64,000 bases of DNA, taken from NCBI RefSeq assembly GCF_921293095.1, contig NC_060251.1, positions 41,087,644-41,151,643 of the forward strand. The letters run 5' to 3'. This DNA is from Ischnura elegans. Taxonomy: Eukaryota; Arthropoda; Insecta; Odonata; Coenagrionidae. Position numbers and translations under genes: made by a program. Positions 1 to 64,000 of the stretch are shown piece by piece. The notes beneath the pieces are model-generated. The model was not told where the DNA came from, searched no databases, and worked only from the letters and a program-made list of their open reading frames with translations. Numbering within the stretch: the first letter of the stretch is position 1; each line of letters begins with the position of its first letter.

Positions 1-502
1 GCCACACCTGAAGACTAAGCCACTAGTTTCTTGAATCATGCAGAATGCGATTCAAATTCTTATCAATAATGATGTTGTACAAAGCTCCAACCAAAGGCAG
101 CGCGCCGATTTGAAGGCATGCCAATATTAAAACCAGTTGGTCACATAAACTGACGATCTATGTCACCGAAGTACGAAGTCAATTCCCAGCAGAGTAAGAG
201 ATTTTGAAAAACAACAGAATTCCCACACTATTTACACCCCGTATCCTTATTTCCTCGGCCTCTGATTCACGTATTTCTTCAGTTGAGGCTTGTTTACATG
301 ACATTCATTTATCGGCTCTAGTAAATGCGGGAATACAAGGAGCGAACAGAGGAACAGATGTTCAGACTTGTCTGTTCAGGAATAGCACAGGAATTCGCTG
401 GCCAGTTTTCCCCAAACAACGCGGGTGATGTTGTTTACCGATTGAAATTTCAAAGGTGATTGTATTCGCGCATCTATCGACGCGGATTTGTACAGCGTGT
501 AA
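1..502. other. Intergenic DNA, no gene recognised
   Basis: I see no convincing exon or element end here. The right edge carries GCGTGTAA, the target duplication of the neighbouring insertion. Confidence 0.4.
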
Positions 503-704
503 CAGGGGCGGATCCAGGATTTTTTTCTGGGAGGGGCACAAGCAGGGCCGTATCCAGGATTTTGTTCTGGGTGGGGCACAAGGATACCTCGTAATACAAA
601 ACGAACGCAATTATAATGGGACCGTATTAATTATCTTGCATATTTATGAGGGTCTGGGGGGGGGCACGTGCCCCCGTGCCCCACCCCCCCTGGATCCGCC
701 TATG
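503..704. mobile_element. hAT-type MITE, 8-bp TSD GCGTGTAA
   Basis: Begins CAGGGGCGGATCCAGG and ends CCTGGATCCGCCTATG, imperfect inverted repeats, flanked by perfect GCGTGTAA copies at 495-502 and 705-712. The left end is present twice in tandem (503-542 and 543-582). No coding capacity. Confidence 0.85.
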
Positions 705-1005
705 GCGTGTAAATAGGGCTGAGGTGTATGGGCTTCCTGTCGATGCACGTATATTTGAACATTTTGGTATTTTTCTAGCAGCTAAATCTCATGACTGTTG
801 AACAGTATAACTTTGATTATTTTAATTTTCTGGTCCTAAAAAAACAACGAAACAAAATGAAATATATGCTAATTAAAAATACATACACGGTTGTTGTTCT
901 TCTCAAAAATTTACTGACTTATTTTGTCAATCACTTTTAATAAAAACACGCACCCCTCCGTTTTTCCGGTCCCTTTGGGCACGAGTTGTCGAGAGCCTGT
1001 GAAGG

Positions 1006-1445
1006 CCGCCATACACGGTGAATGATCATTCGAATGAAATCATTCGCCGTGTATAGCGGAAAAGGTTCGCGAATGAACCTTCATGCGCATAATTATTCAG
1101 TGAAAATTAGATCATGTTCCATTTTGCTCCCACGATCCTGTGAATGATCACGTGATCACAGTGGCGGATACAGATGGGGGGCGCAGGGGGCGCGCGCCCC
1201 CCCTTGCGGGTCCGCTTGTATTGCCGAACATTGCAAAACCACAATTGTAACTTTTTTTATATCATAAGATGGCATTGTCTTTTACATGTTTATAATCACT
1301 TTAAATAAAATTTTTATATACTTTGCCTGTGACTTGATCATCTTTTATTACGATAAAAGTAAAGACAACTCAAGATATGTTGCGCCCCCCCCCCTTGAGT
1401 TTTTTCTGTATCCGCCACTGCGTGATCATTCACCGCATCCTTAAA
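1006..1445. mobile_element. Palindromic GATCATTC-rich MITE, split by another insertion
   Basis: The left part (about 1009-1065) is a near-perfect palindrome around CGGTGAATGATCATTC and its complement. The right part (1421-1440) repeats TGATCATTCACCGC in inverse. The hAT-type MITE at 1159-1420 lies inside it. Confidence 0.55.
1159..1420. mobile_element. hAT-type MITE, TSD CGTGATCA
   Basis: Terminal repeats CAGTGGCGGATACAGA and TCTGTATCCGCCACTG, perfectly inverted, with CGTGATCA at 1151-1158 and 1421-1428. 262 bp with G/C homopolymer tracts inside both ends. Confidence 0.9.
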
Positions 1446-1670
1446 GGCCGTTTTACACGGGGCACGGAATTGCGCAGGTTAGAGCTGCATTAATTTCTAA
1501 AATGGCGTGGAATTGCGCGAATGCATGGACGAAATTAGAACTGGGGCTATTTTGCCGTCTCGCATCCACGCATGTGTTCTAGCAATTCACCGCTTTACAC
1601 GACGCAATTTTGATTGCGCCTTTGCACGTACGTCAGATTGCGCAATTCCGTGTACCGTGTAAAACGGCCT
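1445..1670 (+). mobile_element. PIF/Harbinger-like MITE, copy 1
   Basis: Terminal repeats AGGCCGTTTTACACGG and CCGTGTAAAACGGCCT flanked by TAA at 1442-1444 and 1671-1673. Several TTGCGC/GCGCAA motifs lie inside. A 3-bp TWA-type duplication is the PIF/Harbinger signature. Confidence 0.85.
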
Positions 1671-1673
1671 TAA

Positions 1674-2319
1674 GCCGCGTTTATAGATCCTCATTTTTCA
1701 GAAGGGGGAATTGCTTGGCCTCCTACATATTCGCTCTTGAGAGGTCTAACATTAGTTGTAACTAGCGATGATGGATCGATAATAGTGGGGTAGCCAAGAA
1801 TAATATACCGTCATGTCAACTGATTTCAAATGCGGACTATGTTCTGCTTGTTACACGCTTCATCTTAGCTTGCTTCTTACGTTTGATCGATGGAATTTTG
1901 TAAATGATTTATAACTCACTTTTCATTGTAAGATAGGCTTGACATTTTGCACACTAGCTTGCCAATGATGACATTTTTTTCTTTTACTTTTCATTTAATT
2001 TTGTTACTGTTTTTGAATAATCGTAGTTTTATCTTTTTTATTTTATTTTTCTTCATTTTCCCCATTTACGGTCGGGAGGAAGCCAGCCACCCATCCCTCT
2101 CGTATTTACCCGAATGTAAGGTAAATTGAAACATCTGACGGCATGTGAACAGCGTAACGCGTAACACCACCAGTAGGATACATCATACAAGATTTCCACT
2201 TGAAAAATGTTCGAAAGCGCAAGTATTAGTAGCCATCGTATCACCTCGTATAAATGAAGCCATGGTCTGAAACTTTTCAGATAGATTAAATAGCCAGATT
2301 GATCGCATTGGTAGGAGCT
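1674..2319. other. Intergenic DNA, no gene recognised
   Basis: T-rich tract near 1965-2060. No splice-bounded coding segment found. Confidence 0.35.
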
Positions 2320-2730
2320 GTGATCCACACGATCATTTTTCTCCGTCCCTCATAATGATAGCTCTAGCGCTAGGTTTTCAGAGATCAAAAGAGTGATCGC
2401 TCGACCCATTATTTTCATAACCACACGGTCATTCCAACTGCCCCTTTTCCCATCATTTATTACGTAACTTACTGAATTTAGAACTGCCATTAAATTAAAA
2501 GCCAAGCATGGCGTTACAATCGCTATCAGCGGCCGTGCATTCTGATTGGCTCAAGGATGGTTCCAGCGATGGAAAAAGGGACGTGCCGAAAGATGAAAAA
2601 GGGATGGCATTTCCATCCCTCGAGCTATCGCGGAAAATGATCGGTCATTTTTTTCCTCCATAATTGGAGCGATCGCTGAAGCTGTCCCTCGGAAGGGATG
2701 GAAATAAATGATCGTGTGATTCAGGCTTAA
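2320..2730. repeat. Inverted-repeat (foldback-like) element
   Basis: CACACGATCATTTTTCTCC near 2326 is matched in inverse by AAATAAATGATCGTGTG near 2702. CCGTCCCTC and GGGATGG recur inside. Flanks share TGATCGCATTGGTA/TGATCGCAAAGGTA, perhaps a long diverged target duplication. Confidence 0.5.
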
Positions 2731-4460
2731 TAGAGCCAGAGTGATCGCAAAGGTAAACAAATTGAGCGCAACCACAGAGATTCGTGGGTTTCAAACCCCC
2801 CCCACGATATGTCTGGGAGAGACTGGGTCTTGGGAGTATCCCCTCCAAAAATTTAACACCACCGCAATTTCCACCCACCCCCTTCCGAATTTTTTTTCTG
2901 TCTACGGTCCTGAGATAGTGGAACTTTATAATGCGCAGGAATGCCAGTACATTAGATTGTACTTTGATTTTCAAATAATCCACACTTACTAGTTTTTGAA
3001 GTCCAATTAAACTGCGCGAGACTGCATCTGACGCTTCGTAGCAAACACAGAAAATTAATGGCCTAATAAGTGAGCCTGAATTATCTCCCCCTCCCCCTTG
3101 ATCTCCGGAATTTTGAGACGAAATTAGTATTGAATTAGCTAATAATTTGTAAAAAAAAAATAATAAGAAAGCAATCGCACCGCATTAAAATTGAAAAAAG
3201 TAAATTATCAGACAGAGTTGATCAATATCAATGCATTGCTAAGCAAGTAACGACAACAAAGAGAGATAATAAATTGTGAGAAGATGAGCCCCAAAAAGTT
3301 CTTGAAACACCAATACTCTAAAATCGCTCCAGTTGAATAATTTAGTTTAGAAATGATATTTAATGGCACAAGGCAGCTGATATTGCAAATTCTATTCACA
3401 ACTATGTTAAATTTTTTACCGGGTGCAGTCTTTAGCAATCCCCCCAAAAAACGATTTCTGGCTATGCCTTGCATCGAAAAACAGAAATTGAGAAATAAAA
3501 GAAAAAAATGCAGTCCATCAAACATATTTACAACAAAGGAGTACTGGTAAAGAGGTGGGCAGAAAGATAATTTGATTTCCATCCCATGAGCCCTGGCTCA
3601 AAACCAGAATACAATGAAAGTGTTTTGTGGATGATATATGATTCCAACTTGTGCTACAGGCACAGCACTTTAAGAACTCAAATTATCAGTCCCTCAGATC
3701 AGACCTTTATCCCTTTCTTCCTGCTGTGTTTGTTTACAGTAGTTCAATGTCAAGATTGGTCTGTACCCTTGTAATACATCAATGACATCAATTATGAAAA
3801 CAAGCTACGAGTGAGTTTATGAATGTACTATTGAACCAGAGCCTCAAGTCACAGTACAAAGAATTCATAAAATTGAAATCCATAAACACCTATCCGCTTT
3901 ATTATCTTGTGAAGAGAAATAGCTGCAAAACTTACAAGGGTGATAATAGGGGTAAAATTTCTTGGCTTGGGGAGCAGGAATTTTAGGGTAGCATTGGTGT
4001 ATGGACAACTTTCATTCCAGGATATGCAATATACATACATACTATGCTCTGAGGCCTGGTCTGACTTTTGATACCCCTCAGTAACAGAAGGATTAACAAA
4101 ATACGGGCTGGTTTTCCATGCACGGGAAGGCTTATCCTATCGTAACACATCTGGTGCTCTTAGGATTAATAATCCATAGTGTCCCCAAGATATAAATATT
4201 ACTTGGAAATAATACCACAAATTATAAGAGTCCCAGGTAATTGGTCAAAATTTAAATCCCTGCCCAGCATCAAAAGTTTTAGTCGTATTGTTAGAGCTAG
4301 TCTGGTAGAACTAAAATTCCTAGGATGAAATAACTGCTACACCTTTTCCCATACCCTGGCCATGGGCTGACAATGAAAATTACTAGATAGTAGGTTAATG
4401 TTGAACGCTCAACGTTTAATCTCAAATGCTGTTTAAAAAATGTCCAATTTAATTAAAATA
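2731..4460. other. Intergenic DNA downstream of the TMEM242-like gene
   Basis: Holds one copy of a diverged dispersed repeat (3781-4010). No other gene or element end was recognised. Confidence 0.35.
3781..4010. repeat. Dispersed repeat, copy A
   Basis: Shares long interrupted matches with 7650-7920 in the same orientation (for example GAGTGAGTTTAT, TTGAACCAGA, CCTCAAGTCAC, TCTTGTGA). Family unknown. Confidence 0.55.
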
Positions 4461-4593
4461 CTTACTTTGAAGAGCATCATCACTGGATCCATTGGGCATA
4501 TTGTTTTTGGTAAAAAATAAAATTGCAGGAGTTAGACTTATAATGAAATACTTTTAACTAATATTAAAAGGTACAATAATTTACATGCTATTA

Positions 4594-4749
4594 TCAATCA
4601 CTTTGTGCTACTTTAACATCTGGACTATTTTCTTCACTGATATACTTTAATAAATCGGTAAGACCTTCAAATTCCACCCTACTCTGGGGTGGGTCATTCT
4701 TTGGTACTCTTGGTAGAAAGGATCCAACCTTCATCCTGAACTCGTAAAG
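4594..4749 (-). CDS. TMEM242: TMEM242-like exon 3 with stop
   Basis: Acceptor GGTTTAG|CTTTACGAG. The exon reads 51 residues, including KVGSFLPRVPKNDPP and FEGLTDLLKYISEE, then TGA. It is too short and lysine/glutamate rich to be a hydrophobic segment, matching the family's soluble tail. Confidence 0.88.
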   Translation of the reverse strand, partial: LYEFRMKVGSFLPRVPKNDPPQSRVEFEGLTDLLKYISEENSPDVKVAQSD

Positions 4750-5240
4750 CTAAACCAGAAAAAGTCTCCAATAATTATACGATAAATGTAATTTAAAAGA
4801 CAGTATTACAGATAAAACTGAATACTCACATCATTAACACCCATTATTTTCCAAATGGAATAAAATAAAATACCGCATCCCGTGAACGCGTATAATGTTC
4901 CTATTCCTAATGCTTTCATTGCTAAAGCAGAGCCACTCACAGGAAGTTCTCTCGTGGGAATAAGTCCTCTGTTAAAAAATGCTGGGTCCCTTTTCTTGGC
5001 TGCTGCTAGAGTAGTCCCAAAGCCCACTAACATTGATAATCCGGTTACTGATGATAGGAAAATAGCAGCTACGGAAAGAGTATACGGTAAGTATCAAAAT
5101 ATTACAACTAAATGGATTAAATGAAGAAAATTTGTGTATTTACCTTTTAGCCGAAATGCTTTGTCCTTTTCAGGCTGTTTTACATCACTATCCATTTTGT
5201 TTCCTTCAACGGCGGTGGCGGTTAAAGATCTACTGTCCAT
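4594..5240 (-). CDS. TMEM242: TMEM242-like mitochondrial membrane protein, three exons, complete
   Basis: Complete three-exon gene. Exons in transcript order are 5240-5144, 5068-4830 and 4749-4594 (97, 239 and 156 nt), giving 163 aa. Introns are GT-AG in phases 1 and 0. Residues about 34-56 and 87-109 are hydrophobic and look like two membrane spans. The loop holds AAAKKRDPAFFNRG, and the C-terminal part holds LYEFRMKVGSFLP and VEFEGLTDLLKYISEE, all hallmarks I recognise from TMEM242 (C6orf35). In mammals this inner-membrane protein helps assemble the ATP synthase c-ring with TMEM70 and assists complex I assembly; that role is transferred by family. The start is the first ATG of the open first exon; Met16 is a fallback. 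The gene is head to head with the DHHC gene. The protein is slightly longer than the roughly 140-aa vertebrate form because of its N-terminus. Confidence 0.9.
4830..5068 (-). CDS. TMEM242: TMEM242-like exon 2 (both membrane spans)
   Basis: Acceptor CCGTAG|CTGC and donor GAT|GTGAGT, phase 0 at its end. It carries both hydrophobic segments and the KKRDPAFFNRG loop. Confidence 0.9.
5144..5240 (-). CDS. TMEM242: TMEM242-like exon 1
   Basis: Encodes the polar N-terminal 32 residues plus the first base of codon 33 and ends at the donor G|GTAAATAC. It joins to CTGCTATT in exon 2, restoring an Ala codon. Confidence 0.85.
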
Positions 5241-5709
5241 AATGGCCCAGAACAACAGAAAATACTTATTCCTACAACCTACACGGCACTTCTTTCATGA
5301 AAACATTTTACAATATCGGCTTAGAAAGTAACTTGTAGCTGTATGCATGGAATCACAGAGTACTGCATTCAAAACACTGAACACAAATGTAAAATAAATG
5401 TACAGCCGCACAAGTTCTCGTGCTATTCATGCAATGTTTTTGTCTCATTTCGATTCGCTTTTGTTTCTTGAATTCATTCCTGCGGATAACACCTGAGCGT
5501 GTTGTGTCGAAAGGACGTTGATCAAGAGTATAGCAAGTTGTTTTACGCCCTTGCCATTCAGTTGGCGATAAGATGTTTACGATGGGTGTTGAGTTTGGAT
5601 TCAGTGATTTTGTGAAAATGAAACATGAGTTCATGTGAAGTTCTGAGCCATTGTGACCGCTGCAATGGCAGGATAATCTGTAGAACGGTGCCTATGTCGG
5701 AGATTTCTC
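5241..5709. promoter_or_regulatory. Divergent intergenic region, candidate bidirectional promoter
   Basis: About 470 bp separate the two head-to-head ATGs, so both 5' UTRs and the core promoters should lie here or overlap. No clear TATA box serves either gene. Open frames in this stretch are short and look incidental. Bidirectional use is inferred from layout, not shown by a motif. Confidence 0.5.
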
Positions 5710-5726
5710 ATGGTCACTATACCTGA
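5694..5726 (+). promoter_or_regulatory. Upstream ORF overlapping the DHHC start codon
   Basis: An ATG 16 nt upstream of the annotated start opens a 10-codon frame ([10 protein letters not shown], stop TGA) that runs through the main ATG in another frame. If the transcript includes it, it could lower initiation at 5710 or favour downstream Met28. Confidence 0.4.
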
Positions 5727-5939
5727 CTATCATTACTACTTAGTGCGTACAGATTCACCATCTGACAACGAGGACGAAGTTAACGTGAAGATGCCGCATG
5801 TAACACGCAAGTGGGAAGTTTTTCCAGGGAGGAATAAGTTCTGCTGTGATGGGCGAATCATGATGGCCCCCCAGACTGGAGTGTTTTATATTACGTTAGG
5901 TTTAATAGTTGGAACAAGTGGATTATTCTTTGCTTTCGA
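5710..5939 (+). CDS. app: DHHC gene exon 1 (N-terminus and TM1)
   Basis: Runs from the ATG to donor TTTCGA|GTAAGT; the split codon makes Asp77 with exon 2. An in-frame TAA at 5674 limits upstream extension. The first roughly 30 residues are acidic and not typical of the family, so initiation at Met28 ([13 protein letters not shown]) is an alternative. Confidence 0.88.
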
Positions 5940-8900
5940 GTAAGTCATTGGTGATATATCTTGTTCCCATATTTTTTCTTAGCTTTTATTTTCTTATGAA
6001 AACTTTCTTATTTACTCAGTCGTCTTGCGATTTCCGTCTACTCCTCCACTAGGATAATGTTTTATATCAGTGTATTCGCATGTGAAGTAGCGGCGTTATT
6101 ATGAAAATTTAATAAGCTGTAGCTGGCGCGTCTATTTGAATCATTTCACTTCTGGATATCTGAGTATTTTTCCTGTTTAATATTGGATGAGAAAATCTCT
6201 CCTCGTCATTGAAAAATCAAAGGCGGATTCATTCAGTGTATGCTTTTGTGTGAGAATAGGCGAAATTCTGTCAACTTTGAAGTCGTAGTGATGCCATAAC
6301 AGCCACTGTGTGATTAAGATATGGTTCTCTGCAACTGAATATTATCATGTTTCAGAAAATTTTGCAATCTAAACGGACACTGAAGTAAGCTGAGTCTGAC
6401 TTTTAAATGTCACTGGTTCACCAAAGTAATCAAAAAGTGACTTATCGTTAGTGCTCTCATCTTCGTCTGACTCTTTCTCATGCTTGTTATAGATTCAGGA
6501 AAGGACGTATTGCGATACCGTTGGCATAAAGATTCCTCAGGGTATACATTCTCAGTAGGCAGTTGCATCCTCTTGTGTAATCTGTATTGAAAGGCAAGTC
6601 CTCAAGAGTATTTCACTTCTTCTTTCACACATTTCTCCTCTTTTAAGTACTGCTTATTATGCGTTTTCGTATTTATCTCTCAGGAATACTCATTAATAGC
6701 CTTGTATTTGTGGCAAAATGCTCTTAACCATGCATGAAATGCTCATACCTCAGCACATGTGCATTCCCGATGTTGTTTTTCTGCTGATAGACGTGTTCAC
6801 TTGATTGTGTGACAACATTACTGATCACAACCTTTGTGCCTATGTATGCTGGTGTTGAAGTGAACATTTTGCCAAATGTTTTACCTCATTGAGTGCAATA
6901 ATTTGTGAAGGGAGTTTATAATCGAAGCGAAAGGCCCTTTTTGGTTTGAATTGATGCTAATTTTATATCCTTTCTTTTTCTTAATCTAAATCCACACATC
7001 ATTCAGGATGTGTTTTTACAGAAGTTTGAATTTGTTGAAATGGATCGTGACGAGAGAGCATAGAGAGACTTGAAGTCGTGAAAGCTGAAAATGCTGAGCA
7101 TATTGTTTACTATTAGTGACAAAATAGTACCCAGTGTAAAAGACTACACTCCTAGATTGGGTGTTGCCTCTTGGGTCTCAAGAAGTTCCCTTCGAAATTG
7201 GTCTGAAATCGTGGCATTCTTCATGTTTCTCTTCAGATAATAACTGCTGATTTTTGGGATTATATCTTTTGGCCTGAATACCGTGTAATAGTGGAGTATT
7301 CAAGGTGTGATTTCACTAGTTATCAGTTATAAATCCCTGTTACTTTCTCACCTGAAGCCCTTCCTTACATCGGCACGATAAATCGCAATATATTTTGGTA
7401 TGTTCCAAAATTATTTCCATTATATGTTCCATACGACAGGGCTGAAAATGTCTGATATAATTTTATAACAAAGTTAATAAATTCCCTTTTAGTTTTAGGG
7501 CTTCAATTGTCCATTATAAACCAGTGAATAATGAAAAGTGGCTTCTGTAGCATGTGATTGGCTAGACTATATCTTTCGGGGAGCAAACCATTATTAGTTA
7601 CCTTACTAGTTGAGGAAAATCCTCAGAAATCAGTGTGCATGGCACTAACACATTAATAATATCATTAAGTAATGAAATCTAGTCAAGAGTGAGTTTATTG
7701 ATATACCATTGAACCAGATCCTCAAGTCACTACGCATTCACAAAACTGAAATTCCACCAACACTTGTATGTTGTATTTTCTTGTGATGTGAAATAGTCAC
7801 AAAACTTCAAAGTAATGAGCAGGGAAACTACTTGAGAAATAAGTAGGAAGAATACGTGTGTTGCTCTGTTTTGGTGGGGGACTGGAACTCTGAAATTTAA
7901 TGGAGCCAGTGGTGTGAGCGCCAGGAAATATTTTCCTTTTTTTGCTGACCGTGTATCTGCAATGTTGAAAAAAATCTGGCATGTTGAATTATTAGAGCTA
8001 AGTGTTACTTGGAATTATAAATACACTTATTTTTTAAAATTTTGTACTGTCCACTTTAAAATGTTCACAGGCATTTTAGCCAGCAGTAGGGAAATTAAAA
8101 TGCTGCTGTGGTCGTAAAAATTGGGTGCTACCAAGGACTTATTTACTAGTTGTGATGCCCTGACTCTACCTGATTTTGTTTAACTAATAACTTATCCTTT
8201 GGGATATTGCAATTTGAAACCTAGAGAAAATATATATATTTTCCTTACTCTTTCTCTTATATACTGTGAAATACTCAAATACTGATAATGCATATATTAC
8301 ACGTTCATGTAATATGTACTCAATCTTCTGTGATGGACTACTGTCAATGGGATTTTGATTGTTTTTTTATGTCGTCCTGATAAGATAACCTGATTTGATT
8401 GTATGGAATCATATCATTTCGCAATATCTTTCCTTATCTGATGTAGCATATCCGTCATTACAAATGGAATTCAAATTGAGAGACACATGCAGGTATAATT
8501 ATCTACAATATGTTTTCCTGATCAATTACAGCACTTGTGATCAGCTTGGAATAATGTAATGATTCAATTTCAATTTTGGTCAGTGGTGAAAAAATTGTAA
8601 TCAATCCCTGGAGAAGTGGTCAAGTACCTCCCGAAGTAAATCTCTAGAATAAATAATTCTTATAGATTTTTATTATTACATTATGTGTAATTCCTTCTTA
8701 ACACATTCAATGCGGATGATATTTTCACCGAAACCTCCAGTGACGGATGGGCGATTTTGCTTCATAACGGTGGTCTTGGAAGTAATACAACAGAATTTGC
8801 AATTTTTTTCGTTTCTATTTCAAGCAATTAGTAAAAAACCCTAATGACATACATGTATGCCACCCGTCACCAGTAATTGACAATTCACGCAACCCGCATT

Positions 8901-11900
8901 ACACACATGCAATTTTCCTTGTATGAAGGAGTGAACTTTTCATATTTCCGTTTATAATACTTCTTCTACCATTGATTCCTTAGGTTAATGGCGGAAATAT
9001 CTTGGAATTAGTCTTTACGTGTATTTTTTTTGTTTCAACGGCCGTAGATTTAATTTTTTCAAGTCCCAGAAGTAGAACACACAATGAACGGCAAGAAAAA
9101 TATAAATTTATGGGATAAACATTTTTTTAAATCTATGTTACCCCAGAGTTATTGCAAAATTGAAACATTTCAATAAAAATTCTCACAAATTTTAATGATA
9201 TATTTGAAAGCAAGGCCTTGTAGCCCTGGTTGACCTTCACATTCTGGGCAAATTGCAGTCACTGTCCTTCGGATGCCTTCACGGTTAGCGGAGAAATGAA
9301 GAGCCTGCATCATTCCTAAAAACCTATCACGGCATATTTTCTCCCGAATATCGGTACTCACACTAATTCTGACCTCCAATCATTAAAAAATCGTGTTAAC
9401 CCTAATTGCGCCCATGTGGAGAAGAAGGCCCAGCCAAGTTACCAGTTCTCCCTGTCTAACAGCTTCCAATCCATTATGCCCTTAGTGAAGGCCCATGGTG
9501 AAGGATTTTGGAGGAAAATGCTTACAGCATTTTCTCCGTCTATGAGAGGATTATTTCAAAGAAAATATCATTTGCAAGTTGAAATAATCTCTGGGAGTGC
9601 CGCTGGTAGGGAGGGACTCCAACCTTGAGCCTTAAAAATTATCAAGCAAAATAGTACAATTTGTGTAATGGAGTGTTGCATATGTGATTAATACCTTAGT
9701 TTTTATGAAAATTAAGACTGTATCTGTACCTAACACTAGAATGTATTAATGACCTACAAAATGAAAACACCATAATGATCAGAGGACAAGTAATTGATGC
9801 AGAGCAATGACTGAGAAAATATGCCGTAAAATTAGGAAAAAAACCCAAATTATGTAAAAAAACGTAATTTGCAATAATTATTTTAAAATTATTAATAAAG
9901 TATAAAATACGACCTTTTGGACCGCATGGAAACATTTTTGAATAAAATAGTAAGTTTTGAGACGGGAATACACGTTATTAACAAAAACTAAGTCTGATAA
10001 TAATTTTTGTGGTTGTACATAAGATATGAATAAATTAAAAAATAAGATAAAAATACTATTTCAAGGGCATAATTAATGGTTAAATGCCGTAATGCTTAAA
10101 ATACCTCTGAGTCTATTTTTTTCCGCAATTTCGTTTACAAAGCTAAGGAAACAAATAAACAAGTAAAAAAATACAGACCAATACTGTAGATAATGTAATG
10201 CAGTGTTGCATACGCCATTAATATGTTATTTTTTTATGAAAAGGAAGAAAATCTGCAACTAACCCAACACGTATGAATAACTCAGAAAATGAAATAAAAT
10301 ATAAATGAATAGAGGATTGGTAATTGACCTAGGGAAACGAATGAGAAAATATGCAGTAAAAGTAGGAAAAAGACCCAAAAAAAATCACCCAGGATAAACG
10401 TAATTTTCATTAATAAAAAAATGTTCCTAGCAAAAGAAATTCAAATATAACATCATTAACTGAAGCACCGCACTAAGATCATTTTTTTATAATGTAGTGA
10501 GTATGAAACGGGGATAAATATCTTCAATAAAAAAGTTAGTCTAATCATAATTTTTGTGATAGCACATAAAATATGAATAAATTAAAAATAAAGGTAAAAA
10601 AACAAATTTAAAAGAATTATCCATATGTAAGGCATGCTTATGATATTTACGATAAGAATGATGAAAAAGAGACGAAGGAAATGAAAAGAAAAATCTCAAC
10701 CTGCCAAATTGTTCCAAAAACAGCAGTAAAGTAAACAAAAAAACACTAAAAATGAAGGAACACGTAGAACTAGAAACGGACACTTCCGCAATGGTGTAAG
10801 GTCAATCCCAAACTGCGGGAGGGTGAAAAAGTAACGCTAGGTGCGCTCGGAGCACCCTAGTGACCAGCGGAAAAACGTACTCCCGAAGACATACATTTAT
10901 GTCATCCGCCTGAGTGGAAAAGCCCTCATGACATATATATATGTCATCCGCACTGAATGTGTTAAAGAGGCTAAAAGGATGGGAATGAAAGCCCTATTTT
11001 TAAATAAGTACTTAGATCAAATATTAATAATGTCCCAGAAAAGGAATATGTAAACACGAATATAGTAGAAATGAGTGGTGAACATAATCAAAATAATCTG
11101 AGGATTGTTAGCTGATAATGAAGTGTTCCTTTAAGTTATGTTGATACCACATCGTCTTTTCTTTGGCCATTTGTACTTATACTTTTGATGTGGGAGGGGT
11201 AAATACCCTGCCTATTAGTTAGGTTAAAAATGGACATTTACCCATGGTTTGAGTAAATATCAAAGATGAGAGTATGTATTCACAATTTTATGTATCTTTT
11301 TTAGCTTTATTTATTAGAGAAAATTTTCTTTTAGTCTTTGGTTGGAATAGTAAGCTCTGAACACTAGAAGCATGCTAGGGGTTAATATCATGCCTATCCA
11401 TTTACCCATCATTTTTTCACACTTTTGTGTCATAGTTGCTGGTTGGTGTTTTTCGAATTTTCATGATATATGGATTAGTCTACTCTTACAAAGTTTTTGT
11501 CCTTGTTCACCCTCTAAATCATTATTCTGTGTGATGATGTGCTTATAGTGAAATGGATCATTTTAACCTCTCAGGGAATTCTGCTATCCTATGCTAGAAT
11601 TTTATCTGTATTTCCAACTCAAATCAGTGTACAAAGAAGTGAAAAGCATTAATCGAATAGGATATGAGCAGCAGACTTGCAGGAGGAACGGAAAATGTGG
11701 TAAAAGTTATGAGAAACTGATTGTTAGACTTCCCATATAGTAGCTATAAGTTTCACTTTTACATGTCGTGTTGCGGCATAGTGCTGCTCACTTCCTCAAT
11801 AAGCAGTCAGGAATAGCTAGGAGACATTTCAGTTAAATAATAATAAATGGCAAGAACGTATCCTGTGGATATTGTGTGTCCACTATTTTTTGGAAAAAGT

Positions 11901-14900
11901 GTTGAATTAGAACACACACCCTATGTGTGCATATTATGGGCAATTATTAAGTAGAGTGGTACATTCCTTGTTAGGGGATGTAGTTACGTAACATATTGTT
12001 TTGCCAATTAGCACATTGTGGCAAAGCTGTAAGCAAACTAATTTACTAATTTAGTTGATACTGTGAGCCGAATGGGAATCAAAGTACAATAGGCAGTGAG
12101 GGTGTCAATTACTTAGAGGGTGCAGCTCAGTGCTTTAATGAATCAGTGCCTATAATGCCAGATTGATGGTGCCAATTTTTTTATGATTTGAGATAAAGTA
12201 ATAATCTTAATATCAACGTAAATAAATAGATGGGCCTTAAAAGTTTTCTATGATCTTTAACTTTTCTCCCAAAAAGGTTAGCTAATAGTAGGCAATAGAT
12301 TATGTTATGTACTTTCAGATCTATTAATTTAACTAATTTTTTAATTTGATCCTCTGTACTTGATCCATGGTTCCAACTTCTGTGGTAAGGGATCTATGCA
12401 CTGCTTCTATCATATAAAATTTACTAGTAAATCAAATTTTTGATTGTCTTAAAATTTTAGTGGAAACAACCATTGGTTTTTTCATGTAATACTGATGATG
12501 AATCTTCTTTGCATAGCTGTAGCATGTTAGCGAATTAAAATACTCTTTAATTCACTAAAAACTTTGCTTTGTTAGAGCCCTTTAAGTAAAGAATTTGTTT
12601 TCTACCTTACTCAATGGTCAGACCTCTATGCCCTACTCTGTTTAAGGAAACATCTCTCTAGGTACATCAAAAACTAAAGTTTTCCTCCCTTATGCTTCCA
12701 GTATGCATTGTTGCTACCCCTTTCATGTACCAAATTTGAAATGAGTTGCAATTTCAAGTTTTAGTAAATGGCCCCATTTAATTTTTTTCCTGGAATATAC
12801 AGGGTGTTTATGAATAGTGGGGTTTTAACACTTTCTTATATTTATTGAACTAAACTTAGAGCTATAAATAATGCTTCAAATGAAAGAGCAACTCAAGCAT
12901 TTTGTATATAAACATACAAATACTCAATGGGTGCACCATTTGTTACACAATAAACGTGATGATGATATGCAAGTTATTCCCTAACGTTGATTAGTGTCTC
13001 TTGAAATTTGTTGCAACAGCTGTTTTAATCCTGTTTCTTGATTCATAAAAATCAGCAGGTAGTATAGGGAAGGATGTCATTATCACCTAAAGGATCAAAA
13101 CCGAATTTAACACAGAACACATGTCGCACAGTAACTACAGATTCCGTTTTTGCAAGCAGTAAAACACAAAGTTTTCTGTTCACAAGTTGCCATATTTGCT
13201 ACTTGTGCTCTCTAACGGATGGGGACGAAAATATTTGGTTCACATTCATATTGTGGCCAACAAACAAAACTGTGTTAGTTGCTCTTTCATTTGATGCATC
13301 ATTTATCGTTGTAAGTTAAATATAATAAATGCTGTAAAGCATTAAATCCCCGATATTCATTTGGAAACACCCAGTATTTTCATTATGATTCGTATGGATA
13401 CCTCCACTGCACAAATGCTCAATAATCGCCCACCGAATCAAATCTGCTCATCTAGTAGCCCAACTATACGAATGCACTCAGCTGGCAGCAGCCGAAGCAC
13501 GAATGCTCACCTCCGAAGCTTGGAGAATTGGATTGCTGAGTGTTTGTGGAGTGGAGGTATGGATATGTTTTCCATAATTAACTTCCTGGTTTGTGAATTA
13601 AGGATAAAATATTTTGTTTTCATGTAATCTGATTTCTTCCCACTTCCTGGTATTCCTCACTTTTGTCACCATTACCATTATTGAGCCTGTGAAGTAATAG
13701 CATTGAAATTTGTTTTGCAGTTGCCCATTCCTGGCACTTCGCCTCACTCCAGCAATTCCAGTCGTGGGTGCTGCTCTTTTTGCATTTGTCTTGTCTTCAC
13801 TTCTTCGCACAAGCTTCAGCGATCCTGGAGTCATACCACGGGCGACTCCTGAAGAAGCTGCTCATGTTGAGAGGCAAGCTGCAGAAGCTGCAGTGTCTGC
13901 CGTTGCTCCAGATGGCAACCCAGGTGAAAGTCAATGCATGTTTAGATTATCCAGTATAGATTTTAATCTTTCTTAACTGAGTGAAAGTAGCATGAGTGCT
14001 GCTTATTTGTAATGAAATGTGTATATTCTTGTTTGCCGCAACTTGCGCGGAGTAGGTTGACAGCTTAGTTATAAAAAGAAGAAAGAAATTTATGAAAGTA
14101 AAATGTCCCAAGGCATTTAAGCAGAAGTTCCTAAGCTACATAATTTTGTATTTGTATTCGGAACCAACAAGCTTTGGCAATGTATGAATTGTAGTTGGAG
14201 TATAGCTCTTGGCTTAATATTCCGATTCTTAAGTGATGATGAAAAGTTAATTCATAGTTATAAGAAGTTTGGCAAGATCCTGAAGCCTGTTGCACTCCCT
14301 GTGTTTGAATTTGTCTTCAGCAGGCGATAGAATTCATTTTTACCCCCATTCAATTAGTTTTTATTTTGTGAAATGCTTCCTTTGTTAACACGTTGCGTAC
14401 GGATGGCGAGAATTCTAATCATTTTTTTTCCGAACGTTCCGGATGGATGACGAAGATTCTCGTCATTTAGGTGTGTCAACCTAAACAATTTTAAAGCGTA
14501 CAATACGTATTCGTTAGTGCGTTTTCAGTTGTTGTTCGTTATTCATAATGAATTGATGCATCATAACGTTTGATTGGATAAAGTTATATTCTAGAAAAAT
14601 TTCTAGCTTTTTAACCATGTTTGAACCAAAGGCATTACGCCCTAATAGGCGCATATTTTCGATTGAAAGCAAAACTCAAGTTTTAATTGTGAAAGATCGA
14701 GGAAATCAAAATTGAGTAATGACCGAGTTTCAATCCAAACTCGATTTTTCACCTTCGTTCTGGATCATTTCCTTGATCTCAGCAGCGTCAATACCAGCCT
14801 ATGACAACAGCATCCGTACCTTGAGAAAGACATCTCTTATAGGCCTGTAAAATCGTAAAAGCACATCCTCGGTTACCAAAAATGCATCTCAAACAATTGA

Positions 14901-17900
14901 TCTTTCTTCAAAATATTAGTGAAGCTGAATGGTTCCAAGTGGTGATCCCAAAACTTGAATGTGCGTGCATCTGTAAATTTTTACTGCTAATAGTTCAAGC
15001 ATGTCTTCCAAGTATGTACTTCGATTTTTTTCATTACTCAAATGTGTATTTTGAATGTATTTTGAATGACGTGTAAAAATGTGTTTGTACTGCTTGGTTT
15101 TTTTAAAGAACTTGATTTTTTTTTAATTTTCAATCTTTTGGTCCAAATTTTAATTTCTGTTGAAAAGTCAAGCGTTTCATTTCAATTAAAAATTGATTGC
15201 TTGGAAACTCCATTTCAAACAACATTTCTCCATCACTAGTCGTGTGACCTTACCAGCCATTGTGAAATCTGGGTTCAAAACCTGGCTAACAATAAGTGAA
15301 GTTTTTTCATGGTGAATTTAATCCTTGGTTTAACCTCAGTTCTTAGCTTTCCGTCCCACAAAATTGCAATGGATTAACCATAAGGCTGAAAGTCATTAGT
15401 CTAACAAAAGTTCTAATGCTTATAGAAATTCATTCTTTTTGCTTAGTTCTCCATTTAATCGGTCTCTTTTTTTTCTCATGTTTATTCCATTAGCAGCATA
15501 TAGGCCACCCCCGCGAACAAGGGAGGTTCTCATCCGAGGTCATCCTGTTAAGCTCAAGTATTGTTTCACTTGCAAAATATTCCGCCCTCCACGAGCTTCT
15601 CATTGCAGTTTATGTGATAATTGTGTGGGTAAGTGGCAACTTCTGTGTGATATTTTCTCTGATGTTTATTAATGTAACTGCTTTCTTATATCATGCAAAT
15701 AAATCCCCTGTAAAGATGGAAAAAAAATTCAGATATCATTACTGCAGTTAATCCCAATGCTACAGTATTTGCCAAAATATCATGTTATAAATTTTTAATT
15801 ATTATTTTAATTGTATCTTCTAAGTATTCATTTGTCTAGAATTTCCTGGTACTCCTTTGTCATAATTTCTAAATGGAAACAATATTTTCTGTCTGAAATC
15901 CTCAGTGCATGAATTTTATTTACCGTATATGTCTGAATATAGTCCCCCCTTTTTTTTTCAAAAATGCCTGTGGTAAAAGTAAATGGGGGGGACTATATTC
16001 ACACGCATTATTTTAACTTTTCCCAAAACTGAAGCCTCAAAATTAGGGGGGGGGGGGACAATATTCGGAGAAATACAGTAAACGTATGTATTGTTTTGAT
16101 GGTATAGTTGTGATTTGATTTATAAGCAATGCAGTACTTGTAACAAATTAAAAAATAATTTCATTTTATTCCTTTAAATGATGTAAAAATATTTTTAGCA
16201 GATTTTATTTCAGACAGTGGTCTGTGGACAGACATCTTTTTTGGAATTCTTAAAGTTGCATCTTTTCTTGGATATTTAAATGAATTTTGAAGTTCAATTG
16301 AACAAAATTTAAATTCTATTCTCCGAATAACTTTACTTGGTGAAAAATATGAGAGAAATTCTCTCCAAGAGTTCACTGAAAATACAAGATATGGATTAGA
16401 GGTAATTTTGAAATGGGGTAATCTATGAAATATCCCAGGAAAAACTAGTGAGTTGGTCACCCTACCCTTCATTTTTGCCGATTTTCAAGGTGACATAATT
16501 AACTGGAAAGGCTCCTATATAAAGTGAGATCAAAACTACCCTGTTTGAAGCAATGTTTTTCTCTGTACAATAATAGCGATATATTTGTATCCCAGACCTT
16601 ATCTGTTCTCCTCATTTAAACTTAGTTTAAATGTAAATATTATAGATTTGATGTCAAAGTGGCATATTCATGTTGTTGAAAATATTTCTCATTGTTGCGT
16701 CACATTTCTGTTGTTTTGAGTGAATGACCTAGTTAAATCCTTTAATTTATGTTGTTTTCTTTTCTTTTTATATTTCCAGAGAGATTTGACCATCACTGCC
16801 CTTGGGTAGGAAACTGTGTTGGAAAGCGGAACTATCGTTATTTCTACATGTTTATTGTTTCTTTAGCATTCCTTTGTGTATTCATCTTCGCCTGCTCTCT
16901 TACACATCTAATTTTGTGTGAGTATTCTTATTGCCATAATTATAAGTATCACATTTTTGCATTATAAATTTTTTGGTGGGTTTGCGGTCACTCTTGTTTC
17001 TCGAGAACTTGACTTGATATTCAACTTGATATCAAATAGTACTACTCGCACATCCCTACAAACTATTGTCTATTTTTGACGCATAATATTTGCTCAAAGT
17101 TAAATTTGCCTGGAGGGGGATCATCCCCTAGGCCTCTTCATCCCTCCCCAAAGTATATTCCTAGTTACGCCACTGATAAGTACTGCTCTGAGCACCCACA
17201 CTGTTTACATCATGGTAGCCAACCTGAAAAGGTAAAACAGGGCTCCCACACAGGGTTGATTGATTTAAATCATGATTTAAATCACGATTTAAATCACTTG
17301 ATTTTTCTTTTAAAAAATCAGGTGATTTAAATCATAATGTGATCTATATGTTTGATTTTTAAAGAGTCAAGAAAAGGAAGCTGTAAGTGTATAATTTTGA
17401 TTTTTATTTCTTAATTAATACAATGAATTGACAGTTATCAGCACAATGGTGGCTCTTAAATAGAAATGATACTGTAGGAATGCATGTAACATGAAAATTT
17501 AAAAAAATGGCTTTGGTTAGAATACTAGTGTATCCGATGAAAAAAAATTGTGTTCTGATTTAACTTCTAAGCGTAGGCACCATACAAAGTTGTAATTACA
17601 GAATTTTTCTAAACTTCATATGCTTTAGAACCGCATAATATTGCACATTTGATACTTCCAATGGCAATTTTATATTATGCTGGTGTAATTTTTAATTTGA
17701 TACCATCGGCATTTCCATAGTTCTCTCCCCTGATTGACTAAATGTTGTATTAAGTTTAAAGTATGTTGCCTCTTATTGTTTCTGCAAACGATCATTCTCC
17801 AATATGCTGCCGAAATAGTTAGTTTTGCAAATAGTAACTGAATTTTTGATGAATGGAGAATCATTAAAATCTCTTTTAAATCAATAAAATCCGATTTAAA

Positions 17901-20900
17901 TCGTTAAAATCTGATTTAAATAAAAAAAATCAACAAAAATGATTTTTTTGAAAACAATCGAGATTTTTATCAACCCTGCTCCCACACAACTGTGAAAACC
18001 TTAAAACCGTGAATAAGCCGTGAAATCCATCTGCCGTGAAAAAACCTGGAAAAGGCCGTGAATTTCGTCATGTGGCCTTAAAAATCTCTCAAACTTGATT
18101 TTAGAACTACAATTGAAAGAGCAAAAGATAAATCGAAACGTCAATCATGTTTCAAGGTCAGTCATATGCAGACACTGTCCACGTATTTATCTGCGCACGT
18201 ATATTCTAAGCACAATTATTGGTTAGTGTGCCATGATGACTCATTGGCCTTAAGCCTGTACCAAAGCCAAAAGACTGGTAACCAAAGTGTTCATTAACCC
18301 TGGCAAAAATTCAAACACTTATTAATTTACCTGGCACCCTTGTCCCTCCATTTTCCCACTCACAACCTTTCGCCGGAGCTGAATTTTGCAAACTTTGTGT
18401 GATGTCATGAGATATAGCACTTTCATTACTGCGTTTGCATTCACAGCATCTGTTGTGTTTGTTAAACTTTTAGTTAAACTGCGGCCGATGATCGTTACGC
18501 GATCAATATTTCTGCCTGAAATAGTTTATCTAAAAACCGTGAATTTGACGACATCTAGATTGTGAAAACCTGGAAAAAAACGTGAATTTCATATTTTATT
18601 TAGAGTGGGAACCATGAAAAAAGTCCCCTTTTGTCCGAAGTTAGATCCCTCTCCCGAGTATGGGCTACTGACTGTATTTGAAAAACTACTGATTCATAGA
18701 ATGTATTCTTATTCCTCTCTAGAGTCCTTGTTTCTGGTCCACTCAATGCTACCTTACTTATAGCTTACTTTGACTGTCCATTCGTTGCATTAATACAATT
18801 CTAATCATTGACTGTTCCTTTGGAAGGCTGCCCTCACATGATATCTTTCACCACTGAGTCCATTTTGCTTTATAAAAACACAGTCAATTCAATTCATTGA
18901 TATGTAAGCCATTGTTTTGACTATATATTTTGTAATTGATCTCAGCATAATTGATTTTTGAAACAGTGACTTATTTTACTTTACAAATAGTTTTTAATTT
19001 GGTATGTAAGCTTCCACCCTGATTTAATGGATAAATGTTTTCCATGTTAAGTTGATTCATTTTAGGGGATGAATGTTTCGTACGCATTCCAGGTCATACC
19101 TTCAGGTCCTTAGGACTGCATGGTGTATGTTTGGGTGCTGGAACACGCCCAAAACTTGTCCGCTAAAATGAATCAACCCTTAACCCAGAAAACATTTATC
19201 CATTTTTTTATTTGTTGTGATTATTCTAATATTTGTGTGGGTTTGTGAGTGTTACGTTTTATTCCCATCTTTCAAACTGCTGGCAGTCTGTCAGTTTTTG
19301 TCTTTCTCTTCCTCAAACCTTTTCTATTCCCATAATTTTTGAGGCAACTAGTTTCTTCCTCCTCTTATGGACCTCCTATTCAAAAGTGTCTGTCTTGATA
19401 TGTACCTCTGTTTAGTACTTCCCATTCGTACTTAATTTCCTTAATCAGGAATTCCGGACAAGAACCTCAAACCATTTTTCTGTTTATTAGGCATGGGATT
19501 TGGTATAAAATAGGGTGGAAGCCCCATGGAAAATCATATAGCGAGAAGCTGAAATTTGCTTGGGGTGATTAAGAAACTATTTAACTGTGATTTATATGTA
19601 TAAAATACTTCATGTTGAACAAATGCCTCTTTTCTTTGATAGTTAATTGTGGCAAAACTCATTTCTCCTCAGTTAATGCCAATTTTCTCTGATTTAGTAT
19701 CAATTATTTACTTTTTATGTGCAGTGACCAGGGACAACAGACCTTTTCTGGAAGCAGTGAGAGAAACGCCTGCCAGTGTAGTGGTTGGTGTTGTGTGCTT
19801 CTTCAGTGTCTGGAGTATTCTTGGACTGGCTGGTTTCCATACCTATCTCACCACATCAAATCAAACCACCAATGAAGATGTAAGTGTTTGCTGTAATTAG
19901 CCCTAATTTCTGCAAAGGTTTCAGCACATAAAGGCCGTTTTACACGGGGCACGGAATTGCGCAGGTTAGAGCTGCATTGATTTCTAAAATGGCGTGGAAT
20001 TGCGCGAATGCATGAACGAAATTAGAACAGGGGCTATTTTGCCGTCTCGCATCCACGCATTCTCGCATGTGTTCTTGCAATTCACCGCTTTACACGACGC
20101 AATTTTGATTGCGCCTTTGCACGTACGTCAGATTGCGCAATTCCGTGTACCGTGTAAAACGGCCTTAAGAAACAATCTTCTATGCTGAAATTAATGAGTT
20201 AACATGAAAATCTGTGGCTAAAATGCTCAGTAAGCAAGTTAATTGGTATTAAATTAAATATATTATGAGAGTGAAAGCAACAAGATAGAGTAAACAAAGT
20301 GGGGCTATGGGCTAGATGACAGTGCTCTCAACCTCAAGTCAAAGGAATAAATGACTACCCATGGTAGATAAAGGCAGAACTAGTCAGAAAGTCCACACGA
20401 GCACTCTTGAGTTTCTTTCTATCGATACATGAGTAAATTGCACTTCTTCTTCAATGATAAGTCTTTCTTTAACCCTTTGACTGCCACTGGGCCGATATAT
20501 CGGCCCTCGAAAGACTGCTTACTCTCTTACTCTTTCTCCTGTGGCCATTGTAAACCTAAGTGGTCTTTGGCCTCACCAACCATGCGCCTCCATGCACTTC
20601 TGTCTTCTGCCAGCTCTATGTCTGCTCCCATTCTTCTCAAGTCCTTCGTCACCTCGTCAATCCATCGCATCCTTGGTCTTCCTAGCAGTCTCCTAACCTC
20701 TGGCTTGCCTCTTCACACTTGTCTTATCATTTCTCTCTCATTTCTGCGTTGAATGTGGCCCAGCCACCTCAACCTCCTACTTTTTACTACGCCCACAATA
20801 TCTGGCTCCCTATACAATAGGGAAGTGCACTAGTGTTTCAAATGCACCAAACACATTTTTTAAATTAGAGTTCAGAATAACATAATGTCGTAAAACCACA

Positions 20901-23900
20901 GTTTAAATCCTAATAGTGAGTACTTGATTCGAGATGACCGTCTGAAATATGGAAAAATTCAAAGGCCGCGAAAACGGGTGTCCATGTTGAATATTGGCCG
21001 TGACGTCACAAGGCAGTAGCAGAAGGCAGCTTCTACACCGTTTAGTTCTACCACTATTATTGCATAGAAAAATTACAGAATTTGAGGGTATCCGTTTTTT
21101 GCTGTCATAAAATATCTTCAGAATATATATGTGGCTGCTTCTCTTTTGAGTAAACGGCTTCATCATTGCGTAATATATTAATATTCATTTACGTGTCAAC
21201 TTCAAGTTTGGAAAGAGTAGTACGAATAGCACATTGAATCTTTAATAAATGCATGATGGCATTTATTTTTCGCTGGGTATATTTTGACACAATGCCGTTT
21301 ATCATGCCAAAACTTTTTTTGTAAGAACCAATCAAACTAATAAACCTATTTCAGACGTTTGCTGCAAGACTTATTCGTTACTTATAAATGTTATACCAAA
21401 CTTTGATGTATTTGTGGTTACTGAATTTTTGAATAAGGAGGACAGGTTCAACGCTCCATAGAAATGCAAGACGTTAAGGCTAACAAGGGGAGACCGCGTA
21501 CCTTGCTGCATCTTTTTCAATTAGGGCGTTAGTTAGGCTGTAATTAATTAATTTTCATGCGTTACTTTTTACAAGTTATATATATAAATCCAAAATATCC
21601 ACAATTACCCAATGGGTCGGTTGGGGTAGTGGTATAGTGCACGAGTCGAAGGAAAGATGTTATTCGAAGGACCGTGGTTCGAGTCTACGTCATGGCATTA
21701 TTTTTTGTTGCCTTCATTGTGATCATAAGGCGTCTAGTTTATCATTAATTATAATTGCAGCAATCATTGACATGAGACAATTTTTTTATCGTCATTATGG
21801 CGTTTAGGTATTTTAGCAGTGTCATTACAAACGCCGAGATACGATGACTACAAGGGTTGGTGTGCGCTAAAATGTTAATTTTTTCTTTGCTTATACTGAC
21901 CAACTTCCACATTAAAAATGAAAACCACTCTTGCAAGAGCACATACCATTAAAGGCTCGCGGCAAGCAACAATATGCGTACAGGCATAATTAATAAGAAC
22001 ACAAAGCGAATATAAAATGCCATATATCTCGAACACTTGTAATTCACATTACTCCAAAGGGAGTTTACTTACTCAGTACATACCTCAGTACCTACCAGTT
22101 TACCTCAGTAGCAGTGCTAAAAGAACCATTCTGAAATATAATTTCAACTGACAAATAGGATGAAATAAAAGTTGATAACCCTGGACCGGGCGCGCTGGCG
22201 TATAAAATACGTCAATCTTTGAAAACCAAGGATTTCGACATTGTACGTACATTCTGGGCTATAATGGTCTCTTGTATTCTTACAATGTACTTTGACTGCC
22301 TATATTGCGAGTTTTCAAAGTTCGAGGTATTGTAGCTAATTTTTTAGATCAGCAAGATGAACCCGTCACCAGTGGAGTACAAATTACGCCGTGCGACCTG
22401 CCGTGTACCTTTATATCTGTATCACCTATAAATGTACTAATTTCAATAAATAAAGATTAACTTTAACAAAAATAGTTTGTTATCATATATGCACATATCA
22501 TGGGCAAAGTACGCATTTTGCCCGGTCGTGTAAAAAAACAGTCGTGCCATAATTCTTTAACCAAACTACTTTCAGTTTATAAATTACGTAGGTCTTCGCG
22601 GAAGATGCTATATTTTGACTCAACACACTTTCTGATGTGACTGAGGTACCTATTAAGTAAATTATTATAATATAAATATCAATTTGATCTTACAATACCT
22701 TCAAATGATCTTCAAAACAGAATATCATCGATAGGCAAGAGTCAGGAGCAGCCTTGAACCATTTATTCCGTATAGCTTGCGCTTAAGGCACGGGAATGAA
22801 TATCTTCTCCAGGCTTTTGTTTCGACGTCGAGATGCAATTTGGAACAAAAAATCATTTATAATTCTATTTTGAATTCTTGTTTTCGGTACTAGACGACAT
22901 TTTTAGGAAGCAAACTCCACCGATTCCCGGAAACTCTCGCCGCGCTAAAGAAGGCGACGGAATACAGCGATACTCCACTGGTGACTACTGCCTTGTGACG
23001 TCACATCTCAATCAAGATGGAGGCACTGTGTTTCAGCCCAAAATGAATTTTTCCGACTTTCAAAACGTTTTAAAGTGCATACCCCAGATGCAGAAAATAA
23101 AAGTGACTATACTAATGTTTCTTTTTTAGGCTAAACTTTCAAATTCAGCAATAAAAAAAATTAGTGCACTTCCCTATTCTTACAATTCTCTTTTCTTCCT
23201 TATCCTCCATGTATCTCCTTCTTTTATCGGTCCAAAAATCCTTCTCAATATCTTATTTTCGAAAGTACTGAGGCTCTTCTGAGTTTTTTTGGTGAATGCC
23301 CACGTTTCTGATCCATATATAACTACAGGTTGTACTATGGTTTTATACATTCTTATTTTAGTGGTTTTTGATAGAATTTTGCTTTTAAATAATTTGATCA
23401 GGCTCCAGTATATTCAGCAGCTCGGCCCTCGCTGGTTGCGCGAAAACTGCCAGGGCCCGATTTATTGGCCTGAATTATTTAACTTTTTTTTGTGATCGTG
23501 GCCTTTTCAATGGCTGTAATCTATCTATGGTTATAAGATGTAAATATATCTCAAGAATTGGGAAAAAAATCTAGACGTATTAAATAAAATTAAAAAGCTG
23601 AACAATTTTTAAATCTGAAATGTAGCTAATTCCGGAAAATAGCCTGGGCAGTCTTCGTGCATCCCACCTGAAATGGGCTGGCAGTAAAAGGTTTAAAAAA
23701 ATGCTCATTATGCTCACATTCACCTCAAGTAATTTATAATCGCTTTCTTTAATCCTCAACTACTGGTGTGGGGTGATGGTAGATCCCCAGGCTGGTAAAT
23801 TTGTTGTTTACCTCCACGGTGCTTTGGCAACATCGCTTAGCTACTTAGTAGCTTCAATTCTACTCCCCTCCCTCCCACCACACTGGTTTTTGTCAGTCTA

Positions 23901-26900
23901 TCTCACCCTTGTGAAGTGTAAGCATTGTGCAAAGTGATCTGGGGACTCGGTATGTCCCTGCACCGCTAGTTGCATTATACATAGATACCTCGTTTTTTTT
24001 GCATTGAAGTAGGTAATTACCATTGTGAAGTGAAGTGTTTTGCATTATTGAATATTACTATATTTTGCATTTTGTTATAATAATTGAACTATGAGTTCCC
24101 AGGACCTGAATGAACAGAAAATTAAATATAATTTTACAAAAAATGCAAGGTTTTTTCTAAAAATATGAAAAAAATATGAAATATTGAAAATATCAAAATC
24201 TAATGGTCTACAACTGTTGAAAATAATTTAAACTTTCAATAATGCATGGAGGTTTTGACAAAATGTCTGTAGTTATTAAGAAACTAAATAAATAATTTGG
24301 GGATATTCTATGTCCCCATGACGTTACTAAAGTCTCAAAATACCGCACCAGTAGTTAAGTTTCCCCCTTGCCTTGCTGGTAGTGCCAAGGCCAAATGGCC
24401 TATAAGACATCCTATTTTTACTCTATCTAATCAAGTTTAACCCACAATTACAGTTCCAAATATTGTGGTGAAAAGAAGCATTTCTTAAAATTACTTACTT
24501 ACTTCCTTGGCACTACAGCCCGGTATGGGCTTTGGCCTCCCTCAAGACACCTGTCCATTCTCTACTGTTCTGCACTTTCTCCCACCATCTGACAATCCTC
24601 ATAGCCTTTATGTCTTCTTCCACATCCTGCATCCATCTTTTCCTCGGTCTTCCTCTTTTTCTCTTTCCATCCATACATATTTCCATGTAGAATCTTCTTA
24701 GGCATCCTTTCTTCACTCATTCTTTTTACATGACCTAGCCAAGCTAGCCGTTGGGTCTTCACAAACCTCACTATGTCTTCGCCTCAGATAATATTTTCTA
24801 TTTCCTTGTTTGTTCTTATCCTCTAAGTTACCCCATCTGTCACGGGACCATATATCTTTCGCAAAACCTTCCGTTCAAATATCCGCAGAGCTTGCTTGTT
24901 TCCAGCGGAGATGCTCCACGTTTCTGCTCCATATGTCACGACCGGTCTGATAAGTGTCTTATAGATCTTGAATTTCATCTCCTTAGATAGAAGAGTTGAC
25001 TTCAGGAGCTTAATATTAGCAAAGTAAGCCCTATTTCCAGCCATTTTCCTCTTGTTGATCTCTTCTGTCATTGAGTTCTTACAGTTTAAATTAGTACCTA
25101 GGTAGCTGAAATATTTTACATTTTCAAAGTTATACTGCCCAAATGTAACATTTCTTAAAATGAAGGTTTAAAAGAAAAATTGGAGATATCAAAGTTTACA
25201 AACATTTGCCTGTGAATTTAGTGAGTGAAAATCAAATGTCAATAATTAGGGAATATAGAATTTTCCTTCCAAACATATTCAATTTTGAGATGCTTACAAT
25301 GGTTACAAGCATTTTATTAACTAAACATAGGAATCAATGTAAGATTATTTATGACTTTTGTTGGTTTTAAGAAATTTAGTAATGAAATAATGATGATAAG
25401 GTCATTTTTTCCATTTTGTTTTCTTGAAGAGTGTTGATACTGTAGTCATTTATTCTATTATAGTTCATTGTTTTCACCATGGAATATTTCTATGTACTAA
25501 ATTCAATGGTTTCATGTCATTCTTTACAGATCAAGGGATCATTTAGTAGCAAACAAGGCCAAGAAAGTTTCAATCCCTATAGTGAAGGAAATGTATGTTC
25601 TAATTGTCTCTATGTGCTTTGTGGTCCAACACCTCCCAGCCTCTTGGGTAAGCCTAATTTTTAACTTGCCAATGCAACCTCTGACCTTAACAGAGAGAAC
25701 TTTGGTTCAAATATTATAACAATTTGGTTGAATTTCTTTAAACTTTCATTGAAGCATTACGCTTGTTGTATGGTAAAGAAAATGAACTTATGAATTTTAA
25801 GTGCAAAATGTTCTAATTCATTACGTTTTCTAGATGTGGTTGTGTGGATTTAAACGTTTTATGGTATTAATCTTTTGATAATAGCTTTTTAAAATTGATA
25901 ACAATGGTTACTCATGAAAGTTATGTTAGTTATTGTATTTTAGTACTTTGTTATCTGCTGATTACTTAGCACAAGAAACATCTGAAATACCGTATAAGCG
26001 TGTGTAAGAGGTGCACACGTGTAAGAGGCGCGCCCCTATTTTGAGCATCGGAGCTATGAAGAAAAAAATTTTGCGGCATTTTTTTAATACTATCACGCAG
26101 TGTTGCAGACGTACGCCTGGAATTTCGACAGTTATTGAACTTTTCTCTTTCAATATTAATTAGCGGTAATAGCGGCATAAGAGGGAGTAGAAAGAGTTCC
26201 GATCCTCTTCGCATACGCCGTTGCTCTACGATGCTTGTCCTATTCACGAACAATTTTGTTTAAATGCTCTCGCAGGAGTATTGCAATAGAATTTCAGCCA
26301 TGGAAATTTTTAAGGCAAAACACGACAGGCACATAGCATGAACCTTCCCTAGAGCTTGGACAACAATCGGGGCAGTCTCAGCGCCGTAGGATAATAACCA
26401 CGTCGTAGATTTAACGGAACCACACTTGGCCCTCCATCAGCCAATGCCTCTGCCGTTTTTTTTTTAGTTTCCGATACCCCACAGGAAAATAGGAAAACAT
26501 CAAGTTACAGGGGAACAATGGAAACGTGTTTCATCCCTACCCCGTCTCACCAACTGACCTTGATCGATCTCCCAGTTTATGGAGGTCAAATGCTTGGTGA
26601 GTCATCTACTGATGTGAGCCCGAAGATATCTCGATAGCTTTCAATAATTGTATGACACGCACGAGGTTCAAAAAAAAAAGAGATCTAACGCGACGCATAT
26701 CTGACAGAATTTAAGTTTTTTAAGCTCTAATTGTTTGACACAAAGGTTTATGCTTAAAACAAGGCTACTAATATTCAAAATAATCCAAACAGGACAATTT
26801 TGGAAGAAACAAGCGTAGCATAAGCGCATTCAAACAAGACGAGACGGACTGGAAACTTTAGGCAACGCAAACTGCGTATATCACATTGCTGCGCCTTCGC

Positions 26901-29900
26901 CCCTTCGCTTTGGAGGCAACGACGTCACATGCAAGATCGGACGTGTTCTTCCCATGCTCCTTCGCTCATAGCCTCGTAGCTTGAAATACGGAGGGGAGGG
27001 AGCACGCTCCTTCCCCTCCATATTTCGTTGCTTGCTTCGAAGACGGAGGGATCGCGCTCCTTCCCCTGGACCTCTCCTTCTGCGCTCTTCACTCATAAGC
27101 ATTTGTGATTTCTTCCATCCACAATTTAGTCCAACAATGAACACACTCGTTCGAATTTTTAAAGCACAGGTTTTGATACCAATATAATTTTCAGTTGCAA
27201 TAATCCTCATATTAGCGTCTGAAGATGATTTTTGTAAAATCAGGTCCTCAGCGTAAAGGAAATTACTCGGCAAGACAGATATTGACTATTAACCAGGTAT
27301 GTCCTTCAAAAATACATGTGTCTCTACTTTTGATAACCGATTACTATATGCAGTATAAATGCCGCGAGATGCCCACTCGTGGCAGTAAATTTAGCGCGCC
27401 CTCCGGAGTGAAAAACCCTGCGCAATCTTCCATGTTCACCTCTGGGGTACCGACGTGACGGCGCGATGCTTACAAGAAAAGCAAACAGGAGCATTTTAAA
27501 AATATGTCACTAAGGGAGAAACTCCCCTGTCTGCCGCTTGTTTTTGACCTAGGATTACAGATGACTGACTCACACTGAAAACCAAGGCCACTCAGTTCCC
27601 CTTAGACTTGCGGCCAGTGAAGGGGAGGGGGGAAGATAAGAAGTTTGTGTAAGTGGCGCACCCTCATTTTCGGCTGCAATTTCTGGGAAAAAAGGTGCAC
27701 CTCTTTCACACGCTTATACGGTACTTACTTAGAAAATACTAGAAATTATATCCCTAAATCATTTCTTATTCAATTCCTCAATTGTTTATAGTTTCAATTC
27801 TGTTCATTGTAAATTTATATTAGTTTAGAATGTCTTTGACTAATGAATTTTTCACTTGTCTGCAGATCGAAGAGGGGTGATCTCAACTCAGCATATGACC
27901 TCATCTCCTGATTCTGGGCTGCGTGGTACTGGAGATGATTGTAGAGATGTCGTATCTCTTGGAGGAAAGACTTATGGGACTGTGTGGAACTCACATCCAT
28001 CAGTAAGTTTTTTCATTACTTTTTTAGTGAGTAAATTTGAAAATGAAAGGCAAGTCTTGCATTTATTATTCTTGACCCCTTCCGTTGAAATGATGAGTCC
28101 GCTCTCCATGAACTGCCAATGCCAAATCAAGCAATGATGAGTGTAGCCCATCATCAGATATTCATAATTGTAGCACTATTTGGGAGAACAATATATGTAG
28201 ATATTTTGAAAGTTTGACAATGTTGAAATATCCATAATGTACATAAAGAACTCATTTCCTGGTGTGGAGGTATTAAATGATCTCTGCTCCCAAATAAGAG
28301 GAAAAATTGAGCTATTTTCTGGCAACTCTGTCATCTACTGTGAAATTAGTGATCGCTCTGACTTTGAAATTCTGTAATTGGATTTAATGTTCTTGTGTGG
28401 ACCCAATAGTGGGGACTAGGACTTTGTCTGAGCAAATGCACGGTCGTACATTTCTTGGGTAGGTTTTCCAACCTACCTTAAACCTTATATCTCAGAGTCA
28501 CATATTAAAGTTGGCAAATCGCCATGGGAATTAAACATCCTTAATTGTGTCGTGGTCTGCACATAGGCCGGGAAAGTCAAAAGTCTTTGGTTTGATTACT
28601 GGTCAAAGGGAATATTTTTTCTATTGTGGTGACTACCCACGATGCATCTGCTAAGGAGGCCAGTTGCCCAGCAGCCCAGACTTTTCACTTTCCCGACCAA
28701 CGTGCAGACCATGACGCAATTAAGGATGTTAAATTCCCATGGCAATTTCCCAACTTCTAACACTCCATTTTTCAATAAAGTTATACAATTTCGTAATGTA
28801 TGCCAATAAATAACGATGAATTTAACTTTCAACGCGATGCAAAGTAAATATGTAGAAGATTTCAGTAAATTTTCTGATGTATGCAAATTGATAACGAAGT
28901 ATCTGTAAAGACAACCCGCACACCTCTATAGCACCCCACGTAGCAAATTTCTGGCTGTGTTCCTGGGGAAAACTATGGTTGGAAATGATAATGTGACAGT
29001 GTGGAATGTACAACAACACGGTTCCACAAAGTTAAATGGCCAATATAATAGGAATGTGCGAGTACTCGAAAAATCCGAGTCGAATCGAGTAGTTGATACT
29101 CGACGCGAGTGTTTCGAGTGGAATCACGAATGTCGAATTGAGTAGTTTCGGTTCCAGACCTGTCGAGGCCAGTGGGTCCAGCAATCTGCCGACAGGAAGC
29201 GCTATGATGGAACCCATGTAATAGCATCGTTTTTAAAGTCATTAAGTCATTCTAATTCCTCGCCCAGGGAGTGTCAGCTTACTGTACACACTATAGCTGT
29301 CGATGTGGGTGCCGAATATGTACCTTTTCGTCAGCCGTGGCGGCATACCTATTCGGTGTAATCGGAGTGGACCGCTGGACCGTTCATTCTTTCCAATGTG
29401 ATACTTTTGTATCCTACCAAAAACTCTTTACTCAAACACCGAGAGAATAGGTAAACATTTTTCAAGATTTCTTTAAGAGAGAAAAGTATGTAACTTTAAG
29501 GTTTTAGCGGACAATGCCAGTTTTTCCCGGTGTTTGACGTCACAATATTTTAGCCTTATTTGATTATTGCGCACATCCGATGTTAATTTTTGTTTATTTC
29601 TTTGTTGCGTTCAGTTTCTTTCTCGAGCTCAATAAACAAGAGTTGCTAACATTGATTAAATGACGTGAGAAATATATAATTTTTTTCCTCAGCAAAACTA
29701 AAGCTATTCTATAGCTCGTTTGCTTCGTCCACTTAAGTTCATTGAAGATTCAAGATCTATAAAAATCAATGATACATATTTAAATAAGAATTCCCAAGGT
29801 TCCCTAATGTTGCAATTTTGGCAAGAAAATATGTACTATTGCAGCCATGTAAGTGTGTAGCGAAAGGAAATTTTCTGCAGGCAGTAATACTTAAACATAG

Positions 29901-32900
29901 AGACGTCAAAAACTGCTGCCTGAGCATGAGAACAATTGGTTTTTCTGCATAAGAATTTGATAGGATCATATATTACATGATTAGATTACATTGTATTTAA
30001 TTTTATAATAGCTGTGCAAATTCCTTTACTCAGGGCTCTTCCAAGTAGCTGGGATAAATATACATTTTACTAGAGGTTAATTCATTTCAATTGTGCCTAT
30101 GGAACTGTTTAGGACTCATAAATGTTCATTTATCTCCAAATTCTGACGCAATTACTGTCAATGTTTCTCATTATCTTTTCCTTTTGACATCAAGCTAAGC
30201 ATTTAGAATAGAAAATTCGTAATGGGATTAGAAAAATAAAAATATATATTGGAGCATGCATTATTGTATTGCCTGGTCCAGAAATTATCATACTCGACTC
30301 GACTTGATACTCGCGAGTAGTTTTCAACCTGACTCAAGATCAAAAAGTGTTACTCGCAAATCCCTACAATATAAGATTTACTATTTTTGTATGGTATTAT
30401 AGTCAACCAACAGCTGTCATTTGCGTCATGAGGGAACCGCATGGAAGGAGGGATGGGGAGAAATCCGGCATCGGTATTAGCCTGCTCTTAATGACAGGCA
30501 CCAAGGGGACCGTGGCCTAACGATCTATCTGACGGATAGAGTTTTGCGCTTGAAATTTCCTCTGCATAACATTCAAGCAGGGACTGGGCAGTCCCTGAAA
30601 AATCTCTGCCGCTGCTGGGATATGAACCCAAGCCCACGGGGTGGGAAGCCAGCACTATAGCCAAACCACCGCACCAACCCGATCCCCTACTTTTTTTGTT
30701 ATCTCTCTCTAATGAATATTCCATATCCTTCTCCTTTTTGCAGAATGGAATCGCCCACCTGGAGTCACCGACCAAGATGACGCCAATGGTCCCGACATCC
30801 TCCCCACCGCCTTCGCCTGCGTCCCCCATTTCCTCTCTTCCCCCCACGTCATCCTCGTCATCCCCACCATCAAGTCGGTCGACGCACCGTCTTGTTCAAG
30901 ATCCCCCCGGGAGCATCAGCACTCCTAGAGACAACCCGGTGGCATCGCCACATGACGAGGAATGTGTGGTGGATGAAATGGGTAAGCTACCTCTTGAAAC
31001 ATAGGCTTTTGCAGCAAGATTCATTTGTATCGGAGGCTTTCAGGAGCAGTTGCGTATTTGTGGGCGTCCATTATTTACATGAGGTGATTTTGGCAATTTT
31101 TGTACCCACCGCAGTGTGATATCATGAGATTTGGCTTGATACCCTCCCTCTAATCTCATGTGAGATTGTTCAAAGTGTGTTTTTTCAGTGTAAATACGTT
31201 AATCTATGCTTCATGGCATTATAATTGTTAGAAAACAATTTGCCTAGTTGTTTTATTTGAGATTAGTTAAGACTGGTATTCAAGAATACTAAGATTGTAG
31301 CCTAGAATCACTTTTTAAACTGAATTTCCTTCCTGTAGAGGTAACTTTGCTTGATGATGCATCCTACAATGGCCAGAAAAGCTTGCTTGATAATGCATAA
31401 TATGCAGCTGCTCTGGAAAGCTTCCGATACTAAAGCTGCCTCTTATTACATACAATCAGGTGCATGAAGTGATTTTGCTTTTTTTATTTTTTCATGGAAT
31501 ACCTTTTCAAATATTTAAGTTGTATTAAAATATTTATTGTTGATATCAAACCATGATTTGGGATGGTAATTCCATATTAATGACAAGGGTTGTCTGACTT
31601 AAGTTAAAAATACTCAATTCTGTGATGGACTTTTTCTTATTTCTTTTGAAGGAAGCACACTTAAATCTATTTTTATTTATAAATACCACTTACATATATT
31701 TTGGTTCGTATCATTGGTTGATCTCTTGGGTGAAGTTATGATATGTCCCATGAACAACAGTGATTTCAGAATATCATTTGTCCCTTCTTAACACGTTCCC
31801 TGACATGGACTTTTATATAAATTCTATCATTGCACCAACATGTTTATCTTTTTTCTTTCTTTTTAATACTTTATGATACTTTCCATTTGACTTGTGCATT
31901 CAGCTATGTGTGCCATGTCTGTCATGTCATATATGTGGCACCAAAGCTGATATGACCTACAGCGTGCTATGAGAGGCCAAAAAAGTGGCTAATTCTTCTG
32001 TCGCTATGACCTAAGTGGTGTGAAGATTAAGTACACGTTTCGGTCATTATGATGGAAGCAGCAGTGAATGTGTTAAAGTGCTATATAATATAGGGGAGAC
32101 TGGGGCACAGTGGGACACGGGGTACAGTGGGACAATTGATTTATTTAAACAATTTACTCGGTCAAAGAGCAAATGTACTAAAATTAAGGATGTCTTGTCA
32201 CGGGAAATAATGCACAAAAATCTTATTTCATAATGTTAAGTAGCTTCGCATAAATGTTATAAAATGTGTTTTTGCTATAATTTTCGCAACTTTCATGTTG
32301 TGAATATTTATGCAATTTTCCTAATTTTAACAAGCTTCATGCAAAATGACTTGTCGAATACATAATTTAGAGACTGTATAATATTAAAAAAAATATATTT
32401 TCCGAAAGTAACATGTTTAAAATTTTTGCTGACAATTATAAGACTTCAGGACATGCGGGGCACAGTGGGACACCTCAAATTGGGGCACAGTGGGACAACT
32501 TGAATTGGGGCACAGTGGGACAACTCGGATTGGGTCATAGTTGGACGCCGACTTACAGCCCAGATGCTTCGAACTATCAATCTCCGTAATCTAAAAGCAC
32601 TCTAATTTCATGTCATGGTGACTTTGTAGTGTTTTGGCTCCATATTGGTGCTTTAGGATTTGAAGCAGTACATTTCAATGCAACAAAGTGAGGACAAATG
32701 TATAGAATGGCATCAGCAATGCACGTAAGAAGAGTAAAGCCGAAGTGAATAATTTAAGTGAACCCCGATCGTATGCGACAATTTGTCTAAATTTCTTGAA
32801 TTACACAATTGTTACGTAGATAATGCTCTTAATACGGAACAGTTCAGTCCAGGACATAAGCGAGCTTTAGGTAGTGAGGAGAGAGTCTCATAAATATTAG

Positions 32901-35900
32901 TTGCTGCGACATTTCTCCTTTTTATAGGCCTGCTCAGGGAACATTCAGAGATTTGCGTGAAAGCAAGAATAACAGGCAATTAAAATTTAGTTTTAAAGAG
33001 AATTTTGGGGCAAGAGTGTTTGTTACGTATTATCTATTTAATTGAAATTATTTATAAATTGAAATTTTGCGATTCATAGCTTACAAAATTAATTACCACC
33101 ATAGTAAACTGTGGGTAACAACTGCAGCACGACTTCACCACAGATCTTTTCCCTTGCACACGAAAAAATTAGCAAATGAGTTTGCTCAGAACAATGGAAA
33201 GAAATAATCACCATCCTGCAATCAGAAAGAAATCGCTGATGATGATTTATTTTATGGTTTTATGAAGCGGAATCCTTCGATTAACCATCGGAAACTTCAC
33301 TGATAAAAGCCATGGTCCTCTACAGGACGGTTGTGAGTGCATTTTTTCCGATCTGTCAGATCTTTAGGTGAAATACGCATTCTCTGCTGGAAGTGTATAC
33401 AATCATAAACTCGATTGTTTCTGGCTTTACTTTGTGAAAATCTATTCTGATTCTGATTTAAATCGTGTGGAAAAGTACAATAACGTTTTATTAGTCAGTA
33501 TACAATCATGATGAAAGTGGTTCCACTACCGTTTAACTCCAAGGAAAAGTGATAGCCCCCAAAGGTGAAATACAAGTAGGTGAAGTTACCTCCTTTGAAA
33601 GAGGCTCCTCGATGACATTTTGCAATATTATAAATGCTCAGGTTAATAAAATTCCTCCATTTTTTTGTTATCTAGAGTGAAATTCTTCCCAAAAATACTG
33701 TTTAACTTATGAGATCAGTAGGTGCCTCAAACCCATCTGGATGGATAACTATCAATTTAATTTTACTGGTTTTAAAGCATTTCATCGATGATGCAAAGTG
33801 TTCTCAAGATAATAATCCATTACTAATTTTACACAACCATGAATTGCAAATTTCTGTTGATGCTATTGAGTTAGTAAAAATGAATGTAGTGGTAATGTTT
33901 ACTTTGCCACCTCACTGGAGTCACAAACCGCAGCCATTAGATAACTGTGTTCGGCCCTTTGAAAAAAATATTAAAATGACTGCGTATGCCCTATAAACAA
34001 CTCAGGAGAATATTACTAATTGCAACTTGGTAGAGTTAGTGGGTACAGCATATAAAAAAGAATTTACATCTAATAATATTATTTCTACGTTTAGTTCAAC
34101 CGGGGTATGCCCTGTTAACCCAAGGATTTTTTATGACTAACACCTTGCACAAGCAAATGTCGAAGATCAATAAGAATTTCTTTTCGAACCCGAGGAGAAT
34201 CTCGAAAGCCCAGGACATCCCGGGCTGAAACTTCGTTTTAGAGGGCAAAGTTTTTAGAGGGCAAAGTTGTCACCCCTGAGGAAATACGTCCGTCTACCAT
34301 GCTAATATCTAAAAATACTAGACAGAAGAAAAGACAAGAGATCCCTACGGATAGGCTAGTTAAAAAGACACTGGAAAATTAATATAATCAAAGGAAAGGG
34401 AGAAAAAAACAGCCTGCTTATAAGAAAATATTAAAAAATGAGCGATAAAAATGTAAAGAAAATTAAAGATTTTCATATGAGAGGACTACAAAAGGGGATT
34501 GGAAATGGAAGAAATAGCAACAATGTTAGAATAAAGTCTCTAAATTTACCATAAAGAACAGTTGACAGTACTTAAGCCATTAAAATAATTAAATTTTGAT
34601 GAAAAACATTGCAAGCAGTGATTTAAAATTTATACTAACATGACTAAATATTTTTTACCCGCTCATGTGTCTTGAATAATAATTTTCTTGATTAATATGT
34701 TCACTCGCATATATATTTCACATATTAATGTAAATGAATTCATTTGTACCCTCAATTAATTTAAAATTTGTATTTTATTGACTAATGCAAGCCTGTCCCA
34801 CTCTGCCCCGTGCACTGTCCCACTCTGCCCCAGGCTGGGGCAGAGTGGGACACTTTTCATCGAAGAAGAAACTTAAGAATTTCAACTATTTTAGGCTAAT
34901 TGTATTACCTGCTGATTTTTTTATACGATTTAGAATATATTTTCCAAGCGATGGTACCTCCATTTTCCATTTACCATTAATTCTGTGGGAAATAAAAATT
35001 AAATGCTAAAACTGTCCCACTGTGCCCCAGTCTCCCCTATCTCTCTTAATTTATCACTTCTGTCAGACCTGGAAATATAGTGGGGCTCTAAGATGATGTT
35101 CTCAGTATCACTCCTAAAGACATCTATTCTCAATTGTTCAAGCTATCTAAGTCCAGCTCACAGCCTCCAAGTCTCTCGTGGCCCCCTGCCTAATTCGCTT
35201 AACACCTGGGTAATGCCGTCTGTTCGTCCTTAGCAGTTTTTTGATGAATCGCACGGCTTTCCTTCGTATTTTATTCAGTTCACAGATTACTTCTTTCTGC
35301 ACGGGATCCCAAATGATCATTGCATATTCAAGGTGAGGTCGTACGAGTGTGAAATAGTACCTATCTTTTACTTTCTCATCTGAAAATCTTCCCACAATAC
35401 GGTTGACAAATCATAACTTTTTCAGGGCTGTGCCACAAATATTCCTTGTATGTGTTCCTCACAAAGGTTTCTGGTGATGAGGCAGGGGTGGGAGGTTTGG
35501 TAACCACAGGTCATGGGTAATCAATCATTGTCATTGCATTTTAGGCCCTTTGTTCAAGAGAGGGGAGTGACATGGGTAAAGTGACTGGCACCCCTACTTA
35601 GCATGACCAGTTAAACATCTACATAGATAGATACCTTTTGAATGTATGTGATGATGTCAATCCTTGTCCAGACCTGGATCGTGTAGTAATTTTTTATATG
35701 AAACAATGTGTGGCTCATAATGATGCAATTTAAGGCTAGTATTTCACTGCATTTATCTGTATTTTAATCCCTTTAAAGATAAATAGTATTTAGGTAGGTA
35801 TATGATGTTTAAGTGCCAGGGAAATAATGAGCATAAGTACTTTGTCCTTCCATATGCATAAATCTTATTTGCACGTCTTGGTTTTGTTGAAGATCAACAT

Positions 35901-36287
35901 TCCACTAAGTAAATGTAGATTTAGTAAACTTATGCATATCCGAAAAATTGCAAATATAGTTGGGAAAGGTTGGAAAAGTTAGAAAAATCATCCAATATTT
36001 TAGTAACCGCCCTGTTTAACTGATCAAGGTATTATGATAGATGTTTACTCATGTGGTGCCATTGTTGTGTCTTTTGGAATGCAGCCAGCATTCAGGCAAT
36101 TTCACCGACATACTCAGAGCCAATGGAAATCCAGTCTGTGGGAAGCGGTGGCCCTGTGCCCCCCACTCCGACAGCCAACCATCTCCGACTCTTGAGAGAT
36201 ACCACGATGATCGAGTCTGAGTTGGACCTAGACTCGCCCGAGGAAGCTTCACGAGTCGGTCACGTACCGCATCCGACCATGGCCTGA
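5710..36287 (+). CDS. app: DHHC palmitoyltransferase, ZDHHC9/14/18 (approximated) group, nine exons
   Basis: Protein S-acyltransferase that attaches palmitate to cysteines of membrane-associated proteins, acting at Golgi or plasma membrane. Exons: 5710-5939, 13721-13923, 15494-15628, 16780-16917, 19725-19879, 25530-25647, 27866-28002, 30744-30981, 36085-36287. They join in frame to 1557 nt (518 aa). Residues 32-50 carry [17 protein letters not shown], typical of this subfamily. Membrane spans are near 57-76, 88-106, 211-233 and 254-276. The DPG motif is at 111-113. The Cys-rich domain spans about 165-215 with DHHC at 193-196 (Cys196 the acyl-accepting residue). The TTxE motif is at 283-286, followed by NPYSEGN. 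The tail from about 330 is Pro/Ser rich and presumably cytosolic. In Drosophila, approximated acts on Fat and Dachs in planar polarity; the same role here is inferred. Exons 8 and 9 are less conserved, so other isoforms are possible. Confidence 0.93.
7650..7920. repeat. Dispersed repeat, copy B (DHHC intron 1)
   Basis: Diverged partner of the repeat at 3781-4010. It lies on the other side of the bidirectional promoter, inside intron 1. Confidence 0.55.
9170..9379 (-). pseudogene. piggyBac transposase remnant, deleted fusion of N and C parts
   Basis: The 69-residue frame begins with a segment like the early piggyBac DDE domain ([20 protein letters not shown]). It then jumps to a C-terminal zinc-finger-like stretch ([18 protein letters not shown]). 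Real transposases carry several hundred residues between these, so the middle with the catalytic Asp residues is missing. It cannot be active. Confidence 0.7.
9660..10055. repeat. Direct repeat unit 1 inside the piggyBac element
   Basis: Aligns by eye with 10190-10590 (GTGTTGCATA, TGAGAAAATATGC, AGTAGGAAAAA/AATTAGGAAAAA, ACGTAATTT). Spacing is about 530 bp with many substitutions and small gaps. Confidence 0.55.
10190..10590. repeat. Direct repeat unit 2 inside the piggyBac element
   Basis: Second, diverged copy of the unit at 9660-10055. Confidence 0.55.
10966..12799. other. Intron 1 DNA, nothing recognised
   Basis: AT-rich intronic sequence between the piggyBac and mariner insertions, with no open frame resembling an exon. 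Confidence 0.4.
12800..13374 (-). mobile_element. Internally deleted Tc1/mariner-type element
   Basis: Ends CAGGGTGTTTATGAATAG and (other strand) CTGGGTGTTTCCAAATGAAT, flanked by TA at 12798-12799 and 13375-13376. Inverted similarity continues for about 90 bp. The minus strand encodes a helix-turn-helix fragment ([20 protein letters not shown], about 13192-13085). This is followed closely by a transposase C-terminus ([11 protein letters not shown], about 12965-12915). The central DDE region is absent and stops are present. Confidence 0.75.
13721..13923 (+). CDS. app: DHHC gene exon 2 (TM2 and DPG motif)
   Basis: Acceptor TGTTTTGCAG|TTGCCC and donor CCAG|GTGAAAG. Encodes [15 protein letters not shown], the second span and [18 protein letters not shown], nearly diagnostic of the ZDHHC14/18 group. 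Confidence 0.92.
14385..14480 (+). mobile_element. Lone piggyBac-type left end
   Basis: TTAA followed by CACGTTGCGTACGGATGGCG, close to the ends of the element at 8702-10961. GGATG.GACGA motifs repeat inside. No partner end was found in intron 2. Confidence 0.45.
15235..15350 (+). repeat. Possible tRNA-derived SINE fragment
   Basis: Contains GGGTTCAAAACCTGG, which fits a pol III B box with its stem, preceded by GTGTGACCTTACCAG. No clear A box or tail; weak call. Confidence 0.3.
15494..15628 (+). CDS. app: DHHC gene exon 3 (first half of Cys-rich domain)
   Basis: Encodes [14 protein letters not shown] and [17 protein letters not shown] with the first zinc-binding Cys/His set. The acceptor is a tandem TAGCAG, so 15494 and 15497 are both usable and differ by one alanine. 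Donor G|GTAAGT. Confidence 0.92.
15924..16081. mobile_element. TA-flanked MITE in intron 3
   Basis: Left end TACCGTATATGTCTGAATAT; the right end reads, on the other strand, TACTGTATTTCTCCGAATAT. Both are followed by a GTCCCC-type tract. About 158 bp, non-coding, Tc1/mariner-like by its TA ends. Confidence 0.65.
16780..16917 (+). CDS. app: DHHC gene exon 4 (catalytic DHHC motif and TM3)
   Basis: Acceptor TATTTCCAG|AGAG. Encodes [19 protein letters not shown] and the third membrane span, ending at donor TTTTGT|GTGAGT. All expected catalytic residues are present. Confidence 0.95.
16980..17056 (-). mobile_element. hAT fragment related to the element at 29049-30366
   Basis: Ends CTACTCGCACATCCCTA, preceded by alternating ACTTGA/TGATAT motifs, like the right end of the 29-kb hAT element. 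Its left part is missing. Confidence 0.55.
17110..17185. mobile_element. One-ended fragment of the GC-rich hAT MITE family
   Basis: Reads CTGGAGGGGGATCATCCCCT ... CCCAAAGTATATTCCTAGTTACGCCACTG, matching the right end of the MITE at 58423-58660. No left end is seen. Confidence 0.55.
17238..18616. mobile_element. Outer hAT-type element, GTGAAAACC/CCGTGAA-rich
   Basis: Begins CAGGGCTCCCAC and ends GTGGGAACCATG. The interior has repeated CCGTGAA and TGAAAACCTGGAAAA motifs on both sides. An 8-bp target duplication is not evident. The hAT element at 17251-17978 sits 13 bp inside its left end. Confidence 0.6.
17251..17978. mobile_element. hAT-type element with GATTTAAATC tandem ends, TSD CTCCCACA
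   Basis: Begins CAGGGTTGAT and ends ATCAACCCTG. Perfect CTCCCACA duplications lie at 17243-17250 and 17979-17986. Tandem GATTTAAATC-type palindromes fill both subterminal regions (17270-17330, 17870-17930). No transposase. Confidence 0.88.
19725..19879 (+). CDS. app: DHHC gene exon 5 (TM4 and TTxE motif)
   Basis: Acceptor GTGCAG|TGACC and donor GAT|GTAAGT. Encodes the fourth span, [16 protein letters not shown] and the TTxE motif. Confidence 0.94.
19932..20165 (+). mobile_element. PIF/Harbinger-like MITE, copy 2 (DHHC intron 5)
   Basis: Nearly identical to copy 1, same orientation, TSD TAA at 19929-19931 and 20166-20168. It lies about 50 bp after exon 5. Confidence 0.88.
20818..23176. mobile_element. 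TAGGG-type hAT-like element inside the retrotransposon
   Basis: Terminal repeats TAGGGAAGTGCACTA and TAGTGCACTTCCCTA; inner inverted matches such as TGACGTCACAAGGCAGTAG continue to about 200 bp. Flanks CTATACAA and TTCTTACAA suggest an imperfect 8-bp duplication. No transposase frame; it carries a tRNA-like segment. Confidence 0.7.
21612..21697 (+). ncRNA. tRNA-like pol III promoter segment inside the hAT-like element
   Basis: TGGGGTAGTGGTATAGTGC resembles a tRNA D arm/A box. CGTGGTTCGAGTCTACG folds as a 5-bp T stem with the seven-base loop TTCGAGT (B box). The acceptor stem does not pair, so this is a tRNA relic or SINE head, not a working tRNA. Confidence 0.5.
24492..25148 (-). mobile_element. 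5'-truncated non-LTR retrotransposon with 13-bp TSD
   Basis: Perfect CATTTCTTAAAAT at 24479-24491 and 25149-25161. The 3' end on the minus strand is a (AAGT)n microsatellite tail. Coding remnants include [17 protein letters not shown] and [15 protein letters not shown], then [10 protein letters not shown], then [16 protein letters not shown]. The pieces lie in shifted frames. This is the C-terminal end of a reverse transcriptase. Confidence 0.88.
25530..25647 (+). CDS. app: DHHC gene exon 6 (post-TM conserved segment)
   Basis: Acceptor TTTACAG|ATCAAG and donor TTGG|GTAAGC. Encodes [20 protein letters not shown] and CGPTPPSLL, matching the conserved segment after the TTxE motif in ZDHHC14/18. 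Confidence 0.93.
25988..27723. mobile_element. TA-flanked Tc1/mariner-like element with 29-bp ends
   Basis: Begins TACCGTATAAGCGTGTG and ends CACACGCTTATACGGTA, continued by AAGAGGTGCAC/GTGCACCTCTT. The inside holds a 20-bp-arm hairpin at 26983-27026 and GC-rich GGAGGGAG/CTCCTTCCC repeats. No transposase recognised. Lies wholly in intron 6. Confidence 0.75.
27866..28002 (+). CDS. app: DHHC gene exon 7 (tail)
   Basis: Acceptor CTGCAG|ATCGAAG and donor CCATCA|GTAAGT. Begins DRRGVIS like family members, then a Ser/Gly-rich, poorly conserved stretch. The frame agrees with both neighbours. Confidence 0.87.
28510..28754. mobile_element. Foldback MITE with about 78-bp arms
   Basis: GTTGGCAAATCGCCATGGGA at the left is matched in inverse by TCCCATGGCAATTTCCCAAC at the right. 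The arms continue through ATCCTTAATTG, GTGGTCTGCAC and GGGAAAGT. The loop is about 90 bp. Confidence 0.75.
29049..30366. mobile_element. hAT-type element, ends TAGGAATGTGCGAGTA, TSD CAATATAA
   Basis: Left end TAGGAATGTGCGAGTACTCG, right end TTACTCGCAAATCCCTA. Perfect CAATATAA lies at 29041-29048 and 30367-30374. GAGT/ACTCG motifs repeat just inside both ends (29055-29150, 30290-30350). No transposase frame. Confidence 0.9.
30485..30690 (-). mobile_element. tRNA-derived SINE next to exon 8
   Basis: On the minus strand it begins GGTTGGTGCGGTGGTTTGGC (A-box region). About 30 bases on it carries GGGCTTGGGTTCATATCCC (B box), then a non-tRNA body. It ends in the intron about 55 bp upstream of exon 8. 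The whole head reads as a SINE; no poly-A tail is clear. Confidence 0.65.
30744..30981 (+). CDS. app: DHHC gene exon 8 (Pro/Ser-rich tail)
   Basis: Acceptor TTTGCAG|AATGG and donor ATGG|GTAAGC. Encodes a low-complexity SPPP/SSS segment. Reading through the donor would add a short tail and stop at 31004, a possible shorter isoform. Confidence 0.8.
31792..32072. mobile_element. piggyBac-type MITE
   Basis: TTAA at 31788-31791 and 32073-32076. Ends CACGTTCCCTG and (other strand) CACATTCACTG, matching the 8702-10961 family at 9 of 11 positions. Confidence 0.65.
32093..35037 (+). mobile_element. pogo/Tigger-type DNA transposon with long perfect TIRs
   Basis: Left end GGGGAGACTGGGGCACAGTG, right end CACTGTGCCCCAGTCTCCCC. 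The perfect match extends about 26 bp, with TA at 32091-32092 and 35038-35039. Subterminal copies of GGGGCACAGTGGGACA recur at 32455-32530 and 34795-34855. The inside holds a broken CENP-B/DDE transposase (33130-34140). Confidence 0.9.
33130..34140 (+). pseudogene. Broken pogo/jerky-type transposase
   Basis: Pieces in order: a CENP-B-type helix-turn-helix fragment near 33145-33300 ([26 protein letters not shown]), then an open DDE segment at 33709-33996. That segment holds [19 protein letters not shown] and [15 protein letters not shown], typical of DDE_1 transposases. A C-terminal piece to about 34140 follows ([22 protein letters not shown]). Stops and frameshifts separate the pieces. In the usual DNHESH motif the Asp is replaced by His, so it is catalytically dead. 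Confidence 0.82.
35060..35460 (-). pseudogene. Non-LTR reverse transcriptase fragment
   Basis: The 82-residue frame at 35147-35395 includes [20 protein letters not shown] and IRRKAVRFI, the region after the polymerase domain in jockey/CR1-like elements. The rest of the element is missing. No tail or target duplication was identified. Confidence 0.7.
36085..36287 (+). CDS. app: DHHC gene exon 9 with stop
   Basis: Acceptor GAATGCAG|CCAGC restores the split codon. The frame continues for 66 residues ([35 protein letters not shown]) to TGA. Phase and composition fit a terminal exon; the conserved look of the [10 protein letters not shown] part supports it. Confidence 0.82.
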
Positions 36288-39200
36288 CCTTCATGGTCGG
36301 TGGTACACAACCGAACTTTAGTTCAAGTGCCACCACGCGTAAACGTTCCCTCCGACGTTAGCTGTGAGGGTGGGACAGGGAGTGGACGAAGAGGACAGAA
36401 GATGGGAGATTGGCGACCCGGCTGACTGATCGCCTTTTGCTGCGCTCCATACTGAGCCACGGACATTCCAGAGCTCCCAGAATTCCGTCCTGCTTGTATC
36501 CCCCCTTCCCCTCCCGTTTGTTAAATCGTTTTCCCTTGTTTTTGACGCACCACATTGCCTAGATGATTCATAATGAATATGACGAGCAAGAGGCTAATAT
36601 GTGACCAACGTCAAGCCAATATCAATCCATTAAAGACATGTTCGTGGAATCGTTTTTACAGTGAATTCCTGAAGCTTAAATCATGTCATTGAGGTGTTTT
36701 TTTTTTTTTTTTGATCGTGGACTTCTCCTTTGTGGAGAGAATTTATGATACCAATAACTACATTCTTACTCAATGCACCTCAGTGCTGCATGCAGACTCA
36801 AGTGGGTGAGGTTCTTTTTGGATGTCGTAAGCGAGTTGTTGACCGTATGAAAGGTTTTGTGTGCGTGGAAATGAGATACCTGAAGAATTTTGTCTGATGT
36901 GAGGTAGTGCTCCTAATCAGTGTTTAACTCTTTTAAGTTGAAAGGTATCGTATTAATTTATGATTGAATCTAAATGGACTGATTGAATCGAGTATAATTT
37001 TTTTTTTACTTAATGCACATTTTTTGTATATTCCAAACGAAAATGTATTTTTAATACTAATGTAAGATTTTTGCATTGATAATTATTGTTATTATATCGT
37101 ACGTTTTAATATGTCATCAATCAAGAGTACCAAACTTGATTTAAATGAGGGGTAAATTATTGTTATTTGTTCTGAGAGTTTGTTCTAGAGATGTTTATAG
37201 TTGATGTGTTTATAATACCATAAAGCCACAAAGGGTACTAAAATGTGGTGATGACAGGAAGAAATTTATAACACTTGATTTAATAATATTGTAATTGTTT
37301 TTATGAACGCAGTAGGGATTTGACTTGATGAGATGGCTGAGCAGTAAATTTATGTGCTAGTGGACCACTTTCTTATGATGTCCTTAAGGTTCATACACAT
37401 TCTGTGAATTCATGTTCCATACATTTGAAGATATGAAAACATTTCCAGAATCAAGGTGGCTACTCTGATTCCTTATATTTCCATCACCGTTGAAAAACAA
37501 TTGATTATTTTCCTCGGTTATCTTTTCAACATCTGAGCTTCTCATTTTTTTCATGTCCCCATTATGTAGTGAAGACTATTAGGGTGATTGTTTGAGATCC
37601 ATTGTTTGGTCCAGCTTATATTTTTGAAGTGAAATTTGACCGCCTATATATCTAGTCTCCCTGCATCTTATTGAAGCCAGATACCATTTTCATCCTATTC
37701 CATGCCTCCTTAAAATTATATTGATTATATATTTCACAAAAATTTCCCTGCAATCATATCGATACTGAAGTCCTTCGCGGACCATTAGCATGCATTGCAA
37801 CAAAGTAGATACTGTGGTAAAAATTTATTTGAAATGACTGTCGAGTGCGCTTTTCCCTTTTATCATTCTTTAAATATATCTGTTTCTGTATCAGTAAATG
37901 GAAGTCAGGTAAACTTACCTTGGGCATTTGATGACTTAACTGGGCTGTTGTACAACATCTTGCATAAAATAGCTTAATTTTAACGTTGCAGTATCAAATG
38001 AGATTTTAATATCTGTGCAATTGTGTTTTTAGCTGAAACAAAGGCAAATGCATTATACTTTCTCAATAGCTCTTATAAAATAGATGCAATTCAAAAATAC
38101 ATTTGGAATACATACTTGTTGGAAAACTGGGACTTAGGTACTACATGCTGATATTTGGAATTAGAAAGGCAGTGGCCACCTTGATGATGCAAACAGTATT
38201 TTATTATGAAAAATAAGTGGGCTTTTAAATAGCACACAGACACGAGAACTATATTGTTTTTACCTGCTGTTCCTCCATTTTGGGAATACATCATGGTAAG
38301 TGGCTGGCATTCTATTACACATGGATTGCTTGCCCAGAGCTCGTCAGTAAAGCATCACTTCTTATCTTGTAATAGTGCATTATATTTTCTCACAAGTTCC
38401 TACAATCAAAAATTACCATGAGGCTTTATTAATGTATGTGAACAAGAGCATAATGGATGTACAATAAAGTACTTGAATGTTGTAATAATTTATGTTTGAT
38501 CCTAATGTCTTTAGTTTAATTCTTTGCAATATTTTACTTATATTTTTACTGTACAGTAAAGCTCAGGTGCTATCCATATTTTTCAGTTTATTCAAATTGT
38601 GTTTTGTATGTATTTTATTTTCTGAAATATTTACATGTTGCAAAGCTTCTTAGGTGTCTATTTGTGATTTTCTGCTGCATGTCCCTACAACATGCAAAAC
38701 TCTTCACTTCACTTATAAATTTAATGTCTTATTCAGTACATTTTAAGTGTACATACTATGAATCAATATTTTCCAACTGAAAGTAAAGTATTGAATCTGT
38801 TGTAAGTGTGTCCTAGTTGTTGAAACTCTTTTAAGGTGTAAATTTGGTAATTTCCTACTTCAGTGACTGCAGGGGGGCCTGTCATTGTAACTTCCAAATC
38901 ATATTTATTGTTGGATACGAAGAGCACATAGTACTTGTTTTCCTTGGAGAATGCTATTAAACCTATGTTATCTTATATTTCACCTCCTAAACTGCCATAG
39001 TGAAAAATTAATGTGTTGAAAATTTCCAAAGTCCAATAACAAGCCTATAGATTTGTGGGCCAACACTCTGATCAAATAGTATATGAACAATTTTTTGAGT
39101 ATCCTTTTCATTCTGGCAATTTTCAATGCTCCCGTTGTCTTAGTCACCAGTCTTATAGATGAAAGTTTTTCAAAGTAATGCATGCCAATACATTTTGGAA

Positions 39201-40300
39201 TGTCCTCCTATGGTTTCTATGATGTTAGGATTAATTTTAGACCAAATCCCTATGCTCTCCCACCTTATAACTTTCTAAAGATTTTATATAGTGGTATATT
39301 TCCTATTCCCTCTGAGGAACTTCTCAAACTGTGTGCTGCTCAAGCCAGCAATGCATATCGTGGAAAAAAAACTGTGCAAAAAAGAAGCCTTGGACCATCA
39401 GTGCTTTTTATCTGGTAATCTTGGACCAATTCTCATCTGAATGCATTTTGAATGTCTTTGCAATGCTACATGGAAATTATGTGATGAAAGTCCTGTTTTG
39501 TTCTTGGCATCATCATTATTTTTGTCAATTTTAAATCTCAGATGGGAGTTAACTTTGAACCATTACCTGTGATTTAATCAAAATTCCTTCTTGAGAGGAG
39601 GAAATTAAATATGAAATATCATGAAATGACCTTCAGCAATGGCTTGAAGCCTTATCATGCAGTTGGTATGAATGTGACATCTCAAGTCTCCAATTTATTT
39701 GTGGCCATCATTGTTATGCATTTATATTGATTCATGCTTGAAACCTTTGAAGGCAAGGCATAAGCTTATAATTGTTGCAGGATCTCAGTTAAACTTATTA
39801 CATGCATTTTTCATTGAAGATCATAGATTTTTCATCAATAAAGAACATTGAAAAAAAATATGCATGTTTTCTTTCAGAAGTGATGAAAAATCAGATTTTG
39901 TCCATTATCTTGACATTATCATTTCTCTCATTACTGATATATATGTATGCTAAAGTATTTCCTCATTAATTTTTTATGATATTGATCTCCCTGAAAGAGA
40001 TTACATTTTCAGCAGACTATAATTCATATAGTTGGTTACATATTGTTTTTATCCAATACCTGCCTCACAAGGAGGTGATTTTATCCTACATTTCCATTGA
40101 TTGAACTGATACAGTTATGAGAGCATGTGTATTTTTACAGTCTTGTAAATGGCATTGAACTTAAAACATCACAGGCCCGAAATATGTATGTATCTGATAT
40201 TGTCTTATACTGAGATAAAATTTAATTACTACATTTTGTGCTGTATGAGCGAAGTACTGAATCACATTTCTCTAACAACTGATTTCAAAATAATCATTAA
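36288..40300 (+). other. Probable 3' UTR then intergenic DNA
   Basis: Long non-coding stretch with candidate poly-A signals at 38463 and 39837. No element ends recognised, making it one of the few repeat-poor parts of the window. Confidence 0.45.
38463..38468 (+). terminator. Candidate polyadenylation signal of the DHHC gene
   Basis: AATAAA followed by a T/G-rich stretch, about 2.2 kb after the stop. A second AATAAA lies at 39837-39842. Either could end the transcript. Confidence 0.35.
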
Positions 40301-40304
40301 TTAT

Positions 40305-40475
40305 TATCATTACCAAATTAATCCATGAGTGGACTTGAATAATTATTTAGTGCTGAGGAGCTCACTGCTCACTACATAAACTAACAAGAGGTACTTTATG
40401 AATTCATGGATCATTTATCCATCTGATGCATTTGTTGCAAGCATTTTTATCGGAGAGGTTCAAAGGCTTCACCAA
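40305..40475. repeat. Direct repeat, copy 1
   Basis: About 170 bp nearly identical to 41540-41715 (AATCCATGAGTGGACTTGAA, GAGCTCACTGCTCACTACAT, GGATCATTTATCCATCTGAT). Confidence 0.85.
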
Positions 40476-41186
40476 GATGTGAAATCATGACACTTTGTTC
40501 AGCAGCCAATTGCTATACCCACTTGAACATGTGACCTTCAGTTTGGCATGTGAGGTGTCTACCACACCGCCACCTAGGCCGACCTTTCTTTTCTACGGGA
40601 GAATTGAAAGATTTTCCTTCTCAATAGAAAAATCTGCCTCTTCCGTAGATATATCAAATTATGGTTTTGCTATGAGTGGCCCACGTCACCCTAATGATGG
40701 CGTGGGATTTCCCTATCCCACTCCTTTCCGACTCTATCCACCTTGTAGGCAGGCTTGTATCTAGAAATTTCCTTTGGGGCAGCTTTGTTAGTATGCAGAT
40801 AGCCTACACTGATATTTTTTTCAATTTTCACATTGGAAAGACATGCATTTCAGTAAATCAGCCATGTATTTCATTATTTAAATACTGCAATTAAATTCTA
40901 TTCATCATTGATTATATTGGCATAAATTATGAAATATGTCGATAACCATTGCTTAATTTTGGCCGCAATGCACCAGAACGGCATTCCAGCTTCTCTCGGA
41001 GAAAGTAGGATCATGTCAAAGAGTTTCATCGTCATTTTTTTGTTTAGTATAATATGATTCCTTATTGTATCTTTTATTACAAGTTTTAACAAATTAGATA
41101 TTTGGGGGGGAGGGGAGGTCATATTTGAAAATTATACGGATTATATGTGTTGGTATGTGTTCGGGCTCTTAAAATTTTGGATAGCA

Positions 41187-41424
41187 AGGCCGTTTTATGC
41201 AGAGCACATACATACTTGCACGATCTAGTGTGTGTACGAAGGTGCAGTCAAAATTGCATCGTGCAAAGTGGTAAATTTCTAGAAGTCGTGCGAGAGTGTG
41301 TGGATGTCAGATGGCAAAATAGCCCCTGTTCTAATTTCGTTCATGCATTTATGCAATTCTACACCATTTTAGAAATTTATGCACTTCTAACCTGTGCAAT
41401 TCCGTGCCCCATGTAAAACAGTCT
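41187..41424 (-). mobile_element. PIF/Harbinger-like MITE, copy 3 (inverted, degenerate)
   Basis: Reads as the reverse complement of copies 1 and 2 (AAAATAGCCCCTGTTCTAAT). Ends are mutated (AGGCCGTTTTATGCAG, CATGTAAAACAGTCT). It lies between the two direct repeats at 40.3 and 41.5 kb. Confidence 0.8.
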
Positions 41425-41539
41425 TTAAGCACTGTCTGTAATTATGTAAAAAAATGGAGTGCCAGAGGATAGGTTCTCTTGCTCTAATGGTCTCCTCAGC
41501 AATTGTAACATGGGCAGTCCCCATAAAGGGAAACAATTA

Positions 41540-41715
41540 GGTATTATCATTGCCAAATTAATCCATGAGTGGACTTGAATAATAATTGAGTGCTGACGAG
41601 CTCACTGCTCACTACATAAACTAACAAGAGGTACTTTATGATTTCATGGATCATTTATCCATCTGATGCATTTGTTGCAAGCATTTTTATTGGAGGGGTT
41701 CAAAGGCTTCATGAA
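41540..41715. repeat. Direct repeat, copy 2
   Basis: Second copy of the 40305-40475 segment, about 1.24 kb away in the same orientation, with roughly 5% visible differences. Confidence 0.85.
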
Positions 41716-43418
41716 GGGCTAAGGCCCCTGTGGCTACATGCCAGCCCCAGAGGCATCGTCTATAATCCCTTGTTCACTTCCCCTCATTCCCCCCTGGAGA
41801 CCAGTCTTGGGGCATAACAAAATATGAATTAGGGCAAAGCAGGGCACAAAAGTCGCGAACTTATGAGACCTGCCTTTAGAATGTATGTATCTCCGCGGAA
41901 TCGCTAAGGATCTTGATCCAAATGCTGTTCAAGTACTAGTTCATTTTTATACGTATTAATGTTATAACATCCTTCAACTTATTGAGTCATCCCATCAGTC
42001 TCTAGATGACATGATGAGTCAATTGAATCACCAGTCTTAAGGTACCTACAATTATTTTCCATCCATTGCCAAGTTCTATCTTTTTATCAAGTGTGTGCTT
42101 CATTTTCAGGAAGAGTTGTTTTCTATTGATGATATCTCCTGTTCTATTTGCTCACAATACAGAGATGACTTATCACTATGGGCATGAATCCGTGGAACTC
42201 CTCAGCTGTAGAAACTTATGATATACTTTCAACTCTACTTTTCCAGTATAAAGTTTTACTACTGACCATGGCTGCATTGCATGGTGGTATTTTCATATCA
42301 TCGTCAAGTCATCATGAACATCTTGTTTTCGGAGAGCAGTTTAAGCCATGCTGAGCCAAATGCCATGAATCACCATCTGTACCAACCTCTTACTCTCCAT
42401 CTTACTTGCCCAATCATTCTCCTTCCCCTAAGCTCTTAGGCCTACTGCCACATCTTTCTCTGCTTGTTCAGCACCTGGAAATCTTCCACACATTCCTATT
42501 CATGAGGTTGCCGAAAAGGGGCATAAACTCTAGAGGAGCTTTTGCCCTCTTTATTTAGCAGTGCATGAATTGCCAAGCCTTTCATTCCTGATTACGTACA
42601 TTGTTAAACTGAAATATGCTGCTCCCGACTGGAAGTAGACAACATAAGTGTAAACCATGGCTTTAATCAAGACAGAATCCGGTGATGATGTTGGACTGTG
42701 CTTCAAGATGTCCAACCAAACAAATTTCCGCTCCCGCTTGAAAACATTTCAGCAAAATTTTCAGTTACTCTGGTTTTTAAAATTTAGGACAATCCTGTAT
42801 TTCAAGTGTATGGGAAGCTTGCCAATACAATCTCTCACTACCTCCCCCACCATGTTATCTACCTGTGTATGTACAATGTTATCATTTTGCTGTCAATTTA
42901 AATTTAAAGTACCACCCTGTGATGCAGCTATAGTCAGTTAGCTCTGTAGCAGTGGAAGATAAATTTTCATGTGTAAAAGCTAAGTTGTGATTATTTCAAA
43001 AGTTCCTGCAGTAGACAGAATTGAATAGTTCATTCACGTGTGTGTGAAATTCAGCCTACATAGTGAGTCTCTACTAGGATGTTGTTGTTGGTAAGTGAAG
43101 TAATCTTTGGAGAGATGCTTCGGGATTTGAAATTTTTCCACTGTCCTGTGTATATAATGTTGATGTATCACTCATTCTTTATAGGGAAGAAATAGCTAAG
43201 GCTATAGATGAATTTGACTGTTAAGGTAATTCTTCAAAATGAAGAATACTGTCAGGAGAATTGCATTTGTCTCCTTCTTCTCTGCTATTGAGTGAGTAAA
43301 ATTGATTTTTAATACTAATATCTAGATGTATAAATGTTTTAAATTGCAAATATGTCATGACTTTTAATAGTCATTTTTTAAAAATTGTCTCCTTCAATCT
43401 TTGGTGGAAATCAAATTA
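41716..43418. other. Intergenic DNA, nothing recognised
   Basis: No exon, element end or repeat could be supported. The longest frame (42657-42941) has no recognised similarity. Confidence 0.4.
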
Positions 43419-44108
43419 CAGTGAAGCCTCTTTATATCATAATGGAGGGGACCAACATTTGGGCAATTTAATGTATACAGGTTCACTATAGAGAGGTTTT
43501 AGTGATAGGCACCATTTTTTCAAATCCTTCAGAAATGAAAGGCACTACTGTCTTTGAAACCGTTATACTTATATGTTGAAACAAACATACATGCATTAAT
43601 AAGCATACATTTATTATTTATAACAGAAAGCGAGCGCTATTGTGTGATTTTTACCGTGACTCGAGAGAAAACGATGTGATCTCTCGTTAATTCAACAGTC
43701 TCTTAAAATGATTAGGATAGTTGGATACCTTTTTCTTATTTACTGTTAGGTATGCTCTCATATGGAACAAAATGGTCATAACTAACGATTAACGTGAAAA
43801 TCACAGCATATTAAAGGTGAATAAGAAAAAAAATAAGTGTGAAACATTTATTGCTGAAAATGTCATTCGATGTACGTAATCGCGGCTGCATTAATGGTCT
43901 CTAGTTGTCTCGGTGCAATTTACAGAGGTAGTTAGGCTGTATCGGGGGTGTCTCCTTGGTATAATAAGAGGAGGTTTTATGATATTAAGACATTCACTAC
44001 AAAGAGGTTTGCCTATAAATTTACATCTAAATCTGACGGGACCGTAGGGGTGATATGAAGTATGGAGGTTTACGATGTGAAGAGGATCACTACGTAGAGG
44101 TTTTACTC
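43419..44108. mobile_element. Tigger/pogo-type MITE
   Basis: Begins CAGTGAAGCCTCTTTATATC and ends GTAGAGGTTTTACTC, with TA on both sides (43417-43418, 44109-44110). Internal CACTATAGAGAGGTTTTAGTG is an added end-like motif. No transposase frame. Confidence 0.7.
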
Positions 44109-45327
44109 TACAAGGTTTTAATGGCTTATTTAGAAACTTAACTGACCTGACATTTTAAAAATTTTTCGTCGGCAGCTGTTGGCTGCCCTGGCGAAAAAGA
44201 ATGGTAACATTTGTGTAACCTAATGGTAACTTTTGAGTGTACCATTAGTGTAGGAAAATGGTAAACTCTGTGAAGGCTGTGTGTAACCATAGTGTACATA
44301 GTTATAACTCCAGTGTACAATCTGTGTAACTTTGTGGTAAAGTGGCCCAATCTGTGTAGGTTTTGTGTGTAACTTGTGTAACAATTGGCGCTGAATTGTG
44401 TACAGTGAGTACAGAGTCTGCAGTGGTACATGATGTGTACATGATGTACACTATAGTACCATTTAGTACACAGGTGTACAATAATGGTAATAAGGGTACC
44501 ATGCAATTAGGATTAAAATTAAAAACATAAATGCAGGAATGTTTAAACATCAATATTTATTGCTGTTTGAAGAAGAACTATAAATCATCAATTGTTGCCT
44601 CCTCTACTCCCTCTTGATGATCTTGATAGTTCCTGTTAAATGAAAAAGTAAAATTAAGAACATTTGTCAAGCAAAATTTATAACTTGATAAAATGGACAA
44701 AAATTTGGTTTAATGCATAACATTACACTTTCTGTCAAAACAATCTTTCTTTTTTTTTAATGAAATGAAACAGTGGTTGAGAGAACCTTATTTTTCACAA
44801 CATTTTCATAAATAACAACCCCTTAAGTTACTGCTCTTATTTATTTTACCTCATACCATGTTGATTCCAGCCAACTTATATTAAGCCAATAGGTAAAATA
44901 AAATTTGAAGTAACTTACGAAGCCAGGCTCCTGAGATTTTCTTCTTCCCCAAGCCAGTGTTATGTCTTCCATTTAAATCGCTGGCCAGCTTTGACAACAT
45001 GGTCATCACCTCTGAGGACTTTTGTGCAACCATTAATCAAACTCATTTGGTTATTAACAGAAAAATAAATTCTAGTAATTTTATGCATTTATGTTATCAC
45101 AACTCTATTTATTTTCTAACAAAATTTTAAAAGAAGCCACACTAATAAACAGCTTCAGAATACTTCCACAAATATATCAAATTTAGAAAATTTAATATTG
45201 TTATTCAATATAACTTAAAAGTTAAAACACCAATTGACATAATGTGGGAAAATTACTTACACACTAATGCTACAAAGAAGTGAGAACTGCACTACTGATT
45301 AGGATGATCAATATGATGGCCTTTCTT

Positions 45328-45988
45328 CTAGGCATCCCTAAATTTGTCATGTCTAAGCCAATGCTTTGTGTAATTTTCTAATTCCTTAGATGAAGCACTT
45401 AGGTGATAAAGTCGAACTGCATCTGTAAAAGAAGGGGTATTCTCTATGACAATGATATCAACAACATGTAGTCCAATTAACCATCATAGGTAATTTATAA
45501 AATTTTTGAAGGATCAATTTATATGGAAAATAAGGAAGAGATATGTTAGACAATAACTTATGTAGTGGGGATGAAGAGCTTAATAAGAAATAAGTCTAAC
45601 TGAAGAAAGGGATAATGTTTTTTGGGGCGTTTTCACAAAGAAATATCCTTTTGATTTAGAATTACCTCAGATAGTATCTCTCCTCTAATGATGAAAAAAT
45701 GTAATATAAAACTTACCAAAAATTATTGTTTTCAGGCCAAGCTCAGAAAATACTCTTTTATTTTTGTAGCCTATCCAGCTATAGTTGGCTTCCAAGATGT
45801 CATTCATGACATACCGGATAGTTCGTTAAAATCATTTATTTAGAAGTGTTGCCTCCAATTAGGGCCAACTCGGAAATCTGCAATGAAATTAACAAAGTAT
45901 ATACATTGTAATCTTCATTTTCAAAGGTAGATGCGTCAAGTCTTTCACAGAATTGTAAATATTCATGATGATAATATTTTATAGGAAT
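45328..45988 (-). pseudogene. DUF4806-like domain gene, decayed
   Basis: One segment at 45988-45717 reads IPIKYYHHEYLQFCERLDAS, then ISELALIGGNTSK. After stops and a frame change it gives NDILEANYSWIGYKNKRVFS and ELGLKTIIF before donor G|GTAAGT. It joins in phase to an exon at 45422-45328 (acceptor TTTACAG|ATGC) reading AVRLYHLSASSKELENYTKH, then WLRHDKFRDA and TAG. This order (P-I-K, IGG, YSWxG, WLRH) is that of the DUF4806 domain common in insect uncharacterised proteins. Function unknown; at least two stops make it a pseudogene. Upstream exons may lie beyond the Helitron. Confidence 0.6.
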
Positions 45989-46649
45989 CTGTCGCATGAG
46001 ACATTTTGTATAACAATAGTTTCACCAGCATTATTGCCAGCATCTTCAGGTCTTATTGACAATTCAGTTATGTCCTGTTATGTACACTGCATTCACAAAC
46101 TGACATCTATATATATAAAAGAAAGTCGAAAATCGTGTTAGTTAGAACACTTATAACTCGAGAACGGCTGCACCGATTTCAATGAGATTTGGTTCTTTGG
46201 ATTCGTCTCAGGCGGGGTTAACATATAGGCTATTAAAAAAAGAATAATTTCACAAAAAATATTCATCTCTTTCCTATGGACATGCTTTTAGGAGTTATAG
46301 TAACACAACAATTGATAAGTCGGTCAAAACTACAAATTAAATAATTTGTTTTGTTTTTACCACTTTAATAACTGAATTTAGTAACAATATAACATTTTAA
46401 TTACTAAATATATTCAAAATATTAATTAAATTGAAATTACATTTTTTAAATTTAATTCGAGCTGATTGTAAGCCCAGCCGTGGCCCAGCTCGAGTTGACA
46501 CTTCACTACCGTGTTTGTAAACAAATCTCCAAGCAATTGTTGACAAACGGTAATGTCCGTGTTCCGAATCAAAGATGGTTGATTTAGCGAGCAAGAACGA
46601 AGATGTGGATGACTAAAACGAGGTAAATTCAAATAGTTCGTACTCTGCA

Positions 46650-47530
46650 TGGATTCGAATCTTTTAAATGTGTAACAAACGAAGACGAAATCACCAACTA
46701 TCTATCTAAATATTTTAAGTCCTTGGACATACCTGGCTTACCAAGGCACGATTTACAGAAAAATGTAGTTTCTGTGCTCATGATATTTCGAAGCCTGAAC
46801 CAACCATAACTATCCAACGGAACGTGTGTGATCATTAAAAAATTGGTGATGAATGTGATTCACGCAACTTTACTCAAAGGAAAATTCAAAGGTTAGGAAG
46901 TCCTCATTCCGTAGATTCCATGATCTCAACTCATATGCCCTTTTGAGCTTAAACGTATCCAATTTCAAATTCGTCATGCATTCGTGATAACGATTAAAAA
47001 ATCGCATGGTCATTCTTTCAGTTTTTGTGTTGTTTGTGATCATGTGCTAATGAAAACCCATGATTTTCTCATGGTCAATTTAGCGTGCTATGTTCACGAG
47101 TCGATAAACCATCCTCTGTATTTCTTCCTTCGCTTCAAGTGCGTAGCTAGGATAGGGAGTTTTGGGCGCAGCTAATACCACGGGTCTGTAGGGTATAGAA
47201 AACTCGCTAAGGTAAGCGGGAAGTGTGGGGGCACTTCCCCCAGACATTTTTTAAGATAAATGGTTCAAAATAGTGGGTTTTGTGGCTGTGTGAATAGTTA
47301 AATATGTTTTGTTTGTTAGTCATCCGTCCCCCTAATATTAATAACAAAATCTTTCATAAAATAATTCTCTAAGCTCTTGGGGGGGGGGGGGGGGGTTTAT
47401 CCCCCAAAGCCTCCCCTCGCTGCGTCACTGCTTTGCTTCGCTATATTTATTTAGCTTCATCCGCTTCATCTTGCGCCTGATACAAAACAAAAACTGTTGT
47501 TTATCAGAAGGTGCTTGACGCAAGACATTA
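46650..47530 (+). pseudogene. Helitron helicase C-terminus, broken
   Basis: Fragments in order: YLSKYFKSLDIPGLPRHDLQ; VLMIFRSLNQP followed by a stop, then LSNGTCVIIKKLVMNVIHAT; FELKRIQFQIRHAFVITIKK and SHGHS. A diverged copy of the CFSHGQLYVACSRV region follows, and after the MITE at 47136-47430 comes KTVVYQKVLDARH. These track Pif1-type domain VI of RepHel proteins. The Rep domain and most helicase motifs are absent. Confidence 0.78.
47136..47430. mobile_element. GC-rich hAT-type MITE inside the Helitron
   Basis: Left GTGCGTAGCTAGG, right CTCGCTGCGTCACTG, flanked by CTTCGCTT (47128-47135) and CTTTGCTT (47431-47438), 7 of 8 bases. Internal 16-G tract near 47380. Same family as 50970-51289 and 54404-54686. 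Confidence 0.7.
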
Positions 47531-48127
47531 AACCCGAATGTGTAGGGCTCACCGTGGTGCGTTTACGCATGCAGTACGTTTACGCAGTGCATTTTTTCCC
47601 AATAGAGATACTAAAACTGGCGCGCCTTAAGTCATTTAATGCGAATGCTGCTTCATAGGGGCTTTTCTTGCACGATTTTGAGCATCAGTCAAGCGTCGGT
47701 CTGGGGTTGTGTCAACCTGCCCTCTGAAAGGGCCAAGTGTATGCAACAGACGTGGACCTAAGAACATTTTTTTACAGCTAATAACGCAAATAGCCAACAA
47801 CTGAATGCGTATAATTTTTATTTCATAAACTGCTTTATTAAACCACAATGCCCAAAATTTCTTAAGCCAAAACGTAAGAAAATTTGTTGAAAAAAATCCG
47901 CGTAAACGTGCTCCGATCCACCCCATGTAGATTCAATAAAGAAAATGTCTTTCTGACAAGCAATTTTGGTACTCATTTACGTAGTTTTATTGAATTTGTA
48001 TCCTTATTTTATTATAATAAATTAAACATGATTAAAAACGATACAGCCGCTCTTGATTTATAAATGGTGTAAGTAAACTGTAAGTTCATTTATTGTTAGG
48101 CGGTACGAAGTTCGCCGGGTCAGCTAG

Positions 48128-49160
48128 TCCAATATATAAACCAGTTGAAATATTATTTTCCGAAGATATTATTTCTGCCCCAATTCCAACTTCTACTGAA
48201 ATTGCCAGCAAATTGTGAAAATTGATAACATTATAACTCTTTATGACTTTCATTGCAATTTAGGCATTCGTAAAAAATGTACTGAAGCACAAATCAATAC
48301 CTAAATGATAATGATCGGAGAGAGTTAAATTGATGGCTGTGTTTTGAACAGCTTATTAATTATTATAATTCTTCGACGTATTTCCAATGGTTATAAATTT
48401 TCAAGAAAAAACTCTTCGTATACGATTTAATTGAGATTGAGGCTGATACTTTAATGCCATAACTAACTGCTAACAAAGTGGATTCTTCTGCGAGAACCCT
48501 GATATTTCCACTTAATCGGTCTGAATGGATTGTATTTTTACTATGGCCGCGAAAGCAAAGATCATGCTAAATTGTAATTAAACTGTGAACATAGTAATTA
48601 ATAATCTTAAATACTTATTGGAATGAAATTAGCGGTTCATTAATCGTATTAGTACATACGAAAGATTACATGCACAACCTCGGTGATTTACTAACGAATA
48701 GAAAAAATGTTCCATTTACTTACATTTACATGGTCAGCTCAGCAGATATGTGTTGATGCTGACAAGGATATATTCTTATATATCTCTTCGTGCCGCTAGG
48801 ATCCACTTTACCCGGTAATTCAGTACACAGAAACAGACAGGAACTTAATCCGGCGTCGATTTAAAAAGTCCCTGAAATGGTATTCTACCAATTCCTTTTT
48901 GCCAGTCTTCATTGCGAAACACGGATTATTTACTTCTTCCATTGCGTACTTCAACGTAAATTTGCTTGTAAAATAAGATTCTACAGCATAGCTTAATTCG
49001 CAAAGTCACAAAATACAGTAGCTGCGAATGTTTCAGCGCGACGGCTGTTGGGACATGGTATGCAAGATGGCCGCCGGTCGCTTTGGCCTTAGGCGCAAGT
49101 TTCAAAATACGATATTTAATCCTTTATATTAAAAAATAATAATTGCATAATATAATGGTA
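48128..49160. other. Interior of the 5.26-kb element right of the Helitron
   Basis: On the minus strand 48920-48810 has an open stretch beginning MEEVNNPCFAMKTGKKELVE that could be a further exon of the decayed gene. No similarity recognised; stops follow. Confidence 0.25.
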
Positions 49161-49448
49161 TCGCGACACAGTGGTAAAACTGTGATGACATTTGTGTCCC
49201 CAAAAATAGTGATTGATGTGTATATATTGAGTACACTTATGGTGCATGAATAGACTGGTAACTTAGTGGTACGATCTGTGTAACATCTGATGCATCACAT
49301 TGAGTACGGCTGTGGTATCAATGATGTACAGGATGTACAGACTGTACGATTTGTGTAACTTTGTGAGTAGAAAAGTGTAGTAAATGTGTAATTTTACATA
49401 ATATACCATATTTTTACACATATTTGTTACACAGATTTTTCGCCAGGG

Positions 49449-50188
49449 TGCAGGTCGGCCCGACATCAAACCAACATTGGAATGACGTCCAACTTACACT
49501 GGCCTGACATCAAGCCGGCATAGGTCTGACATGAAACCCGATATTGCAATTTAAAAAAATGAGTGTGATATCACACTTTACAAATATATACATAGATATA
49601 TCTTTAGCAGGCTTTATCATAGATTTATGGTGACACGTTCCAACCTCTATGATATCGATCATCAAGATAGAAAAATGAGTTTGGACATATCGCATCCACA
49701 AGCAAAAATTTTCAACAGTCTCAAACTGAAAAAAATGGGGTCCCTAGTGCAGATTTTCTCGAATATTTGGAGATTGCTACATATTAAGGGAAGAAGATAT
49801 TAATGGCAATTTTTATGCTGTATAATTCGCAGTATTTTTTTCAATGAATGACAACCTTTCATGAAAACTACGTTTTACATCAGAATTCACACTTTTGTTT
49901 AATCCTCTCCTACTTCAAATGGTGCTACTCGGCGTATTTAAGAAAGTCTTTGGCTTCTTCCAGTATTGCAGATTGATGTTTCTTGTTGATGCATTTCCTT
50001 CATTGAGGAAATCAGTGGACTGGAAGAGAGGAGCAGCCATCTGACTAGATTGACTATCGTATCTTTCTTATAGAAGAATTAGAGAAATAAATGTGTTATA
50101 ATTTACGAAATACTGGTTCCAGAGTACCAAATTGTCGCACAAATTATAAATAGTGGTTTGAAAATTCATCCGGCACATTTCCAAGCTT
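49449..50188. other. Intergenic DNA, nothing recognised
   Basis: The first 110 bp holds a short array of GACATCAAxC/GACGTCCAAC-type motifs; the rest is AT-rich with no gene. Confidence 0.35.
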
Positions 50189-50196
50189 GGTGCCAC

Positions 50197-50861
50197 CATG
50201 GGCGGTCAGGGGTGGTTGGGGGTCCTTGGCTGGGGCTCATGATAACGACCCAATAAATGACCCTTACCAGGAGATGCGGGAGTCCTCGGAAAATTTTAGG
50301 AAATTTCCCGGAAATGGAATTTTACACCATTCTGACTCTTAAAAACTTGACAAAAATTAGTAAAAAGTAGAAATTTCTAGATAAAAATACTATGACAAGT
50401 GAGCATTTAACAGGTTATGAAATTAAATAATGTTTTATGGTTCTATTATTTAGGCATTTTTTAGTGAATTTGTTCCTTTAAACGTCGCTTAAATCTAAAA
50501 AACAACCTCCTAAATAACCTTTTCAAATCAGTTTTATCTTTTTATTATCGTTTATTTATCAGAAAGTATCAGGTTGTCTTTTATCTTCAAACGCCTTTAT
50601 TTTTTTGTTTAATATTTTTACTCTGAGTGTAAATATTTTTTATACTGAATTTTTATACTGAGTGTAATACCTACTGTGTAAAACAGCTAATGAAAACGTA
50701 CAATTTTATAGTTGCAAAAAAACTTTGGTCCCAGTAAGCTGGGTCTTTTTTTGTTCACACCATTCATATACGCTTCACGGTGGACGCGAGCGTTGTGGGG
50801 GCCCCCTAAGCTCGGGGCCCTCGGCGATTGCCGACCAGCCGACCCGGCCAGACCGCCCCTG
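50197..50861. mobile_element. hAT-type element, ends CATGGGCGGTC/GACCGCCCCTG
   Basis: Flanks GGTGCCAC (50189-50196) and AGTGCTAC (50862-50869) match at 6 of 8 bases. The right subterminal part is GC-rich (GGGGGCCCCCTAAGCTCGGG). No transposase. Confidence 0.6.
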
Positions 50862-50969
50862 AGTGCTACCGATATTGCGTGCTTATTTCGCGCCTCCTAG
50901 GTGTTGAGTATTATAGCAGCTGATGCTACTTTTCTACTGAGTATTGACACTTAATGGATGGTGCTTAGG

Positions 50970-51289
50970 CAGTGGCGCAGCGAGGGGGGGGGGGGGTTTG
51001 GGGATAACCCCCCCCCCCCCCCCCAGAGCTCAGATAAATTTTTAAGTTAAATCCATTTTACTTAATTGGATTGATATTACTAATAGGATAGTGTAAGGAT
51101 CAATAAAATATCCCTCAGAGAGCCATAAAACTCACCATTTGGAACCACTTACCTATCTTAAAATTCCGCAATTTTCTAATCTCGCACCTACCGCTTATCC
51201 TGGTGGGTATTCCATACCCCCACACACCCCGGTATTAGTTGCACCTTAATCCCCCCCCCCCTCAGCCTTAATTCCTAGCTGCGCCCCTG
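50970..51289. mobile_element. GC-rich hAT-type MITE
   Basis: Left CAGTGGCGCAGCGAGG, right CCTAGCTGCGCCCCTG. Flanks GTGCTTAGG and GTGCTAGG, a duplication with one-base slip. Long G and C tracts lie within 40 bp of both ends. Confidence 0.75.
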
Positions 51290-51460
51290 GTGCTAGGTAT
51301 TTTGTACCACCCATACAGCGAAACAAAAAGATGCGCTGTATCCTTACGGTATTCTCCAAATTTACGTCGATGAATCTTCGTGCCACATGACAAATTTACG
51401 AGGATTACTGAAATACAAGCTAATAATGGTCCGTCCTTGACAGCTGCTGTTGCACTCAAA

Positions 51461-51746
51461 CATGGGTGCACCCAGCGGGGGGCAGGGGGGGCAACTGCCA
51501 CCCCTAGAAGCGAAAATAAATTTAGTTCAAAACAAGTTATGAGCAAATTTTCCTTTTGAAGAAAAATGATATTAGTATAAGACATGACACTAAAATAAAA
51601 ATCATCATTTTTTTCAAGCGAATTATTATAAAAACTAATAAATTGCTGTCATAATTTCCTTAAAGGGTTTCATAAACCTTCTCTGAGCAAAAAAGTTACT
51701 AATTGAACGACCAAAGCTAGTTTTGCCCCCACCCCCTACGCCCATG
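51461..51746. mobile_element. GC-rich hAT-type MITE
   Basis: Left CATGGGTGCACCCAGC, right CCCCCTACGCCCATG. Flanks CACTCAAA (51453-51460) and AACTCAAA (51747-51754), 7 of 8. Confidence 0.75.
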
Positions 51747-51754
51747 AACTCAAA

Positions 51755-52839
51755 GTTTTCGTGTGATATTCCCCTCAATAGTAGGACCAGTTTCTTGCTT
51801 CAATAATTATACATTATTAATTATTTATAATTAGTTAATATTAATATTAGTATTAAATAAACTAAAAATAAGATGTTTGGATGCACTGAATAATTTAATA
51901 TCCCATTTTCTGTGAATTTGCTCACGCCTATCGTTGTGACAGAACGGCACGGCTTGGGCAGCAGTTGCGAGATACGTGCAGTCACCCACGATAAAGCAAA
52001 AACCAGCAAAATGTGCAAGTGAGTGCAACATTTCCGTCCAAAGTAAATTTAGTTTAGTATATCTATCAAATTCTATCCGGAACTTGGCGGTACCACTAAT
52101 AAAACCCCTCGCTGAAATGCGAAATATAGTTCACAATGCCACTAAAACGCATTACTTAAAAATTTACTGTACTTGTCTTTCAAAAGTTACTATTTTTTAA
52201 ATGACCGGAAAATAGGACAGTACAACGCGCTCCGCCACTTTTTTAATATATATCTATAGTTAATAATAAATTACAATCTTTGAAAAAACACCGAACGAAA
52301 GCAAAATAACTTTATTTATTAAAATGGCTGTATTTGTTTTTCCACATAGCAAATTCATTAAACGACAGCGAGAGGTTTGATTTGGTTATTTTCATCAAAA
52401 TATTGAGGGTGGTCGTTTTTCGTGAAATTCGTTCACTTTGACTTTATGTATATCGTTAACTTGTCGTCACAAGAAAAAATGAATCAGGCAAGTTACGCAC
52501 AATTTAAAAGAGAATGTTTATGTGAGTTTTAAACTTTCTAGCTCAAAAACAAAGTTTTTTAGGATTTGATCAGTTTCTCCGATTTCATCCTTCTGTGCGA
52601 CAGTACGCTTAGCATCGTAGCAAAATAAATTATACTAATGGTAGTCCTTTTAGGGTCGAATATAAGGGAGTTCCTCCCCTTTCTTCCGCCGAAATTAGGA
52701 GATATATACCCTACTTTTGTTGCAACCTTGGTCCGAATACGAATTAGTCGAAATTGGCTCTCGTACGTGTTCGCTCTGACAATATCCAGAGCATCAACAA
52801 ATTTCTTTTAATCTCAATCCTACGGACTACCTTTTCATG
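51755..52839. other. Intergenic DNA, nothing recognised
   Basis: AT-rich, with no supportable exon or element end. Confidence 0.35.
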
Positions 52840-52847
52840 CCTCGACC

Positions 52848-53095
52848 CCGGGCCGGATTTACCAATAGGCTTGAGCCTAGGACGTCAAAATCAACAACCT
52901 CCATTCAAATTCTTAGCTAAATTCTAATCACACTATTCTAAAAACAAAGTTTTTTCATTTAATATATTGATATATATCACATTGATATATTACTTCATTA
53001 TTTCTCGTATAATTAAAAAATGTTTAAAATAGAGGTGAAATGGCCTCATTGTAGTGGAATATCCTAGGGCCCCTTTTCATAAGAATCCGGCCCTG
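52848..53095. mobile_element. hAT-type MITE, TSD CCTCGACC
   Basis: Left CCGGGCCGGATTTACC, right AAGAATCCGGCCCTG. Perfect CCTCGACC at 52840-52847 and 53096-53103. A different subfamily from the poly-G types. Confidence 0.85.
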
Positions 53096-53113
53096 CCTCG
53101 ACCACATTCGAAC

Positions 53114-53352
53114 CATCGGCGTACCCAGCAAGGGGCAACTGCACCTCCCTCCCCCCCCTTAGTAGCGAAAATCGCAAATATCTTTAAGGGGTGTAATATT
53201 TTTTCAAGCAAATAATTTGCTGTTAAAGTTTCCCAAAAATGTTGATTTCATTCACCATAAATTCCATGCTTAAATCTTGCTTACAACTTGCAACAACCAT
53301 GACTTGCCCCCCCCCCCTCCTCCCCCTAGCTTTTATCCTGGGCACGACCTTG
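53114..53352. mobile_element. hAT-type MITE, TSD ATTCGAAC
   Basis: Left CATCGGCGTACCCAG, right CTGGGCACGACCTTG. Perfect ATTCGAAC at 53106-53113 and 53353-53360. Starts only 18 bp after the previous MITE ends. Confidence 0.85.
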
Positions 53353-53479
53353 ATTCGAACCCGAATTTTTTATTCCGTTCGGCTTTACCCTGGCCAACAA
53401 ATCGACCAGTTATCACCCCTCTGGTAAGTACACACCCACCTTTGAGTCTGTTGTTCGCTAGGGAAGCCTAGTAAAACAA

Positions 53480-53915
53480 AAACCGTGGATTTCGCGTCGC
53501 GAATTACGAAGCGCTAAATGAAAGTAACGGCTAGCCTTGGCACAGCCGTTGCTGGCGACATGCGAATGGTTAGAAGGTTCAACGGCGGACGATAAGTGGG
53601 ACACGTTGAGGCGCGAAGTGGGTGTCCGCTCACACGTCAGTGGAAGGACGAATTGGGGGATCCCCCGCGCGTTGGTCGCCGGCCGTTCCCGGAAATTCAG
53701 AGACGGCCTCTACTCGGAAGTTTTGCATGAGGGACGGTCGGTCATATGATGCCTCGTTTCTCCTCAGAACGAACTGTAACGGCTCATCCGCACTGCGCAA
53801 AATTCACCTGATCCAGTCATAGGAACGTCCGCACTCAGATAACTGGCCAAAACTGCGTCGACCGCGACTGTCCTTGCTGCTCAAATGGCCTCGTCACCAT
53901 TTACGACATGCTGTC
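53480..53915. other. CpG-rich island without recognised gene
   Basis: About 435 bp with frequent CG dinucleotides in an AT-rich setting. Overlapping frames exist but none has recognised similarity. It could be a promoter, a non-coding exon or a relic of an inserted sequence. Confidence 0.4.
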
Positions 53916-54395
53916 GACGGCGTTATGTTTAAAAAATAAAGACTCGCTTATTTTTTCCGCTTTTCGATCCGTCGCTTACTTAAAAGACATTCGCATAGTA
54001 AGTGAGATATTCTCATTCAAGTTGATGACGTCACGAACTCATGGCGATGAGGGTTGCTGCTTTTCTGCTACTCCTCGCCTATGTGCATGATCTTCACGTG
54101 ATTCCTATATGTGACGTATGCGCTCACGTGAGGCATTCCTTCCTCTGATGAGCGATCCTACCCGAAATAGCTAATATATCTTAACACTAATGACGTCACC
54201 AACTCATGAAAAGTTTTGGCGGCAACCTTTTATATTTTCTAATTACGAGAGAATGGCTGAATGAAGATTTTTGTCTGGGTAACTTATCTATGTCTTCCAT
54301 CAATTGAGCATCCCAGGGCATGAGGCATTAGGCACTAATATTTTGTGACCCTCTCAGACGTGACAATTTGAAAATGCAGCACTTTAGGCAGGATT
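53916..54395. other. Intergenic DNA, nothing recognised
   Basis: Contains two related stretches with GATGACGTCAC.AACTCATG at about 54023 and 54190, perhaps a small duplication. Confidence 0.35.
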
Positions 54396-54403
54396 AGGTT
54401 GGC

Positions 54404-54686
54404 CAGGGGCGCAGCTAAGAATTAAGGTTAGGCGCAACTATTACTTAGGGGTGTGGGGGTATTGCATACCCGCCAGGGTAAGCAGGAGTTGTGGGAGCCC
54501 TCCTCCAGAAAAATTTTAAGAATAGGTTCAAAATGGCGAGTTTTACGGCTTTCTGAGGAATATTTGATTAATCCTAACACTATACTAATACTAACAGTAA
54601 TACTGATCCAATTAAGAAAAATGGATTAAACTTAAAAATTTCTCCTGGGGGGGTTTATCCCCAAACCCCCCCTCGCTACGCCACTG
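54404..54686. mobile_element. GC-rich hAT-type MITE, inverted relative to 50970-51289
   Basis: Left CAGGGGCGCAGCTAAG, right CTCGCTACGCCACTG. Flanks AGGTTGGC (54396-54403) and AGGCTGGC (54687-54694), 7 of 8. Confidence 0.8.
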
Positions 54687-54799
54687 AGGCTGGCAACCCC
54701 TGGTTTAACCGATTTATAGTTGAAGATTACACCTACTGAAAGGAACTGTGATAAGAATAGGTTAGCTGGATTTTTACGATCAGTTTTAACCATTGAAAT

Positions 54800-55400
54800 T
54801 TTAAGTCCGTAATCCCGTGCATAATCCCGAAGATCCTGCCACGCCCCCTTTTTGCCGCGCGTAACAGTTTTTGTAAGCGATTGTGGCCGCGAGCGCTGCC
54901 CGTGCTTCGGAAACCACGTGGGCTGAGCCGGGAAAGCGGATTGCTGTGACGTCGGTCGTGTTGAGATATTTTTGTCGCCCTTGGCTCAGTGGAGTCCGTT
55001 TACCTCGTGAATTGTCCCAATGAAACCACTCCACGGGCGATGGCTTGGGCGAACTATTTAAAAACTCCCCTTTACTGCGATAGCATTTAATTGCCTAAAT
55101 GGAAAGAGAAAAAAATTAGAAGAGCGAAAAGAGGGATGATTTTTGTTTAAAGTCCACGTACTCTGTGTTTAAGGGAGATTGGGTGTTGCGTCTCACTTCC
55201 GGAACCCTGAGTGGAAATATAAATAAAATAAGCTTATTATTAGCTCGAACGTGGATTTTCCGGGTTGTACTCGCTAGGTTTCGATGTCTAGCACACAAGA
55301 GCCCGGCAAATGTTATGGAAACAACCTCTCCCGCTACAGTTTCCCGACTTTGTTGTCGAGCACGTGTCTGGTGTCTTTACGTATTTCATAATTGGGCTCT
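54800..55400. other. Second CpG-rich stretch, possible promoter
   Basis: GC-rich around 54830-55050, with an AT box (CTATTTAAAAACT) near 55057. No gene could be attached on either strand. Confidence 0.3.
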
Positions 55401-55443
55401 AACCTTACTGTGCGGGAATTCTGCACAGCAATTCATGGTGGAC

Positions 55444-55735
55444 CAAGGGCGTATCCAGGATCAAAACTAGAGGGGGATAAGCCTTAGTCATTTAAGTCGT
55501 AACACATGAAAGGTCATGAAACCAAAATTTAAAGAAAATTATAACAGCTTTTTAATTGTTTTTAAAAATAATTTGTTCGGAAAAAATATTTTTATTTTTA
55601 TTAAATGTTTAATACTAATATCACTTTTGTTGGATTTAAAGAAAATTTGTTTTAAAAATTCATTTTGTGATAAATTTACTTTTGCTTCTGGGGGGAGGGG
55701 GCAGCTGCTCCCCCCCCCCCCTGGGTACGCCCATG
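55444..55735. mobile_element. hAT-type MITE, TSD TGGTGGAC
   Basis: Left CAAGGGCGTATCCAGG, right CCTGGGTACGCCCATG. Perfect TGGTGGAC at 55436-55443 and 55736-55743. AT-rich core between poly-G and poly-C shoulders. Confidence 0.9.
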
Positions 55736-55743
55736 TGGTGGAC

Positions 55744-57761
55744 AATCATACGCTTTTGTTTTTGTTGACATCCTAACAAATTCAAAGTCTTAAAGCGTTG
55801 CTTTTACTCAGACAATTGGTAATTTTATTCTTGAAGTAACCGTAAGTCGTTACCATAGATACGCTTACAATACTTGCGTGAAACTGTAATCGCCTAATCT
55901 ATATCTGTAGTAATACACGTCACGTGAATACCGACAGAGATTTGTCTCGTATTTTCGGGGCTCCTGTCATGTATGGGTCTGAAGTATACGGGTGTTTTAT
56001 TTGCATAAATATTCTTCTTGTAGAAGTTTTTAAGGTTTGTGGTACACAAAGTAAGTAGTTTTGCATTTCCATGTCTTAATCCAACATCACCGCGGATAAA
56101 CAGCAAACATGCGCTGTAATTATCGCTTAATTGTAAGAGAAGACCTAAGATCAACGGTCAATGTTAATTTTAAGCATAGGTGTAGCCAGAAAAAAATATC
56201 TTCTAAATTATTCTTTTTTCAAGTTTAGATTAAAAATTAGAAAAAAAATCAAGTGTCAGCCCCTCGACGTGTTTGTCCTCTTCCTTTCTCTTCATTGGTT
56301 CGGAATTCCCTGTGACCAGAGTTAGTTTGGTCGATGAGGTGAAAATCTTATTCGAAGTTAGATTTATAAAGTGGCAAACCGGCGTAATCTGCATTCTGGA
56401 GGCAAATACAGTCACTATTGATCTAGTATCACGAAATTTGACTTAATCCTGTCACACATGAATCAAGAGCGTTTTTGTGTAAAGCGGTTGGCTACTTTAT
56501 CTACTTCTGATACATATGGTTATACATTTACCACTCAATCTCTTATTTTCCCTAATAACTTCACCACTGAGAGTTACACAGTCTTATAATAATAGTAATT
56601 GTTTTTTCTTACGGGTGTTAACCCATTGTACAGAAATAGTGTTACATAAATAAGCATATCGACTTAGTGTTACATAAATAAGTATATATAACAAGCATGT
56701 AAACATTAATAAGCTTCATTTAACACGTTAAAAAAGTAAAAGGTAGCAAAAGATAACGTGTGAACAATATAAAAAGTTATAAAATAACATATGATTAATA
56801 TCACGTCAAGAAATACAAAATATATCAGTACAAAAAATGATCAAAAACATGGATAAGAAATACACTCAAATTACATATTCAACTATGCGGGATGGCATCT
56901 GCATAATAAAGAGACATCAATTTTGCCAGACATTTTTTCTTGAAGATAAAAGCAAAGTCGAAATGAATATGGATCCACTAAGTTGTATGTGCGCAGAAGT
57001 CTGATAAGGGGTGCATTGAATGTGAAGTTTCTATAGCAAAATTTTAACTAGAAAAGTTTGGATCGGCTTATTGCAGACTTATCGAACCATTAACCCTACC
57101 AAACATACGGAAACATTTTGACCACTCCCACCATCAAAGTAGCCGTGTCATGTTATTTTCATGTTTATTCCAGCTAGATTCCAAATATTCTCTACTTACC
57201 TGCTGATCAAAGGTTCATGGGTTCGAATTCCTGGCGAAGCCTTCGGAGAACGCAGGCAAAGGCATATACGAATAATTATCTAGAATTCTAAAGGAAACGT
57301 TAAGCACTTTTTGACAATTTTTGAGCATTTCGTAATATAAACCATCTCCGGAGTAATAAATTAGGTCCGGTAACGTTTGATATTTTAATACTGACGTTGA
57401 TGTTTAATGAGTATTGTTTAATGAGTTAAGAATGTATTTGATGTTCTTAGTTGGTTGTTGATGGAAGGAGGGGGAATTGTTGAGGAGGAAAGGAAAAAGG
57501 GAACATTGCTCATAGGAGTGAGAAAAATAAAGAAAACCGTAATTTAAAAAAAGAAAGAGGTTTTTGGGAAAAAAATCTAATGTCTAACGTTACAGCCCAC
57601 TATCATAGATGATTATTGTGGCCCGGAGAAAGGAACTGGCCCTAGTTGCCTGATAGTTAAAATTCACATGCCGATGTTTAGTCCGGGGTGAGCTCTACCC
57701 TCGCCTATCCAAAATCACCTTCACTTTTAATCACTTAGTGAGTTGTGTCAGTAAACTGTGA
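55744..57761. other. Intergenic DNA
   Basis: Two copies of AGTGTTACATAAATAAG at about 56638 and 56665. A B-box-like GGGTTCGAATTCCTGG near 57219 may be a SINE relic. Nothing else recognised. Confidence 0.35.
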
Positions 57762-57905
57762 AGGCCGTTTTACACGGGACACGGAATTGCGCAGGTTAGA
57801 GCTGCATTAATTTCTAAAATGGCGTGCGCTTTACACGACGCATTTTGACTGCGCCTTCATACACACGTCTGAATGTTTAAGTACGTGCCCCGTGTAAAAC
57901 AACCT
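57762..57905 (+). mobile_element. PIF/Harbinger-like MITE, copy 4 (internally deleted)
   Basis: Ends AGGCCGTTTTACACGG and CCGTGTAAAACAACCT with TGA on both sides. It lacks about 90 bp of the core between AAAATGGCGTG and CGCTTTACACGACGC. Confidence 0.8.
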
Positions 57906-58422
57906 TGAGGGACAGTGGTGATTCCAGGATGGAAGAGTGCCACCACACCCACGCCGTCAATCCCCGAAAAAAATTTCCCAAAGCTAAAATTTTAAAACTT
58001 CGAAACCAAGACTTCTATGTAAATTACGAGCTGTAATTACCCTATAGGGCAGATGACTTCAAACGTGCAGCAAAATGTTTATCCTCTTTAATGCTAAAAT
58101 ACAAAATTTTCCCCCGGGAGGACGTATAGAAAACATCATTTAGAATGATGAAATAGTACTCGATGCTTTCCCGGCGAATTATGCGGGTAAACTTCTCTCC
58201 GGATTCCCATCGGGTTAAATAATACTCAACGATACTCCAATTTCCCCGCAACGACGTTCAGTAGCCCTGAAAATGAGCCCAGATTCGGAGCTTGAAACGT
58301 CGGAAGATGTGGGGGTATGGCCCCTACTCCCTAATATTACCCGGGAGGGGACCACCATTAACTGCCCTAAATATTGATTTGGCCCCAGGATTGACTTTTT
58401 AAACAAGTTAAACCCCTGATAT

Positions 58423-58660
58423 CAGTGGCGTAACAATAGGGGGGGGATGAGGGGATAGATCCCCCCCCAAAAAATTTTTTAGTAAATATACTAATGTTTT
58501 CCCGCGGAATTATGAGAGAAACCCAAATTTTAAGTGCCAAAATAAGGTAAAATTTATTTACAGGCATGTCTTTTTTCAGAAATTTTCCCGTTGCCTGGAG
58601 GGGGGTTGTCCCCCCAGACCCATCCATCCCCGCCAAAGCATATTCCTATTTACGCCAATG
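58423..58660. mobile_element. GC-rich hAT-type MITE, TSD CCTGATAT
   Basis: Left CAGTGGCGTAACAATAGG, right CCTATTTACGCCAATG. Perfect CCTGATAT at 58415-58422 and 58661-58668. Confidence 0.9.
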
Positions 58661-58831
58661 CCTGATATTATCAAACTAAATTATACACGACTGATAACAT
58701 AAATGTGAGGGAGTATCTCGAATATAATATATGAAACAGGTAAAGAAGGATATGAAAAAGAGGAAATACGAGGGTGTGAAAAGATAAGCTTAGAGAAGAA
58801 CTGAGTGGAGACCTGCCTCAAACCAATCTTA

Positions 58832-59049
58832 AGGCCGTTTTATACAGGACACGGCACGTAATTGCGCAGGTTAGAACTGCATTTCTTTCTTAATATGGCG
58901 TGCATTTGCACTAACGCATGAACGAAATCAGAACATGGGCTATTTTGTCATCTCATGTTCATGCATTCTTGCAATTGACTGCATTACACGACGCAATTTT
59001 GACTGCACATTCGCAAACATGCAATTACGTGCCCCGTGTAAAACGGCCT
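58832..59049 (+). mobile_element. PIF/Harbinger-like MITE, copy 5
   Basis: Ends AGGCCGTTTTATACAGG and CCCCGTGTAAAACGGCCT. TTA at 58829-58831 and 59050-59052. Same orientation as copies 1, 2 and 4. Confidence 0.85.
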
Positions 59050-59644
59050 TTAGGATTGTTGACCAGTGATGCTAAGGCAGCATGACCGCATTCTGCGGCT
59101 TTGCCCGCGCGCATAACCCATTAAAATAATTCAAACTATTTTTTTAATATTTCCTTTATTTTTCTCATTTCGGGTACTCCACGTCCTTCTTAAATACTAG
59201 CATGTTTTTTTAACCGTATGAAAAATACAATGAGCGGTAAGCTTGAGGTCAAAGTCCGTGGGGATGACGCGGGTTCAAAGACCGCGAGGTGAGAACTTAA
59301 ATCCCACCTTGAGAGTCGCTTGGGAAACTCTAAATTCCTCTCCAGTTTATCTGATCGATCTTTCCCAGAGCATATTGCTCGTCGCCCCTTATCTGCGAAG
59401 GATACCCACGGCCGGTGAATCTCGTTCTTGGCGATAAATCAGCGTGGGGACGTTTTTAAAGAAGCCTGAGGGCTGCGGGCCGCTCACAGTTCACTGATTA
59501 TCCCTTTTGCGCCGAGGGAAATACCTACTGAAACGGACTCCAGCATGCGCCGCTACAAAAACACTGCGCCATGCATCCCGTCAATAGAGGCAGACTTCAA
59601 TGCAGAGTGAAAACTTCAAGGCGGAGATCTGAAAGGGGCATATA
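59050..59644. other. Intergenic DNA with CpG-rich part
   Basis: 59240-59580 is rich in CG and has several short frames, none recognised. Confidence 0.3.
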
Positions 59645-61100
59645 AATTGTTAAAATAAATAATTTAATGAGTATATTTGGCGTAATCACCGCCATCGATT
59701 AGTGTTTGGAAATTTTTAATGAGAACAAAAATAACAAGGCTGAAGCCGATTGTTTCTTTTAATTCTTAGACCCTTTTAAATTTAATTCTTTATCTTAGAG
59801 TCATTCAGTGACAGGGTCGTTTGCTTTGTATCATGGATCTATTTTATGTTAAGGGAAGCAAGGGCGGACCCAGGATCAAAACTAGATGGGGGCGAGCCTG
59901 ATAGTTCAAATTGTAACCCAGAAAAGATTAAGGAAACAAAAATTTCACGAAAATTATAACAGCGCTTTTATTAGTTTTTTTTATTATTTGCCCGAAAAAT
60001 TATTTAATTTTAATTACTTGTTTTATACTAACACCACTTTTCTTGGGTATAAAAAAATACTATCGTTTTGAACTAAATTTACTTTTGCCTCTAGGGGGGC
60101 TGCTGCCCCCTTCTGCCCCTCGCTGGGTACTCTCATATCTTAATCTCAGTAACGTTTTCAGAACAACATTTTTTTCGCTGTTTTGCGTTCCTGGACTATT
60201 GAATGCCGATTGAGATGCGAAACTGCGAAGAACTAACTGCCGTATGAATATTCTTAAAAGAAATAATTTAATGAAAACCTTTTGCAATAACCAACGCAAT
60301 TGATTTGAGCGAGGATATTTTTAATTGAAACTGAAATAGCAAGATGGAAGACGATTTCTTTCTTATGGCGGAAATCCAATTTCAGACCCTCTTAAATTTA
60401 ATCCCTAAGCATAGAGTCGCTTCGTGATAGCTTAGTTGCGTCACCATTAGACTACAATCATAAGATTGGTTTGACGCAGCTCTCTAAATATTCCTCTCTC
60501 CTATCCGCTAGCCTTTTCATAGCAACGTATTTCTTCTATTTTGCATACTTTATTAGGTAACTGTCTCATGTAACTCATTCGGGGCCGTCCCTTGCCCTTC
60601 TTCCCTTGCGCCTGTCTTTCAACGATATTTCCATCAAGCCATCATGCCTCATAGTGTGAGATTAGTTTACAGTTATAGATTAATTTACTACATGATTTAC
60701 ATCAATTGCTTTATAAATTGGATCTGTCTTTTGTTATGGCAAGCATGAGGGCATGTAAATTCTTTAAAGAAATAATTTAATGAGTATCTTTCGCATAACC
60801 TCCGCAATTGATTTGAGTTTGGATTTTATAAAATTTAAACTGAAATAGCAAGGTGGAAGCCAATTTTTTTCTTGGCGAAAATCAAAATTTCGACCCTTTT
60901 AAATCGATACCCTTAGCGTGTATTCATTTCGTGACAGGGTAGTTTACTTTGCGATTTTCGTCAAATGCTTTGTATATTGGATCTCTTTTACGTTATGGGA
61001 AGTATATGTTACTCTCAGTTACATTTTCTGAACAGTAATCGCTTTCCTGACCTCATATCTGCAAATGGAGATGCGAAACACGAAGAACTAAATGTCATAA
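59645..61100 (+). repeat. Diverged tandem array of about 500-bp units
   Basis: Three units start near 59645, 60253 and 60755 and share AAATAATTTAATGA, then GACCCT(T/C)TTAAAT, then (G)TGACAGGGT. Units 1 and 3 also share TCTCAGTTAC-like and GATGCGAAAC...GAAGAACTAA. A MITE (59859-60136) interrupts unit 1. Confidence 0.6.
59859..60136. mobile_element. hAT-type MITE inside tandem unit 1
   Basis: Left CAAGGGCGGACCCAGGATCA and right CTCGCTGGGTACTCTCAT match the 55444-55735 family. No target duplication is evident. Confidence 0.65.
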
Positions 61101-61279
61101 AGCACTTCATTTTACAGCACTTTTCACAGTTATTGCATTGTATGCGTCAAGATAATGATTTTAATGTTGCTAATGTTTTAGCTGCGAGAATATGGGAAGA
61201 ACTCTTACCTAAGGTGTATAAAGGAGAAGGATTTTATGTGGTCTCGCGCGTGAAAGAATGGGAAAGTGATTTACGCTGA
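60965..61279 (+). CDS. Hypothetical 104-codon ORF at the end of the tandem array
   Basis: Longest unexplained frame right of 51 kb. The last 80 residues look like a soluble helical protein (DAKHEELNVIKHFILQHFSQ, NVLAARIWEELLPKV). An acceptor-like TTTCTGAACAG lies at about 61025-61035, so the coding part may be a 3'-terminal exon starting there. Unit 1 of the array keeps a broken version of the same region, suggesting duplication then decay. No family recognised; it could be part of a host gene, a gene duplicate or a transposon protein. Confidence 0.35.
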   Translation: MLCILDLFYVMGSICYSQLHFLNSNRFPDLISANGDAKHEELNVIKHFILQHFSQLLHCMRQDNDFNVANVLAARIWEELLPKVYKGEGFYVVSRVKEWESDLR

Positions 61280-61282
61280 GAT

Positions 61283-62472
61283 TTTTTTATTGGGTAATCA
61301 ATGTGATTTATGGGAGATTTGGTTTCGCCTTAGGTAAAGATGACAACATCCTGTGGTATTTATTAAAATGAAATTTACCTGCATGTGGATTTTCCTTCTG
61401 AAAAAAATGAGTGCAGGATTACATTTACCATTTTCGGCATAGAATGTGAATGTAAATATTTCAGTATGCTCTATAGATATTTTTTTCTTATAAATTGAAG
61501 GTTTGCTTACCTTTGGTAAGTATTTCTTCTCGAAGGTAATGCTTAAAGCTGCATAGCGATGGCTAAGTTCTAAAAACACGTATCTCAAAAATAGCAACTT
61601 TTCAGGAGAGCAAAAAACCATTTAATTTCTTTTAGTTGCACACTGAAATTAAAAACCAAAAGTCCATAAAACTGAAAAAGAAGTATTCATTTTCAAATAA
61701 AGAGTTGTTCTTTGCTCGTATTTTATTTTTTTACGTTATTACACTTTGTTTAAGATACCCGTCTCAAACCGGCCGAATTTCAGACACGTGTTGTTAGAAC
61801 TTGGGCATCGATAGGTACATTAGACGCGAGGAGGAATAATGCGTGAAAACTGGAATGAGTACACTGAATTTCACCAAAAAACTGAAAAGTTTGGGGTAGG
61901 AAATGATGGATAAAATTATCCTCTATATCGAATGAAAGTTCTACTTAGTTACCTGTCGCTCCTCCGTAAAATCGAATGTCATACCATTTGCAACTAAAAT
62001 AGGTGAGGAAAGTCGTTGCCGTCTGTAGTTGCTTTTTCTGTTCATCCCTCAGTTTCCTGGTGACGCTTTTAACCTTTCAACAGGGTAGCAATGCGTTTTT
62101 ATATTTGCAGCTGGGTGGCTGGTTTTTTAAGGCTGTTTTCCGAACGAAATCTATTTTTTATCCCTCCATCAGATCAAGGAATTATATAGAGAAGATAGCG
62201 AATTTTTGATTGGAAGAAATAACCCCATTTGGTGTATTGATAATGAAAAAACCTTTGTTGAAAAAAATTTTGTACATGCATCAAGGCTCTATAAACAATA
62301 AAAAACAACAATTTGCTGTTCTTTCAAGAAGTTTGTTGATTAATCGGAGATCCACTTTATGTACCTGCTCGCAAGCTGTTTCACGAGGCATTGAATTTTA
62401 ATGAAAAATACTGTGTGAATTGATGAAAAAATGAATAAAGAAAACAGTTATAGTATTTTTATTTTACTAGCG
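61283..62472. other. Intergenic DNA, nothing recognised
   Basis: AT-rich, with only short frames. Confidence 0.35.
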
Positions 62473-62839
62473 TACCTTAGAACGGGGTGAAAAGAAACAT
62501 TGGGGTGAATAGAAACGAAACTTCTTTTTTTTGTGTATAATCTATTTCCTACATAACTATGGGTAAATAGCGGCAACTATTATTTTTTTAGGTTGGTACA
62601 CTTTTGGCTGAAAGTGAAATAATGGTTTGTTTGGTTGGCAGCACTGGCTCCTGTTTGTTTGTCATGTTGAATTTTACCACGTGATTCTTGTTTTTTTTAT
62701 CCACTTTGAACTTTCCAGGTAAGTCAGAATACGTAGTGTTCTTAAAAGTAAATAGCTGTAAAAAACATAGTTTAATTATTCATATATATGATTCAGGCTT
62801 ATTTTAAGCTTTACCTTTATTCACCCCGTTTTACCGGTA
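62473..62839. mobile_element. Possible TA-flanked MITE
   Basis: Left TACCTTAGAACGGGGTGAA and right TTCACCCCGTTTTACCGGTA are imperfect inverted repeats. GGGGTGAAT is repeated inside the left end. Confidence 0.5.
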
Positions 62840-64000
62840 CCCATAGTTGGCAATGAAAAAATAATTACTTTTTATTACATTTTAATTTCCCCTTAAAAAT
62901 GAAAATTGTGAGACACATAACTTTAATTTGTTACGTACAATGATTTGAGCCAATAAGGGCCAGGTTTGGTATACATGGAATAAAAAGGAAATCAGATCAC
63001 ATGATTTGGTGCTTATCGATTGGCTCCGTTGTGTTGGCGAAAATTGGCAATGCTTTCACCATCTCCACTATGCAATATTTTTCATTTTTCAAGTACATGT
63101 TATTCAGTAATATTTATATAACATTCTTGTTATAAAATACCGGGCATAAACCGATTCAGAAGATATGTATTGTTTCAGGTACAATGTGGTGGAAACGATA
63201 CACCTCTAATGAAGGCAAAACAATTATTTCACTTTTGCTCAGATTACGCTTTGTACTGTATATGCAAATTTTTCTAAATCGGAAGCTTTCATTTATTATT
63301 TAAGAAAAAAACACGTTGCGTGATGAAGCTGTGTCGGGTAATGTTGCAATAACTGAATTGTTTAGTGTCGCAGATCCGATCAGCAATGACTGAGTATCTA
63401 CCCTATCTCGCAATTATTGATCCCTTGAATTTCTTGCTTTGAATTGTGTACACACTAAGCTAAATGCTGTTATATTTTGAAAATGGTGGTGGACAAATGA
63501 ATCCTTTATTAGTCTTCATTTCGGAAATCATCTGCATCCGCTCTTTGTAAAAGTTGCATAAAATATTGCAATTGCGTGGGGTTAAAAATCTAAAATATAC
63601 GCTCACTTATATATACGAGAAGCATAAAAAGTTGTAACAATACATTCAAGGCACTTACTCACTTTGAATCAATAATACAACATTGGAAAAGAGTATCACA
63701 ATGTATTTGCTACGATACCAGAATACCAGAAGTCTATCCTGCCTCACATCTTTGTGATTAATATTTTCTGATATTCTAAGAAGTTTTACATAAGAAATAA
63801 GTGCATTTGAAGAGTAGTAATGCCATAAGAATAGGTCACCTATTAGATGACATAGCACATCATTTGTAACGCAGAATGATTTTATTCGCTCTTTCATGAT
63901 GAATACGATGATTTGGCGAAACGCTCATTCCATGAAATCGGTGTTTACGCTACGAACGTCTTCGATAATGTCAATTAATCGTGCCTCAAACCTTTACGAA
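62840..64000. other. Intergenic DNA, nothing recognised
   Basis: No exon, RNA gene or element end could be supported to the window edge. Confidence 0.35.

Follow-up and report, generated by a model that had tools for sequence, protein, structure and literature searches.

A young, non-autonomous TRC-type CACTA family with DUF4806-related exons in Ischnura elegans

The element at 44186-49448 of the window (the whole stretch of 64,000 nucleotides analysed here) belongs to a new family of a known kind, the TRC-type CACTA transposons (En/Spm, CMC), and this family is young and non-autonomous. Very probably, the window element is a copy whose interior has been swapped, which was mobilised in trans, carries DUF4806 exons as passengers and later received a Helitron-like insert. 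The first-pass annotation knew of no standard family with this combination; that view does not hold, because the CCC ends, the 2-bp duplications and the Transposase_21 gene of its relatives match animal TRC elements. An apparently unassigned element is thus placed, with its autonomous partners, target duplication and nested insert identified. Its features are as follows (window coordinates).

44184-44185, no strand: target-site duplication TG, left copy (2-bp duplications across the family)
44186-44198, + strand: left 13-bp terminal inverted repeat CCCTGGCGAAAAA (exact, single in the window; 23-base pattern)
44186-44505, + strand: left subterminal region, GTGTA/GGTAAC cluster mostly in + sense (consensus counts)
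44581-44637, - strand: last-exon remnant of the autonomous element's own gene, limits approximate (same reading in L062 and the consensus)
44935-45030, - strand: penultimate-exon remnant of the autonomous element's own gene (SAEVMTMLSKLA.DLNG; match at C6:41132578-41132673)
45037-49156, - strand: interior module (consensus 854-2955), interrupted by the Helitron-like insert, limits consensus-mapped and approximate (identity to L059-L061)
45331-45438, - strand: DUF4806-gene remnant, WLRH exon (match at C6:41132974-41133081)
45717-45877, - strand: DUF4806-gene remnant, core exon, 161 nt (homologous 160-nt exon unbroken in L071 and L064)
45908-45997, - strand: DUF4806-gene remnant, upstream exon (IPIK...FCERLDASTFENEDY), limits approximate (consensus translation)
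46106-48127, + strand: nested 2,022-bp Helitron-like insert, TC...hairpin...CTAG between A and T (consensus comparison; hairpin by eye)
49157-49448, + strand: right subterminal region with motif cluster, common to the autonomous elements (93-95% identity to L066 and L062)
49436-49448, - strand: right 13-bp terminal inverted repeat (exact, single in the window; 23-base pattern)
49449-49450, no strand: target-site duplication TG, right copy (flank reading)

The short perfect terminal inverted repeats described earlier were confirmed: CCCTGGCGAAAAA at 44186-44198 and its exact reverse complement at 49436-49448 each occur once in the window. The genome search with these 13-bp ends, which the annotation proposed together with GTGTAAC clusters, did return an excess of the bare 13-mer (309 occurrences versus 9 for the reversed control), but the 13-mer alone is not specific to the family, because six single-end places (L023-L028) continue unlike the window family beyond the end, and in L026-L028 it is embedded in another dispersed repeat with similar flanks. 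It was therefore dropped as a family marker. At L023, the stretch whose end mismatches the window family contains long open reading frames. A 23-base pattern spanning both ends gave 80 genome matches (78 exact to either end, 2 with one mismatch) and none in the control, in agreement with a mobile element; these matches form 32 facing pairs, 15 of them at 3,225-3,249 bp.

The window copy measures 5,263 bp, of which 2,022 bp (46106-48127) are a nested Helitron-like insert. Without this insert, the element measures 3,241 bp, and the boundaries first drawn around a 5.26-kb element stand while its length does not. Compared with the family consensus, the insert begins with TC, ends with a hairpin (seen by eye) and CTAG, and lies between A and T with no duplication; it is missing from the ~3.24-kb family copies, and the window copy would have gained it at a later stage. 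Nine family copies are 99.1-99.6% identical to their own majority consensus. Long pairs of inverted ends, 8.9-13.4 kb apart (L016, L019/L020, L021/L022), were considered as autonomous elements and rejected, since they are 3.24-kb copies with insertions.

The annotation saw no clear target duplication. The window copy is nonetheless flanked by TG on both sides (44184-44185 and 49449-49450), and the reading of target duplications in other copies, which it had suggested, revealed 2-bp duplications of no fixed sequence in 14 of the 16 copies with both flanks read, the exceptions being L010 and C13:17954466. No empty site was found with the joined flanks among the 40 of 1,358 candidates scored; the query matched the window's own two halves and gave 39 partial matches to a dispersed repeat.

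Subterminal motifs were counted on the family consensus rather than on the window copy, and 40 left-end copies of 59 candidates were scored for the left subterminal region. The left 320 bp contain 13 copies of GTGTA on the + strand and 2 on the other, and the right 302 bp contain 5 and 3; the interior (2,625 bp) holds 1 and 4. GTGTA and GGTAA together number 18 at the left and 7 at the right, whereas 2000 base shuffles of each region gave means of 1.1 and 1.0 with a maximum of 6. The clusters reported at both ends are therefore real, and their common strand sense, judged from the counts per strand and in the interior, is evident at the left end but weak at the right one. In maize En/Spm, subterminal repeats are bound by a TnpA-type protein.

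The window copy itself lacks a transposase. Two longer relatives with window-family ends, both on contig C13, carry one: C13:3203233-3212627 (9,395 bp, TC/TC duplication), known from its ends and protein matches, and C13:17954466-17965465 (11,000 bp), which contains an LTR-like insert. Both have an 804-aa stop-free Transposase_21 frame on the + strand, 97% identical between them, and both were recovered by the Transposase_21 profile search; the frame of the 11,000-bp element, read in L066, scored 43.1 bits (cut-off 28.6). Moreover, both bear a second multi-exon gene on the - strand. Read in L062 with an exon model of our own, this gene had no Pfam match over cut-off, the weak ones being Peptidase_M26_N (0.012) and Baculo_PEP_C (0.11). 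A 117-aa part of it matched no sequence in the PDB, and neither the transposase nor the L071 exon matched anything in NCBIfam. The Transposase_21 protein would recognise the ends and subterminal repeats, move the 3.24-kb element in trans by cut and paste, and leave the 2-bp duplications. We give almost no credence to a new DNA transposon superfamily: the inverted ends do lack a CACTA start and the window copy taken alone has no transposase, but Transposase_21 lies between the same ends in the two longer copies, and a published animal group is described with CCC ends and 2-bp duplications (PMC1636069).

The 3.24-kb element retains the left ~840 bp and the right ~300 bp of the autonomous type, its interior being replaced by a ~2.1-kb module; accordingly, L062 has the ends of the window family and a different interior. 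The element looks like a chimera on sequence comparison, combining the autonomous element's ends with the interior of another family, because the same ~2.1-kb module with its DUF4806 exons recurs in a second, TRC-like family whose ends are CCCTAGTAGCAAT. The module is 82-85% identical in L059 (consensus 854-2665), L060 (854-2955) and L061 (854-2818, with a further 121-bp piece at 2837-2955, 81% identical). Outside it, L059-L061 gave no match to the consensus, and the ends are unshared. The interior differs by 15-18% between the two families, whereas window-family copies differ by ~1%; either family may have been its donor, or a third may have supplied both. About 14 bp at the left junction come from neither parent and the right junction has only a few shared bases, from which we infer that the interior would have been acquired when the gap left by excision was misrepaired through template switching. 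With break points that match, the shared interior provides a tangible example of two CACTA families exchanging a module.

That the same stretch occurs in two families otherwise unrelated in sequence could also be explained by a separate mobile unit inserted independently into each. We consider this very unlikely, given that inspection of its borders by eye showed neither an inverted repeat nor a target duplication nor a Helitron-type end, and that 67 of the 85 loci with these exons have ends of the two families within 13-17 kb; a further 4 loci (61-85% identity to the query) resemble eroded copies, and the remaining 14 are DUF4806 relatives with 41-57% identity. These loci were found by tblastn with exon queries, in place of a PF16064 profile search, which gave no match in the genome and none in any control genome either.

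The annotation described a spliced minus-strand DUF4806-like gene. The relationship stands, but a working gene does not: the core exon at 45717-45877 has stops in every frame, with IGG and YSWIG in different frames, and it is broken in all 31 window-family copies read (161 nt in 24, 165 in 5 and 158 in 2, none stop-free; L038 and L040, from which the exon could not be excised, are outside this count). In the second family, the 159-nt core exon of L059-L061 has one frame free of stops, which lacks the IGG motif, and that of L071 is whole, at 160 nt as in L064. A lesion common to both families, considered at one stage, was therefore dropped, and since the lesions differ, the families' common ancestor may have had the exon intact. 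Because HMMER with Pfam DUF4806 had been proposed as a check, it should be noted that the three minus-strand frames of 44184-46000, with X in place of stops, had no match in hmmscan, and that among 7 joined-exon queries DUF4806 appeared in 2 (13.9 and 12.5 bits, below the cut-off of 25) and in none of the other 5. The relationship was established through L064, a DUF4806 gene at another genomic locus whose exons are open and, with two of them joined, score 37.7 bits (cut-off 25), and through the unbroken L071 exon, which is 50% identical to L064 over 52 aa, equal in length, and scores 16.6 bits against PF16064 over 43 of 90 positions (gathering cut-off 25 bits). On these alignments, the exons of the window element are genuinely related to DUF4806. 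Among the matches listed, none qualified as a close source gene, the best outside the two families' copies having 57% identity.

The suggestion that mobilisation by such elements explains the abundance of DUF4806 proteins applies to dead exons, as the loci near the two families indicate, and not to working genes: every window-family core exon read is broken, and comparing the 92 DUF4806 matches with the 58 TRC transposase matches listed (56 of 522 candidates scored) turned up no pair within 20 kb of each other. In the window family, the exons would be passengers with no coding role. The element illustrates the way in which CACTA elements can spread dead exons of a DNA-binding-domain gene (DUF4806, BEN subtype), and such exons can inflate domain counts in animal genomes while adding no working genes.

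Could the DUF4806 gene instead be an ancient functional component of TRC elements, encoding a BEN-type, TnpA-like binder of subterminal repeats, with both families descending in decayed form from elements equipped with it? The module is found in two families with TRC-like ends, its orientation in the window family matches the autonomous element's second gene, one second-family copy retains a whole core exon of L064 length, the differing lesions leave room for an intact ancestral exon, and DUF4806 (Pfam PF16064) is called a BEN DNA-binding subtype in the pertinent part of PMC11075544, citing Pan et al. 2023. We nevertheless judge this improbable, as the autonomous-type gene in L062 has no Pfam match over cut-off and the 92 DUF4806 matches keep away from the listed transposases. 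The window-family copy C13:1864839 lies 6 kb from one of 39 Transposase_21 matches, which is outside the copy's ends; no other compared locus is within 20 kb of these 39. At C4:51058884-51065089, in a presumed autonomous second-family element, a transposase match and a family end are 6 kb apart (C4:51058884/51065070), and the matches listed include no DUF4806 nearby. A literature search joining BEN domain, transposon and CACTA returned only PMC5704228, where the terms stand in unrelated passages. A broader version, in which TRC transposons swap interiors and ends as modules and the BEN-type DUF4806 protein of one module was once the counterpart of TnpA, we hold slightly less probable still; if true, part of the DUF4806 gene family would be transposon-derived.

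The preferred reading, a non-autonomous TRC element with passenger exons, can be set against known systems. In the sections of DeMarco et al. 2006 (PMC1636069) that concern them, animal TRC elements of the CACTA (En/Spm) superfamily, exemplified by SmTRC1 of Schistosoma mansoni and TRC of Tribolium castaneum and Aedes aegypti, have ends starting with CCC, 2-bp duplications and Transposase_21. The present family resembles them in its CCC inverted ends, its 2-bp duplications and the Transposase_21 of its full-length element, and the first 11 bases of the T. castaneum end given there, CCCTAGTAGCACC..., are shared with our second family (CCCTAGTAGCAAT). It differs in that the window copy has a decayed DUF4806 gene and no transposase, that its end past CCCT is its own (GGCGAAAAA), and that in the autonomous relatives the opposite strand carries a second, separate gene. 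Spongebob / EnSpm-4N1_HM (PMC4298943) likewise has CCC ends, 2-bp duplications, a TRC assignment and non-autonomous insect copies; its end sequence is another, and the passages describing it do not mention a DUF4806 gene. Relative to DUF4806 genes, the homologous core exon and its length are conserved in L071 of the second family, in contrast to the broken exons of the window family. Finally, plant Pack-CACTA / Pack-TYPE elements, as outlined in PMC8903248, are also non-autonomous DNA transposons with gene fragments, whereas here the carrier is a TRC element and the fragment is common to two transposon families.

The 13-bp inverted ends reported in the first-pass annotation are both exact: CCCTGGCGAAAAA occupies 44186-44198, its reverse complement occupies 49436-49448, and neither is repeated elsewhere in the window (C6:41087644-41151643). 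As a family marker, the bare 13-mer was rejected as unspecific, with 309 matches in the 1.72 Gb of genome searched against 9 for the control, but the both-end pattern became specific once lengthened by ten bases (80 matches, reversed control 0), and 78 of the 80 reproduce one or the other end exactly. These matches form 32 facing pairs, 15 of them 3,225-3,249 bp long, and 16 single ends; by DNA similarity search, 40 left ends were scored of 59 candidates and 40 right ends of 57. Among stretches read elsewhere in the genome (L numbers; C numbers denote contigs), L023-L028 continue past the 13-mer in a sequence unlike the window family, and in L026-L028 the 13-mer sits inside another dispersed repeat. 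Part of the 309 matches arises because this repeat contains CCCTGGCGAAAAATCAGAC, or a sequence near it, internally and with conserved flanks (L026, L027, L028 and, in reverse complement at ~2478, L064).

Nine aligned copies are 99.1-99.6% identical to their 3,247-bp consensus, compared to which the window copy carries one additional block of 2,022 bp at 46106-48127; without it, the element measures 3,241 bp. The block has 5' TC and 3' CTAG preceded by a hairpin, is placed between A and T without duplication, and is a Helitron-type insertion. It also holds a run of 17 G at 47379-47395. The target duplication, earlier described as not clear, is present: 2 bp, TG, at the window copy, and 2 bp of variable sequence in 14 of the 16 copies with both flanks read (window, L009-L018, L019/L020, L021/L022, L062 and two C13 elements), with none at L010 or C13:17954466. 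The same-sense motif clusters proposed near both ends are real, exceeding base shuffles left and right alike; a clear strand bias is seen only in the left cluster, the bias of the right one being weak.

The end searches also found L062, a divergent copy of 5,098 bp on C7, which keeps the left ~840 bp (split by ~1.5 kb) and the right ~300 bp of the family at 89-95% identity (consensus 1-840 and 2952-3247). Its interior is a different minus-strand gene of several exons, according to our exon model, with two further matching places on C13, each adjoining a Transposase_21 match.

Relatives carrying the transposase
C13:3203233-3212627, autonomous-type element 9,395 bp long, bounded by the two 13-bp ends and flanked by a TC/TC duplication, read at its ends and protein matches
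C13:17954466-17965465, autonomous-type element that has both ends; its 11,000 bp take in an LTR-like insert
C9:15203737-15205500, third transposase copy, broken, beside a right end at C9:15207493

Each of the two C13 elements contains an 804-aa stop-free frame, 97% identical between them; that of L066, part of the 11,000-bp element, has its first Met at residue 56 and matches Transposase_21 at 43.1 bits (cut-off 28.6). Another part of this element, L065, holds at 394-2697 an insertion that looks like an LTR-type element: it has a 391-aa ORF and is bordered on each side by direct repeats. The genome contains a diverse set of TRC-type transposases: many of the matches listed are 28-42% identical to that of L066, and C13, C14, C16 and C17 hold 27 of the 58 listed.

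The interior of the window family recurs under other ends. L059, L060 and L061 hold consensus 854-2665, 854-2955 and 854-2818, respectively, at 82-85% identity (L061 with an additional 121-bp piece of interior at 81%), without the window-family ends. The ends of this second family, read fully in L060, are CCCTAGTAGCAATTGATATC...GATATCGATTGCTACTAGGG, accompanied by a CA/CA duplication and ATATCC/GGATAT clusters; a genome search with the 20-bp end gave 55 occurrences, against 0 for the control. The family is classed as TRC-like from its ends, a single duplication and a single transposase match lying 6 kb inside an end (C4:51058884). This match, ~5-6 kb inside the end (interval C4:51058884-51065089, L072), may mark the family's autonomous element; of 401 bp read in L072, only the outer 331 bp match the second family. 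The part shared with L062 nearly complements the interior common to L059-L061. Since L062 shares the ends and L059-L061 the interior, the window family joins ends from its own autonomous type to an interior that the second family also has. About 14 bp at the left junction come from neither parent, while at the right the parents meet at a few shared bases; these junctions suggest to us that the interior may have been gained by faulty gap repair after excision. What merits a specialist's attention here is this exchange of modules between two TRC-like families.

The DUF4806-like gene claimed for the element is related to DUF4806 but decayed. The proposed Pfam check fell short: the window frames (stops as X) gave no match, and two of seven joined-exon queries gave DUF4806, at 13.9 and 12.5 bits, under the cut-off of 25 (one gave only FBA_2, at 0.1, and four nothing). 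A DUF4806 profile search of the genome returned 0 matches, as did its controls. The relationship is real all the same, and is shown through two other loci. L064 is a separate multi-exon gene (C13:4602500-4607000), its exons open where read, and two of them joined reach 37.7 bits with DUF4806, over the cut-off. The core exon, bearing the IGG and YSWIG motifs, is whole in the second-family copy L071 (160 nt, the same length as in L064), is 50% identical to that of L064 over 52 aa without gaps, and alone gives DUF4806 at 16.6 bits as its sole Pfam match. In the window family, all 31 copies from which this exon could be extracted have stops in every frame of it, a count leaving out L038 and L040. 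In L059-L061 one frame is open, with the IGG motif in a different frame, and L071 has stops in the exons next to the core exon; no whole DUF4806 gene was found among the copies read.

It had also been suggested that mobilisation by such an element would help explain the abundance of DUF4806. Clustering of 146 exon matches gave 85 loci, and with distance limits that we set, 43 lie ≤13 kb from a window-family end, 24 ≤17 kb from a second-family end and 18 near neither. As 67 of the 85 loci thus cluster near these ends, TRC elements have multiplied dead DUF4806 exons in this genome. Of the remaining 18, four at 61-85% identity to the query look like eroded copies, and fourteen at 41-57% are other DUF4806 genes or remnants. 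A wider role is a different matter: 0 of 92 DUF4806 matches lie ≤20 kb from a TRC transposase among the 58 transposase matches listed (56 of 522 candidates scored), which counts against it. Of 39 Transposase_21 matches, one stands 6 kb from the window-family copy C13:1864839, beyond the ends of that copy. DUF4806-like exons with near-identical scores also recur at C2:147366290, C3:1369339, C10:147473, C4:949222, C4:133593479, C6:556766 and C19:118771619/120789297/122812629, and several of these lie no farther than about 1.4 Mb from where a contig ends, which suggests a separately multiplied DUF4806 gene, perhaps subtelomeric.

A classification of DUF4806 as a subtype of BEN DNA-binding domains already exists (PMC11075544, citing Pan et al. 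2023). Among the papers listed for CACTA together with BEN, TRC or gene capture, no title or abstract opening described the combination seen here; in the one paper holding CACTA and BEN together, the terms stand in unrelated places. The element had been left unassigned. TRC elements of animals and fungi, within the CACTA superfamily, carry Transposase_21, make 2-bp duplications and have ends beginning CCC in schistosome, Tribolium and Aedes (DeMarco et al. 2006, PMC1636069); Spongebob has likewise been assigned to them (PMC4298943). All three features were tested and found here, with CCC-start ends, the 2-bp duplication and Transposase_21 in full-length relatives, and the window element is therefore a non-autonomous TRC/CACTA transposon: a real, young member of a known transposon group that carries a dead passenger gene and has a Helitron-like insert nested inside it.
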